A stretch of 64,000 nucleotides of DNA from Candidatus Bathyarchaeota archaeon (GTDB lineage: Archaea; Thermoproteota; Bathyarchaeia; Bathyarchaeales; Bathycorpusculaceae), in the NCBI GenBank assembly GCA_026014735.1, contig JAOZHT010000001.1, forward strand, positions 930,001 through 994,000, in the 5' to 3' direction. This document shows positions 1 through 64,000 of the stretch, piece after piece. The notes beneath the pieces were generated by a model. The model was given only the letters and a program-made list of their open reading frames with translations, was not told the origin of the DNA and searched no databases. A program made the translations under genes and the position numbers. Each line of letters starts with the position of its first letter. Positions within the stretch are counted from its first letter, which is position 1.

Positions 1-192
1 AAGCAGGGCACTGTTGTTTACGTCGCTGGCGATCTGACGCATTACCGGCGCATCAATCACGCAGCGAACACACATAGCAGGAACCTCGCCTGGGATTTCA
101 AGCTGATTTTCTGGAAAAAACCGGCCGCAAAGCGGACATTTAACGTCGCTTAGTTCCCCTATTTTTATCTGCGCTGGTTTAACTTCAGCCAT
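1..192 (-). CDS. Zinc-finger protein of unknown function, C-terminus cut off by window edge
   Basis: An open frame of 64 codons reads off the left end of the window. It starts at the ATG at 192, with GGAG about 12 bases upstream. The visible part begins MAEVKPAQIKIGELSDVKCP. It carries two cysteine pairs, CPLC near residue 19 and CVRC near residue 44, a spacing typical of a four-cysteine zinc ribbon. A glutamate/proline-rich stretch lies between the pairs. I do not recognise the family. The frame is clean across all 192 bases and the cysteine pairs argue that it is real. It lies on the same strand as the tiaS gene that follows upstream. Confidence 0.6.
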   Translation of the reverse strand, partial: MAEVKPAQIKIGELSDVKCPLCGRFFPENQLEIPGEVPAMCVRCVIDAPVMRQIASDVNNSALL

Positions 193-313
193 ACTTGCGT
201 CTGCTCCATCTTTATGCGATAATTATTTCCAACACCTCTTCTAACCACCTAATAAGCATCGCTCACCTCTAGTGCATCCAAGAAAGCGACTGTTGATTAT
301 CGTTACCACATAT

Positions 314-1657
314 TTATGGGAAATACCAATCTTCAATAAACCGCACGTCAAAACCGCAGGTTTTTTCTTGCCCATAGCGCCTCAGCGGCTTAGTTAAGTG
401 ACGCTGACTCCGAGTCGAAGTCACATACAACCCCTCCTTGAGTGCACGGGGTATGGCGGATTGGCTCTTTTTCAATTCAGGGTACCTGTTGCCGCAGTGT
501 TCACAGCGCAGCCCCTGATTTTTACCCATGGATTTGAGGCGTTTGCCACAGTTGGGGCAGATGGGATTTTGGCTCTGCGTTTTTTGGGTGAGATTGAGGA
601 TGCGGATTTTTTCGAGGTTAACCGTCAATGGCTTAGTCTGTGTGGCTTTATGTGCGGCGCCTACAACTTCGACTTCGTCGCCGACTTCAAGCTGTCGCGC
701 GATTTTGCGCAGATCACCAGTAGGTTCGTAGGCGGCGCAGTCCACCTCCGCTGAGGCATCCTTGAGAGAGAAGATGACGTGGCGCAGGGGAACTATATGC
801 GGAGGCTTAGACACCACGCCTTTAACGACGATTGAGCTGTAAGGCTGGATTTGGCTGAGCTGCAAAACCCCCTGTAGATGGGCGTCGGTGCCCTGGTTGC
901 TTCGGAATATCACCCAGCGCTCCACTGGCTCAAGGGGCTTAACGATGCTGAAGGCTTGCTTAACGATTCCTGCTGATTCCCCGCGGATGCCAAAGAGAAT
1001 CGGGTCGGGTCCACGGGGCGTAATGATCACTCTGCCTTTCTCGTGGTCAACGTTGTTATAGGTGAAGGGCTGGGTTTGGCGGTCCATCTCAAAAATCGAC
1101 GCCTCATCTACCCGGCGTTTGCCCCCGAGGTTTTCGGGTTTGCGGTAGGCGATTAACTCGTAGGTGTGGTCGCAGCGCAGGGTTTCCCCCACCGCCGCCA
1201 AGGCACCGACGATTCCTCGGCAACTGTTAAAGCCCGATGCCTCCGCGCCGAACTTTTTGATGAGCTCCATGGCTTCTTTGAGGGTAACGATGGTTGTTTC
1301 GGCGCGCCTCGAGAACTCTGTTAATTCCTCGGGCACTTCTGCTCCGTTGAAGAAGACTATGCCGGGGTCGGTGCCTTTTTCGTTGACCGCCGAGTGCTCC
1401 TCCCAGAGCGTCAGCGCGGTTTCTCGGATTTGCTCTTCAAACGCCTCAGGATATGTTAATCGCAGGCACAGCGCGCCGTTGCCACGGGTTTTCCAAGGCA
1501 CGTTGGGGTTGAGGCGAATCAGCAGCGGATAATCCAAAAAAGACACATTAAACCGCCTTAGCTTTTCAATGAGAACAGCGGTTAGGTAGGTTGTGCAGCC
1601 TCCCTTGGTTGAGTCAGTGTCATCTAGGCCAATATGCATGGTACGCTGGGTCGTCAA
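314..1657 (-). CDS. tiaS: tRNA(Ile2) 2-agmatinylcytidine synthetase TiaS
   Basis: TiaS modifies C34 of the tRNA-Ile that reads AUA, using agmatine and ATP to make agmatidine; it is an archaeal hallmark. The N-terminus has the family signature GLDDTDSTKGGCTTYL at about residues 10-25. The middle contains GFNSCRGIVGALAAVG. An OB-fold-like nucleic-acid-binding stretch follows at about 275-350. A C-terminal zinc ribbon has CPNCG near 368 and CEHCG near 387. The length of 447 aa is usual for the family. Two starts are possible: TTG at 1657, with GGAG eight bases upstream, or ATG at 1639, which gives the more typical N-terminus MHIGLDDTDS. The Shine-Dalgarno favours TTG. Confidence 0.95.
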   Translation of the reverse strand: MTTQRTMHIGLDDTDSTKGGCTTYLTAVLIEKLRRFNVSFLDYPLLIRLNPNVPWKTRGNGALCLRLTYPEAFEEQIRETALTLWEEHSAVNEKGTDPGIVFFNGAEVPEELTEFSRRAETTIVTLKEAMELIKKFGAEASGFNSCRGIVGALAAVGETLRCDHTYELIAYRKPENLGGKRRVDEASIFEMDRQTQPFTYNNVDHEKGRVIITPRGPDPILFGIRGESAGIVKQAFSIVKPLEPVERWVIFRSNQGTDAHLQGVLQLSQIQPYSSIVVKGVVSKPPHIVPLRHVIFSLKDASAEVDCAAYEPTGDLRKIARQLEVGDEVEVVGAAHKATQTKPLTVNLEKIRILNLTQKTQSQNPICPNCGKRLKSMGKNQGLRCEHCGNRYPELKKSQSAIPRALKEGLYVTSTRSQRHLTKPLRRYGQEKTCGFDVRFIEDWYFP

Positions 1658-1718
1658 GGGCAGGTCTCCGACTGAAACAAAGGGGTGGAAGGTAAAAAAT
1701 ATTTTCAGCCAAAAAAGT

Positions 1719-2012
1719 TTAGGCTGTCTGCATCATCGTTTCGGGCTCAAAAACCATGTGCTCTGGCGTAGGATGGGGCTTCTGCTCGGTGATAATCATG
1801 GTTAACTTAGAGTTTATTTTGCCGACATCCGAAATTTTGTGGCTAATTATGAACTTGAGTTTATCCATGCTGTCGGCGTTGACGTGTGCAATGATGTCAT
1901 ATACGCCCCAGAGGCTATGGGCTTCCTTGACGCCCTCGATTCCTTTCAGAGCATTTAGCACTTGGTTTTCTGCTCCGATCTCCGTATTCAACAAGACATA
2001 AGCTGTTGGCAT
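1719..2012 (-). CDS. Stand-alone Lrp/AsnC RAM-domain protein (paralogue A)
   Basis: The 97-aa protein begins MPTAYVLLNTEIGAENQVL and consists of one RAM (Lrp/AsnC ligand-binding) domain: a beta-alpha-beta-beta-alpha-beta pattern with the typical GVYDIIAHV strand and an MDKLKFII helix. No helix-turn-helix is present. Such proteins form oligomers that bind amino acids or similar small effectors, and may pair with full-length Lrp regulators. The ATG at 2012 is chosen over an upstream start at 2123 because GGAG precedes it at good spacing and the two paralogues in this window start at the same residue. The C-terminus has a tail of about 17 residues (KPHPTPEHMVF...) that the paralogues lack. Confidence 0.85.
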   Translation of the reverse strand: MPTAYVLLNTEIGAENQVLNALKGIEGVKEAHSLWGVYDIIAHVNADSMDKLKFIISHKISDVGKINSKLTMIITEQKPHPTPEHMVFEPETMMQTA

Positions 2013-2337
2013 ATTTTTTCTCCTATACATTGGGTGGGGGGGTTGGTTTAGAGGATTGGTTGCTCTGTGCTGCTCGTGGAGAACGCAAAAATCTTCAAGG
2101 TGTATCCAGTCCTCATAAGCCAACCGCTAAAAAAGATTATGCATCCTCTTGCCGATGCCGCTTCCATTTGCAATCCGTGGTTATGCAAAGTTGTTGACAT
2201 TTTCACCAGCTCAGACGCACTGCAAACTATTCTTTCTAAAAAAATTTAAAACTATGTGACTGTGCTTGTACAATCACAACCGCTAACTCGCCTGGAAAAG
2301 CAATTTCTTGCGGTCTGATAGATGAGGGGTTGAAGTT
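2013..2337. other. Intergenic region between two RAM-domain genes
   Basis: These 325 bases hold no convincing gene. Frames here run as short overlapping ORFs without domain features. A guanine run lies near 2033-2042, just upstream of the RAM gene's Shine-Dalgarno. The part next to 2012 must contain that gene's leader and promoter, but I cannot fix a TATA box with confidence. Confidence 0.4.
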
Positions 2338-2577
2338 TTACTGTTTTTCTTCCACGACAATCATGGTGAGCGTCGAGCGAACCTTGTCGAGGCGTCGGAT
2401 ACGCCAAGTTACGATTTCTTTGAGTTTATCCATCGTGTCGGCTTTAACTCGGGCAACAATGTCGTAGACGCCGTAAACGGCTGAGGCTTCCTCGACGCCT
2501 TCAACCTTTTTAAGTTCCTTTAAAACATCAGATTCAGAGCCTATCTCGGTGTTAATCAATACAAACGCTGTAGGCAT
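2338..2577 (-). CDS. Stand-alone Lrp/AsnC RAM-domain protein (paralogue B)
   Basis: A 79-aa single RAM domain (MPTAFVLINTEIGSESDVL..., then GVYDIVARVKADTMDKLKEI) without a DNA-binding domain. It is strikingly close to paralogue A (1719-2012), with identical block starts MPTA-VL-NTEIG. The ATG at 2577 is preceded by GAGG seven bases away, so the longer frame to 2613 is unlikely to be used. Small RAM proteins are usually effector-binding oligomers; the ligand cannot be read from the sequence. It has its own gap on both sides and is probably transcribed alone. Confidence 0.85.
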   Translation of the reverse strand: MPTAFVLINTEIGSESDVLKELKKVEGVEEASAVYGVYDIVARVKADTMDKLKEIVTWRIRRLDKVRSTLTMIVVEEKQ

Positions 2578-2696
2578 AATTATCCTCAAGTAACACTTTA
2601 GTTCTGTTTGCATTAAAACATTCCTATCGACCAGCCAAGCGCTGCCCTAAATGAGTGCCGTAGCGATAATTGCAGCGCGTTAAGCGATTTTGTAGG

Positions 2697-3734
2697 TTAG
2701 GCATCCTTGTTTTGCTTAAGTATCTTTATTCCAGCCCACTGCAAAGCGCCATACGATACGCCTAATCTAAACCAGAGGGTAACCACCCGCGTCAGCAGCG
2801 TAACCGACAACGCCACCGAAGGAGCAATGCTTAACGCCTGAAGCGTCACCGTCATGATTAACTCGGGGAACCCCACAAACGTAGCGCCCACCGTCTGCAA
2901 TGTCCCAGTCAAAGCAAAGACAATCAGCACAACATCCGCCTGCACAGGCTGCCCAAGCGCAGCAAACGCAAGAAACATAACTGACACCTCAAAGACAAAA
3001 CCCAGCACCGAAAGAACGATGGGTGCAACAAGCGCCCGGGGATTAGTTCTAAGCTGCACCATGCCCGTGTGGAACTGCCCCAGCAGCCCCTCGGCTTTGT
3101 CGGTGAAGCCCTGAGGGTTCCAGTTTTTGCGGAATAACCTTATGACCTTAACGGCCCAGCCCAGCAGGGTTTTGGTGGCTTTGGGCTTTAGGCTAATGTA
3201 GTAAACGACTGCCAAGGCAAGGATAGAGAGGAACAGGACCACGCCGATAAGCAGCGCCGTTGAAAGCGGCAGCGAATAGCGAAGCAGCAGCAACGCCAAA
3301 CCAGCAGTCAACGCGCTGATGGTTAGGGTCATGGTGAAGATTTTTTGTCCAACCACCGAGGCGCCTACGCTGCCTGCTTCAACCTTGCTGTCTTTGGAGT
3401 AAAGGTAGGTTTTGGAGATTTCCGCTGACCAGCCCAGCTGCGGCACGGTGGCTTCGAAGAATAATCCCACCCAGGTGAAGAGGAAGGCTTTGCGGCGGCT
3501 GATCTTCACTGCTAATCCTCCGAGCAGGCCACGCCACACCAGGGCTGAGCAGAGGGTGTAGAGAGTGTAGGTTACGAAGGCGCAGGAGTAGATGGCGAGG
3601 TTGGTTTGAGAGAGGATATCGGCGACTTGGGCGGGGTCAACGTAGAAGAACACGTAGAGGATAAGGGCAATTAGCCCCGCAGCCATCACTAGCCACATCG
3701 GGTTGATTTTGCGAGGGTTTTTTTCCTTATCCAT
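2697..3734 (-). CDS. Flippase-like integral membrane protein (LPG-synthase TM domain / UPF0104 family)
   Basis: A hydrophobic protein of about 345 aa with roughly eight transmembrane helices. After a short charged N-terminus (MDKEKNPRKINP) come helices near residues 12-30 and 45-65, then family-typical segments WVGLFFEATVPQLGWSAEISKTYL and VGASVVGQKIFTM. These resemble the membrane domain of lysylphosphatidylglycerol synthetase and archaeal AglD-like proteins (PF03706). Family members are associated with lipid or lipid-linked sugar flipping, but no substrate can be assigned here. The ATG at 3734 is preferred to TTG at 3743; GAG lies just upstream. The gene sits between RAM-domain paralogues B and C on the same strand. 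Confidence 0.75.
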   Translation of the reverse strand: MDKEKNPRKINPMWLVMAAGLIALILYVFFYVDPAQVADILSQTNLAIYSCAFVTYTLYTLCSALVWRGLLGGLAVKISRRKAFLFTWVGLFFEATVPQLGWSAEISKTYLYSKDSKVEAGSVGASVVGQKIFTMTLTISALTAGLALLLLRYSLPLSTALLIGVVLFLSILALAVVYYISLKPKATKTLLGWAVKVIRLFRKNWNPQGFTDKAEGLLGQFHTGMVQLRTNPRALVAPIVLSVLGFVFEVSVMFLAFAALGQPVQADVVLIVFALTGTLQTVGATFVGFPELIMTVTLQALSIAPSVALSVTLLTRVVTLWFRLGVSYGALQWAGIKILKQNKDA

Positions 3735-3793
3735 GAATCTCAAGCTCTAATTACCATCGGTGCTTAACCATTTAAAGGCTTAGCAGAATCGAC

Positions 3794-4462
3794 CTAAGAT
3801 AACCTGCGGCGTCTCTGAGAAGCCTTCCGCTTGATGTACCATGCCGTGAAAACTAACAAAACTGCCGTGAAAACAGAGGCAACAGCAAGAACCCATACAA
3901 TGGTCTCTAAGCCCAGAGTCTCTTTAGCAGGCGACCACATGTTGGTGGATTGAGCTATCGTGTGGATGGTGTACTCGCTGGTTGCGGAGGTGCCCTCTAA
4001 GCTTACCCCCGTGGCTTGATCCCAAATGTAGGTGTTGTTGCCTATTGAAGCAGACAAAACAGAGCGCTCTGCGCCTGCATACGAAAGCGTCTGGGCGCTG
4101 GTGATGGTTACGGTGCCGAGGTTCTCGTCGGGGAAGCTGTCGCCGACTTGGAGCCCGGCGGGGATGATGAAGTCGTCGATAAGATGCCCCGTTGCCAGGT
4201 TTAGGGTGTAGTTGGTGGTTTCATTTGAGCCGTCGCTGAACCGGGAGGTAATCGAGACAGAGATGTTGCCGCCGGATACCTCCTGCACCTCCATGCGTGC
4301 CCAGGTAACATCATGTCCCTGCGTTGGCGACCCCGTAGAGGAAACCGCATACTCGATCCAGTCGCCGCTTTTAACACCCACAGAGAAGTCAGCTGATGCA
4401 AAATAAGCCAAACCTGCAAGCAGAATCAGCAGGGCAGCCGCCAAGGTAAACTTTCCAAGCAT
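3794..4462 (-). CDS. Exported, membrane-anchored protein of unknown function
   Basis: The 222-aa protein has an N-terminal signal or anchor helix (LAAALLILLAGLAYFASA, residues 6-23). A beta-rich extracellular part with many N-x-S/T sites follows. A single C-terminal transmembrane helix near 190-212 ends in a basic cytoplasmic tail (KRKASQRRRRLS). The ectodomain begins VGVKSGDWIEYAVSS, a motif common in archaeal surface proteins of unknown role. I do not recognise a named family. It follows the flippase-like gene in transcription order in reverse (it lies upstream of it, with a 59-base gap), so the two could be cotranscribed. Confidence 0.7.
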   Translation of the reverse strand: MLGKFTLAAALLILLAGLAYFASADFSVGVKSGDWIEYAVSSTGSPTQGHDVTWARMEVQEVSGGNISVSITSRFSDGSNETTNYTLNLATGHLIDDFIIPAGLQVGDSFPDENLGTVTITSAQTLSYAGAERSVLSASIGNNTYIWDQATGVSLEGTSATSEYTIHTIAQSTNMWSPAKETLGLETIVWVLAVASVFTAVLLVFTAWYIKRKASQRRRRLS

Positions 4463-4513
4463 AGGGTCTCTTAAGCGTCTATGCTAATAAAACTGACGCC
4501 TCCGCGGGCGGCT

Positions 4514-4747
4514 TTACTCTTCCATCATGATGAGGGTGAGGGTGGAGCGGACATGGCTTAAGGTTCGGATGTCATGGGTTACCATGTCTTTTAGCTTCTC
4601 CATGGATTCCGCTTTTACCTTCGTGATGATGTCGTAGACGCCATAGGAATAGTAGGCTTCCTCGACTCCCGAGGTTTTTTTAAGGTTTGTAATAACTTCC
4701 TCTTCCATGCCGGATTCAACGTTGATGAGGACAAAGGCTTGAGGCAT
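4514..4747 (-). CDS. Stand-alone Lrp/AsnC RAM-domain protein (paralogue C)
   Basis: A 77-aa single RAM domain, MPQAFVLINVESGMEEEVI..., with the GVYDIITKVKAESMEKLKDM core and the final strand VRSTLTLIMMEE. It has no helix-turn-helix. The ATG at 4747 has GGAG about nine bases upstream; the same start residue is used by paralogues A and B. Three such genes within 3 kb on one strand point to tandem duplication followed by separation by membrane-protein genes. Heteromeric assembly of the three is possible but cannot be shown from sequence. Confidence 0.85.
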   Translation of the reverse strand: MPQAFVLINVESGMEEEVITNLKKTSGVEEAYYSYGVYDIITKVKAESMEKLKDMVTHDIRTLSHVRSTLTLIMMEE

Positions 4748-4895
4748 AAGTGAATCTCCATCTTTTAGAGAGTACAAACGTAGTTAATAGTTCTTATGCA
4801 GACCTCAAGGGGTTTGCTGCCTGAATCTTAAGCATGAAGCACCAAAAATCTTATGAGCCTACGGTGTCTAATCGTGTAGTCGAGGAATATTTGCT

Positions 4896-5222
4896 ATGGT
4901 TTACTGCACCAGATGCGGCACCCAAAACCCCGACGGCGCAATCCACTGCTCAAACTGTGGAGCACCCCTCAATATGGACAGCAGACCCTATACCCGCTAT
5001 GAATACCGCCACTACTACCGCGATGAACGCCGCCACCAGGGTAGCGGAATCGGCTTACTCATCGCAGGCTTATTCATAGTCATCATCGGGTTGGCTGCTT
5101 TAACTAATTTCTGGGCGTTCTGGAACTATTTTTGGCCCCTTGTCCTTATCCTTATCGGCATATGGGTTCTGCTCCTTGGGCTGAGGCGCAGCCGCAGATA
5201 CAGTCAACCGCATTCGCCGTAA
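4896..5222 (+). CDS. Zinc-ribbon membrane protein
   Basis: The 108-aa protein starts with a complete double-CxxC zinc ribbon (MVYCTRCGTQNPDGAIHCSN, cysteines at 4, 7, 18 and 21). A basic, tyrosine/arginine-rich linker follows (about 30-48), then two hydrophobic helices at about 50-70 and 75-96, and a basic tail. This zinc-ribbon plus helical hairpin layout is common in archaea and bacteria. The function is unknown; a membrane-associated stress or signalling role is often proposed. GAGG lies about 11 bases before the ATG. The gene is divergent from RAM paralogue C. Confidence 0.75.
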   Translation: MVYCTRCGTQNPDGAIHCSNCGAPLNMDSRPYTRYEYRHYYRDERRHQGSGIGLLIAGLFIVIIGLAALTNFWAFWNYFWPLVLILIGIWVLLLGLRRSRRYSQPHSP

Positions 5223-5285
5223 TTACACAATTTTCTGTTAATTCCCATGTGCCCTTGCACGTTTTTACATCTACGCGCACAAAAG

Positions 5286-5297
5286 AGTTATATTAAG
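5286..5297 (+). promoter_or_regulatory. Probable TATA-box promoter of pyrG
   Basis: The sequence AGTTATATTAAG lies about 40 bases before the pyrG ATG at 5334, which would put the transcription start near 5320. A short leader with GGGG before the start codon would follow. Assigned by position and composition only. Confidence 0.45.
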
Positions 5298-5333
5298 TTT
5301 GAACGAAAGAAGTAAGTTATTACGGGGAAAACT

Positions 5334-6962
5334 ATGGTCAGGTACATTTTCGTAACAGGCGGAGTGTTGAGTTCAGTTGGTAAGGGAATTTTAACTTCCT
5401 CCATCGGCAAGATGCTTCAGGCACGAGGCCTAAAACCCACCGTCGTAAAAATCGACCCCTACGTCAACATCGACGCGGGCACAATGAACCCCTACATGCA
5501 CGGCGAGGTATTCGTTACCGACGACGGCGGCGAAACCGACCTAGACCTAGGCTGGTATGAACGCTTCCTGGATTTGAGTTTAAAGCAAACTAACAACTTA
5601 ACCACCGGCACCATCTACCGCAGCGTCATCGAAAAGGAACGCCACGGCGACTTTTTGGGCCGCTGCGTCCAAATTGTGCCGCATGTAACAAACGAAATTA
5701 AGAACCGCATCAGAAACGCAGGCAAAGCCGTAAACGCAGACATCGTACTCACGGAGGTCGGCGGCACCGTCGGCGACATCGAAGGCTTGCCTTTCCTTGA
5801 GGCCATACGCCAGATGCGCGTGGAGGAAGGCTACGAGAACACCCTCTACGTCCACGTTGCGTTGGTGCCCATATTGGATGTGACGGGCGAAATGAAGACC
5901 AAGCCCCTTCAGCACAGCGTCAACGAACTGCGCCGCATCGGTATCCAGCCTGATACCATCGTGGCCCGTAGCCCCCAGATGATCGATGCGGAGGCGCTAC
6001 GCAAAATCGCATTGTTCGGAACTATCCCTGAAAGCGCGGTTTTCTGTTCCTATAATGCGGAAACCGTCTATCAGGTGCCGCTGATTCTGGATAAGCAGGG
6101 CATGGGCGACTTTATCTGTACACGGTTGGGCTTGAAATGTGAGGGCAAAGACTTCAGTGCATGGCAAACATTTGTTGAAGGCATGATTCACCCCGAGCAT
6201 GAAGTCAAAATCGCGCTGGTCGGTAAATACGCGGGGTTATCTGACAGCTACGTCAGCATGACTGAGGCGCTTCGCCACGGCGGAGCCGAAAACAAAGCCA
6301 AAGTCTGCATTAGTTATCTGGAGGCAGAAAAGTTCGAGCGTGAACCCGAATGCATCAAGGAACTCGCAGGCTACGACGGCGTCTTTGTGCCCTATGGGTT
6401 TGGTCCACGCGGCACAGAAGGCAAAATTGCGGCTGCAAAGTACGCAAGGGAAAACGACATACCCTTCCTGGGCATATGCTATGGCTTCCAGCTTGCCGTA
6501 ATCGAGTTTGCACGCAACGTCTGTGGACTTAAGGATGCTAACAGCAGCGAAATCAACCCTGAAACCCCCCATCCAGTCATCGACCTTATGCCTGAGCAAC
6601 GCGGCGTAGAAATCAAGGGTGCAACCATGCGATTGGGCGCCCACAAAATCGTGCTTCAGAAGGGCAGCTTAGCCCACAAGCTCTATGGACAGGAAGAAAT
6701 CTTTGAGCGCCACCGCCACCGCTTCGAAGTTAACCTCGACTACATCGAGTGCTTCAAGAGCCATGGTCTTGTCTTCACGGGCAAGAGCAGCGACGGCAGA
6801 AGAATGGAGACGCTTGAGTTGGCGGATAAATACTTTTATTTTGCCTCGCAGTTCCACGGCGAATTCAAGAGTCGACCCGGCAGGGCTGAACCAGAATACT
6901 TTGGTTTTATCCAGGCATGCGTCAACAAGAAGCTGGGTAAACCCAAAGAATCCCTCTCTTAA
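5334..6962 (+). CDS. pyrG: CTP synthase
   Basis: Converts UTP to CTP with ATP and glutamine-derived ammonia. The N-terminal amidoligase domain opens with FVTGGVLSSVGKGILTSSIG, the ATP/UTP-binding P-loop-like motif, followed by KIDPYVNIDAGTMNPYMHGE. The C-terminal class I glutamine amidotransferase domain (about 290-535) has the nucleophile cysteine in FLGICYGFQLA and the His-Glu pair in the FHGEFKSRP segment. The 542-aa length is standard. It appears monocistronic, with its own TATA box upstream. Nothing unusual was seen. Confidence 0.97.
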   Translation: MVRYIFVTGGVLSSVGKGILTSSIGKMLQARGLKPTVVKIDPYVNIDAGTMNPYMHGEVFVTDDGGETDLDLGWYERFLDLSLKQTNNLTTGTIYRSVIEKERHGDFLGRCVQIVPHVTNEIKNRIRNAGKAVNADIVLTEVGGTVGDIEGLPFLEAIRQMRVEEGYENTLYVHVALVPILDVTGEMKTKPLQHSVNELRRIGIQPDTIVARSPQMIDAEALRKIALFGTIPESAVFCSYNAETVYQVPLILDKQGMGDFICTRLGLKCEGKDFSAWQTFVEGMIHPEHEVKIALVGKYAGLSDSYVSMTEALRHGGAENKAKVCISYLEAEKFEREPECIKELAGYDGVFVPYGFGPRGTEGKIAAAKYARENDIPFLGICYGFQLAVIEFARNVCGLKDANSSEINPETPHPVIDLMPEQRGVEIKGATMRLGAHKIVLQKGSLAHKLYGQEEIFERHRHRFEVNLDYIECFKSHGLVFTGKSSDGRRMETLELADKYFYFASQFHGEFKSRPGRAEPEYFGFIQACVNKKLGKPKESLS

Positions 6963-7023
6963 CCCTTTTTCAGTAAAAGCTATAATGCCCCATTTACATG
7001 ACACCCTAAAGGATTGATTTAAA

Positions 7024-7326
7024 ATGAGCATGGAACCTACCGGTGAAAGAGATTCAGACGCTTACAGCAAAAAAATGAGCCAAGCAAAAGACGAATTAAC
7101 CCAGCTACAAGACGAACTTAACAATGTACTCGTCAAAATGTGCCTACGTGTACTTCGCGTTTTCCAATCAACACGACCCGAGCCGCTACGGCCAGGCGAA
7201 ATCGCATTGATCATAAACAACGAGCTTGTTAAAGGCGTACTATACGATTTGAATCTCCAACCAAGCATCGACGCCATAGCAAAAGCCGCCAAGGAAGCTT
7301 GGGCAAAAGAAACCACAAAGCAGTAA
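7024..7326 (+). CDS. Small helical protein of unknown function
   Basis: A 100-aa, mostly alpha-helical, charged protein. Residues 15-45 look like an amphipathic or coiled-coil helix (KKMSQAKDELTQLQDELNNV). A second helical part contains LRPGEIALIINNELVKGVLYDL. AGGATTGAT provides a Shine-Dalgarno before the ATG. T-runs at about 7341-7347 and 7357-7361 could end the transcript. It lies 61 bases after pyrG and may share its transcript. I do not recognise a family. Confidence 0.6.
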   Translation: MSMEPTGERDSDAYSKKMSQAKDELTQLQDELNNVLVKMCLRVLRVFQSTRPEPLRPGEIALIINNELVKGVLYDLNLQPSIDAIAKAAKEAWAKETTKQ

Positions 7327-7564
7327 ACTGCTATAACTAATTTTTTTAGAAACCTGTTTTTGTATAGTTGTTGCTGTGGCAAGGAGCCTTTACACAACAA
7401 CAACCTGTGGCGTCTGTGGGCGGCAGCTTTTCTGTTTAGGGCTGCTTAGGCAGTTGCTGGCGGGTTGTGCAGTATGCCACAAGCAGAACAGCAAAAGGCA
7501 GTCTTATCACTGACAAATGAAGGCTAAAGTCAAAAAATTTAAAAAATAAAGTGTTGAGCCGAAA

Positions 7565-7984
7565 TTACTTTCGGCGGGCGTAATCCATGATTGGGATCAG
7601 TTTAGGGTCTGTCTGGACGATTTGCATCGCATCGACTAAGCCGACGAGTGCGCCGTTTTTGTCAACTGCTGGGAGGTGCTTTATGTTCCAGTGCTTCATC
7701 AGTTCAGCTGCTTCTTTAAGTGATGCGCCTTGATCGATGACGACGAGTGGGTTTGTGTAGACCATGCGTGCGATGATGGTTCTGATTGGTACTTCAGCTT
7801 CCATTGCGCGGACAACTAAGTCTCTTGTTGTGATGATGCCGGTTGGCTTGCCGCTCTGGACAACAAAGATTGCGTCTTTGTCGTATTTAGTCATCAAGTT
7901 GATTACGTCTTTTAGGACGGTGTTGTTCTCTACTGTTTTAACGTCTTTTTGCATGATGTCTTTAACCGTGACATTGCTTGCCAT
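7565..7984 (-). CDS. Two-CBS-domain protein
   Basis: The 139-aa protein consists of a tandem CBS pair (Bateman module): MASNVTVKDIMQKDVKTVEN opens CBS 1, with the typical GKPTGIITTRDLVVR near 45-60; CBS 2 has NIKHLPAVDKNGALVGLVDAM near 106-126. Such modules bind adenosyl ligands (AMP, ATP, SAM) and sense energy state. AGGTGA lies about eight bases before the ATG. It is divergent from the HExxH protein gene at 8110, and the 125 bases between them hold both promoters. Confidence 0.9.
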   Translation of the reverse strand: MASNVTVKDIMQKDVKTVENNTVLKDVINLMTKYDKDAIFVVQSGKPTGIITTRDLVVRAMEAEVPIRTIIARMVYTNPLVVIDQGASLKEAAELMKHWNIKHLPAVDKNGALVGLVDAMQIVQTDPKLIPIMDYARRK

Positions 7985-8109
7985 TTATTTTTTCACCTAT
8001 TTGCTATGAAGGAAGCAGACGTTGTTTATCAATTTTACGATTATTTTGCGGCCAGGCAGGTGCAAACCTTAAAGGCTTGAATATTCCCTCTAACGATGAG
8101 GAACACATT

Positions 8110-8616
8110 TTGGGCACTCCTGAACGAACCGAGCATTTCCGCAGCAGCTTGGATAACGCCAAAAGCTACGGGGAGGTCTGGCAGATCGTGCAGCAAACCG
8201 CCCAGTACGCATTGGGCAAGCGCCGTAACTGCATGATGCTTTTCCTCGACGACCTGCCGCTGCAGCTGGGCGCTTACTACCCGGTGGGCACCAACAACAT
8301 CGTGCTTAACCGTGCGCTCGTCGATGTGGTGGAAACTCAGGTCACTGATAAAGCCACCGTCAACGCACTCGTCTACAACCTGCTTTTACATGAGTACCTG
8401 CATGCGCTAGGCGACCTCTCAGAGGTGGGCGTGAGGCGCGAAGTTGTGGTGGTGGCGGAGAAGAGTTTTGGAGCCGAGCACATCGCCTCTGAGTTGGCGC
8501 GCAAGTCGCCGTGGGTGCTGCTGAAGAATCTGCCGCTTTCGTCGCCGCTGAATCCGTCGAAGCGTGGCATGGAAATTGTGCGGGATTTTGAGCGGTCAGG
8601 CCGATACATAGTTTAA
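8110..8616 (+). CDS. Putative zinc metalloprotease-like protein (HExxH)
   Basis: The protein of about 168 aa contains LLLHEYLHALG, a canonical HExxH zinc-binding motif. A conserved-looking glutamate lies further on in VVVVAEKSFGAEH, which could be a third ligand as in gluzincins. The start is ambiguous. The frame is open back to 7978, overlapping the divergent CBS gene. I choose TTG at 8110 because GAGG lies eight bases upstream and a TATA-like AACCTTAAAGG at about 8066-8076 would start transcription just before it. TTG at 8077 is an alternative. No signal peptide is visible, so it would act in the cytoplasm. The substrate is unknown. Confidence 0.65.
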   Translation: MGTPERTEHFRSSLDNAKSYGEVWQIVQQTAQYALGKRRNCMMLFLDDLPLQLGAYYPVGTNNIVLNRALVDVVETQVTDKATVNALVYNLLLHEYLHALGDLSEVGVRREVVVVAEKSFGAEHIASELARKSPWVLLKNLPLSSPLNPSKRGMEIVRDFERSGRYIV

Positions 8617-8842
8617 ATTGGTGGCGGGGCAAGTTCAGCGGGCAGGTTAGTGCTGAAAGCTCAGTCGTATGCACAAACCAGTAGAGGGATAGGAACCAGC
8701 GCAAAGATGAAGCGTAAAACATACCTAAACAAAAACTGCCCTACCCATACCCGAAAAAGGCTACCTGAACAGGCAAATCCCTTAAATCCAAGCCCAAGCA
8801 TTCTATGAAAGTTCACTAAAACCTCCTAAACGGTAAGGCTCA

Positions 8843-9958
8843 ATGAGTCAAAAACGAGATTACTATGAAGTGCTTGGCGTACAGCGGGGCGCAACCAAAG
8901 ACCAGATTAAGGACTCCTACCGTAAACTGGCGCTGCAGTATCACCCCGACCGCAACAAAGAAGCTGGCGCAGAAGACAAATTCAAAGAAATCAGCGAAGC
9001 CTACGCGGTTTTAAGCGACGACCAGAAACGCCAGCAGTACGATACATTGGGCCACAGCGGCTTTGACCAACGATACAGCAGCGAAGACATCTTCCGCGGC
9101 GCAGACTTCGACTCTATATTCCGCGACATGGGTTTTGGAGACCTCTTTCGCACCATCTTTGGCGGAGGCGGCGGCTTTGGCGGCTACGAGCAGACCAATC
9201 GTGGACAAGACATAGGCTTTGACTTAGAAATCAGCCTTGAGGAAGCCGCGAAGGGCACTGAACGCGAAATCGAGATTCCACGAACCGAGAAATGCGAGGT
9301 CTGCAGTGGCTCAGGCGCGGCTCCGGGAACATCTGCTAGAATCTGCCCATCATGCAATGGAGCAGGTAAAGTCCAGAATATGCGCAAGGCAGGCTTCGCG
9401 ATGTATGTGCAGGTCACGGCTTGCCCCACCTGCAAGGGCACTGGCAAGCTCATCGATACTCCATGCGGCAACTGCCGCGGCTCAGGTCTTATGCGTAAAA
9501 GACGCAAAATCACCGTCAAGATTCCCGCTGGCATCGATGAGGGTTTTCAGCTTCGGCTCCGAGGCGAAGGCGAATATACCTCCAGCCTAGGCGAACCCGG
9601 AGACCTCTACGTGATGGTACATGTGCGGCAGCATCCCCAGTTCATCCGTGAAGGCGACGACCTCTGGCATATAGCCATGATTACTTATCCGCAGGCGGCT
9701 TTGGGCTCGGAGATATCTGTGCCGACGCTGGATGGACCCACAACCGTCAAGGTGCATGCGGGGACGCAGGTCGGCGAAGTTATCACTCTGCGCGGCAAGG
9801 GCATGCCACGGTTTCGCGGATACGGCAGAGGCGACTTGCTGATACGTGTCGGAATCGCGGTTCCCCAGAAACTCACCGCTAACCAGAAGGCGCTGCTTGA
9901 GCAGTTAGCTGGCGAAATGGGCACTGATGTGTCGCGGAAAGGCAAATTCCGCATATAA
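8843..9958 (+). CDS. dnaJ: Chaperone DnaJ (type I Hsp40)
   Basis: DnaJ stimulates the ATPase of DnaK and holds unfolded clients. The J-domain (1-70) has the essential HPD in LQYHPDRNKEAG. A Gly/Phe-rich linker follows, with GGGGGFGGYEQ near 108-118. The zinc-binding region has four CxxCxGxG repeats (CEVCSGSG, CPSCNGAG, CPTCKGTG, CGNCRGSG). The two C-terminal substrate-binding beta domains and the dimerisation end are complete. At 371 aa it is full length. DnaK and GrpE are not adjacent, unlike in most archaea that carry this bacterial-type system. Confidence 0.97.
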   Translation: MSQKRDYYEVLGVQRGATKDQIKDSYRKLALQYHPDRNKEAGAEDKFKEISEAYAVLSDDQKRQQYDTLGHSGFDQRYSSEDIFRGADFDSIFRDMGFGDLFRTIFGGGGGFGGYEQTNRGQDIGFDLEISLEEAAKGTEREIEIPRTEKCEVCSGSGAAPGTSARICPSCNGAGKVQNMRKAGFAMYVQVTACPTCKGTGKLIDTPCGNCRGSGLMRKRRKITVKIPAGIDEGFQLRLRGEGEYTSSLGEPGDLYVMVHVRQHPQFIREGDDLWHIAMITYPQAALGSEISVPTLDGPTTVKVHAGTQVGEVITLRGKGMPRFRGYGRGDLLIRVGIAVPQKLTANQKALLEQLAGEMGTDVSRKGKFRI

Positions 9959-10043
9959 AACTCCTTTTTTGGCAGCTGAGCGGTTGCATAAACCTTTTAA
10001 GGTAAACCCCAGATACTGCCTAACTACTTTAAGGTGAAAAAAC

Positions 10044-10454
10044 TTGGCTTTAGACATTGCATCAACCGTCTTTGGGCTCCTGGCAACCATCGTGGTTATG
10101 GTTATCTTTACTGTGCCTGCGCTCTATATTTCGGGGCGTCTGCTGGCGGGCAAGGGCAAAGCAAAATTCACCGATGCACTCTGGATCGTCGCGCTGGGCT
10201 CGATCGTGTACTACTTCTTTGATGCCTTCGTCGCCGTTTTAGTCGAGGGCGCGTTGCTGTCGCTGTTCACCTACCTTGTGCTGCTGATGATTTGGCTGGG
10301 GCTGGTTAAGCACTTCTTTGACTGCGGCTGGCTTAAATCGCTGGCTATAAGCATAATCGCGTTGATAATCACAATCGTGATTTGGGTGGTCATCGCGCTT
10401 GCACTGGCAGCCGTAGGCTTATCAGCAGGCTGGATACCTATCCCGCAATTCTAA
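10044..10454 (+). CDS. Small integral membrane protein
   Basis: A 136-aa, strongly hydrophobic protein with about four transmembrane helices. One loop is charged (GRLLAGKGKAKFTDALWI, near 31-48). It begins at TTG 10044, preceded by AAGGTGA, and no nearby ATG fits the frame. A TATA-like CCTTTTAAGG element lies about 45 bases upstream. I do not recognise a family and no catalytic motif is visible. Confidence 0.65.
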   Translation: MALDIASTVFGLLATIVVMVIFTVPALYISGRLLAGKGKAKFTDALWIVALGSIVYYFFDAFVAVLVEGALLSLFTYLVLLMIWLGLVKHFFDCGWLKSLAISIIALIITIVIWVVIALALAAVGLSAGWIPIPQF

Positions 10455-10473
10455 CCTTCCTTCTTTTTTCGGG

Positions 10474-10519
10474 GTTCTCTGCTGCGATTTCGCTCTATCC
10501 CCCCTCTACTTATAGGCTC
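10474..10519 (-). repeat. Dispersed TATA/polyguanine element, divergent copy R1
   Basis: Read on the minus strand this segment has CCTATAAGTAGAGGGGGG followed by a GCAGCAGAG motif. It matches the pattern of better-conserved copies at 26904-26944, 33058-33099 and 33112-33157. It lies in the 298-base gap between two convergent genes, where no promoter is needed. This is the weakest of the four copies. Confidence 0.4.
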
Positions 10520-10520
10520 A

Positions 10521-10595
10521 GCAGATGCACAGAAAAAACAGCCTTAGCTGGCAGATTGCAGGGCAGCATCAGCTTATGTAAGGCAGATGCACAGA
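10521..10595. repeat. Short direct repeat pair in a convergent intergenic region
   Basis: GCAGATGCACAGA (13 bases) occurs at 10521-10533 and exactly again at 10583-10595, next to element R1. The rest of the gap (10596-10752) shows no gene. Confidence 0.5.
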
Positions 10596-10752
10596 TGCAG
10601 TTTTGATGTCTATGCAGGTGAGTTGTTATTCAAGGCAGGAATGCTAGCCGAGCGAGATAAAGCAAAGCTGCGATAGAATTCGTTGATCTAAAAGTCATTG
10701 ACAAGAAGTATTTCTGATGAATATTAAAAAAGAAATGAAGGGAAAAGAAGGT

Positions 10753-12714
10753 TTACTTCTTTTCGAGCTGTTTGCGCAGGTCAGCGTAGGTTGCTTTGAT
10801 GTCTTCGATGCTGCCTTCGTCTTCGATGGTGCTGGTGTCGCCCATTGGCGCGCCGGTGAGGACTGCTTTGAGGAGTCTGCGCATGATTTTGCCGCTGCGG
10901 GTCTTTGGCAGTTTAGCAACGATTATGACTGCTTCGGGGGTGGCGATTGGACCAATTGTAGTTCTGACGTGTTTGGTGAGTTCAACGCGGAGCTCATCTG
11001 AGGGGGTGAAGCCGCTGCGTAGCACTACGAATGCCACTGGGACTTCGCCTTTAACTGCGTCTTCTTTGCCCATGACTGCTGCTTCAGATACTGCTGGGTG
11101 AGAGACGAGTGCAGATTCGAGTTCGACTGTGCCGATTCTGTGGCCTGCGACTTTGAGGACTTCGTCTGCTCTGCCGAGTAGCCAGAAGTAGCCGTCGGGG
11201 TCGCGGATTGCGTAGTCGCCGACATAGTAGATTCCTGGCCATTTGCTGAAGTATGTTTGTTTGAAGCGGTCAGGGTCTTTCCAGACGGTTTGCAGCATTC
11301 CTGGCCATGGAGATTTTATGACCAGGTAGCCTTTGGTTCCTTGAGGGACTGATTGACCTTTCTCGTCAACGATGTCAGCGTTAACTCCTGGCAAAGCCAG
11401 CGTAGCTGAACCTGGCTTGAGTGGTGTTAACTCGATGCCGGATGCAGGTGTAATCATGAATCCGCCGGTTTCTGTCTGCCACCAAGTGTCAATGATCGGC
11501 AGTTTTTCTTTGCCGATGACTCTGTAGTACCATTTCCATGCTTCGGGGTTGATTGCTTCGCCTACTGAGCCGAGTTCGCGTAGTGTGCTGAGGTCGTGTT
11601 TGTTGACCCATTCTTCGCCGAATTTCATGAACATACGAACAGCAGTGGGGGTGCCGTAGAGAATGGTTACGCCATGGCGTTCGATCATGTCCCACCAGCG
11701 GTCCTGTGCGGGGTAGTCAGGTGTGCCTTCGAAGAGGAAAGCAGTTATGCCGTGGCTGAGGGGTGCATAGACATTGTATGTGTGTCCTGTGATCCAGCCG
11801 ATGTCTGCAACACACCAGTAGATGTCTTGGTCTGTTGGGTTGAATGCCCATTTAAGAGTCCAGTAAGCCCAAACCAAGTAGCCGCCTGTGCCGTGCTGGA
11901 CGCCTTTTGGCTTGCCGGTGGTTCCTGAAGTGTAGAGAATGAACAGGGGATCAGTTGCATTCATGACTTCTGGTTCAACATATGCGTTTGCGCCTGCCGC
12001 TGCTATAGCATCATGATACCAGACGTCAACGCCCTCTTTCATCTTGACTTCTTGGCCTGTGCGTTTGACAACGATGACTTTCTCTACGCCCGGCATGTTT
12101 GGCATGGCGCGGTCTAAGGTGTCTTTGATGGAAACGGGTTTGCCTCTGCGGAAGCTGCCGTCAGCAGTGATGACCACTTTGGCTCCGCAGTCGTTAACGC
12201 GGTCTGCGAGTGCTTCAGCGCTAAAGCCTGAGAAGACAACTGTGTGGACACAGCCGATGCGCACGGTTGCTAACAGAGCAATCGGGAGTTCGGGGATGAC
12301 GGGCAAAAACATAGCGACGCGGTCGCCTTTTTTGAGGCCGGCTTCTTTGAGTGCTTTGGCGAGTTTGTTTACTTCGCGGTAAAGCTGATAGTAGGTGTAG
12401 GTTTTAACTTCACCCATCTCGCCTTCCCAGATGTAAGCGAGTTTGTTTTTGCGACCACTCTTAACATGCCTATCAAGCGTGTTGTAGGTTATGTTGAGTG
12501 TGCCGTCGGCAAACCACTTAAAGAAGGGCGGGTTGGAATCATCCAGCACCTTGCTGGGTGCCTTGATCCAGTCGATTGCTTTGGCTTTTTCAGCCCAAAA
12601 TTCCTGTGGATTCTTGATTGATTGTTCCCATTCTTGCTTGCGTATTTCTCCAGAAGAAATTTTTACGCTGCTGGGATAATATCTTTCATTGAAGGGTAAA
12701 CTAGCTTCTGACAT
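10753..12714 (-). CDS. acs: Acetyl-CoA synthetase, AMP-forming
   Basis: Activates acetate to acetyl-CoA through acetyl-AMP. The ANL-family P-loop motif is YTSGTTGKPKGVQHGT (about 265-280). The acetate-pocket tryptophan region IDTWWQTETGGFMI lies near 410-423, and the hinge GRADEVLKVAGHRIGT near 518-533. The catalytic, acetylatable lysine sits in LPKTRSGKIMRRLLK near the C-terminus (about 605-619). At 653 aa it is full length. An acetate transporter-like gene lies 103 bases upstream in the same orientation (12818-13408), which indicates uptake and activation of acetate. The lysine motif suggests possible control by acetylation, but no acetyltransferase is directly adjacent. Confidence 0.97.
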   Translation of the reverse strand: MSEASLPFNERYYPSSVKISSGEIRKQEWEQSIKNPQEFWAEKAKAIDWIKAPSKVLDDSNPPFFKWFADGTLNITYNTLDRHVKSGRKNKLAYIWEGEMGEVKTYTYYQLYREVNKLAKALKEAGLKKGDRVAMFLPVIPELPIALLATVRIGCVHTVVFSGFSAEALADRVNDCGAKVVITADGSFRRGKPVSIKDTLDRAMPNMPGVEKVIVVKRTGQEVKMKEGVDVWYHDAIAAAGANAYVEPEVMNATDPLFILYTSGTTGKPKGVQHGTGGYLVWAYWTLKWAFNPTDQDIYWCVADIGWITGHTYNVYAPLSHGITAFLFEGTPDYPAQDRWWDMIERHGVTILYGTPTAVRMFMKFGEEWVNKHDLSTLRELGSVGEAINPEAWKWYYRVIGKEKLPIIDTWWQTETGGFMITPASGIELTPLKPGSATLALPGVNADIVDEKGQSVPQGTKGYLVIKSPWPGMLQTVWKDPDRFKQTYFSKWPGIYYVGDYAIRDPDGYFWLLGRADEVLKVAGHRIGTVELESALVSHPAVSEAAVMGKEDAVKGEVPVAFVVLRSGFTPSDELRVELTKHVRTTIGPIATPEAVIIVAKLPKTRSGKIMRRLLKAVLTGAPMGDTSTIEDEGSIEDIKATYADLRKQLEKK

Positions 12715-12817
12715 GTTCTCAATCCCAATTCAATTGGGGACAGTGATTACAGTGATAGATATATAAGCGTTTTCGCATTAAATGTATAAATAAAAAATGA
12801 TAAGGAAAAAAAGGAAA

Positions 12818-13408
12818 TTATTGTTTAACTGGGCATATTGGCAATACTGTTTTCTGATTTGATTCATTCAAGACTTCCGCAAGACCCAAATAAACCGCAC
12901 TTGACCCGCAAATGACACCCTCGATGCCCGTGATTGTATTGAACCAAACTGGGTTACCCATTAACTCTCTTGCCATAAGCATAAAGAACAGAATAGCCAA
13001 GCTTCCAAAGACAAATTGCAATGCACGATTAGTCTTCAATGTACCAAAGAACATCGCTAACGTGAACAACCCCCACATGAAGAAGTAAGCAGCCATAGCA
13101 GAATTATCAGCCGCGGCAATGTTGCTAAAGAAGGATGTGCCAGGTAGAAGAATCAAAGCAACCAGTGACCACCAGAAGAGACCGTATGAACTGAATGCGA
13201 CTGTGCCGAAAGTGTTGCCTTTTTTGAATTCCATGACGCCGACGATGACCTGCGCAAGACCACCGTAAGCCAAGCCCATAGCAAGGATCATGCTGTTTAA
13301 GCCGAATAGTCCAGCGTTGTGTAGGTTGAGCAGGACCGTGGTTAAACCGAAGCCTAAAAGTCCAAGCGGAGCGGGGTTTGCTAATTTAGTTACTAATTTA
13401 TCACTCAT
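12818..13408 (-). CDS. GPR1/FUN34/YaaH (SatP) family acetate transporter
   Basis: The 196-aa protein has six predicted transmembrane helices. The family signature is [21 protein letters not shown] near the N-terminus (residues 11-31); the NPAPLGL motif contributes to the acetate/succinate pore. Further typical segments are [20 protein letters not shown] and [14 protein letters not shown] precedes the ATG. It lies upstream of acs and probably shares its function, importing acetate or a similar monocarboxylate. Confidence 0.92.
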
Positions 13409-13614
13409 CTGTAATGTTTCCTCAATTATGCCTTTTTACCTGAATTCGTTTATTCTACATTTAAAGCTTGTGTCTAATTAGACGTTCAGGCAAGAGGGCC
13501 CTTGCTGGCAGCAGCACCACAAAACATGCCAGCTAATAGATTGCCTGGCAAAAAAAGGGGCAACCGCAGAGCGCATAGCTTAGAAGAGAAGGGATCGCTG
13601 GCACCCACGATTGA

Positions 13615-16368
13615 TTATTTGTCTCCTCTTCGTTTGCTTGCCACATATTTTCCAAGCTCAACCATACCGAAAACGAACGCGGTGGATGCCCATGCAACCG
13701 CCCAGATTTGAAGCGTCGGCACCGTGATGTCAAAGGCGTTCTGCAGACCCGGGATGTAGAGTATGGCTACCTGCAGGAGCAGCGAGGAAATCAATGCGTA
13801 CCAGAGGAGCTTGTTTTTGAAGACCCCCACCTTGAACACGGGGTACTTGAGGGACCGCGCTGAGAGTGCATTTGCCAGCTCCATCAGGATCAGAGTAGTG
13901 AACAGTTGGGTGCGGGCTTCAACTAGCTGCTGAATGCTTTCCCAGGGCCGATAGAGCAGGTAGCTGCCTAGCAGAATCGTAGCCATCAGGATGGGAACGG
14001 CTGTCAAGTAGATCTTTACGTCCCGGGTGAAGATGCTTTCTTTTGGATTGCGGGGTTTCTGATCCATCAAGTCAGGGTCGCCGGGGTCAACGCTTAACGC
14101 GATGGCGGGTAACCCGTCGGTGGTGAGGTTAATCCATAAGAGCTGAATGGTCGTTAAAGCGATTGCTGCCTCGCCGATTAGTGCAACCTCGGAGTTAGGC
14201 GTTAGAATCTGGGCAATCAGGGGAACGGAAATGACGGCGGTTAACACCACGATGATTTCCATGATGTTGCAGCGCAGCAGGTAAGTGAGGTACTTTTTGA
14301 TGTTGCCGTAGATTTCGCGTCCTTCCTTAACGGCTTTAACGATGGAGGCGAAGTTGTCGTCGGCAAGCACCATATCCGAGGCTTCTTTAGTTACCTCCGT
14401 GCCCGTGACACCCATCGCGACGCCTATGTCAGCCATTTTAAGCGCAGGCGCATCGTTAACGCCGTCGCCGGTCATAGCCACAATTTGGTTTTTAACTTTC
14501 CAGGCGTTCACAATCCGGGTTTTATGCTCTGGGGCAACGCGGGCATAGATGACTATGTCATCGATTATTTCGATCAGGTCACTGTCGCTGATTTTGTCGA
14601 GGTCAGCGCCCGTGAGGACTTTTTCTTCAATTTGGTTTTCGCCCAGCAGATTGAGTTCTTTGCCGACAGCAACAGCGGTAAGCTTGTGGTCACCGGTAAT
14701 CATGACGACCCGTATGCCGGCTCGTCGGCAGATGTTTATGGCATCTTTCACTTCATCTCGGGGCGGGTCAATCATGCCCATTATCCCCACAAAAACAAAG
14801 TCCGTCTCCATGTTTTCTTCGAATGCCTTTTGGTTCTCAGGTAATTCTTTGTAGGCAAACCCCAAATTTCTTAGCGCCTGCAGCGCCATGACTTCGGAGA
14901 CCTTGTGGACTTCAGCTTTCTCTTTAGCTTCGAAGCCAACGGCTTTTCCGTTGAGGAGGATGCGGTTACATTTCTCAAGGATGATTTCAGGGGCGCCTTT
15001 CATGTACGCATATTTTTTGTTGCCGACCTCATGAATAGTAGTCATTCGTTTCCGCTCGGACGAGAAGGGAATCTCGGCGATGCGGGGCTCCCGCTTATCG
15101 AGAGCCTCCTTGGACATGTCGGCTTTTGCCGCGGCAACAACCAAGGCACCCTCCGTGGGGTCGCCCTTGATAACCCATTTGTCCACTTTGGCGTCTAGTT
15201 CAACGTTGGAGTCGTTGCAGAGGGCCGCGATTTTTAGCAGCAGCTTTAATTCTTCGTCGGGTTCAACGGTTTTTTCTTCGCATAGGAAGCTGCCTTTGGG
15301 GGCGTACCCGATGCCGCTGACTTTGAGGGCGCGGTCGTTAACGTAGATTCTTTGGACAGTCATTTCGCCCTTGGTCATGGTGCCTGTTTTATCTGAGCAG
15401 ATAACGCTGGTGCTGCCTAACGTCTCAACCGCCGGCAACCGCTTAACGATCGTGTGGACCTTAGCCATCCGATACATGCCTACGGAGAGCGAGGCCGTCA
15501 CGATAGCTGGAAGTGCAACGGGCACCGCGGCGACGGCAAGGCTGATTGCCCACTGAACCATATCCAAAATGTTGCGGCCCTGCAGGATGCCTATTGCACC
15601 CACGACGACGGCGATGCCTATGACGAGTATACCGATCCATTTGCCTACGCCCGCCATGCGTTTCTCCAGCGGCGTGCTCTCCTGCGTGGTGGTTTGAACC
15701 ATCTGTGCGATTTTGCCGAATTCGGTCTTCATCGCTGTATCCGTAACCACTGCTTTGGCTCTGCCGTACACCAGTATAGTGCCGGTAAACAGCAGGTTTC
15801 TGCGGTCGTTTAGCTGCGTCTCCTCAGGCAGGGCTTGGGTGGATTTGTCCACTGGCGCGGATTCACCGGTCAGGGCGGCTTCTTCAACCTTGAGATTAAT
15901 TGCTTCGATTAGGCGTGCATCAGCTGGAACCCTGTCGCCAGTGTAGAGAAGGATTACATCGCCGGGAACCAAGTCGCGGGCGGGGATACGCTGTTCGCGC
16001 CCGTCACGCAGCACCACAGCCATGGGCGCAGTCATCTTTTTTAGGGCTTCAAGGGCTTTTCCCGAGCGGTACTCCTGCCTAAACCCAAGCAGAACACTAA
16101 CAACAACTATCACTAAAATGATGAGGGCATCGATGAATTCGCCCATGACAAGGGATAAGGCAGTTGCCACAAGCAGAATAATCAGCAGAACATCCTTGAA
16201 TTGGTGAAGCAGAATCGATAGGACCGAGCGCCCCTTTTCCTTTCGGAGTTCGTTGGGGCCAAATTTTGCTAATCGCCCTTGAGCGTCCTTGGTAGTTAAC
16301 CCTGATTTGGACGAGGAAAGCTCGCGGACTGCTTCATCAACATCAAGAGAATGCCAAACCTGACCCAT
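13615..16368 (-). CDS. Cation-transporting P-type ATPase with PVALP in place of PEGLP
   Basis: The 917-aa protein has the P2-type layout: N-terminal cation-ATPase domain, two helices, actuator domain with LTGESAPVDK (about 168-177), phosphorylation site CSDKTGTMTKGE (about 330-341), nucleotide domain with KGAPE, hinge MTGDGVNDAPAL, and a C-terminal six-helix domain with WINLTTDGLPAIALSVDPGD. The M5 and M6 segments keep residues equivalent to calcium ligands of SERCA (N-x-x-E in LLRCNIMEIIVV and N-x-x-T-D in INLTTDG). M4, however, has VPVALPAIVT where calcium and sodium pumps have PEGLP, so one key acidic ligand is missing. PVALP is usual in proton pumps of the P3A type. The transported ion is therefore uncertain. 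GGTG precedes the ATG. Confidence 0.88.
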   Translation of the reverse strand: MGQVWHSLDVDEAVRELSSSKSGLTTKDAQGRLAKFGPNELRKEKGRSVLSILLHQFKDVLLIILLVATALSLVMGEFIDALIILVIVVVSVLLGFRQEYRSGKALEALKKMTAPMAVVLRDGREQRIPARDLVPGDVILLYTGDRVPADARLIEAINLKVEEAALTGESAPVDKSTQALPEETQLNDRRNLLFTGTILVYGRAKAVVTDTAMKTEFGKIAQMVQTTTQESTPLEKRMAGVGKWIGILVIGIAVVVGAIGILQGRNILDMVQWAISLAVAAVPVALPAIVTASLSVGMYRMAKVHTIVKRLPAVETLGSTSVICSDKTGTMTKGEMTVQRIYVNDRALKVSGIGYAPKGSFLCEEKTVEPDEELKLLLKIAALCNDSNVELDAKVDKWVIKGDPTEGALVVAAAKADMSKEALDKREPRIAEIPFSSERKRMTTIHEVGNKKYAYMKGAPEIILEKCNRILLNGKAVGFEAKEKAEVHKVSEVMALQALRNLGFAYKELPENQKAFEENMETDFVFVGIMGMIDPPRDEVKDAINICRRAGIRVVMITGDHKLTAVAVGKELNLLGENQIEEKVLTGADLDKISDSDLIEIIDDIVIYARVAPEHKTRIVNAWKVKNQIVAMTGDGVNDAPALKMADIGVAMGVTGTEVTKEASDMVLADDNFASIVKAVKEGREIYGNIKKYLTYLLRCNIMEIIVVLTAVISVPLIAQILTPNSEVALIGEAAIALTTIQLLWINLTTDGLPAIALSVDPGDPDLMDQKPRNPKESIFTRDVKIYLTAVPILMATILLGSYLLYRPWESIQQLVEARTQLFTTLILMELANALSARSLKYPVFKVGVFKNKLLWYALISSLLLQVAILYIPGLQNAFDITVPTLQIWAVAWASTAFVFGMVELGKYVASKRRGDK

Positions 16369-16481
16369 CGATATAACACCTTGCTACTTAAAACCTCACC
16401 GACAACAAATATATTTGTTTTCCAAGCACTCGGAAAATAAAATAGCATACGATAAAAAATCCGATACTCCTTACAAGAAAA

Positions 16482-17024
16482 TTAAACGACTGACGGATTC
16501 GGATGGCTTTGGTGGTACCGCCTGCTATAGACATACAAGGAAACCGCGCCGACTGCCAAGACAACCACGCTTAAAACGTAGAGACCCCATGTAAAAAGAC
16601 CACCGAAGCCTGCAATTTGTTTCTGCCAGTCCCAGGGAAAATCAGCAATTTTTCCAAGAGGCCAAGCGCCAATCACTGTGTAGGCAAAGCCAAATGCAAC
16701 CAGCAATATGGCAACATGCTCCCCGTCATCAACCGCCCCTGAACGTAAACTTCGGGTGCTGTATGCACATAGCATTGTGGCGCCGACAAGCAGTAGGGGG
16801 AGGCTAGTAACGAAAAAGAAAGGGCTGATGTAGCTACGCTGCACAATCGCGTTTGGGAAGGGGGGAATGTTAAAGATGTCTTTTCCCCAGTCAGCGGGGT
16901 TCCAGTTGCCCAGTATAACTGCGGTAAGGTAGAAGGCGCCGTAGGCGGCCAGCAGCAAACCGAGGGAAACCTGGTGGCGTTTGATGTAGGCAGCGATGCG
17001 GTTTATCGCGGGGGGGTTGCTCAT
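16482..17024 (-). CDS. Four-helix membrane protein of unknown function
   Basis: The 180-aa protein has about four transmembrane helices near residues 20-38, 66-88, 100-120 and 140-165. An extracytoplasmic loop between the first two is rich in Trp, Pro and Asn (NWNPADWGKDIFNIPPFPN). I do not recognise the family. It is divergent from the FNR-like flavoprotein at 17156, and the two share a 131-base intergenic region. Confidence 0.65.
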   Translation of the reverse strand: MSNPPAINRIAAYIKRHQVSLGLLLAAYGAFYLTAVILGNWNPADWGKDIFNIPPFPNAIVQRSYISPFFFVTSLPLLLVGATMLCAYSTRSLRSGAVDDGEHVAILLVAFGFAYTVIGAWPLGKIADFPWDWQKQIAGFGGLFTWGLYVLSVVVLAVGAVSLYVYSRRYHQSHPNPSVV

Positions 17025-17155
17025 CAGCAGTCAAGTCTCTGCTACTTCTACGTGGCGTAGGCATATATTATTTTTCAGCGCAAACCCGAAAAGGCGGGGT
17101 AGGCAAAAGATTCTAAAATGTAGCTGTTCACTATAAGATTGTTTTAGGTGTGCTT

Positions 17156-17857
17156 ATGAAGTTCGAAACAACCCTAACCGAAATTATTCCGCGTACATCA
17201 AATGTTACCAGCTTCCGCTTTGCCCGACCCAAAGGTTTAGAGTATAAACCGGGCCAATTCTTCTTCGTTACCCTCAAACACAACGGCGCACAACTAAAAA
17301 AGCACTTTAGCTTCAGCAGCAGCCCCACCCAAACCGGCCACATCGAGTTCACCAAAAAACTAAGCGACAGCGAATACTCCGCGGCGCTCCGAGCAGCAAA
17401 ACCGGGGGATTGGGCAGAAATCGAGGCTCCCTATGGACAATTCACTTTTGAAGGCGAATACCCCAAAATTGCGTTGCTCGGCGGCGGCATAGGCATAACA
17501 CCCTTTATCAGCATCGCCAAATACGCCACCGACAAGGGCTTAGGCAACCAGATTACGCTTTTCTATGGCTGCCGCACCCCCGAGGATATCGTTTTCCGTG
17601 AGGAATTCTGGGAGTTAGCTAAGAAAAACAGTAACTTAAAAATCCATTTTACAGTCAGCCAAGCCTCCGAGGGCTGGAAGGGCGCAACTGGCAACATCGA
17701 TGCGGACATGATTAAGGCGGGGCTGCCGGATTTTAGGGACTATGTTTTCTATGCCTGCGGTCCGCCGCCTATGGTTAAAGCAATGCAGGCTTTGATGGAG
17801 AAGCTGGGGTTGCCCAAGGAGAAGCTGAAGCTGGAGTACTTCACAGGCTACCAATAA
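17156..17857 (+). CDS. FNR-like FAD-dependent oxidoreductase
   Basis: The 233-aa protein has the ferredoxin-NADP reductase fold. The FAD-binding barrel has FRFARPKGLEYKPGQFFFV (about 19-37) and HFSFSSSPTQ, the R/H-x-Y/F-S-type flavin motif. The NAD(P)-binding half has LLGGGIGITPFISIAKY (about 104-120) and the C-terminal CGPPPMVKAMQALM. No [2Fe-2S] domain is fused, so electrons must pass to a separate partner. AGGTG sits just before the ATG. It lies 189 bases upstream of the CcdA/NapH/reductase cluster on the same strand. It could feed that cluster with electrons from NAD(P)H; that link is inference. Confidence 0.88.
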   Translation: MKFETTLTEIIPRTSNVTSFRFARPKGLEYKPGQFFFVTLKHNGAQLKKHFSFSSSPTQTGHIEFTKKLSDSEYSAALRAAKPGDWAEIEAPYGQFTFEGEYPKIALLGGGIGITPFISIAKYATDKGLGNQITLFYGCRTPEDIVFREEFWELAKKNSNLKIHFTVSQASEGWKGATGNIDADMIKAGLPDFRDYVFYACGPPPMVKAMQALMEKLGLPKEKLKLEYFTGYQ

Positions 17858-18046
17858 GGAAAAAGGGGTCTGGTCAGTACTACACGGGACAAAACAGCGG
17901 CTGATCAGCTATTCCTAAGAGAAAATTCTCCTAAAGCCCATCCAAAATCACCAAAAAACATAACCTGCCCCCATCTACCAAAAATTATGCAAAGCTTAAA
18001 TGTATTAAACCCTTATCTGCTATAAAGTTCAACGGGAAAACTCGGC

Positions 18047-18745
18047 ATGTCACTAATACCTGAGATTACCAATCCGTATATGGGGGCATTCGCGGGGGGT
18101 TTGCTTTATGGCTTGGCTGTTTGCACTGCCTCTTGTCTGCCGCTTCTGGCGGGTTACATCGCGGGTGTCGGCTCAGGTTTTAAGGGCAGCCTAAAAATCA
18201 CGGTGATTTTTAACTCCGGCAGAGTTCTGGCGTACGCATTAATCGGCGGAGTCATCGGCTTGTTCGGGGGGCTGTTGAGGCTGTTTGTATCGGATGCGGC
18301 GGTTGCGCCCTTCCAGATGTATTCATCCATCGCTTTCGGTGTCGTCAGCGTCGCCATCGGCGCCATGGTTATCTACCAAACACGCAAACCCTGCAGCGGC
18401 TGCACAGGACAAACCGCCCCAATAGCCCAAACATCGCGGGGACGCCTAGGCGTGGATTTCGGCGCATTCTCACTGGGTTTAACCAGAGGCTTAATAATTT
18501 GTCCACCCCTCATAGCGTTGCTGGCATACTCGTTGCCCTTCGCTAGCCCCGTTGGAAGCGTCGGCATAGCGGTCCTCTTTGGTGTAGGAACCGCGCTTTC
18601 GCCCATGCTGCTTTTGGGCGGAGTCACAGGGTGGCTGCTTAACAAGGCGCCTCTGCTTCGCAAATGGATCTCGCTTGGCGGCGGCGCTGTGCTTATCGTA
18701 TTTGGTTTATTCACGATGCTGAGTTCAGCTTTCCAGATAATTTAG
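18047..18745 (+). CDS. CcdA/DsbD-like (TauE/SafE-type) membrane protein
   Basis: A 232-aa protein with about six transmembrane helices in two repeats, matching the cytochrome-c-biogenesis/DsbD transmembrane family (PF13386-like). Helix 1 holds GLAVCTASCLPLLAGYIAG, with cysteines where CcdA has its redox pair. The second half has GLTRGLIICPPLIALLAY with the matching cysteine. A further CxxC (KPCSGCTGQ, about residue 112) lies in the central loop. CcdA/DsbD relatives move thiol reducing equivalents across the membrane. A TATA-like GCTTAAATG lies about 50 bases upstream. The next gene starts 13 bases after its stop, so the two are one operon. Confidence 0.8.
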   Translation: MSLIPEITNPYMGAFAGGLLYGLAVCTASCLPLLAGYIAGVGSGFKGSLKITVIFNSGRVLAYALIGGVIGLFGGLLRLFVSDAAVAPFQMYSSIAFGVVSVAIGAMVIYQTRKPCSGCTGQTAPIAQTSRGRLGVDFGAFSLGLTRGLIICPPLIALLAYSLPFASPVGSVGIAVLFGVGTALSPMLLLGGVTGWLLNKAPLLRKWISLGGGAVLIVFGLFTMLSSAFQII

Positions 18746-18757
18746 GGAGAAGAAATA

Positions 18758-19744
18758 ATGTCATGGGAAATAGTCGGGGACGTACTTAGGCTTGCTGTGC
18801 TAGCGGGGCTTGGAACAGCTGGGATACTGGCGGTTCTGATTTGGAAAAGAAACCTTGCCATGCGAGTAACCTATGTCCGCCTCATTGTCCAGTTTATGGC
18901 GGCAGCCGCCATCTTCTACGTGTTCTCCTACTCGGTGCCGCTACTCTACGTGGTCATCGTGCTGTTTGCGTTGACGCTGGTCTTGGGACGCTACTTCTGC
19001 GGTTGGCTTTGCCCCTTCGGCTTAATCATGGACCTGGAAATCTTTCTTCGCAAAGCCCTCAAAAAAAGTTACCGCCTAATCCCCGATAAACTCAATTTAG
19101 CCCTTCACAAATCAAGATACGTCATACTGCTGTTTTTCCTGCTGGCTCTGCCAATTATCCTTTGGATTTTGGAGCCGCCGCCGAGCCTAGAGTACACCTT
19201 AATTGAGGCACAGGTTCTGGCGGGGCCCTTCCGCGCCTACGGCTTCCTCATCGACCCCATGATTACCCCCATCGTGCCCTGGACAACGGCGCCGCTAGAG
19301 CTTGGAGGAATGTACTTTAGCTATCCCTACATACAGAACATCATCATGTTCGCTGGAACACAGATCGGACAGATTGTCTCCGTTGTTTTTGTCGGATTAA
19401 CACTTGCTGCCGCATTTGTTTATCGCCGTTTCTGGTGCCGCTTCTGCCCCACCGGCATCTCGCTTGCAGCCATCAACCGCTTTAAACGTTTTAAGGGTGT
19501 TCCGCTGCTTTATGTGTATAAGAACGAGGAGAAATGCACCAAATGCGGCGTCTGCAAACGCGTCTGCAGCGTGCAAGTTAACGAGGTATACGAGCAGAAA
19601 GGCGGCAAAATCGGTACTTCCCAATGCATGCTTTGTGCTCGATGCGTCGAAATGTGCCCCTACGAGGATGCATTGGAAGTAAAGTTGGGCAAAAAAACCC
19701 TGTTTAAATCAAGAAACTGGTTAGAGCCACCAAGAGTTGAGTGA
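18758..19744 (+). CDS. NapH-like membrane protein with polyferredoxin tail
   Basis: The 328-aa protein has an N-terminal membrane part of about five helices with CGWLCPFGLIMDLEIF (about 85-100) and CRFCPTGIS (about 228-236), the CxxCP motifs of NapH/MauN/RdxA-type proteins. A cytoplasmic 2[4Fe-4S] domain follows, with CTKCGVCKRVC and CMLCARCVEMCPYEDAL. Relatives carry electrons between quinols or membrane donors and soluble redox enzymes. GGAG precedes the ATG at proper spacing. The stop at 19744 lies against the start of the reductase subunit gene, which indicates tight coupling to the ATP-dependent reductase genes that follow. Confidence 0.87.
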   Translation: MSWEIVGDVLRLAVLAGLGTAGILAVLIWKRNLAMRVTYVRLIVQFMAAAAIFYVFSYSVPLLYVVIVLFALTLVLGRYFCGWLCPFGLIMDLEIFLRKALKKSYRLIPDKLNLALHKSRYVILLFFLLALPIILWILEPPPSLEYTLIEAQVLAGPFRAYGFLIDPMITPIVPWTTAPLELGGMYFSYPYIQNIIMFAGTQIGQIVSVVFVGLTLAAAFVYRRFWCRFCPTGISLAAINRFKRFKGVPLLYVYKNEEKCTKCGVCKRVCSVQVNEVYEQKGGKIGTSQCMLCARCVEMCPYEDALEVKLGKKTLFKSRNWLEPPRVE

Positions 19745-19748
19745 GAAA

Positions 19749-21080
19749 ATGAAGAGCCAAACAACCGAAAAAAGATACATGCCTGAAGTTTCCCAAAAAG
19801 AAAAAGATGAGCTAAGAAACACCGTGAAAGCTGCGTCGCAGAGAATAATAGCTGACAACATCGAACGCATGAAGAAAGCTGATCCCCACCGCCCCGAAGC
19901 CATGAAGTACTTCGACGACATGGCAAACCTCTTTGGTAAACGGCAACAGGAAATCCAAGCGGAGAAAGAAAAAGGCAAAAAAGTCATCGGTTACATGTGC
20001 CTCTTTGCACCCACTGAACTGATTCTTGCCGCCGACGCCATACCCGTGCGCGTCAACAGCGGCTGGTATGACACCTCTAAGCTGGGTGACCGAGTGGTGC
20101 CCGTGGAGGTTTGCCCCGTCATTCGGTCCACCATCGGAGCCAAAATGATTGAGCTCTCGCCGTTTCTGGAGCAAAGCGACGCACTCATCAGCGTGTTAAC
20201 CTGCGATGGCATGACTAAACTCAGCGAGATCCTCAGCGACTACAAAACCATCTGGGGCATGAATGTTCCACGCATAAAAGACTCCGATCATTCCCTGCGT
20301 TTCTGGAGCGACGAAATCAAGAACATGAAAACCCAGATTGAACAGTTCACGGGCAACAAAATCAGCCGCAAAAGCCTCAAAGAAGCCATCGAAGTGAGCC
20401 ACCGCGCAACCAAAGCTTTCCGTCGGCTACAGGAACTGCGAAAAGGCAACCCCGTTATCATGGGACGCGACGCCATGCTGGTTAACCAGTCCTATCAGTG
20501 GGATGACAAGGTGCGTTGGACAGAGAAAACCGAGGCGCTCTGCGCGGAGCTGGAGAAGCGTGTGGCAGCTAAAGACTGGGTTTGCAGCCCCGATACGCCA
20601 CGGGTTATGGTTACGGGTACACCGATGTTTTGGCCTGACAACTGGAAGCTGCCCACTCTAGTGGAGGAAGCTAACCCCCAGGGCATCATCGTTGCCGACG
20701 AGCAATGCAGCGGCGAACGCATACTAAACGACCCCGTCGGCGTCGACGAATGGTCGATGGATGACATGTTAAAGGCAATTAGCGACCGCTACCTGATGGC
20801 TTCGACGTGCCCCTGCTTCACCAGCAAAGACGGCAACGAAGACCGCATCAATTGGCTCCTCACTAAAGTCAAAGACTGGAATGTTCAGGGCGTCGTCTAC
20901 TACGTCGTGCGTGGCTGCATGCTCTATGCGATGGAGTACACGCGTGTCAAGAAGGCTTTGGATAAAATTAATGTTCCAGTGTACTATCTGGATACCGAGT
21001 ACACTCGGGAAGACGTAGGGCAGATGAAGACCCGCGTGGAAGCCTTCCTGGAGATGTTAACTGCAAGAGTCGACATATAG
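19749..21080 (+). CDS. 2-hydroxyacyl-CoA dehydratase / benzoyl-CoA reductase-type catalytic subunit (HgdB/BcrC family)
   Basis: The 443-aa protein belongs to the dehydratase D-component family (PF06050), whose members bind iron-sulfur clusters and perform radical reductions at very low potential. Family-typical cysteines are at GYMCLFAPTELILAADAIPV, VEVCPVIRSTIG, LTCDGMTKLSE, DEQCSGERIL, STCPCFTSKDGN and VVRGCMLYAME. Only one such subunit is present here, whereas class I benzoyl-CoA reductase and hydroxyacyl-CoA dehydratases use two different ones. A homodimer, as in double-cubane-cluster proteins, is therefore possible. The substrate is unknown. ATG 19749 is chosen; TTG at 19737, overlapping the previous stop, would add four residues. 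Confidence 0.87.
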   Translation: MKSQTTEKRYMPEVSQKEKDELRNTVKAASQRIIADNIERMKKADPHRPEAMKYFDDMANLFGKRQQEIQAEKEKGKKVIGYMCLFAPTELILAADAIPVRVNSGWYDTSKLGDRVVPVEVCPVIRSTIGAKMIELSPFLEQSDALISVLTCDGMTKLSEILSDYKTIWGMNVPRIKDSDHSLRFWSDEIKNMKTQIEQFTGNKISRKSLKEAIEVSHRATKAFRRLQELRKGNPVIMGRDAMLVNQSYQWDDKVRWTEKTEALCAELEKRVAAKDWVCSPDTPRVMVTGTPMFWPDNWKLPTLVEEANPQGIIVADEQCSGERILNDPVGVDEWSMDDMLKAISDRYLMASTCPCFTSKDGNEDRINWLLTKVKDWNVQGVVYYVVRGCMLYAMEYTRVKKALDKINVPVYYLDTEYTREDVGQMKTRVEAFLEMLTARVDI

Positions 21081-21092
21081 GTGAATGATTAG

Positions 21093-21878
21093 GTGACAAT
21101 CACAGTTGGAATGGACCTTGGCACACAACGCGTGAAAGCCGTAGTTTTAGCAGACGGAAAAGTCGTCGGTCGATCACAGGCCTTCGCGGGGTTTGACCCC
21201 ACAAAAGCCGCCGAGCAAGCCGTCGAGGAAGCCCTAAAAGCAGCGAACCTCAAACTCGACGATGTAGCGCACTTCTGCGCAACGGGCTCCGCGATGGATT
21301 TGGCGCCCTACGAGCACACCACCGTAAGCATGATGGGCGCCGACGCCAAAGCCGGAGTTCACCTCATACCCAACGCGCGGACAATCATCGATGTCGGCGC
21401 TGAGGAAGCCCGAGCCGTCAAATGCGATGAACGCGGAGTCATGGTTGACTTTGTGGTTAACGAGCGCTGTGCGGCAGGGGCGGGGGCATTCATTGAGGCC
21501 ATGGCGCGTGCGCTTGAGGTGAAGCTGGAGGATATGGGTCCGCTGTCGCTTGAAGCCCAACGTGCAAGCCCAATCAACGCTTCCTGCGTTATCTTCGGCG
21601 AATCCGACGTGGTCTCGCTTATCCACCGCCAAGAATCCAAGCCTGAAATCGCCCGTGCAGTCTTCGACGCGATGGCTGACCGGGTTTCATCGATGATTCA
21701 CCGCTTAGGCGTAAACCCCGAAGTGGCGCTGGTGGGCGGCGTAGCCAAGGACGTTGGGTTTGTGTCTTCGCTTAACCGCAAGCTGGGTTTAACGGTGCAG
21801 ATTCCCGAGTTCCCCGATTACGTGGGTGCCTTTGGCGCCGCGTTGACTGCTGCGGCAAGGGTTAAGGGAGGCAACTAA
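21093..21878 (+). CDS. Acyl-CoA dehydratase/reductase activase, BcrD-like
   Basis: The 261-aa protein is a member of the BcrAD/BadFG activase family (ASKHA ATPase fold). Phosphate-1 loop: VGMDLGTQRVKAVVL. The cluster-binding cysteine is in NERCAAGAGAFIEAMA, and the second one in ASCVIFGESDVVSLI. The adenosine loop is LVGGVAKDVGFV. The phosphate-2 motif reads DVGAEEARA instead of DVGGQD; from memory this resembles BcrD of class I benzoyl-CoA reductase rather than BcrA/HgdC. Such activases hold a [4Fe-4S] cluster at the dimer interface and use ATP to lift electrons to the catalytic subunit. The start is GTG with AGGTGA eight bases upstream. Confidence 0.87.
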   Translation: MTITVGMDLGTQRVKAVVLADGKVVGRSQAFAGFDPTKAAEQAVEEALKAANLKLDDVAHFCATGSAMDLAPYEHTTVSMMGADAKAGVHLIPNARTIIDVGAEEARAVKCDERGVMVDFVVNERCAAGAGAFIEAMARALEVKLEDMGPLSLEAQRASPINASCVIFGESDVVSLIHRQESKPEIARAVFDAMADRVSSMIHRLGVNPEVALVGGVAKDVGFVSSLNRKLGLTVQIPEFPDYVGAFGAALTAAARVKGGN

Positions 21879-21880
21879 GG

Positions 21881-22780
21881 ATGGCTGATTTATCTAAAGA
21901 GGAGTTTTGGCGTTGGCGCGAATACAACCGCGTTGTCCCCAACATTAAACCAAGCAGCAAAGACATAGTCACTGCAGGCGTCGATGTGGGTTCAGTGGGC
22001 TCTAAAGCCGCCGTCATGGTTAACGGGCAAGCCTTCAGCTGGGGCATCACCCGCACTGGCAGTAACAGCCCCGAAAGCGCCAAGAAAGCATTGGATTTCG
22101 CCTTGAAAGACACGGGTCTCTCGGTGGGCGATCTCAAATTCATCGTTGGCACGGGCTATGGCAGAGTCAATGTGCCCATGGCTAACAAAGCCATAACTGA
22201 AATCGCCTGCCACGCCAAAGGCGCCAACTACATCTGGGGACCCCGCGTCCGCACGGTCCTTGACGTTGGCGGACAAGACATAAAAGCCATCAAAATCGAC
22301 GAAACAGGCAGAGTCGTTAGCTTCCTCATGAACGATAAATGCGCGGCGGGCACCGGCAGAGGCATGGAGGTCTTCGCGGACCTGCTGCAAATCCCCATCG
22401 AGGACATAGGCGACATATCCCTCAAAGTTGAAAAAGAACCCGAGCCGGTAAGCTGCACCTGCGTGGCGTTCGCTAAAACCGAAGCTATGGGGCTGCTGCG
22501 CAAGGGCTGGTCTAAAGAGAAGGTGCTGGCGGCCTACACCCGCGCGATGGCGGTGCGGATGGCTAACCTCATCAACCGCGTCGGATTAGAACCTGAACTC
22601 GTAGTCACCGGGGGCCAATCTAAAAACATCGGCATCGTTAGCCGCATCGAAGTGATTTTGGGCGTGAAGTGCCTGCCGATGCCGCGGTGGCGCGACGACG
22701 GATTAGACCCGATGGTTGCAGGCGCATTTGGAGCCGCGTTGTTTGCCAAGGCGCTCTATGAGAAAGCACAGAAAGGGTGA
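21881..22780 (+). CDS. Acyl-CoA dehydratase/reductase activase, BcrA/HgdC-like
   Basis: The 299-aa second activase carries canonical motifs: GVDVGSVGSKAAVMV (phosphate 1), DVGGQDIKAIKI (phosphate 2), CAAGTGRGMEVFADLLQIP (cluster cysteine), CTCVAFAKTEAMGLL (second cysteine) and VVTGGQSKNIGIVSRIE (adenosine loop). Residues 1-25 form a charged N-terminal extension (MADLSKEEFWRWREYNR). It follows the BcrD-like gene by two bases and has AAGG before its ATG. A BcrA/BcrD-type heterodimeric activator is the likely assembly. Its stop codon TGA at 22778-22780 is in the same frame as the ferredoxin that follows. Confidence 0.88.
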   Translation: MADLSKEEFWRWREYNRVVPNIKPSSKDIVTAGVDVGSVGSKAAVMVNGQAFSWGITRTGSNSPESAKKALDFALKDTGLSVGDLKFIVGTGYGRVNVPMANKAITEIACHAKGANYIWGPRVRTVLDVGGQDIKAIKIDETGRVVSFLMNDKCAAGTGRGMEVFADLLQIPIEDIGDISLKVEKEPEPVSCTCVAFAKTEAMGLLRKGWSKEKVLAAYTRAMAVRMANLINRVGLEPELVVTGGQSKNIGIVSRIEVILGVKCLPMPRWRDDGLDPMVAGAFGAALFAKALYEKAQKG

Positions 22781-22786
22781 GCCAAA

Positions 22787-23074
22787 ATAATCACGCATTA
22801 CGGGTACTGTGACGGTTCAGGCGAATACTACATTGTTGTTGACTCTGACCGATGCAGCGGATGCGGCAGATGCATTGATTTGTGCCCTCAGGGCGCGCTT
22901 GAGTTGCAGACGGAATTCATCGATTTAGAAGATAAAACCGTCGCCGCAGTTAAGGAGGAGCACCGCAAAAAAGTCCGCTACACCTGCGGCTGCTGCAAAC
23001 CCGAGTCAGGTCAGACGCCGTGTGTTTTGGCGTGTCCATCAAAGGCGATAAGCTGCATTTGGGCGTCTAAGTGA
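22787..23074 (+). CDS. 2[4Fe-4S] ferredoxin with non-canonical start (ATA) or TGA readthrough
   Basis: The reading frame directly after the TGA of the BcrA-like gene encodes a ferredoxin of about 95 aa. Cluster 1 is CSGCGRCIDLCPQGALEL (complete CxxCxxCxxxCP). Cluster 2 is CGCCKPESGQTPCVLACPSK, with unusual spacing. No ATG, GTG or TTG occurs in this frame before TTG at 22880, which lies inside cluster 1. GGTGA at 22775-22779 sits six bases before ATA at 22787, giving (M)ITHYGYCDGSGEYY. Either ATA is the start, or the TGA is read through to form an activase-ferredoxin fusion, or the sequence has an error. A ferredoxin is the expected electron donor to the activases. Confidence 0.75.
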   Translation: MITHYGYCDGSGEYYIVVDSDRCSGCGRCIDLCPQGALELQTEFIDLEDKTVAAVKEEHRKKVRYTCGCCKPESGQTPCVLACPSKAISCIWASK

Positions 23075-23113
23075 CTTTTTAAAAATAAAAAAGAGGAACG
23101 GTTTACTTTAGTT

Positions 23114-23770
23114 CTATTTCTTTCGTCCAAGCACTAGCACAACAGCTGCGCCCACGGCAATAATCGCAATAACCGCAATTATGACCACGGTCCATGTGTC
23201 AATAGCTGTTACAGGCTCCGGTGTAGGAGTTGGCGTTGGAGTTTTTGTTGGTGTATACGTTGGGGTTGCTGTTGGAGTATGAGTGGGTGTAGGTGAGGGG
23301 GAAGGGGTAGGTGTTGGAGTAGCCTCAGGTGCAACGTAAACTTTGAGAGTGACATTGAAGTCGCTGGCAGCAGTCTCCATATGGTCGGTTTCGTAGACTT
23401 TGACGTTCCATGTTGATGATCCGTTCGAAGTAAATGTGTAGTAGATTGTGTTATCTGCGTTGTTTGAAATGGCTGTTTGGTTGTGGGCTGCGATTGATCC
23501 GTTGATAAACAAGATTGCGTCCTCGAAATTACCTGAGGTAGTTTTAACTGGTCTGAAGACAAAGCTGACGTTAAATGAGCTAGTTATTAGGCCATGATCT
23601 TCGGGGGAGACAAGTGTGACTGTAAGAGGGACAGGTGTGGGAGATGGAGTGGGGGTTGGCGTGGGGGTCTCGGTAGGTGTTGGTGACTGGCTAAGAGCTT
23701 GTGGAACAGAGAAACAACTAATCAGTAAACCAAGTGTTAATAGTGCTAAATACACTTGCTTGCTTTTCAT
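23114..23770 (-). CDS. Surface protein with Thr/Pro-rich stalk and C-terminal anchor
   Basis: The protein of about 218 aa has a signal peptide (YLALLTLGLLISCFSVPQALS), a Thr-Pro repeat ([17 protein letters not shown]), a beta-sandwich-like domain (about 45-145), a second Thr/Pro-rich spacer ([15 protein letters not shown] and so on) and a C-terminal helix (about 192-212) ending GRKK. The repeat spacers are probably O-glycosylated and would lift the domain off the S-layer. I prefer the ATG at 23770 to that at 23782: the TATA box TTATAAATA at 23795-23803 (minus strand) would start transcription about four bases before it, giving a leaderless mRNA. The ligand or function is unknown. Confidence 0.75.
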   Translation of the reverse strand: MKSKQVYLALLTLGLLISCFSVPQALSQSPTPTETPTPTPTPSPTPVPLTVTLVSPEDHGLITSSFNVSFVFRPVKTTSGNFEDAILFINGSIAAHNQTAISNNADNTIYYTFTSNGSSTWNVKVYETDHMETAASDFNVTLKVYVAPEATPTPTPSPSPTPTHTPTATPTYTPTKTPTPTPTPEPVTAIDTWTVVIIAVIAIIAVGAAVVLVLGRKK

Positions 23771-23918
23771 AACTGGGAACATGCTATTAAACCATATTTA
23801 TAACTTTCTAAAACATATATATCCGCATATTAAGCGCCTTTAGAGTAAAAAGGGCTTTGTTGGGGTGTTTTAGGCATTAGTTTATAAATACACTAGCCGA
23901 TAAAACTCTAGACGCTCT

Positions 23919-24980
23919 ATGACCAACCAGCCGCTACCCCAAAACAGCAAACCACAAACAAGCTTAACTCATATTCCTTCACTTACAACTATAGCTGTTC
24001 CGGCAAAGCTTTTTGGCAGAAAAAAAACGCCGCCGCCATCAGCACCCACGCAGGAAACAGCAGCCCCCCAGCAGTCCCCGCCTAAACCCAAACAAAAACC
24101 CCGAGGCGTAGCAGCCGCCAAATTCGAGTTAGCTGACGAGAAACTCAAGTTTCTCGCTTCCAAGGGCCTTTTCAAGAAACGCTGGGACATCATCAAGGAG
24201 TTCCCGCTCAACGAGGTTAGCGCAACCCAGGTTCACAGGGAAATGTTTGGCGTTACCTGGAATGAGGTTGAATACTGGTTCAAGTTTAAAAAATCCAAAA
24301 AAGAAGAATTAAGCAAGCTTCACGAGCAGATCCAAAAGCTGCTGGGCGAACGCGAGCTAAAGAAGGAGGCGGAAACCAGAAAAGCCCAGCGTGTTGCACT
24401 CCGCAAAAGTGAGCTTTTAGCGACCCTCAACGCTTCATTGCCCCTCATCGACGGCTCCTTTGATGTTCTGATGGGGCTGCATAAAAAACGCCTCAACTGG
24501 CCACTTCTTCAGGGATACGCTGCGGCGATGGCGTCGGGTGTAAGTTTTGAGGGGCAAATGCTTCCGCCGCTTAAGCTCGATGCTTCTCAAGTTGCCGCTG
24601 CCATCCAGAATCAAGCATCAAGGGACACCTCAAAGGAGGCCTTCAACGTCATAAAGGCGATTCACGGATACTTTGCCGACTTAAAGGACGAGGCGGAATT
24701 GGTTGATGTAGCGCCTAACTGCGAGCATGTCCGCCTGGTGGTTTTTGCTTATTTGGCGCTTAACGATTTGATGTTTGCTAAGGTTGTGAAGGAGAAGGAT
24801 AGCCAAAAAGAGGTTGCGTTTTTCGAGGAGACTTTACAAGGTTTGGCTGGTCAGACGAGGTTTAGGGTGGATGCTGAGGAGTTGGTGTCTGGTTTGGAGG
24901 GGTTGGGTGTTGAGGCTGATCGGGAGGGTGTGGTGTTGGAGGTTCGGGGTTTGTTTAGGGGGCAACTTAGTCAGCTTTGA
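23919..24980 (+). CDS. Protein of unknown function with basic helical region
   Basis: The 353-aa soluble protein has a disordered, Pro/Gln/Lys-rich N-terminus (1-70). A region with HREMFGVTWNEVEYWFKFKK follows (about 107-126), perhaps a winged-helix-like or kinase-regulatory segment. Then comes a long charged helix (KKEELSKLHEQIQKLLGERE, about 127-150) and an alpha-helical C-terminal half. I do not recognise a family. Codon use shifts to T-rich after about 24830, while the frame remains intact. A TATA box TTTATAAATAC at about 23880-23890 predicts a nearly leaderless mRNA. Confidence 0.6.
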   Translation: MTNQPLPQNSKPQTSLTHIPSLTTIAVPAKLFGRKKTPPPSAPTQETAAPQQSPPKPKQKPRGVAAAKFELADEKLKFLASKGLFKKRWDIIKEFPLNEVSATQVHREMFGVTWNEVEYWFKFKKSKKEELSKLHEQIQKLLGERELKKEAETRKAQRVALRKSELLATLNASLPLIDGSFDVLMGLHKKRLNWPLLQGYAAAMASGVSFEGQMLPPLKLDASQVAAAIQNQASRDTSKEAFNVIKAIHGYFADLKDEAELVDVAPNCEHVRLVVFAYLALNDLMFAKVVKEKDSQKEVAFFEETLQGLAGQTRFRVDAEELVSGLEGLGVEADREGVVLEVRGLFRGQLSQL

Positions 24981-25019
24981 TGTCGCTTTTTGTTTTTGTT
25001 GCGGGCAAGCATTTAAAGG

Positions 25020-25035
25020 TATGACACGCGTCATA
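25020..25035. promoter_or_regulatory. Near-perfect palindrome between TATA box and start codon (candidate operator)
   Basis: TATGACACGCGTCATA has six-base arms TATGAC/GTCATA around ACGC. A TATA-like ATTTAAAGG lies immediately upstream (about 25010-25018) and the ATG of the surface gene at 25043 only seven bases downstream. Its position over the expected transcription start fits a repressor site. Confidence 0.45.
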
Positions 25036-25042
25036 ATTTAGT

Positions 25043-25861
25043 ATGGTGAACATAAAAAATAAAAAATCAGCAGCAACCATACTACTCCTAGCCGCCCTGC
25101 CCCTCATACTCACGATTCCCCCCGCCACATCACAAAACAGCCCCCAATGGAGCATACAAGTCAGCGACCTCTCCGGCACCCTTGTAACGGTTACATACAG
25201 TCAACTTTCGGCGATGCCTCAAACAACCGTTAACGCTGAACTAAGATGCTATGGCAGCCTCGTAGCAGAAGGCGACTGGGTAGGCGTAAAAATCCCCGAC
25301 CTCCTAAACGCCTTAGGAATTAACTATTCATCAGTTTACTCGATCGGCTTTACAGCCGCAGACCATTACAGCGTTGGCATACCCATCGATTACGCGCTAA
25401 GACCAGACGTAATCATAGCCTATCAAAGAAACGGCGTGCCCCTAGACGAGTTATCAAGGTTAATCATCCCCTTCTCCAACGGTGAAGTGTGGATCTCCAC
25501 AATCGTCGCCATGAGCTTAAGCGGCAGCCTAGTTTCTGCTCCAGCGGCTACAACCGCTTCGCTGCCCCCGACCTCCCCGGGCCCCGGAAGCCTATCGCAG
25601 AGCTTAACAAACGACGTCAACACAAACCAGGTCCAAAACCAACCGCCCGCCGCCACTCCGACGCCAACTCCAGCGCCGACAAACACCACCGTTTCGGCGC
25701 CTCAGCCCCCACCGACCGCATCCACACCAACTTCACCGCCGGCAACCGAGCAAGCCGCGAGATTTCCTTCAGAGCTCATTTACGCCGCGGTTTTAGGTGC
25801 TTTTTTAGCTGTTGCTGCTGCAAGCGTGGTTTTGATTCGTCGCCGAAATAGGCTGAATTAG
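25043..25861 (+). CDS. Surface-anchored molybdopterin-fold (sulfite-oxidase-like) domain protein
   Basis: The 272-aa protein has a signal peptide (LLLAALPLILTIPPATS). A domain at about 32-165 resembles the oxidoreductase molybdopterin-binding fold (PF00174): QVSDLSGTLVTVTYSQLSAM, then ELRCYG where sulfite oxidases have a cofactor-ligating cysteine region, then GDWVGVKIPDLLNALGI and LIIPFSNGEVWI. A Pro/Thr/Ser-rich spacer (about 170-240) and a C-terminal helix anchor follow, ending RRRNRLN. The domain is reduced compared with real enzymes; it may bind a ligand without catalysis. The candidate operator at 25020-25035 precedes it. Confidence 0.72.
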   Translation: MVNIKNKKSAATILLLAALPLILTIPPATSQNSPQWSIQVSDLSGTLVTVTYSQLSAMPQTTVNAELRCYGSLVAEGDWVGVKIPDLLNALGINYSSVYSIGFTAADHYSVGIPIDYALRPDVIIAYQRNGVPLDELSRLIIPFSNGEVWISTIVAMSLSGSLVSAPAATTASLPPTSPGPGSLSQSLTNDVNTNQVQNQPPAATPTPTPAPTNTTVSAPQPPPTASTPTSPPATEQAARFPSELIYAAVLGAFLAVAAASVVLIRRRNRLN

Positions 25862-26020
25862 AACTTCTTTCCTTTTTTTACCCTTTTTTCTTGTTGTTTT
25901 TTTGTTGTACAGAATTTTCAATAAGTATATCTATGCAGTTACAGAGATACTATCTAACGATTCGCTAACTATAAATAAAAAGTGCGTATAGTGAGTTGTC
26001 AGATACGTGGGGGTAATAGA

Positions 26021-26605
26021 TTGGCAAAGAATCCACAACAGAAAGATGATGCCTTCGAAGCTTTAGACTTCATAGTTAACGTCTTAAAAGAGCATGAACG
26101 GGACCTAGACAAGCTCATCAGCGAGTTAGCGACAGTCACCGAGCAGATGGGTGACACGGGCGAATTAACAGGTAAAGTTGAGAAGGTCGAAGAAAAAATC
26201 AACACACTCCAAAAAGAAGTTACTTCTTTAATCAGTAACCTCTCCAATGGCGCCAAAGCGGCACCGCCTGTTCTGGTAACGCAGCCTGCGTTGACGGCTC
26301 CTGCCCCGGCGGTAAGCCATGTTGAAGAGGCCCCAAGACCCGCAGTTGTGCAGGGTGGTCAATCAGTTGTTTTGCGCTGTACGCAATGGGATGATTTCCA
26401 AGCTTTAGCGGCGCATGCGCAGACGGTTTCGTTTAGCTATAAGGAAGACGAGAAGCTGTTTCAGGCCAATGCCCTAAGAGGTAATCAAGTTATAATTTAC
26501 AGTGGGCCGTTGCCGAGGTTTTCGGTGATTATGAAGTCCTTTTTGGCTAGGCAGCTTGATGTTTCTGAGCGGTTTATCCTTGAGGGTGTTTTATCCTTAG
26601 GGTAA
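26021..26605 (+). CDS. Coiled-coil protein of unknown function
   Basis: The protein of about 194 aa starts at TTG 26021, with GGGGGT six bases upstream. A longer frame from 25982 lacks a Shine-Dalgarno. Residues 10-75 are helical and coiled-coil-like (AFEALDFIVNVLKEHERDLD; KVEEKINTLQKEVTSLISNL). A Pro/Ala-rich linker lies at about 85-115. A compact C-terminal domain contains LRCTQWDDFQALAAHAQTVSFS. No membrane segment is present. A TATA box (CTATAAATA near 25969-25977) lies about 50 bases before the TTG. I do not recognise a family. Confidence 0.6.
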   Translation: MAKNPQQKDDAFEALDFIVNVLKEHERDLDKLISELATVTEQMGDTGELTGKVEKVEEKINTLQKEVTSLISNLSNGAKAAPPVLVTQPALTAPAPAVSHVEEAPRPAVVQGGQSVVLRCTQWDDFQALAAHAQTVSFSYKEDEKLFQANALRGNQVIIYSGPLPRFSVIMKSFLARQLDVSERFILEGVLSLG

Positions 26606-26706
26606 CGATGCTTAGGGTGAATCTGAATTTTTGATGTATATTGTGTTTTCATAACACTTATATCCCTTCTAAAGCATCTTAAGTCTTGTTAGTGGATTGG
26701 AGAGAA

Positions 26707-27018
26707 ATGGTTAAGGTTGAAGGCAAACCACTACGCCAAGTAAACCTTTCCGTTTTCGAAGCCTTCTCCTTTCTCCTCGACTACGGATGGCGTAGGGGTG
26801 AACCAACACACTTAAACCATCACTCCACCACTATCACTTCTCCCAAAACCCTCCAAGAACCTAAAAAGCCAATTAATCAAAGTTTCTTGGCTGACTGGAC
26901 ACTGCGGCTATATATAGAGGGGGTAGACGTGGCAGAGCAACAGCATACCAAACCTCAATCAACGCCGTGGCGAATAATGCCCGGGTACTCAGCGGCTTCT
27001 AGCGGAGATTTACGATGA
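26707..27018 (+). CDS. Short protein of unknown function, tail overlapping repeat R2
   Basis: The possible 103-aa frame starts at ATG 26707 with GGAG directly upstream and a TATA-like ACTTATATCCC at about 26656-26666. The first 60 codons look coding (VNLSVFEAFSFLLDYGWRRG). The last third is written by the dispersed element R2 and GC-rich sequence that looks more like RNA or intergenic DNA. It may be a truncated gene whose end was replaced by the repeat. No family is recognised. Confidence 0.4.
   Translation: MVKVEGKPLRQVNLSVFEAFSFLLDYGWRRGEPTHLNHHSTTITSPKTLQEPKKPINQSFLADWTLRLYIEGVDVAEQQHTKPQSTPWRIMPGYSAASSGDLR
26904..26944 (+). repeat. Dispersed TATA/polyguanine element, copy R2
   Basis: The segment reads CTATATATAGAGGGGGTA, then eight variable bases, then GCAGAGCAACAGC. 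The same string appears on the minus strand at 33058-33099 and less exactly in two other places. Its TATATATA could act as a promoter for a transcript running to the T-run at 27063-27069. Confidence 0.6.
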
Positions 27019-27042
27019 TTACGGCATAAACGGGTTGCTCGG

Positions 27043-27069
27043 TTAGGTCAGGACCTAAACGCTTTTTTT
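27043..27069 (+). terminator. Stem-loop followed by T-run
   Basis: TTAGGT and ACCTAA (27043-27048 and 27053-27058) form a six-base stem around CAGG. T7 follows at 27063-27069. It lies 30 bases before the GNAT gene and would end a transcript starting at the R2 TATA box, about 130 bases upstream. Confidence 0.5.
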
Positions 27070-27099
27070 GTTAAACCGCCACTGACAGAGGGGGTCCCC

Positions 27100-27870
27100 T
27101 TGCAGCTAACGCCGCTAACAAACCAGTCAGAAGCCACGTTCTGGCAAATCGTAAAGAAAGACTTCTGCGACTACTACTTCTTCATCTACGACTGGCTAAA
27201 CCACAAAGAAAAAACATGCATATACCTCGCCCAAGAAGGCGATGAAGTCGCGGGGTTGATGCTTGTTTATCAGGGAAACATCGTGCAGATGCGGGGCAGC
27301 ATAGAGGCAGTGCAGTTTATGCTGGAGCAGCTGGATTTTTCCGAGTTGGATGTGCAGGTGCCGCTTAACTGCGAAAGCCTCCTGACTACGCGTTTCCCGT
27401 GTTTCTCGCTTAAAGCTCATGTTACCTTGATGGCGCTTAATCGGGGCCAGGAGCTTCTCTGCTTTAAGGTTACGCCGCAGCGGTTATGTGCGGTGGATGC
27501 TCAAGACATTGCCTCTTTGATGAATCAGAGCTACCCCCAGATGTGGAGTGAAGTCACCGCGGAGATGGTGGCTTCCATAATGCAGTTTAAGGAATCCCTC
27601 ATGGTCGGCGTTAAAGTGGGGGGCAAGCTGGTTTCGTTTGGATATGCCACTCTGACGCCGACTGTTAGCCACGTAACCTGGATTGCGACGCATCCAAGCC
27701 ACGAAAACCGCGGCTACGCCACCTCGATTGTTTCAGCTCTAATTAAGGAGTGCCTTGAGGTTGCGCCTACAGCAATCATCTACGTTATGGAAAACAACGC
27801 TGTCGCTAACCGCCTTTACTTAAAAGCCGGCTTTAAGCCCCAGCGGACCTACGCATTCATAAGACAATAA
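27100..27870 (+). CDS. GNAT-family N-acetyltransferase
   Basis: The 256-aa protein has its GNAT core in the C-terminal half. GGKLVSFGYATLTPTVSHVTW forms strands 2-4. ATHPSHENRGYATSIVSAL (about 205-223) is the acetyl-CoA pyrophosphate loop (Q/R-x-x-G-x-A type). MENNAVANRLYLKAGFKP is the closing motif B. The N-terminal half (1-120) is a divergent, probably GNAT-derived substrate domain. The start is TTG with GAGGGGG upstream. The acyl acceptor cannot be told from sequence. Confidence 0.85.
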   Translation: MQLTPLTNQSEATFWQIVKKDFCDYYFFIYDWLNHKEKTCIYLAQEGDEVAGLMLVYQGNIVQMRGSIEAVQFMLEQLDFSELDVQVPLNCESLLTTRFPCFSLKAHVTLMALNRGQELLCFKVTPQRLCAVDAQDIASLMNQSYPQMWSEVTAEMVASIMQFKESLMVGVKVGGKLVSFGYATLTPTVSHVTWIATHPSHENRGYATSIVSALIKECLEVAPTAIIYVMENNAVANRLYLKAGFKPQRTYAFIRQ

Positions 27871-27985
27871 ATCACCAATGCTGAAAGCTCAAGCAAAGCC
27901 CTCTGGAGAGCAAGCCCCTCAAATCTTTGAGGATGCATAAACCTTTAATTGTTAACCCATCATCTTAAATGCAGTTTGGAGTGGC

Positions 27986-30211
27986 TTGGGATTTATGCTG
28001 TCACGTTCAGCAATCGTTAAACTTAAAGCAATTTTAATCATCGACTTATGCATCATAGCAGCGGCTGCAGGCGCCTACTTTTACCTGCAGAACGAGGGCT
28101 TCATCGCGGGCGCAGAGAAGCCTGCCGCGTTTATGGTAACTGACTTAACCGTTGATCCCCCCGAAGTCTTCGCAGGCGAAGCCGTCCAGATCGCAGTGAA
28201 CCTAACTAACTACGGCGACTTGGAAGGCAACGTAACGATTGATTTCCTCATCAACGGAGAAGTCAAAAATTCCCAGAACCTCACAGTCTCCGGACGCACC
28301 AACCAAACCGTAGAATTCACAGACCTAGAATTTTTGGAGGGCACCTTCAACGTGGAGGTAGCGAATTTGACGTCTTCCTTTTTGGTGAAGACTCCTCCGC
28401 CGGATGCAAGCAAAATCGTGTTGTCTGAATTGAGAATGTCCCCAACTGAGGCTTGGACAGGCGACCCTGTAACCGCCAACGCCACCGCCTACAACCCCAC
28501 AGACCAAGCCGATAAGCTTTTCATTCGGTTATTTATCGACGATGCGTTAGTTGCTTCCCAGACGGTTTCGCTGGAAGCGGGGGAAACCAAACCGGTTTCT
28601 TTTGCGTTTAACGCAACCACTGAAGGACGGCATCCGGTAAAAATGAACACCCTTAGCGGCTCATATACCGTCGTCAAGACCGGTTATCACACATTAATCA
28701 TCAACCGTTCCGGAGGCGGCTCTAAACCGCTGCCCTTCACTTTGAACGGTGAAGCACAGAACACGCCGTTTAACAAATTGATGCCTCTGGGCGAATACAC
28801 CGTGTCGGTTCCTTCTCCCTACAACGTCGGAACAGGCGTGGTGGAATTTACCTACTGGAGCGACGGCAGCCGAAGCTCCACGAGGAGTTTTACCCTTACC
28901 GACAAAATGGCATTAATCTGCACCTACACCGTTATCAGCGGCTACGCCTCCTGCCCCTCCCTCTACATCTGGAACGGCACCGGCTACAGCTACGTCACCG
29001 ACGTATCTAACCCCGGCTGGCTCGGCTACCTTAGCCACATAAACTCTGACGGCACCATAATTGCAGGCGGAGGAAACCCCTATGACTACGTGAAACTCGA
29101 CAGGAACCTGCTGGCCGCCAAGAACGGCGCATTTGACATAACGCTTGCGCAGCAGTGGGATGAACTCTACTACCTTGATTCAGCGTACCTGCTGGTTGTG
29201 GATCACCCTGCCGGCACCGACGTGCATACCACCTTGACTAACTACCTCAATCAGGGTGAAACAGGAAAAATCTACACTGTAAACGACGGCGCATTGCTTG
29301 TGCCCCTAAGCGCAGTCAACGAGAAATCCCAAAACGTGCTGGAACAAATTCGCACCAAAGACGGCTGGTACACCCCGGGCATCAACGGCATCGAAAGCAC
29401 ACAATGGGACGATATACAGAAAAACGTGTTAACCCTCAACTTAGGCGACCTCAAAGATTCACCTAACGTGAAGCTGATTATAACCGCGATGGTGGACTGG
29501 GGCTCTGCCGACACCTACTACAAGTACCTTGACATGTTCAAAGCCGCTGCAGCAAGCGGCGTAGTCCCCGACGGAACAGCCCTTATGCCAGCGCCCTACA
29601 TGGAGATACAATATGCTAACGGCAGCTGGATACGTGCGCCACAGGAACGGCAAATACCCATCCCCAGCGATTACAATGCACGAACCTTCGCAGTTGACTT
29701 AACAGGCTTATTCCCCGAGGACATCACCGACTATAAAGTGCGCTTTAGCAACTTCTGGAATGTCACCTACGACTACATAGGCATCGACACCACAGCTAAC
29801 CAGCCAGTAACCACCACAATCATAAAGCCCTCCTCTGCAGTGATGAGCCAATGGTGGGAAACCAACTCAACCTCCACAGGCGCATTCACACGCTACGGCG
29901 ACGTGACACCACTGATGCAGGAAACCGACGATATGTTCGTGATTGGGCGGCAAGGCGACCAGGTTAACATGCAGTTCCCCACCGCGAACCTCAGCGAACC
30001 AGCGGAGGGCATGGTACGCGACTACATCTTCGTCGTCGCCTGCTGGTTTAAGGATCCTCCGGGAGCATGGGGCTACGGTTTCACATGGACAGTTGCCCCG
30101 ATGCCTTTCTTGGCTATGAGCGGCTTCCCCTACGGCACCAACGAAAGCTACCCCTATGACGCTGAGCACCTAGCCTACATAGCGCAATACAACACCAGAA
30201 TCATATCCTAA
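27986..30211 (+). CDS. Large surface protein with CARDB-type domains
   Basis: The 741-aa protein has an N-terminal membrane anchor (AILIIDLCIIAAAAGAYFYL, about 14-33). Two CARDB/BatD-like immunoglobulin folds follow: VTDLTVDPPEVFAGEAVQIA at about 48-130 and LSELRMSPTEAWTGDPVTAN at about 145-230. The remaining 500 residues are a beta-rich region with CPSLYIWNGTGYSYVTDVS near 330, a motif seen in many archaeal surface proteins. No C-terminal anchor is visible. Either TTG 27986 or ATG 27995 could be the start; GGAG lies four bases before the TTG. A role in cell-surface binding is inferred from architecture only. Confidence 0.7.
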   Translation: MGFMLSRSAIVKLKAILIIDLCIIAAAAGAYFYLQNEGFIAGAEKPAAFMVTDLTVDPPEVFAGEAVQIAVNLTNYGDLEGNVTIDFLINGEVKNSQNLTVSGRTNQTVEFTDLEFLEGTFNVEVANLTSSFLVKTPPPDASKIVLSELRMSPTEAWTGDPVTANATAYNPTDQADKLFIRLFIDDALVASQTVSLEAGETKPVSFAFNATTEGRHPVKMNTLSGSYTVVKTGYHTLIINRSGGGSKPLPFTLNGEAQNTPFNKLMPLGEYTVSVPSPYNVGTGVVEFTYWSDGSRSSTRSFTLTDKMALICTYTVISGYASCPSLYIWNGTGYSYVTDVSNPGWLGYLSHINSDGTIIAGGGNPYDYVKLDRNLLAAKNGAFDITLAQQWDELYYLDSAYLLVVDHPAGTDVHTTLTNYLNQGETGKIYTVNDGALLVPLSAVNEKSQNVLEQIRTKDGWYTPGINGIESTQWDDIQKNVLTLNLGDLKDSPNVKLIITAMVDWGSADTYYKYLDMFKAAAASGVVPDGTALMPAPYMEIQYANGSWIRAPQERQIPIPSDYNARTFAVDLTGLFPEDITDYKVRFSNFWNVTYDYIGIDTTANQPVTTTIIKPSSAVMSQWWETNSTSTGAFTRYGDVTPLMQETDDMFVIGRQGDQVNMQFPTANLSEPAEGMVRDYIFVVACWFKDPPGAWGYGFTWTVAPMPFLAMSGFPYGTNESYPYDAEHLAYIAQYNTRIIS

Positions 30212-30223
30212 ACCCATCTTTTT

Positions 30224-30242
30224 TCCAACATTTTTTGTTGGA
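30224..30242 (+). terminator. Perfect hairpin after the large surface-protein gene
   Basis: TCCAACA and TGTTGGA pair perfectly around TTTTT, 13 bases after the stop at 30211. A T-run follows at about 30249-30254. Confidence 0.5.
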
Positions 30243-30318
30243 CCCTAATTTTTGCCTCAACCTAACCGACTCCAAGACCTTAATGCCTTGATGACTGATT
30301 GGTTGCGGTTGAAGTGAA

Positions 30319-31563
30319 TTAGGCTTCTTTCACTTTGGGCTCATCTATTTTCCAGAAAACAAACATCGAGAGAGGTATTGCGGATGCGGCAAGCAACAAA
30401 AAGGGCAACTGTGGAGATACATACACGTAGAGTAAACCCACGGTTAACTGTAGGATAGCCTGCATCAGAAACATAAAGAACTGCATGCAGCCGGTGACCG
30501 TGCCCCTTAAGCTTCGGGGAACAAGATCGCCCATTAATACATTGTAGCTGTTGAGTTGCAGGAGATTTCCTAAGCCGAAGAAAAAGAAGGAAAGCAGCAG
30601 CATGTTAAAATCGGCGTTAACAAACAGCACCATGCCTGGAACAAACAGCAGATACCCCAAAATCAAGAACCGTTTTCTGCCCAGCACATCCATGCTAAAC
30701 CCGGCGATTATGGCGGGTATGGCTATGCTGAGGTAGCGAAAAGCCATCACCAGCGCCCACTGATCCAAAGTCACGTTGAGGACTGTTGTGGCGTAGACGA
30801 CAAAGTAGGTTTGGCAGCTCACCACTAACCCATTTATGATTATGATGGTTAAGAAGAGGTTGAATGCGGAGCGAGGCACTTTTCGCCATACAAAGATGCC
30901 TTCTTTAACGGCTCTTGGATACATACGCAGCATACTTAGCATCGAAGGCGTAGCGGCATCAGCGGTCGGCGGCAGGGTTTCCTTGAGTTTAAAGCGCATC
31001 ATAGCGATGGCGAAGTAGGCAATGGAGGTTAAGCTGTAGGCTATTCGCATGCCAAAATCGAAGTTAAACGTCACCACAAGGTACTGGGCGATAAGCGGTG
31101 CAGGTAAAAGAACCAATGTGGTGACGACGGATTGAAAGCTAAAGCCTGCGCCGCGCTGCTGGGGAGGCAACGAGTCAAGGACCATAGCCATCAATGCTGG
31201 GCCGTAGATTGAACAGATATTCTGTATCAGCAACCCAATGAGGATGAAGGGCCAGGAGGGCGCGAAGATGAAGAATAAGCTGCCGACGGCTATTCCGAAG
31301 GTCATGGAGACAACGAGCCATCTTCGCCCATGTTTATCGGCAAGGTAGCCGCCGGGGAACTGCACCAGCGCCACAGCGATTGAGCCTACAAACGCCATGA
31401 CCGCGAGCATAAGCTCGTTGGCGCCCAGATGCAAATAGAACAGGCTCGCGTAGGTGTCTGGGATGGGCTGGGCGGAGAACATGATGACCCAGCTTAGGGT
31501 TATGAGTAAAAAGTTGCCTCTAAGGACAGCTTGGTCTCCACGGAACAGCGATGAGAACCGCAT
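30319..31563 (-). CDS. Major facilitator superfamily transporter
   Basis: The 414-aa protein has 12 predicted transmembrane helices. The MFS motif A between helices 2 and 3 reads GGYLADKHGRRWLVV (about 72-86). Its echo in the second half is GFSMDVLGRKRFLIL. A central cytoplasmic loop lies near 200. The closest general type is drug/small-molecule efflux; the substrate is unknown. The gene is divergent from the CDF transporter at 31692. Confidence 0.87.
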   Translation of the reverse strand: MRFSSLFRGDQAVLRGNFLLITLSWVIMFSAQPIPDTYASLFYLHLGANELMLAVMAFVGSIAVALVQFPGGYLADKHGRRWLVVSMTFGIAVGSLFFIFAPSWPFILIGLLIQNICSIYGPALMAMVLDSLPPQQRGAGFSFQSVVTTLVLLPAPLIAQYLVVTFNFDFGMRIAYSLTSIAYFAIAMMRFKLKETLPPTADAATPSMLSMLRMYPRAVKEGIFVWRKVPRSAFNLFLTIIIINGLVVSCQTYFVVYATTVLNVTLDQWALVMAFRYLSIAIPAIIAGFSMDVLGRKRFLILGYLLFVPGMVLFVNADFNMLLLSFFFFGLGNLLQLNSYNVLMGDLVPRSLRGTVTGCMQFFMFLMQAILQLTVGLLYVYVSPQLPFLLLAASAIPLSMFVFWKIDEPKVKEA

Positions 31564-31691
31564 TTATAAATAACTTGCTTGGGGGGTATTAAAATAAAAC
31601 GTATCTCAAACGGAGTCTATGTCGCTTATCCTTCGAGGTGCCCATAAGTCTTAAATCGCCCTTGATGAGAGCTTTATTATATTGAAAAATA

Positions 31692-33056
31692 ATGCAAAGC
31701 AACACCGAAGGGAAAAACAAGCTAAAGGCGCTGAAGATATCAGCCATAGCCATATTTAGCGTTGTAATCGTAGAAATCACCGTCGGCTCCATCGTGAACA
31801 GTCTAGCAATCATCAGCGACGGCTTACACGCACTCCTCGACGCCCTCTCGAGTGTAATGCTCTTTTTTGCCGTACGCGCCTCACTTAAGCCGCCAGACGA
31901 AGAACACACCTACGGCCACGAAAAATTCGAAACCATAGGGGGACTCATGGGCGGGATTGTCCTGATAGGTGTGGCTTTGCTGATTTTTTATGAGGCAGCA
32001 ACGCGGCTGGTTAGCGGTGTGCAGCTTGTGGAAGGCGTGGAATATGCCGGTTTCATCGGCATCGGCTACGCGCTCGCTGTTGCCTCGCTTCGCGTTACCG
32101 TTTTTCGCCGTTGGCAACACGCCGAGAGTACATCGATGAAGGCAGGGCTCTACGATGCGATTTCAGATTTAAGCTCCACTTTGATAGCGCTGCTGGGGTT
32201 TGGCTTGGCAACGTTGGGGTTCACATCCGGAGATGCAGTTGCCTCGATTTTTCTGGGTGTGATGCTGACGTATCTTAGCATTAAGCTGGTGAGGGCAAGC
32301 GTCATGGAACTCAGCGACTCCGCGTCAAAGGAAATCGTGAGCAGAACCCGCAGAACAATTTTGGACTGCGACGGCGTGGTGAAAGTGGAGAACCTGAAAG
32401 TCCGCAAGGTCAGCTCCAAAGTTTTTGTGGAAGCCTCAGTTCAAGTTCCCAAAGCCATGAGTTTAGAATCCTCGCATTCGCTGGCCTCAAAGATCGAGCA
32501 GTGCCTCACAGCCGCCTTCGGTAACGTGGATGCAACCATCCATGTTGAGCCTTCTGTCCAGGAAGACTTATGCGTGGTTGTAACGCGGTTGGCCTCGGTG
32601 GAGGGGGTTAAGCAGGTGCATGAAGTTAAAGTGAATTATGTCGATGGAAAACCCTACATAACCCTGCATGCATCCGTTGACCCTGAATTATCCGTGGAGG
32701 AAGCCCACCGAATCGCCGAGGCAATCGAGCAGCGCATCAACGGAAAAATCAAACCCAAAAACGTCACCGTACACGTGGAGCCAGCGGGCATCGATGGTTC
32801 AACAGGTGATTTAAAGGAAACACAAATCCGCAACGTAGTCTATGAGGTTGCACACACCATAGCGGCGAATTTGCAGGTTAAACGTGTTATGATTTACCAG
32901 TCAGAGGGCACCAGCTACGTTAACATCGACTGCTGCTTCACAAGGTACATACGCATCAAAGAAGCCCATCGGATCGCCTCGCTGCTTGAAAAAGAAACCA
33001 AAGAGCGCTTCGCCGACATGGTTGTCACCGTGCATATTGAGCCACAAAAAACCTGA
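31692..33056 (+). CDS. Cation diffusion facilitator transporter with three ZT-dimer domains
   Basis: The 454-aa protein exports divalent metal (Zn, Fe, Mn or similar) by proton antiport. Its six-helix domain (about 10-200) has metal-site motifs SDGLHALLDALSS (H/D at helix 2) and DAISDLSSTLIALLG (helix 5), plus the HTYGHEKFETIGGL loop. The usual single C-terminal ZT-dimer domain is followed by two more of the same fold (about 290-370 and 378-454), each ending in a V-x-V-H-[IV]-E-P strand. Normal CDFs are about 300 aa; the triple cytoplasmic domain is unusual. It starts at an ATG without clear Shine-Dalgarno. Confidence 0.9.
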   Translation: MQSNTEGKNKLKALKISAIAIFSVVIVEITVGSIVNSLAIISDGLHALLDALSSVMLFFAVRASLKPPDEEHTYGHEKFETIGGLMGGIVLIGVALLIFYEAATRLVSGVQLVEGVEYAGFIGIGYALAVASLRVTVFRRWQHAESTSMKAGLYDAISDLSSTLIALLGFGLATLGFTSGDAVASIFLGVMLTYLSIKLVRASVMELSDSASKEIVSRTRRTILDCDGVVKVENLKVRKVSSKVFVEASVQVPKAMSLESSHSLASKIEQCLTAAFGNVDATIHVEPSVQEDLCVVVTRLASVEGVKQVHEVKVNYVDGKPYITLHASVDPELSVEEAHRIAEAIEQRINGKIKPKNVTVHVEPAGIDGSTGDLKETQIRNVVYEVAHTIAANLQVKRVMIYQSEGTSYVNIDCCFTRYIRIKEAHRIASLLEKETKERFADMVVTVHIEPQKT

Positions 33057-33057
33057 G

Positions 33058-33099
33058 GCGCTGTTGCTCTGCCGCCTATACCCCCCTCTATATATAGGG
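33058..33099 (-). repeat. Dispersed TATA/polyguanine element, copy R3
   Basis: On the minus strand it reads CCTATATATAGAGGGGGGTA, then GGCAGAGCAACAGCG, nearly identical to R2. It starts two bases after the CDF stop codon and lies between two convergent genes. Confidence 0.6.
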
Positions 33100-33111
33100 T
33101 TATAGCCTAGG

Positions 33112-33157
33112 CGCCTGCTGCTCTGCGGCTACCTCCCTCCCCTTATAAATAGCCGCC
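33112..33157 (-). repeat. Dispersed TATA/polyguanine element, copy R4 (tandem with R3)
   Basis: On the minus strand it reads GGCGGCTATTTATAAGGGGA, then a GCAGAGCAGCAGGC motif. It lies 53 bases from R3 in the same orientation; both begin with AGGCGC on the plus strand. The following gene (33173, minus strand) ends 16 bases away. Confidence 0.55.
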
Positions 33158-33172
33158 ATTTGGGTTAGAGCT

Positions 33173-34315
33173 TTAGGTAATGGTTTGGTTATAGAAGTAG
33201 ACATCGCTGTAGCGGGGCAGCAACGCCGCAGCCTCTGCGCCGTCATAGAGAATGTCGAGGCGGCTACCGTAACGCAAAGTGAGCGTTTCGACGTCGCCGT
33301 AGATTTTAGCTGATAACTCATCAGCGGGGAACAAGCCCCAGATGGAGTCGTTAGAGACACGGAAACCAAAACCGTAGTCTGCGGGAACCACGTAGGCGGC
33401 CTCGGCGCTTTCTTGGGTTATGCTCTGGGGGCTGCTGTGGATGGTGTTCCAGAAGTCCTCCAGCACCTCAAAATGCTCCTCAGTTAAGATGCCGTAGCCC
33501 GTGATGTCGGGGTAACTGAAGACCACAGCGTACTTTGCCCCCGCGCTGTAAGCTAAGGTTAAGTCGTTTTTGAGTTCCTGGGGACTCTCAAGGTAGGGCT
33601 CCTGATTGTATTTCCAGGTGACGATGGCGCCCCAGTCTTTATTGAAGGCTTGTGCGGCGCCCCTGCAGAGGGCGATGCTTCGTTGGCGGCTCTCGTTGCC
33701 GACGAACTCGGTGAATACGGTTGTGTAGTTTGCTTTGTAATCAAACCAGTGGAGCGCATAGTCGGAGGTGAACATTTTGGGGGCGTACTGGAGGTAGTAG
33801 GCGGGGAAATAGGAGAGGTTGCCTACAAAGACCCTGGATACCTCGGCGTATGAGGGGCCGGATTCGAGGTCGTAGCTGTGTATTAGTTGGGAGGCGCCGT
33901 TGTCAAGCTGGTTTCCGCCGGGTTCGTCATAGCGGTAAACCCCTAAAAAGCGCTCGCCATATTTAGCCTGAGCAGCAACCATCCAGTCCCAAGTGTGGTA
34001 ATCGTATTTTTCAAGCCCCGTGAAAAGCACAATGAAATTCAAGTCAGCGGCATAGACGATGTCGCATGCCTCAGTTAAGGCGGTCTGGTTAAAGGTCAAC
34101 TCAACTGAACCCAAAACCAGCAGGTTAGTGTAACCCTTCACCTTATCCACCAACGCCTGAACCTGCGCGGGCTGGTCTCCATAAGCAAATTCAACGCCTA
34201 AATAGAAGTCATCGTCGACTCTGTTGCTGCCAAACCAGTTTAACGCTGCAAAAAGCGAAAAAACAACAACTAAAACCAACACTGTGGCGATGGCTGCGGC
34301 GTATCTGTGGTTCAT
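33173..34315 (-). CDS. Membrane-anchored glycosidase-like protein
   Basis: The 380-aa protein has one N-terminal anchor (AAAIATVLVLVVVFSLFAAL, residues 6-25). The large extracytoplasmic domain looks like a TIM barrel: YLGVEFAYGDQPAQVQALVD, then TNLLVLGS, LNFIVLFTGLEKY and ERFLGVYRYDEPGG. The acidic YDEPGG near residue 150 lies where barrel glycosidases carry a catalytic acid. The later WGAIVTWKYNQEPYLES and YAVVFSYPDITGYG fit further strands. I cannot name a glycoside-hydrolase family; catalytic activity is uncertain. It is convergent with the CDF gene across the R3/R4 repeats. Confidence 0.65.
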   Translation of the reverse strand: MNHRYAAAIATVLVLVVVFSLFAALNWFGSNRVDDDFYLGVEFAYGDQPAQVQALVDKVKGYTNLLVLGSVELTFNQTALTEACDIVYAADLNFIVLFTGLEKYDYHTWDWMVAAQAKYGERFLGVYRYDEPGGNQLDNGASQLIHSYDLESGPSYAEVSRVFVGNLSYFPAYYLQYAPKMFTSDYALHWFDYKANYTTVFTEFVGNESRQRSIALCRGAAQAFNKDWGAIVTWKYNQEPYLESPQELKNDLTLAYSAGAKYAVVFSYPDITGYGILTEEHFEVLEDFWNTIHSSPQSITQESAEAAYVVPADYGFGFRVSNDSIWGLFPADELSAKIYGDVETLTLRYGSRLDILYDGAEAAALLPRYSDVYFYNQTIT

Positions 34316-34374
34316 GGAGGCTTAACCGAGATTATCTAGCAGCTACGCCTATTATAGTTTAAACCAATCGGGGG

Positions 34375-34812
34375 CTATCTGCTGTAGAGCCCCATCAGTT
34401 TACCTCTAGCAAGAATGTGGCCTTCCATGGCGGTTTCAAGGTCCAGCTTGGTGCATTTGGCATCTAAATCAAGCATCACATTTAACGCGTAGGCAGTAAA
34501 GAAGTAGCGGTGTGGTTTCCCACGGGGTGGGCAGGGTCCAGTGTAGCAGTTTTCGCCGTCGCTGTTTAATCCCTCTGTGCCTGGAATCGTGTCCTCGCCG
34601 ATTTCGGTTGCACTCGGCGGTATGTTCCAGACTACCCAATGGTCGAAGGTGCCGCTTGGCGCGTCGGGGTCATCGAGCACTAGCGCGAGGCTTTTGGCTT
34701 CCTGGGGGATGCCGCTGATGGAGAGGGGCGGGTTTGGTCCTTCACAGCTGTATTTGGCGGGGATTCGCTGGTTTGCCTCGAAGGCTGAACTGGTTACTTT
34801 TAGCTCTTTCAT
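34375..34812 (-). CDS. YbhB/YbcL family (PEBP, Raf-kinase-inhibitor-like) protein
   Basis: The 145-aa protein has the phosphatidylethanolamine-binding-protein fold: IPAKYSCEGPNPPLSISGIP (about 17-36), the DPDAP motif in LVLDDPDAPSGTFDHWVVWN (about 45-64), and the second pocket motif GPCPPRGKPHRYFFTAYAL (about 92-110). The length is standard for the prokaryotic branch. The biological role of the bacterial and archaeal members is poorly known. Confidence 0.93.
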   Translation of the reverse strand: MKELKVTSSAFEANQRIPAKYSCEGPNPPLSISGIPQEAKSLALVLDDPDAPSGTFDHWVVWNIPPSATEIGEDTIPGTEGLNSDGENCYTGPCPPRGKPHRYFFTAYALNVMLDLDAKCTKLDLETAMEGHILARGKLMGLYSR

Positions 34813-34889
34813 AAATTATCCCAAGAGGGGTATTGCTGTTTGTGGAATAAAAAGTTGATGAACAAGATGCTGCCACAACGAATCCAAGC

Positions 34890-35015
34890 TTATTTGTGAT
34901 TGTTTAGTCCCCGCTCTTGACTTTGCCCTTTATGCACATCCATGCGGTGCTGCCTTAGCTCTTCAGGGTTTGAGAACTCTTGTTTGCATATGGGACACCT
35001 GTAAGTTTCATACAT
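34890..35015 (-). CDS. Very small C2H2 zinc-finger protein
   Basis: A 41-aa protein made almost entirely of one C2H2 finger: MYETYRCPICKQEFSNPEEL, then RQHRMDVH. Ligands are C7, C10, H23 and H28. A basic tail follows. The ATG at 35015 has GAGG nine bases upstream; the longer frame to 35132 lacks support and overlaps the next gene. Single-finger proteins of this kind are widespread in archaea and probably bind nucleic acid. Confidence 0.75.
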   Translation of the reverse strand: MYETYRCPICKQEFSNPEELRQHRMDVHKGQSQERGLNNHK

Positions 35016-35103
35016 GCTGTTGCGCCTCTTTGCCAAGCCAAAGGCATAGGTAGGCATAAATAAATTTGTGACTGCCAATAAACAACAAAAAACCTTTAAA
35101 TAA

Positions 35104-35301
35104 TCAGGGCTGCTGGTCGGTCCATTTTTCAACGATTAGTTTCCCGTCTTTGGGTCTGAAATGGACTTTAACTGGCATTGAGCCTTCGCATTTAAGTGGA
35201 AACATGCTGTCGTCGACGACTCTGACGGGTAAGTAGAGCATGTAGCGGTCGTCTTTTCGCCTAAAGATTGTTCCTTTCCCCTCGTTCCCCATCGGCATCA
35301 C
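35104..35301 (-). CDS. Small AbrB-like or beta-rich protein
   Basis: A protein of about 62-65 aa (GKGTIFRRKDDRYMLYLPVR, then VVDDSMFPLKCEGSMPVKVH and a KLIVEKW strand). It resembles a half AbrB/SpoVT swapped-hairpin DNA-binding domain or a small beta barrel. Starts at GTG 35301, ATG 35298 or ATG 35292 are all possible; no clear Shine-Dalgarno decides. It precedes the C2H2 gene by 88 bases on the same strand. Confidence 0.55.
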   Translation of the reverse strand: MMPMGNEGKGTIFRRKDDRYMLYLPVRVVDDSMFPLKCEGSMPVKVHFRPKDGKLIVEKWTDQQP

Positions 35302-35367
35302 AAGCGAGTAAACGATGTCATGTTATTGCATTTAAATTTGTCTGTTAACGGACGAAACAAGAAAAAA

Positions 35368-35592
35368 TTAGGGAGGTAACGGTGATGCATCATAGGTGAC
35401 TGGTGGTTGCGTTTGATTAAAAAGCGGCACTGTCTGGTTGAAGCAACTGTTCAGCCTTGCCAACTGTTCTTCAGCTAAGACATCTTGGTTTTCAACTACC
35501 TGCACGGCTACGCTTACTGCAAAGCTAACGACGAAGCATGATAGCATCACCGTAGAAGTAATCAACAGCAATGAACCGACCCCTGCCTGCAT
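35368..35592 (-). CDS. Small single-helix exported or membrane protein
   Basis: The 74-aa protein begins MQAGVGSLLLITSTVMLSCF, a 25-residue hydrophobic helix with a nearly uncharged N-terminus. A short extracytoplasmic part with two NQT sites and a Pro-rich end follows. The shape is like a minor pilin or small anchor, but no pilin processing site is evident. GGGG lies before the ATG. The function is unknown. Confidence 0.55.
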   Translation of the reverse strand: MQAGVGSLLLITSTVMLSCFVVSFAVSVAVQVVENQDVLAEEQLARLNSCFNQTVPLFNQTQPPVTYDASPLPP

Positions 35593-35785
35593 ATTTTACC
35601 CCGCTTTTCTAAACATCATCCTCCACAAGCCGAACACATTGGTTAGGAATATGTTTTCAATATGTTTAAGTGTAGAACAGTTAAACGCATGTACACAATT
35701 CTTGCTATCTACCCCTCAATTGGGCATCATTAAACCGCAAAAATAGCATATTTAAAATAAAAAATGGAGTCTAAGCGTTGAACGC

Positions 35786-37483
35786 TTAGATTTCAGCTTT
35801 CCGTATCAACTCGTCTGCTTGACCGATGTTGATTCGGTAGAAGACCGCGGTTATCACAGCAGCTATGACGCCGCTTATAACCAGCGAAATCGACAGCTCA
35901 AGCCAACCCATGGGTCCTATCGGAAAGATCGTGGGCAGGAGGGTTGAAATCAGATACGGTACCAGAGGTGCCAGTACGGCTAAGCCAGCTAGAGAACAGG
36001 CGAGCAGGCTGATCAGCGCCCATTCCTGACGGATCATTCGTTGGCGTCTAGACATCGAGAAATCGGCGCCTTTAAACCCGCAGGTTAATCCTATGGAGCC
36101 TAGCGCAAAGATCAAGAATAGCCCCGCCAGTACGGCCAGCACGATAATCTGGGTGGTTGGATGGAAGAAGAGAATTCCAACGATCCCCGTGATTACCAAG
36201 ACGCCAACCGAGAAGAGCGCTAAGAACGCAAATTTGCTTTTCACTAGATTCTTAGGCGAAATCGGTGAGGCATATATTCTCCACACTGCCTGTCCCTCTT
36301 CGCCGATTAGCATGTTGCCCAGCGTCATTGCCATCAAAGCGGCGGGCACCAGGAAAATCATGGCTTCAAACATCAAATTGACCTCGACGGGTGCGCCGCT
36401 GCCGGATTGGCCGGATAGGCTCATTGAGTTGAAGATGGGGACGATTATGAAGACGATGGGCACTATGAATATGCCTATTAATTCTCGGCGTCGGGTAAAG
36501 GATCGTATGTCTTTTTGGATTATTGCTGCTTCAACGGTGGTGAAGCCGAGTCTGCCCAGTATGCCTGCTTTGGGCGCGTAGACCCCGCTGGTTTGGACTT
36601 TGATTGCCGGGGGCTCATATAATCCGTAGCGCTGATTTGCCAGCACTGCAAGGAAGAATAACCCAACCATAAACAGCACACTGGCCACAATGAATACTGA
36701 GGCAAACACCCACTCGCTAGTCATCAAATAGAAGACTGTGACGGCGGGCCAAAGGAAAGGAATAAACCAGAAAGTCGACTGCACGTTAGATAGGGTTTGG
36801 AGGAAGTTTGTTGCGCCTGTACCGGTGATTATTGAGAAGTAGATGACGTAGAGCACCGCGATTACGATAAGTGTGCTGATTAGGCGAATCCAAACCGCGG
36901 CTTTCCCACTGGACTTATAGACTGCGCCGGTGAAGCGGACGACAAGTACACCGACAAGCTCGGTAATTGAGCTGCCGATGAATGCACATGCAAGCATCGC
37001 TAAAGTCGTGATTAATGCAGGGCCGATTAATCCGTTGGTTAACGAGAAAACGATGAGGCCTGCTCCGGCACCAGTCACTATCGCCAGAGGCAACCCCAGC
37101 AGGTTAGCTAGGACAGAGGCGGCGGTGTGCTCCTGCCAGGTTATAGGCAGCCAATACATCACCTGCGAGGTGACTTTGCTGTTGATTTGGAACTGCTGAA
37201 GCATCGAGAAAACAATACTCATCAATAGCACGATGGTGGGCAATGCAATGAAGAAGCCCAGCGCTGCATCGCCTATGGTGCCGACTGCCTCGGGGGAGGA
37301 GTAGTATAAGCCGGCGACATAGTTAGCGAGGTACCCTATGGCTACGCCCAGGATCGCGGCGACCCAGTAGGGCCAGTAAGCCAGCACGCCATGCTCGGTG
37401 TAGCGGGTGGTCTTGATGCCTCTAATTAGTCTGCCTGATTTCCTCTCGACCCGCAGCAGATAGAGGACGTTTTTCCAGTTCAT
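35786..37483 (-). CDS. ABC-2 type transporter permease (large)
   Basis: The 565-aa membrane protein has about 12 transmembrane helices in two halves, linked by a cytoplasmic loop (IIQKDIRSFTRRRELIGIFI near 315-335) typical of ABC-2 exporters. The start ATG overlaps the stop of the ATPase gene upstream (37480) by four bases (ATGA), so the two are translationally coupled. It probably forms an exporter with that ATPase; the substrate is unknown. Confidence 0.85.
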   Translation of the reverse strand: MNWKNVLYLLRVERKSGRLIRGIKTTRYTEHGVLAYWPYWVAAILGVAIGYLANYVAGLYYSSPEAVGTIGDAALGFFIALPTIVLLMSIVFSMLQQFQINSKVTSQVMYWLPITWQEHTAASVLANLLGLPLAIVTGAGAGLIVFSLTNGLIGPALITTLAMLACAFIGSSITELVGVLVVRFTGAVYKSSGKAAVWIRLISTLIVIAVLYVIYFSIITGTGATNFLQTLSNVQSTFWFIPFLWPAVTVFYLMTSEWVFASVFIVASVLFMVGLFFLAVLANQRYGLYEPPAIKVQTSGVYAPKAGILGRLGFTTVEAAIIQKDIRSFTRRRELIGIFIVPIVFIIVPIFNSMSLSGQSGSGAPVEVNLMFEAMIFLVPAALMAMTLGNMLIGEEGQAVWRIYASPISPKNLVKSKFAFLALFSVGVLVITGIVGILFFHPTTQIIVLAVLAGLFLIFALGSIGLTCGFKGADFSMSRRQRMIRQEWALISLLACSLAGLAVLAPLVPYLISTLLPTIFPIGPMGWLELSISLVISGVIAAVITAVFYRINIGQADELIRKAEI

Positions 37484-38253
37484 TTCAACAGTTCCTCAAC
37501 GACAGCTCGTAAATCGCCCGTGCCTGTAAGCTTGAGGAATATGTCTTCTAGCCCTGAGCCTGGAAGAGACGCTTTTTCACGCAGCTCATTCATGCTGCCC
37601 AAAGCCAAGATGCTTCCCTGATACATGATGCCTATGCGGTCGCATACGGCTTCAGCGATTTCCAGCACATGCGTTGAGAGGATAGTGGTGACGCCCTGCG
37701 CTTTAAGTTCGTAGAGGAAATCTTTAACGATGCGGGCGCTTCGGGGATCCAGCGCGTTTAGGGGTTCGTCGAGGATTAAGAGTTTGGGTTTATGCAGGAA
37801 AGCTGAGATGAGGCTGATTTTCTTTTTCATGCCGTCTGAGTAGCTGTTTATCATGTCGCCTTCTCGGCCCTTAAGCTCAAGCGCCTTAAGGTACTCATTT
37901 ATGCGCTGCTGCTTTTCGGCGGCGGAAACATTGTAGATGTCGCCGATGAAATCCAAGTACTCTATGCCAGTGAGGAACTCGTATACAGTGGGGGATTCGG
38001 GCACATAGCCGACCTGACGCTTTATGCCAACCGGATCCTTAGATACGTCTAGACCCAACACGTTTACTTGCCCAGCGGTGGGTGTGACGAGTCCAAGCAG
38101 CATCTTTAGCGTGGTAGATTTCCCTGAGCCGTTAGGGCCCAGCAACGCAAAGATTTCGCCTCTGGGAATTGTTAAGCTGATGTTATTTACCGCAACTATT
38201 TCGTTATAGCGTTTTGTAACGCCGCTAAGCTCAACTGCATACTGGCTACTCAT
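37480..38253 (-). CDS. ABC transporter ATP-binding protein
   Basis: The 257-aa nucleotide-binding domain has Walker A GPNGSGKSTTLKML (about 39-52), Q-loop region VGYVPESPTVYEFL, signature YSDGMKKKISLISAF (the canonical SGGQ is replaced by SDGM), Walker B LLILDEPLNALDPRSA and the switch histidine in LSTHVLEIAEA. A short C-terminal extension follows. It forms an operon with the ABC-2 permease 35786-37483. Confidence 0.95.
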   Translation of the reverse strand: MSSQYAVELSGVTKRYNEIVAVNNISLTIPRGEIFALLGPNGSGKSTTLKMLLGLVTPTAGQVNVLGLDVSKDPVGIKRQVGYVPESPTVYEFLTGIEYLDFIGDIYNVSAAEKQQRINEYLKALELKGREGDMINSYSDGMKKKISLISAFLHKPKLLILDEPLNALDPRSARIVKDFLYELKAQGVTTILSTHVLEIAEAVCDRIGIMYQGSILALGSMNELREKASLPGSGLEDIFLKLTGTGDLRAVVEELLK

Positions 38254-38344
38254 CTAGGTACACCGCTTGCAAATAGGCGATTTTACATATTTAAGTTATA
38301 CCCAAAACATAATGAGAAACAAAAAAGAGAAAATAAACCCCTGA

Positions 38345-38782
38345 CTAAACAAAGCTGAGTATGAAACTGATTGGCACATCCTCGCCCCATGACTGGCGAA
38401 TCGGACAAATCTTCTGCGCCAACCGATACACCATGGTTGCCTTTTTGCGTTCATGCTCGCTGTCATCCTCCAAGCCCACGTTCATGGCGAAATGCACGTC
38501 GGTGAAAACCAGTTTCTCCATGCCCTCCGCATTCATTTTAACTGTGACTTTTGTCTCCAGCTTTTTGAGAGCCAGTTGACTGTTTTTAGCAATTAACAGA
38601 AACAGCGTGTTCATGCATGAGGCTAAGGCAGCGGCGAATACGTCTTCTGGGCTGCAGTAGCCTTCTTTGCCTCCAAACGAGGGCGGAGGGCTAACCGTAG
38701 CGATTTGTTTGCCTCCGATGAATAAGCTGCATTCTGTTCCGCCACTCCAAGTGGCGACGCCTTCAAAATCGAGTACAACCAC
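38345..38782 (-). CDS. OsmC/Ohr family peroxiredoxin-like protein
   Basis: The 145-aa protein has the OsmC fold with both reactive cysteines: FAAALASCMNTLFLL (about C56) and LAQKICPIRQSW (about C126). Family members reduce organic hydroperoxides with thiols. The start is GTG 38782, with GGAG eight bases upstream. It lies between two ABC export systems; no functional link is evident. Confidence 0.88.
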   Translation of the reverse strand: MVVLDFEGVATWSGGTECSLFIGGKQIATVSPPPSFGGKEGYCSPEDVFAAALASCMNTLFLLIAKNSQLALKKLETKVTVKMNAEGMEKLVFTDVHFAMNVGLEDDSEHERKKATMVYRLAQKICPIRQSWGEDVPISFILSFV

Positions 38783-38919
38783 AAAAACATCTCCAAAGCA
38801 GAATGGTTGCGAACAGATTTAATTATTATGCTAAGCGCCTCTTTGGGTGTCCCCAAAAACAGATTTCGCTCTTAGAATACCCTTAAATCCGCCAAACTTC
38901 TTTGCTAAAGCTGACATCT

Positions 38920-39909
38920 ATGCCCCATGCAATTGAAACCCAGAAGCTTACAAAAGCCTACAGCACCCTAAAAGCCGTCGACAGCCTCGATTTAACAGTG
39001 GAAACCGGCGAAATCTTCGGTTTACTGGGTCCAAACGGGGCAGGAAAAACCACTACGGTTTCTATGCTTTGCACTATCCTTAAACCCACCTCGGGCACCG
39101 CCACAGTCAACGGCTACAACATCGTGCGGGAACCCAACAAAGTCCGCAAATCCATAGGTATAGTCTTCCAGGACCCCAGCATAGATGACCGCTTAACAGC
39201 CCGAGAAAACCTCTACATGCACGCGAACCTCTACGGCGTCCCCGCCTCAGAACAGAAACAGCGCATAGAACACACCTTAAAGCTGGTTGAGCTCGAGGAA
39301 CGCGCGGATGATTTACTACGCACCTACTCGGGCGGCATGCGCAGGCGGCTGGAGCTGGGCAGGGGCCTGCTTCATTACCCCAAAGTCCTCTTCCTCGATG
39401 AACCCACCGTCGGCTTGGACCCGCAGACCCGCGATCACATCTGGAAATACATCCGTGAACTCAAAGAAGCCCATGACATAACCGTGGTGTTAACCACTCA
39501 TTACATGGACGAGGCAGACCGCCTCAGCGACCGCATAGCCATCATGGATCATGGCAAAGTCGTGGTATTAGATACTCCCCCTAAACTCAAGGAAACCCTC
39601 GAGGGCGATGTCGTCACGGTTAAAGCAAACAATCTTGAGACGCTGGCGAAGCTTGTTTCTCAGTGGCTGGGGTTTAAGCAGGTCCGCCGTGTGGAGGATT
39701 CCTTGGAGATAACGGTGTTTAATGCAAAATCAGCGATGCCCCGCATCATGGAGCTTGCCTACCAGAACAACATATACGTGGAATCGCTGGTTTCAAGGGA
39801 ACCCAACCTTGAAGACGTGTTTCTACGCTACACTGGACGCTCCATTCGCCAGGACTCCACAAAAGAACTACATGGCCTCGCGGCGGCGCAGAGGAGAGCA
39901 GTGAAATGA
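38920..39909 (+). CDS. DrrA-type ABC transporter ATP-binding protein
   Basis: The protein of about 329 aa has Walker A GPNGAGKTTTVSML, signature YSGGMRRRLELGRGL, Walker B VLFLDEPTVGLDPQTRD and switch LTTHYMDEADRLSDR. A C-terminal domain of about 90 residues is typical of the daunorubicin-resistance (DrrA) subfamily. The ATG at 38920 fits a leaderless transcript from the TATA-like CCTTAAATCC near 38881. The next gene overlaps its stop by four bases. Confidence 0.93.
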   Translation: MPHAIETQKLTKAYSTLKAVDSLDLTVETGEIFGLLGPNGAGKTTTVSMLCTILKPTSGTATVNGYNIVREPNKVRKSIGIVFQDPSIDDRLTARENLYMHANLYGVPASEQKQRIEHTLKLVELEERADDLLRTYSGGMRRRLELGRGLLHYPKVLFLDEPTVGLDPQTRDHIWKYIRELKEAHDITVVLTTHYMDEADRLSDRIAIMDHGKVVVLDTPPKLKETLEGDVVTVKANNLETLAKLVSQWLGFKQVRRVEDSLEITVFNAKSAMPRIMELAYQNNIYVESLVSREPNLEDVFLRYTGRSIRQDSTKELHGLAAAQRRAVK

Positions 39910-40667
39910 CGGAGACACGCGCACTCTACACGCTTTGGCTGCGTGAAATCAAACGTTTTCTACGCGACCGCGCCCGAGTCATCATCAGCTTCGTGCAGCC
40001 GCTGCTGTGGCTGGTGGTTTTCGCCGGCGGCTTCGGCTCAAGGCTCCTTATCCCAGGCATAGGCTATCAGCAGTTTCTTTTCCCAGGCATCATCGGGCAA
40101 ACCCTGCTCTTCACAGCCATGTTCATGGGAATCAGCGTAATATGGGACAAAGAATTCGGCTTCATGAAAGAAATCTTGGTTTCTCCGGTTTCACGCTTCA
40201 CGATTTTTTTGGGCAAAATGTTCGGGGACAGCACCGCCGCGTTGCTGCAGGGCGTCATCGTGTTTGCCTTCGGCTTTCTCTTAGGCATCCCATTTAACCC
40301 GCTCACGCTACTTGCGGCGCTGCCGATTATGCTGCTCATAACCTTTGGGCTTGTGGGGTTAGGCTTGATAATTGCCAGCTTCATGGATAGCCTAGAAAAC
40401 TTTGGCGCCATCCAAACCTTCATCAACCTGCCCCTGTTCTTCCTCAGCGGCGCCCTCTTCCCCGTATCCGGAGAAGGCACGCCCCAATGGCTCCAGATAG
40501 CATCAACCTTTGATCCCCTCACCTACGGCATCGACGCACTGCGAACGGTGATTCTGGGTCCCGCTTGGACACCAATTCATCCGCTACCAGTAAACCTAGC
40601 GGTCATATGCATATTTGATGTTGCCATGATTGCAGTGGGCACCTGGGCATTTAGCAGGATGAAATAA
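39906..40667 (+). CDS. DrrB-type ABC-2 transporter permease
   Basis: The 253-aa protein has six transmembrane helices. The N-terminal amphipathic segment REIKRFLRDRARVIISFVQP leads into helix 1. The family motifs WDKEFGFMKEILVSPVSR (about 80-97) and FLSGALFPVSG (about 178-188) are present. ATGA overlap with the ATPase gene shows coupling. Together the pair forms a drug, lipid or polysaccharide exporter; the substrate is unknown. Confidence 0.93.
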   Translation: MTETRALYTLWLREIKRFLRDRARVIISFVQPLLWLVVFAGGFGSRLLIPGIGYQQFLFPGIIGQTLLFTAMFMGISVIWDKEFGFMKEILVSPVSRFTIFLGKMFGDSTAALLQGVIVFAFGFLLGIPFNPLTLLAALPIMLLITFGLVGLGLIIASFMDSLENFGAIQTFINLPLFFLSGALFPVSGEGTPQWLQIASTFDPLTYGIDALRTVILGPAWTPIHPLPVNLAVICIFDVAMIAVGTWAFSRMK

Positions 40668-40681
40668 AATGAGTTAAATGC

Positions 40682-40966
40682 CTATTTGTTGGTCATTTCG
40701 TTGATTTGCTCTTCCATCGCGTGACCGCGGCAGTAAACAAGCGCTTTCTCCACTCCCCCAACGGATTTGGCGGCGTCACGGATGTCGGAGGCGAGTTTAA
40801 AGGCGATTGGACAGAAGGGACTGGTTGGAACAAACTCGACACTTACCGTGCCTGGAGCAGTTTCTTTGACGCTTTGAATCATCTGCATCTCCTCGAATGT
40901 CTGCCCGGTTTCGGGGTCCTGTACTTTACCAACTGCTTGATGTACCTTGTCTTCGAGTTCAGTCAT
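40682..40966 (-). CDS. MIP18/DUF59 family protein (iron-sulfur cluster-assembly related)
   Basis: The 94-aa protein has the MIP18/PaaD-like fold: VHQAVGKVQDPETGQTFEEM at the start, then the cysteine motif TSPFCPIAFKLASDIRDAAK (about 55-74), which is the conserved reactive-cysteine region of the family. Members help build or insert iron-sulfur clusters. ATG 40966 is chosen over the longer frame to 41044 because the family starts here and GATGTGA lies upstream. A second cysteine occurs in ALVYCRGH. Confidence 0.85.
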   Translation of the reverse strand: MTELEDKVHQAVGKVQDPETGQTFEEMQMIQSVKETAPGTVSVEFVPTSPFCPIAFKLASDIRDAAKSVGGVEKALVYCRGHAMEEQINEMTNK

Positions 40967-41060
40967 AAAGTTCACATCTTGGTTAGATAAAATATATGAA
41001 AGGTAAATAAAATATAAACTGATTGATACATAGGGCAATGACACGTTAGCGGTGAATTAG

Positions 41061-41483
41061 GTGGCATACGACGAAAACTGCATATTCTGCAAAATAGTGG
41101 CTAAACAAGCCCCCTCTAGCATACTCTACGAAGACCAAACAACCATAGCCTTCCTCGACATCAGGCCACTCAACCTAGGACACACGCTGGTTATCCCCAA
41201 AGCCCACTACGTTGACATCTTCGACATCCCCCAAAAAGAACTCGGGCAAGTCCACATCGTCTCAAAGCAGCTTGCCGTCGCCATAAAAAAAGCCACCCAA
41301 GCCGACGGAGTCAGCATCATCCAGCAGAACGGCAAAGCCGCGGGACAAGACATTTTCCATCTGCACGTGCATGTGGTGCCGCGGTTTCTGGGTCAGACGC
41401 TGCCGCGCTTCAGCGAACTTAAAGAGGTTGAACGCAGCAGACTCGATGAGATGGCTAAGAGAATTTTGGACGCGATGATTTAG
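41061..41483 (+). CDS. HIT-family nucleotide hydrolase/transferase
   Basis: The 140-aa protein has the complete histidine triad HLHVHVVPR (about 97-105). The N-terminal CIFCKIVAKQAPSSILYEDQ region includes a CxxC that may bind zinc, as in Hint proteins. Activity on adenosine nucleotides (AMP-NH2, Ap4A and similar) is usual. It starts at GTG with GGTGA five bases upstream. It is divergent from the MIP18-like gene. Confidence 0.95.
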   Translation: MAYDENCIFCKIVAKQAPSSILYEDQTTIAFLDIRPLNLGHTLVIPKAHYVDIFDIPQKELGQVHIVSKQLAVAIKKATQADGVSIIQQNGKAAGQDIFHLHVHVVPRFLGQTLPRFSELKEVERSRLDEMAKRILDAMI

Positions 41484-41489
41484 CTGCGT

Positions 41490-43169
41490 TTAGAGGTAGG
41501 CTTCTGTTACGTATCGGCGCATCATGCGGTGGCTGTTGAAGTAGTAGGCGATTTTGCCGATGCTGTTCTTCATCATCTTTATCCATTCGTCGGGGCGATC
41601 GTAGAACATTGGGGTGATGACGTATTCGAGTTTATTGTAGAGGTCCTCGCTTTCCTTCACTGAATGGTTATCCGCGTCGATGGTCTGGGTTGAATGTGGA
41701 CCAATAGCCCAGCCGGTAAGGTTCTCAATCCAGCCTTCAATCCACCAGCCGTCGAGAACACTGAAGTTTATGACGCCGTTATGCGCGGCCTTCATGCCGC
41801 TGGTGCCCGACGCCTCCATGGGCCGAAGGGGAGTGTTAAGCCAAACATCCACCCCGCCAACCATCTTGGCAGCGATGTCCATGTCATAGTTTTCCAAGTA
41901 GACCACTTCAAGGTCGCCTCTAAGCTGCTTAGCGTAGCCGTAGATTTGCTCTATAAGCCGTTTGCCGCCTATATCCCGCGGATGCGCTTTCCCAGCGAAT
42001 ACAGCCTGTATCTTGCCCTTGTGGCTGATCGAACGCAGCCGCTCAATGTTTGAGAAGAGCAAAGTTGCCCGCTTATACTCCGTTGCCCGCCGCGCAAACC
42101 CCAACGTGAAGACGTCCTCGCTTAGGTGACCGTTGGTTTTTTGGTTAGCAAAATCAATGAGCATCTTTTTCTGTTCTTGATGGGCCGCCCAGATTTCGCA
42201 GTCAGGAATGATTTCTACCTTCGCTAAAAGCTCAGGTTCAATCGCCCAGCCGGGCAGGTACTTATCGTATATTTTACGGTAGCTGTCCCCCGTCCAAGTG
42301 AAGGAGTGGACGCCGTTGGTTATGGCGTGGATTTCGTAGCCGGAAAACATTTGGCTGGAAATCTGCTGATGCCGCTTAGCTACCCCGTTAACGTAGTTGC
42401 TTAGCTTAAGCGCGAGTCGGGTCATGTTTAACCGTTCGTCTCCGCCGTACTTTTTAAGCAGCCCCAAATCCAACGTTTCAAGAACGCTCGTCACCAAGTC
42501 ATAGTTGAATTTGTCATGCCCAGCCTCGAGCGGGGTGTGGGTGGTGAAAACGCAGAGTTCCCGTACCTTCTCGGCGTCCATATCGTATTTGCGCAGCAAC
42601 TCTACGGCTAAAAGGCTAGAGTGCCCCTCGTTCATGTGGTACTTGCGCACTTTAAAGCCCAATGCATCGAGCATGCGTACGCCGCCCAATCCCAGTATGG
42701 CTTCCTGTTTTAGGCGGTACCGCTCATCTCCCCCGTAGAGGTAATAGGCGATTTCTCTGTCCTGCGGGTAATTCATGTCGAAGTCTGTGTCTAAAAACAG
42801 GACAGGAACAACTCCGCCGGTTATACTTCGGTAAGTGTAAAGCCACGCCTTAACCCTGACAGTGCGCCCCTCAATCTGCACTTGAACCTCGTTGGGCAGA
42901 AGCGTCATGAATTTAGCGGGGTTCCATTCGCTTTGCAGCTCGGATTGTCTGCCCTCGGCATCAAGTTTCTGGGTAAAATAGTTCCTTTTACTAATCAATG
43001 TGACTCCGATTAGGGGTAGCTTAAGGTCAGCGCCAGAGCGGATAGCGTCACCAGCCAGCGTACCCAAGCCGCCTGCGTACGTGGGGATTTCGCTTGTTAA
43101 ACCTATCTCCATTGAGAAGTAAGCAATCTTTTGTCCCTTTAGCACACCCTGTAAGTCATTTGCTTGCAT
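41490..43169 (-). CDS. Alpha-glucan (glycogen/maltodextrin) phosphorylase, short archaeal form
   Basis: Splits terminal glucose from alpha-1,4-glucans with phosphate to give glucose 1-phosphate. The start IAYFSMEIGLTSEIPTYAGG (about 14-33) and the glucan-site YHMNEGHSSLLAVELL are typical. The pyridoxal-phosphate lysine lies in EASGTSGMKAAHNGVIN (about 453-469). At 559 aa it is far shorter than the bacterial 800-aa enzymes, as in some other archaea. ATG 43169 has GGGG upstream. It indicates use of storage glucan; no glycogen synthase is in the window. Confidence 0.93.
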   Translation of the reverse strand: MQANDLQGVLKGQKIAYFSMEIGLTSEIPTYAGGLGTLAGDAIRSGADLKLPLIGVTLISKRNYFTQKLDAEGRQSELQSEWNPAKFMTLLPNEVQVQIEGRTVRVKAWLYTYRSITGGVVPVLFLDTDFDMNYPQDREIAYYLYGGDERYRLKQEAILGLGGVRMLDALGFKVRKYHMNEGHSSLLAVELLRKYDMDAEKVRELCVFTTHTPLEAGHDKFNYDLVTSVLETLDLGLLKKYGGDERLNMTRLALKLSNYVNGVAKRHQQISSQMFSGYEIHAITNGVHSFTWTGDSYRKIYDKYLPGWAIEPELLAKVEIIPDCEIWAAHQEQKKMLIDFANQKTNGHLSEDVFTLGFARRATEYKRATLLFSNIERLRSISHKGKIQAVFAGKAHPRDIGGKRLIEQIYGYAKQLRGDLEVVYLENYDMDIAAKMVGGVDVWLNTPLRPMEASGTSGMKAAHNGVINFSVLDGWWIEGWIENLTGWAIGPHSTQTIDADNHSVKESEDLYNKLEYVITPMFYDRPDEWIKMMKNSIGKIAYYFNSHRMMRRYVTEAYL

Positions 43170-43306
43170 GTTCCCCCTCCCACCAAATCATTAACGTGGA
43201 CCAGCGGCCTCACGATACTCTTACTGCATAGACTTGGCTTTTAATAACCATTTTTACTCGACACTACTGATTTCCCGTCAACAAACAAACTAACAAAAGA
43301 AAGAAA

Positions 43307-44440
43307 TTATGTCGAAGCAGGCCTCGGCCCTAAAGTCACAGCCACAGAAATCTGAGAGCCATCCCTTACAACTGTCAAGTTAATCACGTCGCCGGGTGAG
43401 GTGTTCTGTTCAAGGTAACTTGCTAAATCATCGTTGTTTTTGATAGTCTGATTATTCATGCCGATTATGATGTCGTCGACGGTTAATGCGCCATCGCTCG
43501 GTCCGCCCCTGGCAATCGAAGCTATCCGCCAACCATAGGTAACCGTTGCCCCTGTATCCTGCGCTGATCGATAACTCATATCGGTGCCAGTTACGCCGAG
43601 GTACGAGTGGCCATTGTAGCTGCCGCTGTTTACGAGCGAACCGATTTCTCTTAGAATCGTATTCGAGGGTATGGCAAAGCCAAGTCCCTGTGAGTCAGAG
43701 ACAATCGCGGTGGTTATCCCCACGACATTTCCAAGTGAATTCAAAAGTAACCCACCTGAGTTGCCGGGGTTAATTGGGGTGCTGGTTTGGATAACGTTGG
43801 CTATGGCGTATCCGCCTGCAGTGTCCTCGGTTATGCTGCGTCCCGTGGCGCTGACAACGCCTGTAGTCAACGAGCCCACTAGCCCATAGGGGTTACCGAT
43901 GGCAATGACGGGTTCACCTACACGCAGAGGCGAAGAACTCACGATGTTCACGGGCTTAAACTCCGATGCGGGCGCGTTAACCGAGAGCACCGCTAAGTCA
44001 GCGTAGGGGTCTTGTCCTAAAACATCTGCAGGGTAGCCTTTGCCGTTAGAGAAGGTTACACTTAAGCCGGTGGTGTCTTCGATAACGTGGTAGTTAGTTA
44101 TCACGACATCCCTGCCGTTAAAGGAGTAAACAAACCCTGAGCCCTGAACGCCCCCGCTGTCAGTTTGGCCCTGTATTAAAACGACTGAGTCACGTACGTT
44201 GGCGTATAAGTCAGCTAAGGAGGTGCCGTTCTGGAGGATAGTGATGGTTTGGTAGGTTACGTTTTGGGTGCCTTCAATGCGGTTAACTGTGTTCTGCAGG
44301 TCTGCGATTTCGCTGTTGAGAGTTGTTACCTGCCGGTAGGTGACATAATACATGAGTAAACCGCCAACTAATAATCCTAAAATGAAGAGTACAGCAACTG
44401 TGTTGGCGGAGCCCTTACCGAGGCCCTTAGTCGTTAACAT
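43307..44440 (-). CDS. HtrA/DegP-like membrane-anchored serine protease
   Basis: The 377-aa protein has a signal anchor (TVAVLFILGLLVGGLLMYYV, about 14-33) and a short coiled coil (about 35-52). A trypsin-like domain follows, with catalytic His in VVITNYHVIEDTTGL, Asp in QDPYADLAVLSV and Ser in TPINPGNSGGLLLN. One PDZ domain lies at about 275-377. It would act outside the membrane in protein quality control. A HEAT or stress promoter cannot be read. Confidence 0.93.
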   Translation of the reverse strand: MLTTKGLGKGSANTVAVLFILGLLVGGLLMYYVTYRQVTTLNSEIADLQNTVNRIEGTQNVTYQTITILQNGTSLADLYANVRDSVVLIQGQTDSGGVQGSGFVYSFNGRDVVITNYHVIEDTTGLSVTFSNGKGYPADVLGQDPYADLAVLSVNAPASEFKPVNIVSSSPLRVGEPVIAIGNPYGLVGSLTTGVVSATGRSITEDTAGGYAIANVIQTSTPINPGNSGGLLLNSLGNVVGITTAIVSDSQGLGFAIPSNTILREIGSLVNSGSYNGHSYLGVTGTDMSYRSAQDTGATVTYGWRIASIARGGPSDGALTVDDIIIGMNNQTIKNNDDLASYLEQNTSPGDVINLTVVRDGSQISVAVTLGPRPAST

Positions 44441-44488
44441 ACATCTTATGCCTCGAAACAGGATTGCAAAGACAGGAAATAAAAGTTG

Positions 44489-45493
44489 CTATACACGGCG
44501 ATCGATTATATCCAACGCCTCTGGACCAGTTCCAATCAAAGTCACTGGCACACCAGTCTGGGTTTCAACCTCTTTAATGAATTCTTTGGCTTCTTTGGAT
44601 AAATCATCATACTTCCGCGCGCCCTTGCAACTCGGGTAGATAACGTCGAGTTTAGTCATGGCGGCTTGCGTTGCCCCGTTAATCTTCGCGTTTCGCTTGG
44701 CTAACTCAAAGTTGAAGGGTGCACTGCGGCGGTCTCTGCCTGTTCCAGCGGCAACCTCAAACCAGCCCCGCTTCTGCGCCTCCTCCTTGCTGATTTCGCC
44801 TGGCAAGGGACCAGCGCCCACGCGGGTGATGAAAGATTTGAAGACAACGATGACATCGTCGACTCTTGTGGGTCCAACGCCTGCTTCAGAGGCAATGGCG
44901 GATGCGCCTGTATCGCGGCTGGTCACGTATGGATAGCCGCCGCCGAGGAAAAGCGAAAGCATAAAGCCCTGCGTACCCTCCAAAAGCACCTTTTTGCCTG
45001 CATCTAAGCCGTCGTTGACCTCGCTGATTTGGTCACAGATAAACGAGTTAAGCTCAGGGATTTCTTTGGCTAATTTGGCGGTGCGCCTAACACGTTCTTC
45101 AATAGCGGGTCCGACGCCCCAACCTGTGGTGCCTATGCCCTTGTTAACCGCTGAGGCTTTATCTTGGTCGCTGTGTTTCTGCTCAATTATCGAGGCGTTC
45201 TGGTCGATGCCTACGCGTTTAGGATCCACTTGGGTTAACTCGAGTTCCTTAAAGAATTGGGGAACATGAATGTTGGCGCCTGCCGCAATGAGAAGACGGG
45301 TTTTGGGGTTAATGAATGCTGCGGGAACCATGTGGAGAGCATATTTTTTGCCTTCATACCAGATGGTGTGGGCGGCGTTCACTGAGCCTGTTCTAACGCA
45401 GAAGTCAAGGTTGTCTTTTAGGGCTAAATACGAGATTATTTTTCCTTTGCCTTCGTCTCCCCAGAAGGCGCCGACGATTACTTGGCATGGCAT
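44489..45493 (-). CDS. purA: Adenylosuccinate synthetase (short archaeal form)
   Basis: Joins IMP and aspartate using GTP in AMP synthesis. The P-loop GAFWGDEGKGKIISYLA lies at residues 7-23. Further family motifs are GIGTTGWGVGPAIEERV and LLEGTQGFMLSLFLGGGYPY, and the TGRDRRSAPF segment. At 334 aa it is shorter than bacterial enzymes (about 430 aa), as is usual in archaea. ATG 45493 is chosen over the frame to 45517 since GAGGG lies eight bases upstream. Confidence 0.95.
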   Translation of the reverse strand: MPCQVIVGAFWGDEGKGKIISYLALKDNLDFCVRTGSVNAAHTIWYEGKKYALHMVPAAFINPKTRLLIAAGANIHVPQFFKELELTQVDPKRVGIDQNASIIEQKHSDQDKASAVNKGIGTTGWGVGPAIEERVRRTAKLAKEIPELNSFICDQISEVNDGLDAGKKVLLEGTQGFMLSLFLGGGYPYVTSRDTGASAIASEAGVGPTRVDDVIVVFKSFITRVGAGPLPGEISKEEAQKRGWFEVAAGTGRDRRSAPFNFELAKRNAKINGATQAAMTKLDVIYPSCKGARKYDDLSKEAKEFIKEVETQTGVPVTLIGTGPEALDIIDRRV

Positions 45494-45555
45494 AACTGTT
45501 ACCCTCTGACAAGTCATCGCATAGCTATTTAAACGTGTAGGAAGACGGGTGTGCT

Positions 45556-45765
45556 TTAGGGTTTTTTGTCTTCGCTTATCAGTTTAGCTAAGCAGTAAGT
45601 GACGTACGCAGAGAAGCTTCGTATGCCTTTTTTTATGGCATATTCTTCTTTTACGTTGAGCCATTCATCAAAGAAATAATCGTAAACTTCAGTCTTGACA
45701 GTGATTGTTTTGTATCCTTTCTTAGGCAGGCCGTTCCCCTCTCTGCATAGATACCAAGCGTACAT
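45556..45765 (-). CDS. Small ribbon-helix-helix-like protein
   Basis: A protein of at most 69 aa whose core, KGYKTITVKTEVYDYFFDEW followed by helices ending SAYVTYCLAKLISEDKK, fits a ribbon-helix-helix DNA-binding fold. The N-terminus is uncertain. ATG 45765 directly follows a TATA-like CCTTATATAA; if that is the promoter, translation would start further in, where only CTG at 45729 with GAGGGG upstream is found. The alternative is transcription from the TATA at 45813-45822. A perfect palindrome at 45833-45845 lies in the shared upstream region and might be its operator. Confidence 0.5.
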   Translation of the reverse strand: MYAWYLCREGNGLPKKGYKTITVKTEVYDYFFDEWLNVKEEYAIKKGIRSFSAYVTYCLAKLISEDKKP

Positions 45766-45812
45766 TTATATAAGGTTTAGCAATACTTGCGGCTCTTTAC
45801 GGTAACCGCTAA

Positions 45813-45845
45813 TTATATATCGACGTTACGTACCGTACTGTACGG
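45813..45845. promoter_or_regulatory. TATA box with adjacent perfect palindrome (candidate operator)
   Basis: TTATATATCG at 45813-45822 is followed by CCGTAC-T-GTACGG at 45833-45845, a perfect six-base inverted repeat at the expected start of plus-strand transcription. It lies between the divergent ribbon-helix-helix-like gene and the small zinc-protein gene at 45989. Confidence 0.5.
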
Positions 45846-45988
45846 AGAAAGAGTAGAGGGTAATAGCTTACAAATAAACTCCAACTAGTGCACCAAAAAC
45901 CTAGAAAAACGCATGAACCCTGCCCAAACCAACCGAGCAAAAAGCAGATCCTCGAAACCTCAAAAGAGCATCCAAGAGGCAAATTGAA

Positions 45989-46168
45989 GTGCCCATAAAA
46001 ATCGTCCAATCTAACGACCGCGTAGCCGAAGTACAATACTTCTGCGACAAATGCAACCGACTAGTCCGAACCAGCATCATACCCAACCAGCAAGCAAAAA
46101 AGCAAGACGACACCCCAATCATCTGCTACCAATGCAAAGCCCAAGCCGACCTAAACAAGGAATCATAG
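45989..46168 (+). CDS. Small double-CxxC zinc protein
   Basis: The 59-aa protein starts at GTG 45989 (MPIKIVQSNDRVAEVQYFCD) and has CDKC near residue 20 and CYQC near residue 48: a four-cysteine zinc knuckle. An in-frame stop lies 69 bases upstream, so the start cannot be far away. A second, overlapping 36-codon frame (GTG 45888 to TAA 45998) encodes a lysine-rich peptide with two cysteines; it could be a coupled leader peptide or chance. The gene end overlaps the stop of the convergent YkgJ-like gene by six bases. Confidence 0.55.
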   Translation: MPIKIVQSNDRVAEVQYFCDKCNRLVRTSIIPNQQAKKQDDTPIICYQCKAQADLNKES

Positions 46169-46543
46169 CCGCCGCCTAGATGCCTCAGAATCGATAACTT
46201 CCAAAAGCCGCACCACACGCTTACCCTTCAAAGCTTTTTCACGCTCAGATATTGTGCATCTCATTTCACAGATTGAATCAAGAACTATTCCCTTATCCTC
46301 ATCGACGATGACAGGGTAAACTCTGCAGCCTGAGGGCCGGGATGCATAGACGCTGCAGCAGCGGTTTTTGAGGTCGTAGAAGACGCAGTAGCCGCCGCGG
46401 TTTTTGAGGGTTGCGTAGCCTTGTTTGTCGAAGCGAACAAACAGATCTAAGGGGTAGCCGAGTTTCCTTAGGCGATCGATATCTTTCTGCGAGAGCAGCA
46501 TCTCGGTTTCGGTGCAGCAGACGCCACAGTTTGAGCAGCGCAT
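46163..46543 (-). CDS. YkgJ family cysteine-cluster protein
   Basis: The protein of about 126 aa has the family's cysteine pattern: CSNCGVCCTETEM at the start, GGYCVFYDLKNRCCSVYASR in the middle, then PSGCRVYPVI and ICEMRC (eight or more cysteines). Members are thought to bind zinc or an iron-sulfur cluster; the function is unknown. ATG 46543 or TTG 46552 is the start. It ends in SEASRRRL. Confidence 0.88.
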   Translation of the reverse strand: MRCSNCGVCCTETEMLLSQKDIDRLRKLGYPLDLFVRFDKQGYATLKNRGGYCVFYDLKNRCCSVYASRPSGCRVYPVIVDEDKGIVLDSICEMRCTISEREKALKGKRVVRLLEVIDSEASRRRL

Positions 46544-46594
46544 AAACGCCAAATGAATCCGGAGGTATTTGTGCGTTTAGCTAAACATCTTGCT

Positions 46595-46834
46595 TTAAGC
46601 CGAGTTACTCATCAAGTTGCCGTTAAGCATTTCGGCATAAGCGACGTTTCTAAGTGGCAAGCGGCTTGCTTTCTGGCTTCCGCTGGATGCATACTCGATT
46701 TGGCCGTTGTTTTTACCCGCGGCTTTATGTAGCTTTGTTAGGTGTACGTTTACTATGACTGCGCCGTCTTTGAGGTGCAGATTCACGTTTCGTCCCAGAT
46801 AGGACCTTGCGCTGTTTGCGCAAAAGCTCTCCAT
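46595..46834 (-). CDS. Small protein of unknown function, coupled to an upstream zinc protein
   Basis: The 79-aa protein has a beta-rich start (ARSYLGRNVNLHLKDGAVIV) and a polar C-terminus. Its ATG at 46834 lies one base after the stop of the gene at 46836-46985, within the string TGGTGAAATGG, so GGTGA serves as both stop region and Shine-Dalgarno. The tight coupling supports both frames. No family is recognised. Confidence 0.55.
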   Translation of the reverse strand: MESFCANSARSYLGRNVNLHLKDGAVIVNVHLTKLHKAAGKNNGQIEYASSGSQKASRLPLRNVAYAEMLNGNLMSNSA

Positions 46835-46835
46835 T

Positions 46836-46985
46836 TCACCATTCCTCGTTTTGCTCTGCGATTTTGCTCCAGCATTGCTGGCAGATGGGGAGGTTCTCGC
46901 CTTTTATTTGGATGTAGAGCTTGATGTTTTCACTTGTGCAGTGGTCATTCCATGGGTTTCTGCAATGTTCGATTGTTTTTTCCAT
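46836..46985 (-). CDS. Very small cysteine-rich (zinc) protein
   Basis: A 49-aa frame begins MEKTIEHCRNPWNDHCTSEN and ends GENLPICQQCWSKIAEQNEEW-like. Cysteines at 8, 16, 35 and 38 form a likely zinc site. The ATG at 46985 has GAGG nine bases upstream. It forms a two-gene operon with 46595-46834. Homologues probably exist but are too short for default gene callers. Confidence 0.6.
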   Translation of the reverse strand: MEKTIEHCRNPWNDHCTSENIKLYIQIKGENLPICQQCWSKIAEQNEEW

Positions 46986-47117
46986 ATTTCTTCCTCAGAT
47001 TTAAGTTGGGGCCGTTTTGCTTTTAAGGGGAAGCATCAAACGACAGCGTAGCTGAGGGGAGGGGTCACTGAAAGTGAAAGCTTATAGCGCTCAGCCATCA
47101 ATTAGTGATTGATAGTT

Positions 47118-47555
47118 ATGTCTGTTTTTGAGCCCCTGTCGGTTGCGACAACTGTATTAGTCATCCAAATTTTCATTCTAGCGCTCCTTTTCTATGGTTA
47201 CTTCTTGAAAACTAAACTAAAATTCGCCCAGCATGGAGCCGTCATGGCGGCGGCGGTGATAGCCCATGCGATCTCGATTATTCTTGTGATGATTCCATCC
47301 TTTGGCTTCTTGGTTTCGCCTGATTTTATTTTAACTGAAGCCGTCTACTTCGCAGTCATTATCCACGCAATATCGGGTGCAGCTGCCTTTGTGTTGGGGC
47401 TTTGGCTGGTTGTGGCTTGGCGGTTTAGAAAAGACGTAAAAGGCTGTTTTCCCCGCAAAAAGTTCATGGCAGTCACTTTAACGCTGTGGCTTATTGCTTT
47501 GATCTTAGGCATAGTGCTCTACGCGGTCTTCTATGGACCATTGCTGTTTGGTTAA
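47118..47555 (+). CDS. Four-helix membrane protein, DUF420-like
   Basis: The protein of about 145 aa has four transmembrane helices with histidines in helices 2 and 3 (FAQHGAVMAAAVIAHAISII and AVYFAVIIHAISGAAAFVLG). Paired histidines in this arrangement recall DUF420/CtaM-like proteins connected with haem or copper oxidase assembly, but no oxidase is in the window. ATG 47118 is chosen over TTG 47109. Its TAA stop overlaps the TAA stop of the convergent phosphoesterase by three bases. Confidence 0.65.
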   Translation: MSVFEPLSVATTVLVIQIFILALLFYGYFLKTKLKFAQHGAVMAAAVIAHAISIILVMIPSFGFLVSPDFILTEAVYFAVIIHAISGAAAFVLGLWLVVAWRFRKDVKGCFPRKKFMAVTLTLWLIALILGIVLYAVFYGPLLFG

Positions 47556-48088
47556 AGCTCAATTATCTGGGGTGTAATGGATTCGTTGGTGACTTTGAGG
47601 ATGCCCACTGAAAGTTTTCCCATAACAGACGGGGGAACCGTGGGGCTGCCCGGGTTTATGTAGAGGGTTTTGCCCTCCCACTTTACGCTTGCAACATGCG
47701 TGTGCCCATAGACAAAGACGTTAAAGCCATGCTCCCTGACGAGTTCCCGCATACGGTTAAACCCGAAGGCTATGTCTGGGTCATGCATCACACCGATTTT
47801 CCAGTCAAAAAGCCTAAGTGAATTAAGCCTTGGAAGAGCGCCAGTGATATCCATGCCGTCCATGTTGCCGTGCACTGCCAGTACTGGCGCAAGCTGCTCG
47901 AGTTCATCGATAACCTCCAATTCGACTAGGTCGCCTGCGTGTATGATGTAGTCGGTTTGCTCAAAGATTTCCAGCACCTTTTTGGGCATGCAGTGGGCTC
48001 TTTTGGGGATATGGGTGTCGGAGATTAACCCCACCGTCTTGACTACTTTTTGTGTAGGCGGCTCTTTGGTGACGAGTCCGTTTAACAT
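47552..48088 (-). CDS. YfcE/MJ0936-type metallophosphoesterase
   Basis: The 178-aa protein has all motifs of the small phosphodiesterase family: GLISDTHIPKRA, DYIIHAGDLVE, LAVHGNMDG, GVMHD and VFVYGHTHVA. The two-metal centre is intact. Substrates of relatives include cyclic phosphodiesters; the physiological one is unknown. Confidence 0.93.
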   Translation of the reverse strand: MLNGLVTKEPPTQKVVKTVGLISDTHIPKRAHCMPKKVLEIFEQTDYIIHAGDLVELEVIDELEQLAPVLAVHGNMDGMDITGALPRLNSLRLFDWKIGVMHDPDIAFGFNRMRELVREHGFNVFVYGHTHVASVKWEGKTLYINPGSPTVPPSVMGKLSVGILKVTNESITPQIIEL

Positions 48089-48179
48089 GGCATAGTTGCC
48101 TCTTAGTCATGCAGGTGCTATATCATATGCAGTGTTCAACAATAAAAAATGGTATGTAAAAAAGAAAGCATGGAGGGTG

Positions 48180-49538
48180 TTAAGTCATGAAGCGCTTAAC
48201 CGCTTCGTAGAAGACGCTAACGCCGAAGACCAAGTTCTCCACGGTTATGCGTTCATCGATGCCATGCATGCGTTTCTCTAGTTCATCGTTGGGTTCGTCG
48301 GGGCGCATCGGATGGAAACCGTAGCAGACGCTGCCGGTTTCTCTAAAGAAGCGTGAATCGGTTCCGCCGGTCGTTAAGTTGGGGGTAACACCGCAGTTCG
48401 GCTCAAGATCGCGCAGAGTGCTGCTGATGGCCTGGTAGAGGGGGGTTTGGGTGGTCGACTCTGAGCCGTCATGCATCTGAATGATTTCATAGCTTAATTT
48501 TCCATCGTCTAATTCTTGAAGCATCGATTTGATTAATGTAAGTGTTTCATCGACACTTTGCCCGGGCAGCACACGGCAATCAAAGGTTACTTCGCATTCA
48601 GAGGGGATAATATTTTCTTTGATGCCGCCCTTGACGATGGTGGGGGTTATGGTTGTTTTGGTTCGAGGCCAGATTTCTTGAGCTAGCGACTTGTCTTTCT
48701 GGGCGAGTTCTTTGAGGATTTGGTCGCTTTGCTGGGGATTGTTTAGTAGACGCGTAATCGTCTCTTTGAGGGCAGGGTTGTTCTTGGCGACTTCCCCTAA
48801 GACCTCTTTTAGGGTGGAGACATAAATTGTGGGGGCATGGTATTCTGAGAGTTTGGTGATGACTTTGTTTATGCGTACAAGCGCGTTATCAGCCATGTTG
48901 GGGGTGGAGCCGTGGCCCGGGGTGCCTTTGGCTTTGATTTTAAACCATAATATGCCCTTCTCTGCGGTCTGGACTGGATAAACGTTAACGCCGTTTTGAG
49001 GAATCGCTAGGCCGCCGCCCTCATTAAGCACGTAGGGGCACCAGAGCTTCTCTTTGTGGTTACGCAGCAGGTACCCGGCGCCTTCTTCGCCGCCGCGTTC
49101 TTCATCTGCCGTTGCCGCCAAAACAACGTCGCCTTTAATGGGGACGCCGTTTCTTTTAAGCAGCCGAAGAGTCACCAGTTCCACTGCCATCATGCCCTTC
49201 ATGTCTATGGCGCCTCTGCCGTAGACGTAGCCGTCTTTAACTGTACCAGCGAAGGGCTCAACTGTCCATTCCGCGGGGTTGGCGGCGACGACGTCGAGGT
49301 GTGAGAGCAGTAGCAGGTTGGGTTTTTCTCCTGTGCCTTTGAGGCGGGTGATTAGGCTGCCTCTGCCGGGGGCTGATTCGATTATTTCGCATTTAAAGCC
49401 GTCTTTGGCGAGGTAGTCGGCGATGAATTGGGCAGCGTGGGTTTCGTTTCCAGGCGGGTTTGTGGTGTTTATGCTGATTAGCTCTGAGAGCAGAGAGGTG
49501 ATTTCCTCTTGTACTTCAGTTAGAATTTTGATGTGCAT
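48180..49538 (-). CDS. M20-family metallopeptidase (ArgE/DapE/ACY1-like)
   Basis: The protein of about 452 aa has the two-zinc site motifs LLLLSHLDVVAANPAEW (His-x-Asp), YGRGAIDMKGMMAVEL and AATADEERGGEEGAGYLL (Glu-Glu). The lid domain lies at about 190-320. It hydrolyses amide bonds of N-acyl amino acids or dipeptides; which one cannot be told. ATG 49538 has GGAG eight bases upstream, better than the longer frame to 49565. It is divergent from an Lrp regulator at 49702 that may control it. Confidence 0.92.
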   Translation of the reverse strand: MHIKILTEVQEEITSLLSELISINTTNPPGNETHAAQFIADYLAKDGFKCEIIESAPGRGSLITRLKGTGEKPNLLLLSHLDVVAANPAEWTVEPFAGTVKDGYVYGRGAIDMKGMMAVELVTLRLLKRNGVPIKGDVVLAATADEERGGEEGAGYLLRNHKEKLWCPYVLNEGGGLAIPQNGVNVYPVQTAEKGILWFKIKAKGTPGHGSTPNMADNALVRINKVITKLSEYHAPTIYVSTLKEVLGEVAKNNPALKETITRLLNNPQQSDQILKELAQKDKSLAQEIWPRTKTTITPTIVKGGIKENIIPSECEVTFDCRVLPGQSVDETLTLIKSMLQELDDGKLSYEIIQMHDGSESTTQTPLYQAISSTLRDLEPNCGVTPNLTTGGTDSRFFRETGSVCYGFHPMRPDEPNDELEKRMHGIDERITVENLVFGVSVFYEAVKRFMT

Positions 49539-49701
49539 ATTTTGTGCTCCTACATCCTTCATCATGTTTTTTTATTCTTAAGTGTGTTTTGTTGTCTATT
49601 ATTGATGGTTTTCTGAAGATTTTTCGATTCTAAAACAATAGTGTTTATATATGATGTGAAAATGGCTATTGGTTAGAAAAAATTATTCGAGTTGAATACA
49701 T

Positions 49702-50214
49702 ATGAAAGAGCTGAAACCAATAGACTACAAGATTCTGTTTGAACTCATGAAGGACTCACACAGAAGCGACCGCCAACTAGCAAAAGCATTAGGTGTTTCG
49801 CAACCAACCGTGACCCGACGACGCGCCATGCTGGAAGAAAATTATATCGAAGGCTACACGGTCATTCCAAAGTTTGGCCAAATAGGGTTCGAAATTGCAG
49901 CAATCACCTTCCTGAAGAGTAAACTAAAATGTGAGACTGGCGAAGAAAAAACCAAAGCATTACAGAAAATGAAGGAATGGTACATGAAGCAAACCAACGT
50001 CATCCTCGTCTTAGATGGCAGAGGCATGGGTTGGGACTCAGTGTGCATTTCTCTGCATGAGAACTTTGCCAACTTCGCAGAATTCATCAGGGCTCACGAT
50101 TCAGAGCTGTCCGACTGGGTGGTAGAAAGCCAAACTTTCAACGCTGATTTGAAAGGCGGAATAGTAATCAAACCGTTCCACCTCAAATACCTAACTTCTC
50201 TAAAGCAACAATAA
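49702..50214 (+). CDS. Lrp/AsnC family transcriptional regulator
   Basis: The 170-aa protein has an N-terminal helix-turn-helix (IDYKILFELMKDSHRSDRQL, then AKALGVSQPTVTRRRAML, residues 7-45) and a divergent RAM-like domain (about 60-150). It differs from the three HTH-less RAM proteins at 1.7-4.7 kb. It lies divergent from the M20 peptidase, with a 163-base shared upstream region containing TTTATATATG (about 49639-49658). Confidence 0.9.
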   Translation: MKELKPIDYKILFELMKDSHRSDRQLAKALGVSQPTVTRRRAMLEENYIEGYTVIPKFGQIGFEIAAITFLKSKLKCETGEEKTKALQKMKEWYMKQTNVILVLDGRGMGWDSVCISLHENFANFAEFIRAHDSELSDWVVESQTFNADLKGGIVIKPFHLKYLTSLKQQ

Positions 50215-50300
50215 ACCTTTAACCCCCCACAATTTTCCCCCTCCATTTTTGTTTCCCAAATCTCTAAGTGGTAGCTATGCCGCTATCCGCCGGCGCCGCC

Positions 50301-50378
50301 TTATTTGCGGTTAACTTTTTTTAGCAGTTTCTTCTTGGGCAACTTGGGTTTTTTTACTCTAGCTGCATCTGCGGTCAC
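50301..50378 (-). CDS. Possible very small basic protein (25 aa)
   Basis: A frame beginning GTG 50378 (or GTG 50387, 28 aa) encodes TADAARVKKPKLPKKKLLKK plus a short tail: 11 lysines or arginines in 25 residues. AGGTGA lies five bases before GTG 50378. T-runs follow on the plus strand. The length and charge resemble tiny ribosome- or nucleic-acid-binding proteins such as eL41, but there is no clear match. It sits in a 236-base gap that otherwise holds a GC-rich inverted segment (50278-50300). Confidence 0.35.
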   Translation of the reverse strand: MTADAARVKKPKLPKKKLLKKVNRK

Positions 50379-50450
50379 ATTGTTCACCTAAAAAGAAGTG
50401 GTTGCTGATCAAATATAAAATAAGCGAAACAAAAAATTGGGGAAAAGGGG

Positions 50451-52469
50451 TTAGTTGAGGGTAACTGCAGCTATCTCTGAGAGGTCTGTTAGGCTGTTTA
50501 GTTTTACCTGAGAGTTTGAGAAGGTATAGAGGACGTTGTCGATGTAGAGGGAACGGGTTACCCATTCGTTTTGGGTGCTGTAGTAATCATTGATGTTTTT
50601 TAGGTGTCCTTGGCTGTCCAGCATAGATGGGTTAAGGTGGGTTATGGTGCCTTTAAGTGTGAAGCCGCCGTCTAAGCTGACGCTAAACACGTATGCGCCC
50701 TGCCAAACCGTGTCGCCGTATGCCGAGTCGCCGTACTGCTTGTTTTCTTCGCTGACCAGCGCCAAACTAACGGGGATAACCAGCAGCCCCTTTGCCTGAT
50801 CGAAGAGGAACGCCTTGGGTTCATAGAGCACCTGCGAGTCAGTGCCTCGTTCGCCGATAACGTAGTTGGAGAGCTGCGAGGGGGTATTGACGTCGCTGAC
50901 GTCAAAGAGCGCCAGTTTCACACCTTGGTACCACGCGAAGTCTTCGCGGTCAGCGTCAGCCACTGCCTCCTTGCCTACGCCAATCAAATGCGAGGCGTCA
51001 TAGGGGTGCAGGTAATCGGAGTAGCCGGGGATTTTAAGTTCACCCAGCACCTTGGGGTCTGTGGGGTTGCTGAGGTCAACCACGAAGAGGGGATCAGTTT
51101 GCTTGAAGGTAACCAGGTAGCCTTTATCGCCCATAAAACGGACTGCATGGAGGTTCTCGTTTTCCGCCAGACCCTCCAGTTTGCCAGTTACCTGCATGTC
51201 CGAGTTGAGAACATAGACATTGTTGGTTTGGGTTTCGGTACCATACCAGTTGGTTGCGATGCGGAAGTAACCGTTGTATTCATCCATCGAGTACTGGTTT
51301 AATGTGTTGCCCGGCACGCTGCCCTGCGCTTGGAGGCTCAGGTTTAAGCCGTCGATGGCGACGCGGTAGATGGCGGTGTAGCTGCCCGCGTTTTGGTCCC
51401 AGTTGGGGTAGGTGATGTAGATGTTGTCGCTGGAAACATACATGGTGGATGCGCCGCCCATCATAACCGTCATGTTGGTCGGAGCCAAGTTGTCGTCGGC
51501 TAAGCTGATGCCGTAGTAGCTGGTGAAACTGTAGCTGGTGTCATTCATGTCCGCGTAGTAGATGCAGGTAGGCGAGGCCTCGTTTTTGATGTCGCCATCG
51601 TAGACCGCGGGAAGCGGCACCACGTTATTGTAGATCCACGCGGTTTGGCTAACCACCGTGTAGACTTTGTCACCAATCATGCGGGAGTTAAAGTAGCTGC
51701 CGGTCATGGTGAAGTTGCGGGTAAGCACTGGGTTAGCTTTGTCGGCGACGTCATAGACGTTGATGTATGTGTAGACGTCACTTTGGTGGGCTGGCATAAT
51801 CATGGGTTCTGCTGAGGGGTTTTCCCATCGACTGTAATCTGTTATGTAATTGTATTTGCTGGCGATAACTACCAGTTTTTTGCCGTCTTCACTTAGGAAT
51901 AATCCTGCGGGTTGTGTGTCGTTTCCAAGCACAATCTTGGATACCACCGATGGATTTTGCGGATCAGCGTTTAAAATGTAAACCATGTTGGAAGCATCCG
52001 AACCCGAGGATGCATCGTAGCTGAAGAGGCGGTAGGTTGGCTGGAAACTTGAGAGAGTGTAGATGTATTGGCCGTCGGTTTTGACGGTGTCTGCTTCATC
52101 CACGCCTGCCACCTGGATGTTAGTGGTTGAGTAATCCATCGCGTTTGATGACGACTCTCCAGCGGTTAGTGTGTTGGCATCACTTGATTGAGGCATGGGA
52201 GCCGGAATCTGCCTAGTGCCCGTTCCGAAAAATTTGCTGTCTAAGGGCCCGCCGCCATAGTAGCCTGTGCCCTGCGAGTTCGCGGTAAGATAGTCAGCTA
52301 TCTCTTGCATGGACGAGAAGGTTTTGAGCCCCGACGCGGAGGGCGCCTGCGAAGGGAAAACCACGGGAACCGCGCCGAACACGTAAACAGTAGAGACTAA
52401 AACGATTGCACAGAGAACTGCCGCTGTGCCGTAGATTCGAGTTTTCTTTGTGATCTCTCTTTGAACCAT
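50451..52469 (-). CDS. Secreted beta-propeller domain protein (PF09826-like)
   Basis: The 672-aa protein has an N-terminal anchor (YGTAAVLCAIVLVSTVYVFG, about 13-32). A long beta-propeller region follows, of the kind described as C-terminal beta-propeller distantly related to WD40: TTNIQVAGVDEADTVKTDGQ (about 114-133) is its diagnostic opening. Blades then carry SEDGKKLVVIAS, GDKVYTVVSQ, SDNIYITYP and similar. It is extracytoplasmic and of unknown role. A winged-helix membrane protein lies directly upstream in the same orientation. Confidence 0.9.
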   Translation of the reverse strand: MVQREITKKTRIYGTAAVLCAIVLVSTVYVFGAVPVVFPSQAPSASGLKTFSSMQEIADYLTANSQGTGYYGGGPLDSKFFGTGTRQIPAPMPQSSDANTLTAGESSSNAMDYSTTNIQVAGVDEADTVKTDGQYIYTLSSFQPTYRLFSYDASSGSDASNMVYILNADPQNPSVVSKIVLGNDTQPAGLFLSEDGKKLVVIASKYNYITDYSRWENPSAEPMIMPAHQSDVYTYINVYDVADKANPVLTRNFTMTGSYFNSRMIGDKVYTVVSQTAWIYNNVVPLPAVYDGDIKNEASPTCIYYADMNDTSYSFTSYYGISLADDNLAPTNMTVMMGGASTMYVSSDNIYITYPNWDQNAGSYTAIYRVAIDGLNLSLQAQGSVPGNTLNQYSMDEYNGYFRIATNWYGTETQTNNVYVLNSDMQVTGKLEGLAENENLHAVRFMGDKGYLVTFKQTDPLFVVDLSNPTDPKVLGELKIPGYSDYLHPYDASHLIGVGKEAVADADREDFAWYQGVKLALFDVSDVNTPSQLSNYVIGERGTDSQVLYEPKAFLFDQAKGLLVIPVSLALVSEENKQYGDSAYGDTVWQGAYVFSVSLDGGFTLKGTITHLNPSMLDSQGHLKNINDYYSTQNEWVTRSLYIDNVLYTFSNSQVKLNSLTDLSEIAAVTLN

Positions 52470-52542
52470 AAACTATTCTCCTGACATGTCATTACTCATG
52501 ATTTTATTTTATACTAAGCCCGCGAACATGCTGTTCTAACAT

Positions 52543-53046
52543 TTAGAATGGCCTCATGCCCCAGACGCGGTAGGCTTCATACCAAAAGACGCCGCAGACT
52601 ATGGCGCCAAACAAGAGAATGAAGAGGTTATCGCGGGTGAAACTGTGAAACATCAACGCCAAGTAAAGCGCATAGAACACCGTTGAGAAGAGGGCATAGA
52701 AGAAGTACCGTGGAAACAGCAGTTTGCCCAGCTTGACGTAGTGCCGCAGCACCCCAATTTTAACTTCCCCCACCAGCACGTAGTGTCCGCCAACATCCTG
52801 CTTCTCCACCAAACCCAGTTCGCGCAGCTGTTCAAGATGATGGAAGGCGATGCTTGGGCTGCTAAAATGAAGCGCCCGCTGGACTTCACGGACGCCGGCG
52901 GGGTTGCCGTTTTTAAGCAAAAACCAGTAGACTTTCCATGCTTTGCCTCTTAGGGCATATTCTAGCTCTGTCTCGTTGTTGTTCAAGCAGGATTCCCTTA
53001 GCAGAGATAACGCTGCAGGGGGCATATAAGTCCAACTGTACGACAT
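52543..53046 (-). CDS. Winged-helix membrane protein (ArsR-like HTH plus two helices)
   Basis: The 167-aa protein has a winged-helix domain at about 30-95 (GNPAGVREVQRALHFSSPSI, then AFHHLEQLRELGLVEKQ) and two transmembrane helices at about 112-132 and 139-157. The layout is a membrane-bound regulator. It lies 73 bases upstream of the beta-propeller gene on the same strand, so it may control that gene or sense with it. Confidence 0.8.
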   Translation of the reverse strand: MSYSWTYMPPAALSLLRESCLNNNETELEYALRGKAWKVYWFLLKNGNPAGVREVQRALHFSSPSIAFHHLEQLRELGLVEKQDVGGHYVLVGEVKIGVLRHYVKLGKLLFPRYFFYALFSTVFYALYLALMFHSFTRDNLFILLFGAIVCGVFWYEAYRVWGMRPF

Positions 53047-53402
53047 TTTCGTCTAATAAGTAGAACAGGCTTAGCAGATTCGCCAATTTCACGGTTTTCT
53101 CTCTTAATTTTTTGGGCACATTAGGAGTCTTGTCGTTTTGGTGTGGCAGGTATGACCATTTTTGGAATGAAGTTAAGTTCCATACCTCCGCGGGTAAAAC
53201 CGGCTCACCCCCACGTCCGAGTGAGATCACCTAATTGAGACGTAAAACGATCACTGAAAATAATTGGAAACTACTAACCATTAGCGCACGTTTTGTAATT
53301 TAATGGTTCAGTTCGAAAATTTTTGCTGTTAAGGGCGTGTTAGCGGTTAACCGCAAAGCTTTAATTCAAAACATGGTCAAAATAACGACGAAGGTAATTA
53401 AA
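53047..53402. other. Intergenic region, 356 bases
   Basis: No gene is supported here. It must carry the promoter of the winged-helix gene (minus strand) and that of the secreted protein at 53403. An open minus frame from 53230 reaches into the winged-helix gene in another phase and lacks protein-like composition. Confidence 0.4.
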
Positions 53403-54008
53403 ATGAAAAAATTTTCAACTTGCAGAAAAGCGCTCTCAAAAACGTTCCTTATGGTCATAGTCGCGGTTATTGCCATTGCTGTTGTTGGAAGCGCAGCCGC
53501 AATCTATCTAACCCAAAACCCAAGCACCCCAAACACAACCGCAACACCACCAGCATCAACAAATCCCTCCGAATCCTCAACCCCCGCACCCTCCGCCTCA
53601 ACAGGCAATGGTATCGCAACTGCTACAAGCTTACAATTCTCAGTTAATCTAATAGAAAATGGGGTTCCACAAGGTGTTTACACATTCCTAGGTAAAAACA
53701 TAGGCTCAAGTAGCTCCATGCTACGCGTAGATTGTAATGAAGGCGAATATTCAGACAACACCATATACATCTTCAACGGGGTACAGCATAAAGCTTGGAA
53801 AGGTTCTGGGAATGAATGGGAGGACCTCTCAACCTACTATGACCAAGAGTACGAAACATGGAACAATTTATGGAAGAGCTATGTAGGTAACCTTACAGCG
53901 TGGACTGGAACCGGGGGCTACTCATACACTCAAAATGGCCTAACCGTTAACTTCCATGATATACAAGTTAACCCCGAATTAGCGGACTCATTGTTTGAGC
54001 ACACCTAA
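53403..54008 (+). CDS. Exported protein with N-terminal pilin-like helix
   Basis: The protein of about 201 aa begins MKKFSTCRKALSKTFLMVIV, a basic head and a 24-residue hydrophobic helix that resembles archaeal pilin-like or uncleaved-anchor signals. A Thr/Ser/Pro-rich spacer (about 42-75) and a globular C-terminal domain with several aromatic residues follow (VQHKAWKGSGNEWEDLSTYY). The ATG at 53403 has AAGGT upstream; the longer frame from 53337 has no support. The function is unknown. Confidence 0.65.
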   Translation: MKKFSTCRKALSKTFLMVIVAVIAIAVVGSAAAIYLTQNPSTPNTTATPPASTNPSESSTPAPSASTGNGIATATSLQFSVNLIENGVPQGVYTFLGKNIGSSSSMLRVDCNEGEYSDNTIYIFNGVQHKAWKGSGNEWEDLSTYYDQEYETWNNLWKSYVGNLTAWTGTGGYSYTQNGLTVNFHDIQVNPELADSLFEHT

Positions 54009-54034
54009 AAGAAAAAGGACAACTCCCCTAACAC

Positions 54035-54058
54035 AGGCGTGCTTACACGCGCCTTTTT
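54035..54058 (+). terminator. Stem-loop with T-run after the exported-protein gene
   Basis: AGGCGTG and CACGCGCCT pair with a small bulge around CTTA, then TTTTT at 54054-54058, 27 bases after the stop at 54008. Confidence 0.55.
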
Positions 54059-54579
54059 ATAAAAAATTGTAATTACACACTTAAGCACAAAACCCACGAT
54101 AGTATGCTCGGGTAAAAGATGAATTATTCTAAGCTACGAAAAAACCGATTAAACCGTGCAACCACATAAGCCCTGAATAAACCGTGTTTAAAACAACTTT
54201 GCTATAGAAGGACACTTCAGGTTTTAGCGTCCGTCATCGCCAAGGACTAATATGCTTTCGGAAGTTTTTTTAGCATCGAAATTTCGTCGTAAAAATGCAG
54301 CCTTCAAAACGTTAAATCAGCCAATGCTGAATCAAAAAGCAAGCTAGTGGCCAGAATGCGTGAAGAGGATACGCATGCCGAATAATTAGTAGAACAGCTA
54401 TAGTTGATTGTTTTTTTATGCGTACGAAAATTGGTTGTTGCTGGACTTTTCCGTCGAGCGAAAGGCGCGTGTTGTGCGGATGAAAATGCACAAGTGATCC
54501 TCCTCTGCTACCGTTGTGTTGAGTTAGGTGATTCTTAAATAAGCAGCCAGCTATTCAGACATGTCAGAGTTGCTCTCAA
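54059..54579. other. Gene-poor region upstream of the WD40 gene
   Basis: These 521 bases have no credible gene and are more A/T-rich than the surroundings. They hold the left copy of a 75-base direct repeat (54306-54380), which contains a remnant of a small zinc-ribbon gene, and the upstream region of the WD40 gene, with TTCTTAAATAAG near 54532-54543 as a possible promoter. Confidence 0.5.
54306..54380 (-). pseudogene. 3'-end remnant of a zinc-ribbon gene; left copy of a 75-bp direct repeat
   Basis: On the minus strand the segment encodes GMRILFTHSGH-stop, the exact C-terminus of the intact 43-aa zinc-ribbon gene at 55749-55880. The match continues past the stop codon into the 3' flank: both copies span 75 bases, with 32 of the last 35 identical and weaker similarity before. 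Upstream of CGGCATG the coding similarity ends abruptly. Copy 2 is at 55711-55785, and the WD40 gene lies between them. Confidence 0.65.
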
Positions 54580-55704
54580 ATGACTCGGTTTGAACTAGCA
54601 AAACCCAAAAAGTTGGATAAAATTGAGCTTCTAAAAGGTCACCTGAGCACAGTTAACTGCATAGCATTAACCCCTAACGGTTGCTGCTTGGTCTCTGGAA
54701 GCCAAGACAAGACCGCTCGCGTGTGGTCCATGCTAGATGGCGAGTGCCTACGCGTCCTCAAAGGACACCAAGGACCTATTAACAGCGTAGTTGTAAGTGG
54801 CGATGGCAAGTTCGCAGTCACTGGCAGCAGCGATAAAAAGATAATCGTTTGGTCGCTGCAGGATGGAGAAGCCTTGGCAACTTTGGAAGGCCACCAAAGC
54901 GTTTTAGGCGTGATGTCTCTTGCCTTAAGCGCAGACGGCAGAATTTTGGTTTCAAGCGACAAAGTTAAGGAAATGTTTGTGTGGTCTTTGCCAAATCGAA
55001 AACGAGTTTGCCAAGTTAAGCCTCCTAGAAAAAGATACCTTTCCGGTGACATTGCGATGACAGTTGACGGGCGCTATGCTGTCGTGGGTGACTTCGTTTG
55101 GTCCTTGCCAACTAAAGCAGGCCTTTTTGCTAGTGCTAAACAGTTGTTCTCCATTGGATCGTTAGGTGCCATTATAACGTATGATGGGGTGCTCATCAAT
55201 CACGTCGGGGGGACAAGAATCATGCTAAGGCCGCTCTTTACCCGAAGTGAGGTTGACGGAGTCATTCATTACGAAGTAGCCAGTCGCAGCGATACATCTA
55301 ACGGGACATACGGTTACACAGCCGCCTATGGAGGTGCATGTAACCTTTACTCAGGCACTCCCTCCCCGGATAGCAACGCTTACGACGGAAATATTACGGC
55401 CCTGGGAGTTAGCCCCGACGGAGGAAAACTGGCCTCTATCACAGACCACCACATTGTAATTCGTAGGCTCGATAACGGATGGCCCGAGACTTTCCTCTCA
55501 TATCCAGACGAAAAATACTTCAACTTGCATTCGGTGAAAAAACAAGGTCCGGGCTACACTTACAAGTCAAAAGAGCCAACTTGCGAACTAAACGAAATCG
55601 TGCTTGACTCAGACGTGAACACCGTCGCGGCTAGTGGCGACAGCAAGTACATTTTTCTCTGGCGCGGAAATTCAGAAACGGCACAAAAAGGAAAAAAGGT
55701 TTGA
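54580..55704 (+). CDS. WD40-repeat protein
   Basis: The 374-aa protein has clear WD40 repeats in its N-terminal half: LKGHLSTVNCIALTPNGCCL, then SGSQDKTARVWSMLDGECL; LKGHQGPINSVVVSGDGKF, then SDKKIIVWSLQDG; and LEGHQSVLGVMSLALSADGR. Later blades degenerate (ITALGVSPDGGKLASITDHH). It has no signal peptide, so it is cytoplasmic, probably a scaffold. WD40 proteins of this kind are uncommon in archaea, so transfer is likely. It is enclosed by two copies of a 75-base repeat, which suggests that it came in as a cassette. Confidence 0.85.
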   Translation: MTRFELAKPKKLDKIELLKGHLSTVNCIALTPNGCCLVSGSQDKTARVWSMLDGECLRVLKGHQGPINSVVVSGDGKFAVTGSSDKKIIVWSLQDGEALATLEGHQSVLGVMSLALSADGRILVSSDKVKEMFVWSLPNRKRVCQVKPPRKRYLSGDIAMTVDGRYAVVGDFVWSLPTKAGLFASAKQLFSIGSLGAIITYDGVLINHVGGTRIMLRPLFTRSEVDGVIHYEVASRSDTSNGTYGYTAAYGGACNLYSGTPSPDSNAYDGNITALGVSPDGGKLASITDHHIVIRRLDNGWPETFLSYPDEKYFNLHSVKKQGPGYTYKSKEPTCELNEIVLDSDVNTVAASGDSKYIFLWRGNSETAQKGKKV

Positions 55705-55710
55705 GCCGAC

Positions 55711-55785
55711 AAAACGTTTAGAGCAACCGTCGCAGAATCAAAAACTGTTTAGTGCCCTGAATGAGTGAAGAGGATACGCATGCCG
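55711..55785 (-). repeat. Right copy of the 75-bp direct repeat flanking the WD40 gene
   Basis: The segment covers the last 12 codons of the zinc-ribbon gene 55749-55880 and about 38 bases of its 3' flank. The left copy is at 54306-54380. The two copies share a perfect run of 21 bases, GTGAAGAGGATACGCATGCC plus G. Confidence 0.7.
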
Positions 55786-55880
55786 CATTTTGGGCATTCA
55801 TGATAGAGCATTTTGCCGTTGCCATCGCATACAGGCTTCATTTCCTCGTAGCATTCGGGGCAGAGACGCTTAGGGTCCAT
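55749..55880 (-). CDS. 43-aa zinc-ribbon protein
   Basis: The frame reads MDPKRLCPECYEEMKPVCDG, then HECPKCGMRIL and FTHSGH. Two CPxC pairs (residues 7-10 and about 29-32) form a rubredoxin-like zinc ribbon. It starts at ATG 55880. The 3' end is duplicated 1.4 kb away on the other side of the WD40 gene, which also shows that the frame is a real, once-conserved gene. No function can be named. Confidence 0.7.
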   Translation of the reverse strand: MDPKRLCPECYEEMKPVCDGNGKMLYHECPKCGMRILFTHSGH

Positions 55881-56000
55881 TTTGCTTCAAGAACTGATTT
55901 GCAGTCTGCGGATATAACCCTTTGCAAAGGACACCATTGAAATCTACCTGCATGGGCTTCTCTGAGGGACCCTAAGAAAGCCGAGGGCTATTTTGCCAAA

Positions 56001-58328
56001 ATGCCTATAAAAACAGACGTAGTAGTAAAGATTGGTTATCGCTTTTTGGAGATGACCTGCGTGGTTTTTTTAGGATTTAATGGAATTTTAAACAAAGACA
56101 AGAAAATTTTCACTGCCGCCCTTGCTGTTTTACTTGCTCTATCCGGTCTGCCGCTTCTCCTTGCACAGTCGGCGGCGGCGCAGTCAAACTATCTTTTCAG
56201 CGACGGCTTTGCAAGCGCAGATTTTTCGGCTTGGACGGGAACCAAAAGCTATCGCTCAGGCGTGAGTGCTTCTTTGCAGTCTGCAACTGCCCTTGACGAC
56301 TCATACGCCATGAAGGTAGCGGTGGCTGATGGCTCAGGCGAAAACGGGGTCTGCATCTATAAAGACCTCACCACCAAATATGCAGCCATTAACGCGCGGG
56401 TGTATATGCGCCTCAACGGCAACCCCGCCTCAGATGCGAAACTGGAGGTCTTCGGGTTCAGTAGCGACGGCTGGATACCTAACACCGTCGGCGCCCAAGT
56501 TAACATCCACGGCAGCGGCGGCGCCGCTCAGTGGCAAGTGGATTATTACAGGAACGGCTGGCAAACCGCCATCTTTGGCACGGTCATCCCCGATAAGTGG
56601 TATTGTGTTGAACTCAAGCTTGTCATCGGCAGAGGAACAGGGGAAACCCGCCTCTACATAGACGAGGCAGAGGTATTCACGCAGACGGGTTTAACTAATA
56701 CAGCGCCTGGAAGTTCGGTTCGCTACTTCTGTTTGGGCGTGGACGATGAATTCGGCGGCAACAACCTGAATGCGTTTTTTGATGCGGTGGCATTGTCGCA
56801 AAGCTACATTGGACCTATCTCGGTTCTGCCGACCCCGACGCCTTCGCCATCTCCGTCTCCCACCCCAACAGCTTCCCCAACGCCTACTATAGCCCCCACA
56901 GAAACGCCTTCGCCGACCCCTACAGCTACCCCAACCGCTTCCCCCACCAATACCCCAACACCTACACCTACTTCTTCCCCGACGCCCAGCCCCTCCCCAT
57001 CTCCAACTCCAACCGCAACGCCCACATCTACACCAACTCCCTCGCCTTCACCCTCGCCCTCGCCGTCACCTACCGCCTCTCCTTCTCCGTCACCTTCGCC
57101 TACCCCAACCTTAACCCCAACAATCACCCCGACGCCCACACCCAGCCCAACCCCAACATCAACCCCCACCCCAACCTACAAAGAAGCCACCCTAAACCGA
57201 CCCATACAGGCAAGCTGGATTGCAGCTGACGGAACCCTCTACGCGGGCTCAGGCAACACAGTGTATAAGAGCCCCGACGGCGGCGTAACCTGGCAATCCT
57301 TATTATCCTTCAGTGGAGCCACCACAACGCTGGACTGTGTCTATGTGAACCAGCAGGGGTACGTTTTTGCTTCGCCGGGCGCGGATTCCCTGACTTCCTC
57401 GGCGGGGCTCTATCGCAGCGTTAACGGTGGGCAAACCTGGACAAAAGTGATGGCGCTCTCTGTAGGATGCAGCATTTGGCCGATGGCTCAGGACAGGGAT
57501 GGAAACCTTTTTGCGGGGATATACACGGCGGGCTGGAGGGCAAACGCAAGCATCTTTAAAAGCACCGACGGCGGCGCGCATTGGACCACCGTCTATTATG
57601 ACCCCCACGCACGTCACATCCATGGCTTAGATGTCGATTTAAGCAACAACTACGTGTACGCCACGGTGGGGGACGTTAGGGTTACTCCTGAGTGGACCTG
57701 CTATGTCATCCGCTCAGTAAACGATGGGGCGCCCAATAGCTGGAGTAAAATCTTCACTTTACCCCAAATGCTCTCAGTGGAAGCAGTGAATAAAGTCGAC
57801 GCAAACGGTCACCTCGTTTCGGTCGCCCGCATCTTTTCAACCGACTTTGACAACGGGCAAATCTGGAGAACCACCGACGATAGCAACTTTAACTTAGTCT
57901 TTGATATGGGAGATCAAGCCTACGGCTTCTGGATTCGCTCCAACAGCCTAAACGGCAAAATCTACGCGAGCTTTCTGTGCGGTGAAGGCCCCCGGCAGTG
58001 GATTTCAGGGATATATGTCAGCAGCGACTACGGTGCAAGCTGGAGCCTCTACAAGAGTTTCAGTGGACGCAGCCCCTACGACGGTTCGCCATCGGCAAGC
58101 AACTTCCAGGATGGCACCCTCTACTATGCAGTTCAGCTAAACGGGGTCTGGCAGAACGGAGTAAAAATTTATCCCTCCTACCAGAGCCCAAGCCAAAATA
58201 CAGCGGCTCTGTCGGTTTTGGCTCCGACTGCTGAAATGGCGGTTTTGGTCGGGGTTATTTTTGGGCCCGCCCTTATCCTACATATGAGAGCAAGGAACCC
58301 GGTGGCAAGAACCAAATTGTGGCTTTGA
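56001..58328 (+). CDS. Large surface protein with Asp-box (BNR) propeller and Ser/Thr/Pro stalk
   Basis: The protein of up to 775 aa has a signal peptide ([20 protein letters not shown]). A concanavalin-like domain (about 65-270) opens [16 protein letters not shown]. Then comes a 120-residue stalk of PTPTPSPSP repeats (about 274-393). A BNR/sialidase-type propeller with Asp-boxes [24 protein letters not shown] and SSDYGASW follows (about 400-735), and a C-terminal helix anchor (about 747-765). It probably binds or cleaves extracellular glycans. ATG 56001 lies on a TATA-like CCTATAAAAAC (56003-56012), so translation may really begin further in, at ATG 56052 or GTG 56061. Confidence 0.78.
56832..57178 (+). 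repeat. Low-complexity Ser/Thr/Pro-coding repeat
   Basis: About 350 bases of near-repetitive ACCCCxACxCCT-type codons encode the stalk of the Asp-box protein. They contain almost no guanine on this strand. Slippage and recombination are likely here, and stalk length is probably variable between strains. Confidence 0.8.
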
Positions 58329-58355
58329 AAAACAAAAAGAAAAGAAGGAAAGAGT

Positions 58356-59003
58356 TTAGGTTTGGGTTTTGTTTGCTGTTCCAGTCATTCCCGGGGGAAG
58401 ATCTGGGAAGTTTGCGCTTACGCGTTGCTCCGCGACGGTTGCTGCTTCAGATAGGATTTTTGAGGCGTCTTCGTTGACGTTCTCGAAGTTCAATGACATA
58501 CCGCTTGAGGTGCCTGCTTCAAACATTAATCCGCTTAGCATGTTGCCGATGTCGCCTAGTTCGCCCTCTGCCTCAGGCAATACGCCGCCAAGGCCGCTGC
58601 TGACGCTGCGCAATACACCGATGCATGGACCGAGCATAGCACAGACATCGCCGAGTTCAGAGACCGTTTTGATTCTAAGCGAAACCTGATCTAATGCGAG
58701 GCGCGCGTTCATTATGAGCCGGTTCATTTTGCGTATTTCAGCCAGTTCGGTAGCGTAGATGTTGGCGTGTGCTTGGTCGTGGTCGGTGTAGGCTTTGACG
58801 AGTTTAGCGAAGAGAGCCTTGTCTTTTTGGCTGAAGCGGTCGCTTGATTGGTCAAGCTTGCTGATTTGCATGTCAAGCTGTCTTACTGCAAAGTCAAGGC
58901 GGGGTTTCAGCGGCGGCGGGGGCTGCACGGTGTCTTTTAGGGCGTTGATCATTGAGTCGCCTTCTTTTTTAGATTCCCATTTTTTAGCAAATCGTTCAGA
59001 CAT
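58356..59003 (-). CDS. cdvB: ESCRT-III/Snf7 family protein, CdvB-like
   Basis: The protein of about 215 aa belongs to the archaeal ESCRT-III (CdvB) family, which forms constricting filaments in cell division or vesicle budding. The core (about 33-150) starts LKPRLDFAVRQLDMQISKLD and continues in helices SQKDKALFAKLVKAYTDHDQ, IRKMNRLIMNARLALDQVSL and ISELGD-like segments. The C-terminal ANFPDLPPGMTG resembles a MIM2 motif for the MIT domain of the Vps4/CdvC ATPase. The winged helix of Sulfolobus CdvB, which binds CdvA, is absent. ATG 59003 has GAGG eight bases upstream; the frame to 59126 is not supported. CdvA and CdvC are not in the window. Confidence 0.88.
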   Translation of the reverse strand: MSERFAKKWESKKEGDSMINALKDTVQPPPPLKPRLDFAVRQLDMQISKLDQSSDRFSQKDKALFAKLVKAYTDHDQAHANIYATELAEIRKMNRLIMNARLALDQVSLRIKTVSELGDVCAMLGPCIGVLRSVSSGLGGVLPEAEGELGDIGNMLSGLMFEAGTSSGMSLNFENVNEDASKILSEAATVAEQRVSANFPDLPPGMTGTANKTQT

Positions 59004-59220
59004 GTTAACATCCTCTTGAACACCGATACGGCAAATGACGCTTTTAATTGTTGCTAACATGCAGGTATATATGTAAAAAACAGTGCGTGTTTCCTGCGCG
59101 ATCAAGTTAACCACAATCACCTGCAAGCATAGAAGAAAAAGGCAGTCACCACCAAAATCCCAAAAGAGAGGAATTAAAGCGCTCTTAACCTAAAAACACG
59201 TAAAATTGATATGCTGAAAA

Positions 59221-60081
59221 TCAGAAGATACCGCCGACTATGAACGCGACCAGCGCCAGCATCATCGCGTATTTCCATATGTGCCGTGCTTTGTTGGGGT
59301 TTTTAAACAGCAGCGGCATCGAGCACAGAAACACCGCGTCGGCGACAAGTACCACACCAAGGTAGCCTATGCCTAAAAGCCCCAGCGGATAATACGCCAC
59401 GACGCTAAGAACGATGGCGAGGAGCAGAAGCGCTATGGCTATGGCGTTGGCTTTCTTTACACCGATGATTTTAGGCAGACTCTTTTGGTTACTGTCCCCC
59501 CGCATGTCCTCAACGTCCTTGACGACTTCGCGGGCGGTAATCGAGAGAAAAGCCGCTGCAGCCATAAACAAGACGGGGCCGACGTTGCCCACTATGACGC
59601 CGCCGTAGATAAACGCTAAAACCGCCAGCAACCCAATAAAGATGTTGCCGAAAGCCTTCACCCGCTTCTTCACCGAGAAATCATAGGTTAACTCCAAAAC
59701 CAAAGCTGCTAAAACCACGATAACCGACAAAACCCCCGCCTGCAAAGCCACCAGCGCACCCAAAACAAGCGAAACAGCGAAAAGCACACCTGAATAAGCC
59801 AATGCGGCGCGGGGGCTTATTTTTCCTGAGGGGAGAGGGCGTTCGGGATGGTTGATTTTGTCGGCTTCACAGTCAAAATAGTCATTTAATGTGTTGCTTG
59901 CGCTGGTGAAGGTGAAACCGACAAAGAACGCGAGGACTGCAGGTACCCAGAGGGCAGTTATGCCTGTTCCAGCCGCCACAAATACAGCGGCAAATATGGC
60001 GACTGCGCCAAGCAGCGAGGTGAATGGGCGGCCCAGCGCAAAGAGGGCAGAAGCTTTAGAGGCGGCTTGGTTAGAACTCAT
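59221..60081 (-). CDS. UbiA prenyltransferase, probable digeranylgeranylglyceryl phosphate synthase
   Basis: A UbiA-superfamily protein of about 286 aa with eight or nine transmembrane helices. It has the first aspartate-rich motif ASNTLNDYFDCEADKINHPE, then RPLPSGKI (about 57-85), and the second one in VVKDVEDMRGDSNQKSLPKI. The archaeal enzyme of this type adds the second geranylgeranyl chain to make the ether-lipid core. ATG 60081 overlaps the end of the upstream gene by 11 bases (ATGAGTTCTAA), so translation is coupled. The partner gene looks like a divergent cis-prenyltransferase, which supports a lipid-related operon. Confidence 0.87.
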   Translation of the reverse strand: MSSNQAASKASALFALGRPFTSLLGAVAIFAAVFVAAGTGITALWVPAVLAFFVGFTFTSASNTLNDYFDCEADKINHPERPLPSGKISPRAALAYSGVLFAVSLVLGALVALQAGVLSVIVVLAALVLELTYDFSVKKRVKAFGNIFIGLLAVLAFIYGGVIVGNVGPVLFMAAAAFLSITAREVVKDVEDMRGDSNQKSLPKIIGVKKANAIAIALLLLAIVLSVVAYYPLGLLGIGYLGVVLVADAVFLCSMPLLFKNPNKARHIWKYAMMLALVAFIVGGIF

Positions 60082-60979
60082 AGGTTTCGGGTCCAGATGA
60101 GCCTGCAATCACGGCTCGCTTGGAGTTGGGGGGATACTTGCTGGGTTGAGGCGATTTTTCGCTGAACAGTTGTCTGTGCACAAAGTAGAGGTCTTCTTCG
60201 CGCTGTTTACGAATCAACTCTTTTTCGCCTGCACCGTAGCGTTTCAGGTACTGCGTACCCGAGTTAAGCACCTTTGAGCGCACGGAGAGCGCGATAAGTG
60301 TAAGAAGCTGCTGGTCTGACCAGGTGGAGCCCGCGGAGCCCTGCTGCACATACATCAAGCTGCTGAAGTCCGAACGGTAAGGCGGCAGCATCATGCCCGT
60401 GGGAAACTGGAATTTTGTATGCCGCACCGTCACGTCGATGTTGGGTAACTCACGGAAAATCTCGGGGTGCTTAATCGCCCAATCCAGCGAGTAGTTGATA
60501 AGAAAAATCGCGCAGAAAGAGGTGTTCTTCTCGGTTTTCCGCATAAGTTCCTGAAGCTGCAACGCGAAGTTGCCGGCGTGTCCTGATGGCTCAAGGCTTT
60601 CGCCTAAATCGCCTAGAAAACAGAGTTTAACATTGTATTTTTGCGCGTATTCTTCGTAGATGGGGAAGAGGTTTTTGAGGCCTACAAAGATGTCGGGGTA
60701 ATTCTCGCGGTTTTTATGTTTCTCCTCGATGACGTTGATGTAGCATGCAGGCATACCCAGCACCCGCAGCATATGGATGACGCGTAGGCAGAATATGCCG
60801 CCGTCGAAGTAGGCGTCTTGGCCCTTCTGCGCTGTGGAGGTACGCATGCCATCGGTCATTTCGTAGATGACGGTGCGTAGCAGTTCATCGTCGATGTTTT
60901 CTATGTCAAGAGTTTTGCAGAGTTCTTGGAAGCGACTTTTGATGGTTTGGTCAGTTAGCAAATCATATACGGGTTGCAA
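60071..60979 (-). CDS. Divergent cis-prenyltransferase-like (undecaprenyl diphosphate synthase family) protein
   Basis: The 302-aa soluble protein has segments that recall UppS/cis-prenyltransferases in order: YNVKLCFLGDLGESLEPSGH where UppS has its RxxGDL region, CAIFLINYSLDWAI where UppS has the N-Y-G-G-R strand, and IDVTVRHTKFQFPTGMMLPP where UppS has D-L-x-I-R-T-G-G. The catalytic arginines after this point are not conserved in the usual way. It may be an inactive or altered member. It is coupled to the UbiA gene downstream. The family call is moderate and the function unknown. Confidence 0.5.
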   Translation of the reverse strand: MQPVYDLLTDQTIKSRFQELCKTLDIENIDDELLRTVIYEMTDGMRTSTAQKGQDAYFDGGIFCLRVIHMLRVLGMPACYINVIEEKHKNRENYPDIFVGLKNLFPIYEEYAQKYNVKLCFLGDLGESLEPSGHAGNFALQLQELMRKTEKNTSFCAIFLINYSLDWAIKHPEIFRELPNIDVTVRHTKFQFPTGMMLPPYRSDFSSLMYVQQGSAGSTWSDQQLLTLIALSVRSKVLNSGTQYLKRYGAGEKELIRKQREEDLYFVHRQLFSEKSPQPSKYPPNSKRAVIAGSSGPETYEF

Positions 60980-61079
60980 GTGGTTCCCTCTGAGATGTTA
61001 GTAAGGGATAATATGCGTCCAAAATATAATACTTGCTTTAGCCAGGGCATATTTTGGGCAAAAAACGGTGACTGCACCG

Positions 61080-61126
61080 ACAAGGCAAAAAGATGGAGAC
61101 AACGGAGGCTTCAACGCGGTGACTGC
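61080..61126. repeat. Pair of short direct repeats upstream of the DUF454 gene
   Basis: CGGTGACTGCAC occurs near 61067-61078 and again near 61119-61130, about 52 bases apart. They lie upstream of the TATA-like ACATATATAATTT (about 61130-61142) of the gene at 61171, so they could be activator or repressor sites. Confidence 0.4.
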
Positions 61127-61170
61127 ACAACATATATAATTTCATTTGCAGGCAAAATATATGGAAAGCA

Positions 61171-61617
61171 ATGTCAAATCACCCCCCGATATCCCAATCA
61201 AAAATTAAAAAACAGAAAGCCCTACGGGTGCTGCTGATGATTGTGGGCACCATCTCGCTTGCGCTAGGCACCATCGGATTATTCCTACCCATCTTGCCCA
61301 CGACGCCTTTTCTTTTGCTTGCCGCCGCCTGTTACCTGCGGAGTTCGGAGCGGATGCATAAGTGGCTGCTTGGGAACCGATGGTTTGGGGAATACATAAA
61401 GAACTATCAGGCGGGGCGGGGCATACCGATGAAAACTAAGCTTGTAGCGTTGGCGGTTTTGTGGGGTACGATTTTGTACTCGACGTTTTTTGTGGTTGAT
61501 GAGGTCTTGGTTTTGCAGGTTGTGCTGGTGGCTATTGCGGTGGGGGTAAGTGCCCATTTGATTAGGCTGCCGACTTTCAAGGGAACATGTAGAAACCAGC
61601 CGCAGAAGAGCCTATGA
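61171..61617 (+). CDS. DUF454 (YbaN-like) membrane protein
   Basis: The 148-aa protein has the family pattern LALGTIGLFLPILPTTPFLL then AACYLRSSERMHKWLLGNRWF (about 30-70), followed by two more helices. The PxLPTTPFLLLA motif is diagnostic. The biochemical function is unknown; bacterial relatives are inner-membrane proteins. GGAAAGCA lies before the ATG. Confidence 0.88.
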   Translation: MSNHPPISQSKIKKQKALRVLLMIVGTISLALGTIGLFLPILPTTPFLLLAAACYLRSSERMHKWLLGNRWFGEYIKNYQAGRGIPMKTKLVALAVLWGTILYSTFFVVDEVLVLQVVLVAIAVGVSAHLIRLPTFKGTCRNQPQKSL

Positions 61618-61675
61618 GAAACATTAAAAGCCCCAGCAGACAACCTATCACATACAGAATCGTTGGTGAAACTGC

Positions 61676-62971
61676 TTGAGTGACAATTACGCACCCCTCG
61701 TCGGCGATAGTTACGCTCCAGACAAAATCCGAGTTATCATTCCAGTCGGCGGCAAAGCCACCCGCCTGCTGCCCTTGACGGCGGAAACCAGCAAAGCCTG
61801 CCTGCGCCTGCTTAACCGGCCGCTGGTGGAGTTTTCGCTTCTCTCGCTGGCAAGCCAGGGAATACGTAATTTTATCTTCGGCGTCAAAGGCTACACCAAC
61901 TATCGGGACCTGTTTGATTATTTCGAGTCAGGCTACGGCTTCTCAGCCCGCTACAACATTAAACCCCGAATTCACATCAAATATCAACCGAATTTTCCTG
62001 ATTTAGGCAGCGCGGACTCTGCACGCCTGAACATGGAGTACTATGAGCTATGCAACCCCGTCTTTGCCGTGCAGGGCGACAACATCTTTGATTTACAGGT
62101 CAAAAAACTCTTTGATTTTCACAGGGAAAAAGAAGCCTGCCTCACCATTGTGCTGCGGGAGGTCGATAACGTGGAGGGCTTTGGCATCGCGGACCTTGAC
62201 AAGGACGGGCGAATTATGCGTTTCGTCGAGAAACCATTGCCTAAAGATGCCCCCAGTAACCTTGCTAACACGGGGCTGTATGTGATTTCGCCGGAAGTGA
62301 AAAAAATCTTCAAAGAGAAGGGCGTGCAGCAAATCATCAAAGAAAAGAACCGCCTGGACTTCGGCTACGACTTCATCCCCTACGTTATCGAGTCGGGGCG
62401 TCCAGTGTACGGCTACACGCTTAAGGGCAGCTGGTTTGATGTGGGTACACCTAAGAATTATTTGGAAGCCATGAAGAACCTGCTGCATGGCGGCTTCTCG
62501 ACGCTTCAGGATTTCGGCGGCAGATTAAGCGGTGAGGGCATGGTTTGGGTTCAGGGTGAAAGCAACGACTCCGAGAAGCGTCGCCAGGAAATCATAAATA
62601 AGATTAAGCAGGGCAAGATTGAGATTGAAGGCGCCGTGTTGATTGGGCGGCACTGCGAAATCGAGGATGGCGTACGCATCGTAAACAGCTGCATCGATAA
62701 TTTCACGCGGATCGGCAAGAACGCGGTTATCAGTAACTCAGCGATCATGGACCGAGTCACGATTGGCGACAACGCGGAGGTGCATGACAGCATCATCGGG
62801 CGTCATGTTGCAATAAATAGTTCCTGCCGCTGCCCCACAAGGGTTTCGGCGGTCAGCGTTATAGCAGATGATGTCACCTTGGAGGAAGGCTGTAACTTGA
62901 CGGCGTCAAAGGTGTATCCGCATCAGCGCATCCGAGGCGAATTCCAGAACCAAACCGTAATCGCAAACTAA
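61676..62971 (+). CDS. Sugar nucleotidyltransferase (NDP-sugar pyrophosphorylase) with left-handed beta-helix tail
   Basis: The 431-aa protein transfers NMP to a sugar 1-phosphate. The nucleotide loop VIIPVGGKATRLLPLTAETS (about 20-39) has the GG-x-x-T-R-L motif. VQGDNIFDLQVKKLFDFH carries the metal-binding aspartate, and FVEKPLPKD and NTGLYVISP are typical. The C-terminal hexapeptide repeats (about 320-425: GAVLIGRHCEIEDGVRIVNS, FTRIGKNAVISNSAIMDR) form a beta helix. It starts at TTG with GGTGA six bases upstream. The substrate sugar is not evident. The stop overlaps that of the convergent endA gene by four bases. Confidence 0.9.
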   Translation: MSDNYAPLVGDSYAPDKIRVIIPVGGKATRLLPLTAETSKACLRLLNRPLVEFSLLSLASQGIRNFIFGVKGYTNYRDLFDYFESGYGFSARYNIKPRIHIKYQPNFPDLGSADSARLNMEYYELCNPVFAVQGDNIFDLQVKKLFDFHREKEACLTIVLREVDNVEGFGIADLDKDGRIMRFVEKPLPKDAPSNLANTGLYVISPEVKKIFKEKGVQQIIKEKNRLDFGYDFIPYVIESGRPVYGYTLKGSWFDVGTPKNYLEAMKNLLHGGFSTLQDFGGRLSGEGMVWVQGESNDSEKRRQEIINKIKQGKIEIEGAVLIGRHCEIEDGVRIVNSCIDNFTRIGKNAVISNSAIMDRVTIGDNAEVHDSIIGRHVAINSSCRCPTRVSAVSVIADDVTLEEGCNLTASKVYPHQRIRGEFQNQTVIAN

Positions 62972-63522
62972 GCCTTAAACCACTTAAACATCAGATACTG
63001 AATCCGCTTCGAGGACAAGTCAGGCACCGCGATGATGAAGCGTTTACGCACAGTCGTGGCTAAGCGCCCGTTCTTGACGATTTCTGTAGCGGATATGTCG
63101 CTTCCCGCCCGCTTAACCGTCACCATGTAGGGCGCATGCTCAACGCCTGGGCCATACTTGTAAACGGCGAAGTCCACGCCGAATTTGATGCCGGGCGTCA
63201 CAATTAAGCCGCTGTCGCGCAAATCATGATAAACCGCATATTTCTCTTCGAATTCATCGTAGAGCTGCTTGGCTTTCTGCCGCAGCTTTTCGAGGCTCAC
63301 TTCGGCTCCAGTGGGGTTTTCGTAGATTTCGATTTTCTCGGTCTCCGCCAAGTAAAGCCCCTCCATAAGGTCCAAAACCAGCGGCACGTCGAATTCGGGG
63401 ATTTTAGGTTTAGGGATACCGACGGGTTTGCCGTAGTAGGCGGTTTTGTAGAGGTCAGAGCCTTCGGTGGAGTTCCATACGACAAGGAAGTTTTCGAGGA
63501 GTTCCACTTTGATTTTTGCCAT
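62968..63522 (-). CDS. endA: tRNA-splicing endonuclease EndA
   Basis: The 184-aa protein cuts introns from archaeal tRNA and rRNA precursors at bulge-helix-bulge motifs. The C-terminal catalytic domain has the family order: YHDLRDSGLIVTPGIKFGVD, then DFAVYKYGPGVEHAPYMVTV with the catalytic Tyr and His, and VRKRFIIAVP with the catalytic Lys. The length fits the homotetrameric (alpha-4) type. It is followed downstream by no related gene; a PhoU-like gene lies upstream, nine bases away. Confidence 0.93.
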   Translation of the reverse strand: MAKIKVELLENFLVVWNSTEGSDLYKTAYYGKPVGIPKPKIPEFDVPLVLDLMEGLYLAETEKIEIYENPTGAEVSLEKLRQKAKQLYDEFEEKYAVYHDLRDSGLIVTPGIKFGVDFAVYKYGPGVEHAPYMVTVKRAGSDISATEIVKNGRLATTVRKRFIIAVPDLSSKRIQYLMFKWFKA

Positions 63523-63531
63523 TGAAGGCGC

Positions 63532-64000
63532 CTACATGATGAAGGAAACCAGTCGTGCAGCATCCGCGGCGTCCTCGGCTTTGTCAGCGGAGTTCTCCAG
63601 CAACTGCAGAACGTCGCGTAGCAGGAGCAATGCAGGGATATCGATTTTGCTGGCAAGCACCTTTATGGTTAAGGCTCGGTACTGGTCGTCCACGATGCGC
63701 TCGGCGATTTCGACGTCTTTGGCGCGTTCCAGGGTTTTTTGGCTGCCGTAGTTGAGCACCATCATGGTTTCCCGGAGCTTCAGAACGGAGTCGAGTACTG
63801 CCAGGGAGAGTTTAAGGAGGTCTTTTTTGACTTCTGGTGGTATAGCCCAGTTGTGCTCCATGATTTCTACAAGGTAATATGCTATGCCCTCGCTGAAGTC
63901 AGCGATTTCGCTTGAAAGATTGGTGAATCGGAGGAAGTCTTCGCGGGCGTAGAGGATAGCGCCGATTTCGGCGAGTTCCTGGCTTACCATGCGCCGGGCT
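63532..64000 (-). CDS. PhoU-like (DUF47) protein, N-terminus cut off by window edge
   Basis: At least 155 residues of an all-helical protein are visible. Segments FLRFTNLSSEIADFSEGIAY, KDLLKLSLAVLDSVLKLRET and AERIVDDQYRALTIKVLASK fit the DUF47/PhoU-related family, which is often paired with Pit phosphate transporters. An ATG at 63990 exists, but the frame stays open to the window end and family members are about 55-60 residues longer, so the true start is probably beyond 64000. The stop lies nine bases before endA, suggesting one transcript. Confidence 0.75.
   Translation of the reverse strand, partial: ARRMVSQELAEIGAILYAREDFLRFTNLSSEIADFSEGIAYYLVEIMEHNWAIPPEVKKDLLKLSLAVLDSVLKLRETMMVLNYGSQKTLERAKDVEIAERIVDDQYRALTIKVLASKIDIPALLLLRDVLQLLENSADKAEDAADAARLVSFIM

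Follow-up and report, generated by a model that had tools for sequence, protein, structure and literature searches.

Comparison with related genomes supports the view that a WD40-repeat gene in this archaeal genome is a lineage-specific gain, inserted at a spot for variable genes between a small zinc-ribbon gene (ZNR) and the gene for an HTH regulator. The spot lies in a 64-kb stretch of DNA, which we call the window. We read the locus as two versions of one spot, each with its own cargo, that were joined by one-sided homologous recombination, either homology-facilitated illegitimate recombination (HFIR) or a single crossover; we give this reading about an even chance of being right. The case is a well-resolved, fairly ordinary gene gain, and a new mobile element is not proven. 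What it provides is a base-resolution record, complete with empty sites, of single-gene gains by an archaeal lineage of the uncultured type at one intergenic spot whose neighbours (CdvB/ESCRT-III-like, ZNR, HTH and beta-propeller) are conserved genes. The features concerned are, in window coordinates:

50451-52469, minus strand: gene for a Beta_propel (PF09826) protein, conserved downstream of HTH
52543-53046, minus strand: gene for the HTH regulator, bordering the spot on the left; start probably the TTG at 52986, TATA at 53024-53029
53054-53068, minus strand: upstream box of the HTH promoter, CTGTTCTACTTATTA; CTGTTCTA is conserved in 12 congeners
53403-54008, plus strand: pilin-like or secreted protein gene, the second gene of the spot (Pilin_N, below cut-off)
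54299-54383, minus strand: left repeat copy (remnant); its coding part, 54344-54379, reads GMRILFTHSGH followed by TAG
54383-54397, minus strand: second copy of the box, CTGTTCTACTAATTA, abutting the 5' edge of the ZNR remnant
54580-55704, plus strand: WD40 gene, 374 aa (Pfam PF00400, 4e-30)
55704-55788, minus strand: right repeat copy, comprising the last 13 codons of ZNR, the stop codon and about 45 bp downstream, up to the WD40 stop codon
55749-55880, minus strand: ZNR, intact 43-aa zinc-ribbon gene (CxxC...CxxC) ending in ...CPKCGMRILFTHSGH, with a clear full-length match in 13 congeners

The ZNR–HTH gap in related genomes

We compared the region across 31 congeners (designated by G numbers below), locating it by its HTH, beta-propeller, ZNR and CdvB-like neighbours. 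The order ZNR–HTH–beta-propeller is kept wherever ZNR adjoins HTH. In six congeners (G012, G023, G004, G018, G015 and G028) the gap is empty and measures about 100 bp, mostly HTH promoter; such a site, having a single ZNR and lacking the WD40 gene, was what the first-pass annotation had proposed to look for, and it supports insertion. Elsewhere the gap holds a 270-aa secreted-type protein (G011), a 232-aa membrane protein (G007), a 206-aa protein (G017) or a 9.2-kb integrase-bearing element (G003), and in the window genome it holds two genes, pilin-like and WD40. The single-gene occupants of G011, G007 and G017 all run antiparallel to ZNR and HTH. The pilin-like gene has its best relative elsewhere in G011 (C5:191686). 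An ortholog of the WD40 gene was found neither in the 31 congeners nor in 163 genomes of the order, and it is this, together with the empty and differently occupied sites, that marks the gene as a lineage-specific gain. Two full ZNR genes at the spot, which along with a universally present WD40 gene had been offered as grounds for rejecting insertion, occur in no relative examined, nor is the WD40 gene universal.

The arrival of a gene in this gap usually leaves no repeat behind, given that no ZNR-tail remnant was found on the HTH side of the cargo in G011, G007 or G017 and that a degenerate pattern of the ZNR tail, present twice in the window genome, occurs once in each of 10 congeners, there always as the ZNR gene itself. 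On the other side of ZNR, positions 56001-58328 encode a large secreted protein with BNR/Asp-box-like and Pro/Thr-rich stretches; this gene is itself variable, being present in G011, G012, G013 and G023 and missing here in other congeners. In many congeners the variable region as a whole is bounded on the right by a conserved CdvB/ESCRT-III-like gene, here at 58356-59126, which matches the NCBIfam CdvB1/B2 model at E 2e-51 but stays under its curated cut-off.

The G003 element (G003:C59:~47015-56231) splits the HTH promoter, leaving ...TGTTCTAATAACTGGACT|AATTAGTACAG... beside ZNR and ...TGTACTGGTAGCTGGACT|TATATG... beside HTH, 9.2 kb apart; the unsplit promoter of G013 and G024 reads CTGTTCTAATAACTGGACTTATAT. 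A 7-bp CTGGACT repeat marks the element ends, with inverted arms AAAATTGTACT / AGTACAGTTTT around the core, and a tyrosine recombinase gene (Pfam PF00589) adjoins the ZNR-side end. The CTGGACT repeat and the intact promoter of G013 and G024 together make the empty site of this element clear. Judged from these sequences, integration into the ZNR–HTH gap does occur in the genus, by way of the promoter and not of the ZNR tail. The element thus shares its gap with the WD40 unit but differs in using CTGGACT in the HTH promoter as its att, in bringing its own integrase and in carrying about eight other genes.

Two tails of ZNR and two copies of a promoter box

A direct repeat of 75 bases had been reported on either side of the WD40 gene. 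It is real and somewhat longer, pairing 54299-54383 with 55704-55788 at 78% over 86 columns (self-blastn, E 1e-12); the strongest ungapped block pairs 54345-54383 with 55750-55788 at 90%, and the perfect 21-base run already described is present as CGGCATGCGTATCCTCTTCAC. The right copy is indeed the 3' end of the intact 43-aa gene, and the left copy does encode its last 11 residues and a stop codon, in the same reading frame as ZNR. On one side the homology gives out about 2 bp or less from the stop codon of WD40, and the repeats therefore enclose little more than a single gene and its promoter; the other edge is abrupt at 54383.

No third copy of the repeat was found in the 2.9 Mb genome, where a 175-bp query matches two places only. 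Further copies of the 21-bp core, which the first-pass annotation had proposed to look for next to cargo genes, were found neither in the genome itself nor in 31 congeners nor in IMG/VR, and neither the ZNR tail nor the WD40 gene matched viral contigs or phages. Searches elsewhere in the genus for the non-coding parts of the spot gave no match. There is no tRNA within the 64-kb window that could have served as an integration target, and an Rfam match to U4 fell below the gathering score and was taken as chance. Just outside the left repeat end, at 54268-54295, lies a 28-bp near-palindrome, TTTTAGCATCGAAATTTCGTCGTAAAAA.

A promoter box, too, appears to be duplicated. The promoter upstream of HTH keeps a fixed spacing in 12 congeners, with the form CTGTTCTAA-N4/5-TGGACTTATAT or one close to it, and CTGTTCTAA is probably a regulator site. 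The window genome has this box about 21 bp (two helical turns) further from the TATA than the congeners do, and has a second copy beside the ZNR remnant, so that at the joint at 54383 a box copy meets ZNR codon 33. The two copies are identical at 14 of 15 bp, and a lineage-specific CTWATTA follows the box in both. CTGTTCTACTWATTA matches the genome exactly at these two places only, both at the spot, which rules it out as a genome-wide cassette boundary. The likeness was spotted post hoc: estimated from the match length and two regions of ~60 bp, its chance is ~1e-3 at the two specific positions, but of order 0.1-1 if a match anywhere in the spot is counted. We infer that the two boxes are homologous. 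In the operon direction the layout is ZNR - UTR - WD40 - box | ZNR tail - UTR - pilin - box - TATA - HTH, and the box copy abutting the remnant suggests that one spot is present here twice, head to tail, each copy with its own cargo. As a separate observation, the shorter CTGTTCTA occurs six times in the window (31436, 35673, 45388, 52531, 53061 and 54390) against 1.5 expected, a count that one of 100 shuffles reaches.

The divergence of the two tails bears on how they arose. Over the 36-nt coding part, left and right differ at four positions, all of them third positions and synonymous, one being TAG versus TAA, whereas 12 of 44 aligned sites differ in the adjoining UTR, plus indels (nonsynonymous sites versus UTR, Fisher p = 0.002). 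Had the left copy drifted freely, about four nonsynonymous changes would be expected, and the probability of seeing none is 0.011, or 0.10 at half the distance, for a test that spans 36 nt only and depends on the assumed UTR divergence. The differences, being synonymous only, suggest that the left tail diverged within a working gene, as did the right, and argue against tandem duplication of a fragment followed by decay; this alternative, raised in the first-pass annotation, is disfavoured for a copy truncated from birth. The same pattern is expected equally of two joined versions and of an integrative element that brought a functional tail. The two UTRs align with each other, within the 78% repeat, and not with the spacers of congeners, except that the left UTR weakly matches that of G007; this points to a close lineage as the source of both versions.

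An in-place tandem duplication of about 110 bp, spanning ZNR tail, spacer and HTH box, would yield the same final layout if the two spacers had later gained the WD40 and pilin-like genes separately; the spot readily gains genes, and the CTWATTA common to both box copies agrees with such an origin. We nevertheless consider it unlikely, since the geneless tail should have gathered nonsynonymous changes (P about 0.01 for none) and since two later insertions are needed, one of them ending within about 2 bp of the duplicated UTR.

A proposed joining of two versions of the spot

Under the reading we prefer, one version of the spot in this lineage would have held the pilin-like gene, and a second version, with the WD40 gene, would have become joined to it head to tail. 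Incoming DNA of a related strain may have undergone homologous recombination with the ZNR tail at one end and been sealed at the other by an illegitimate joint a little beyond the HTH-promoter box, as in HFIR; alternatively, the fragment may have formed a circle that a single crossover at the ZNR tail brought into the chromosome. ZNR would have been kept intact with the donor 3' end, the old 3' end being left as the remnant. Both donor and recombination route are our reconstruction. We favour the joining because a single event then accounts for an intact ZNR, for tails that differ synonymously, for homologous UTRs, for differing cargo and for the box beside the remnant. HFIR calls for a homologous anchor with a seamless join, and here ZNR is intact and the tails are diverged, synonymous versions of each other. 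A donor with the WD40 gene in a single spot was found in none of the congeners, the 163 order genomes or 398 genomes of the phylum, among which close strains are thinly sampled. The route would be HFIR or circularisation with a single crossover (PMC3240628, PMC5361080, PMC3784515), and there is a published parallel in the effector arrays of Vibrio, where old tails lie displaced and HFIR has been proposed (PMC5361080).

The first-pass annotation had instead read the repeat as the mark of site-specific integration into the ZNR 3' end. In that account a 1.4-kb WD40 unit with a ZNR 3' end in its attP would have entered at the ZNR tail, with the 21-bp core as att; the intact gene would have received the tail of the element, the remnant would be the old host tail, and the recombinase would have acted in trans or been lost. 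The geometry fits exactly, with an identical core at the upstream edge, diverged homology beyond it and an intact gene on one side; a repeat with an intact gene and a 3' remnant is present, relatives have the empty site, and the differences, TAG to TAA included, are synonymous only. There is also an archaeal precedent: NitEve-E2 of Nitrososphaera integrated at the 3' end of a Zn-finger gene and supplied it with a new stop codon, TAA in place of TAG (PMC6563490). Yet the WD40 gene is the sole ORF between the repeats, so that the unit lacks any integrase or recombinase; its core has no second use in the genomes and viral sequences searched; the single-gene gains of G007, G011 and G017 in the same gap came without a ZNR repeat; the integrase element known at this spot, that of G003, targets the HTH promoter instead; and the box next to the remnant would have to be a coincidence. 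Site-specific integration is thus not supported, and we regard it as doubtful, with a minority share of the probability. That the unit is an integrase-less single-gene mobile cassette, with the ZNR tail as its attachment site and a recombinase acting in trans, we hold to be quite improbable; if true, it would be a trans-moved cassette in a lineage where the adjacent promoter also serves as an integrase target (G003).

An assembly artefact that merged two strain variants of the spot head to tail would give the same layout, and the genome is a 10-contig assembly. The junction at 54383, however, has no long overlap to either side that would lead an assembler working by overlaps or k-mers to create it; the contig measures 1.14 Mb, and the copies are too diverged to be the same read. 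We consider an artefact highly improbable.

The joining of two versions has its closest parallels in the T6SS effector/immunity spots of Vibrio cholerae (PMC5361080), which likewise show a conserved anchor, a new gene beside it, the old tail and gene displaced downstream, and no integrase; here the host is an archaeon, the anchor is a 43-aa zinc-ribbon gene, there is one displacement, and no toxin or immunity genes were recognised. Transformation-linked tandem duplications by unequal crossing-over (PMC3784515) share the head-to-tail copies, the novel joint and the incoming DNA, but arise between repeats and span 100-900 kb, against about 1.4 kb here. Among the Thaumarchaeota elements integrated at the 3' ends of protein genes (PMC6563490), NitEve-E2 is alike in being archaeal, in the zinc-finger 3' end, in the TAG/TAA exchange and in keeping the frame. 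Those elements bear an integrase or casposase and have a short att (13 bp for NitEve-E2), whereas the WD40 unit is 1.4 kb long, with one gene, no recombinase and homology extending 45 bp beyond the stop codon. The case also shows that a 3'-end repeat beside cargo is, taken alone, no proof of site-specific integration, and synonymous-only divergence of the tails offers a simple test that tells joined working alleles from a decaying truncated duplicate.

The WD40 protein

The protein has three clear canonical repeats, all N-terminal (residues ~15-137). For the C-terminal ~220 aa, no relatives were detected when 229 residues were searched against the 398 phylum genomes, and in GTDB contigs the only relatives are distant ones from Verrucomicrobiota and Planctomycetota, matching over the N-terminal repeats. 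An AlphaFold model made without an alignment (mean pLDDT 46, blades at residues ~24-146 only) was too poor for a fold search, and a PADLOC match covers the generic WD40 part only. A TATA-like stretch can be read in the sequence near 54535, upstream of the gene, and the predicted product is probably an expressed beta-propeller accessory protein. The earlier remark that WD40 proteins are uncommon in archaea loses weight here, since further large WD40 proteins are encoded in the genome itself and in at least four congeners. The second one in the window genome is much larger, a 1364-aa open frame at G000:C1:65396-67141.
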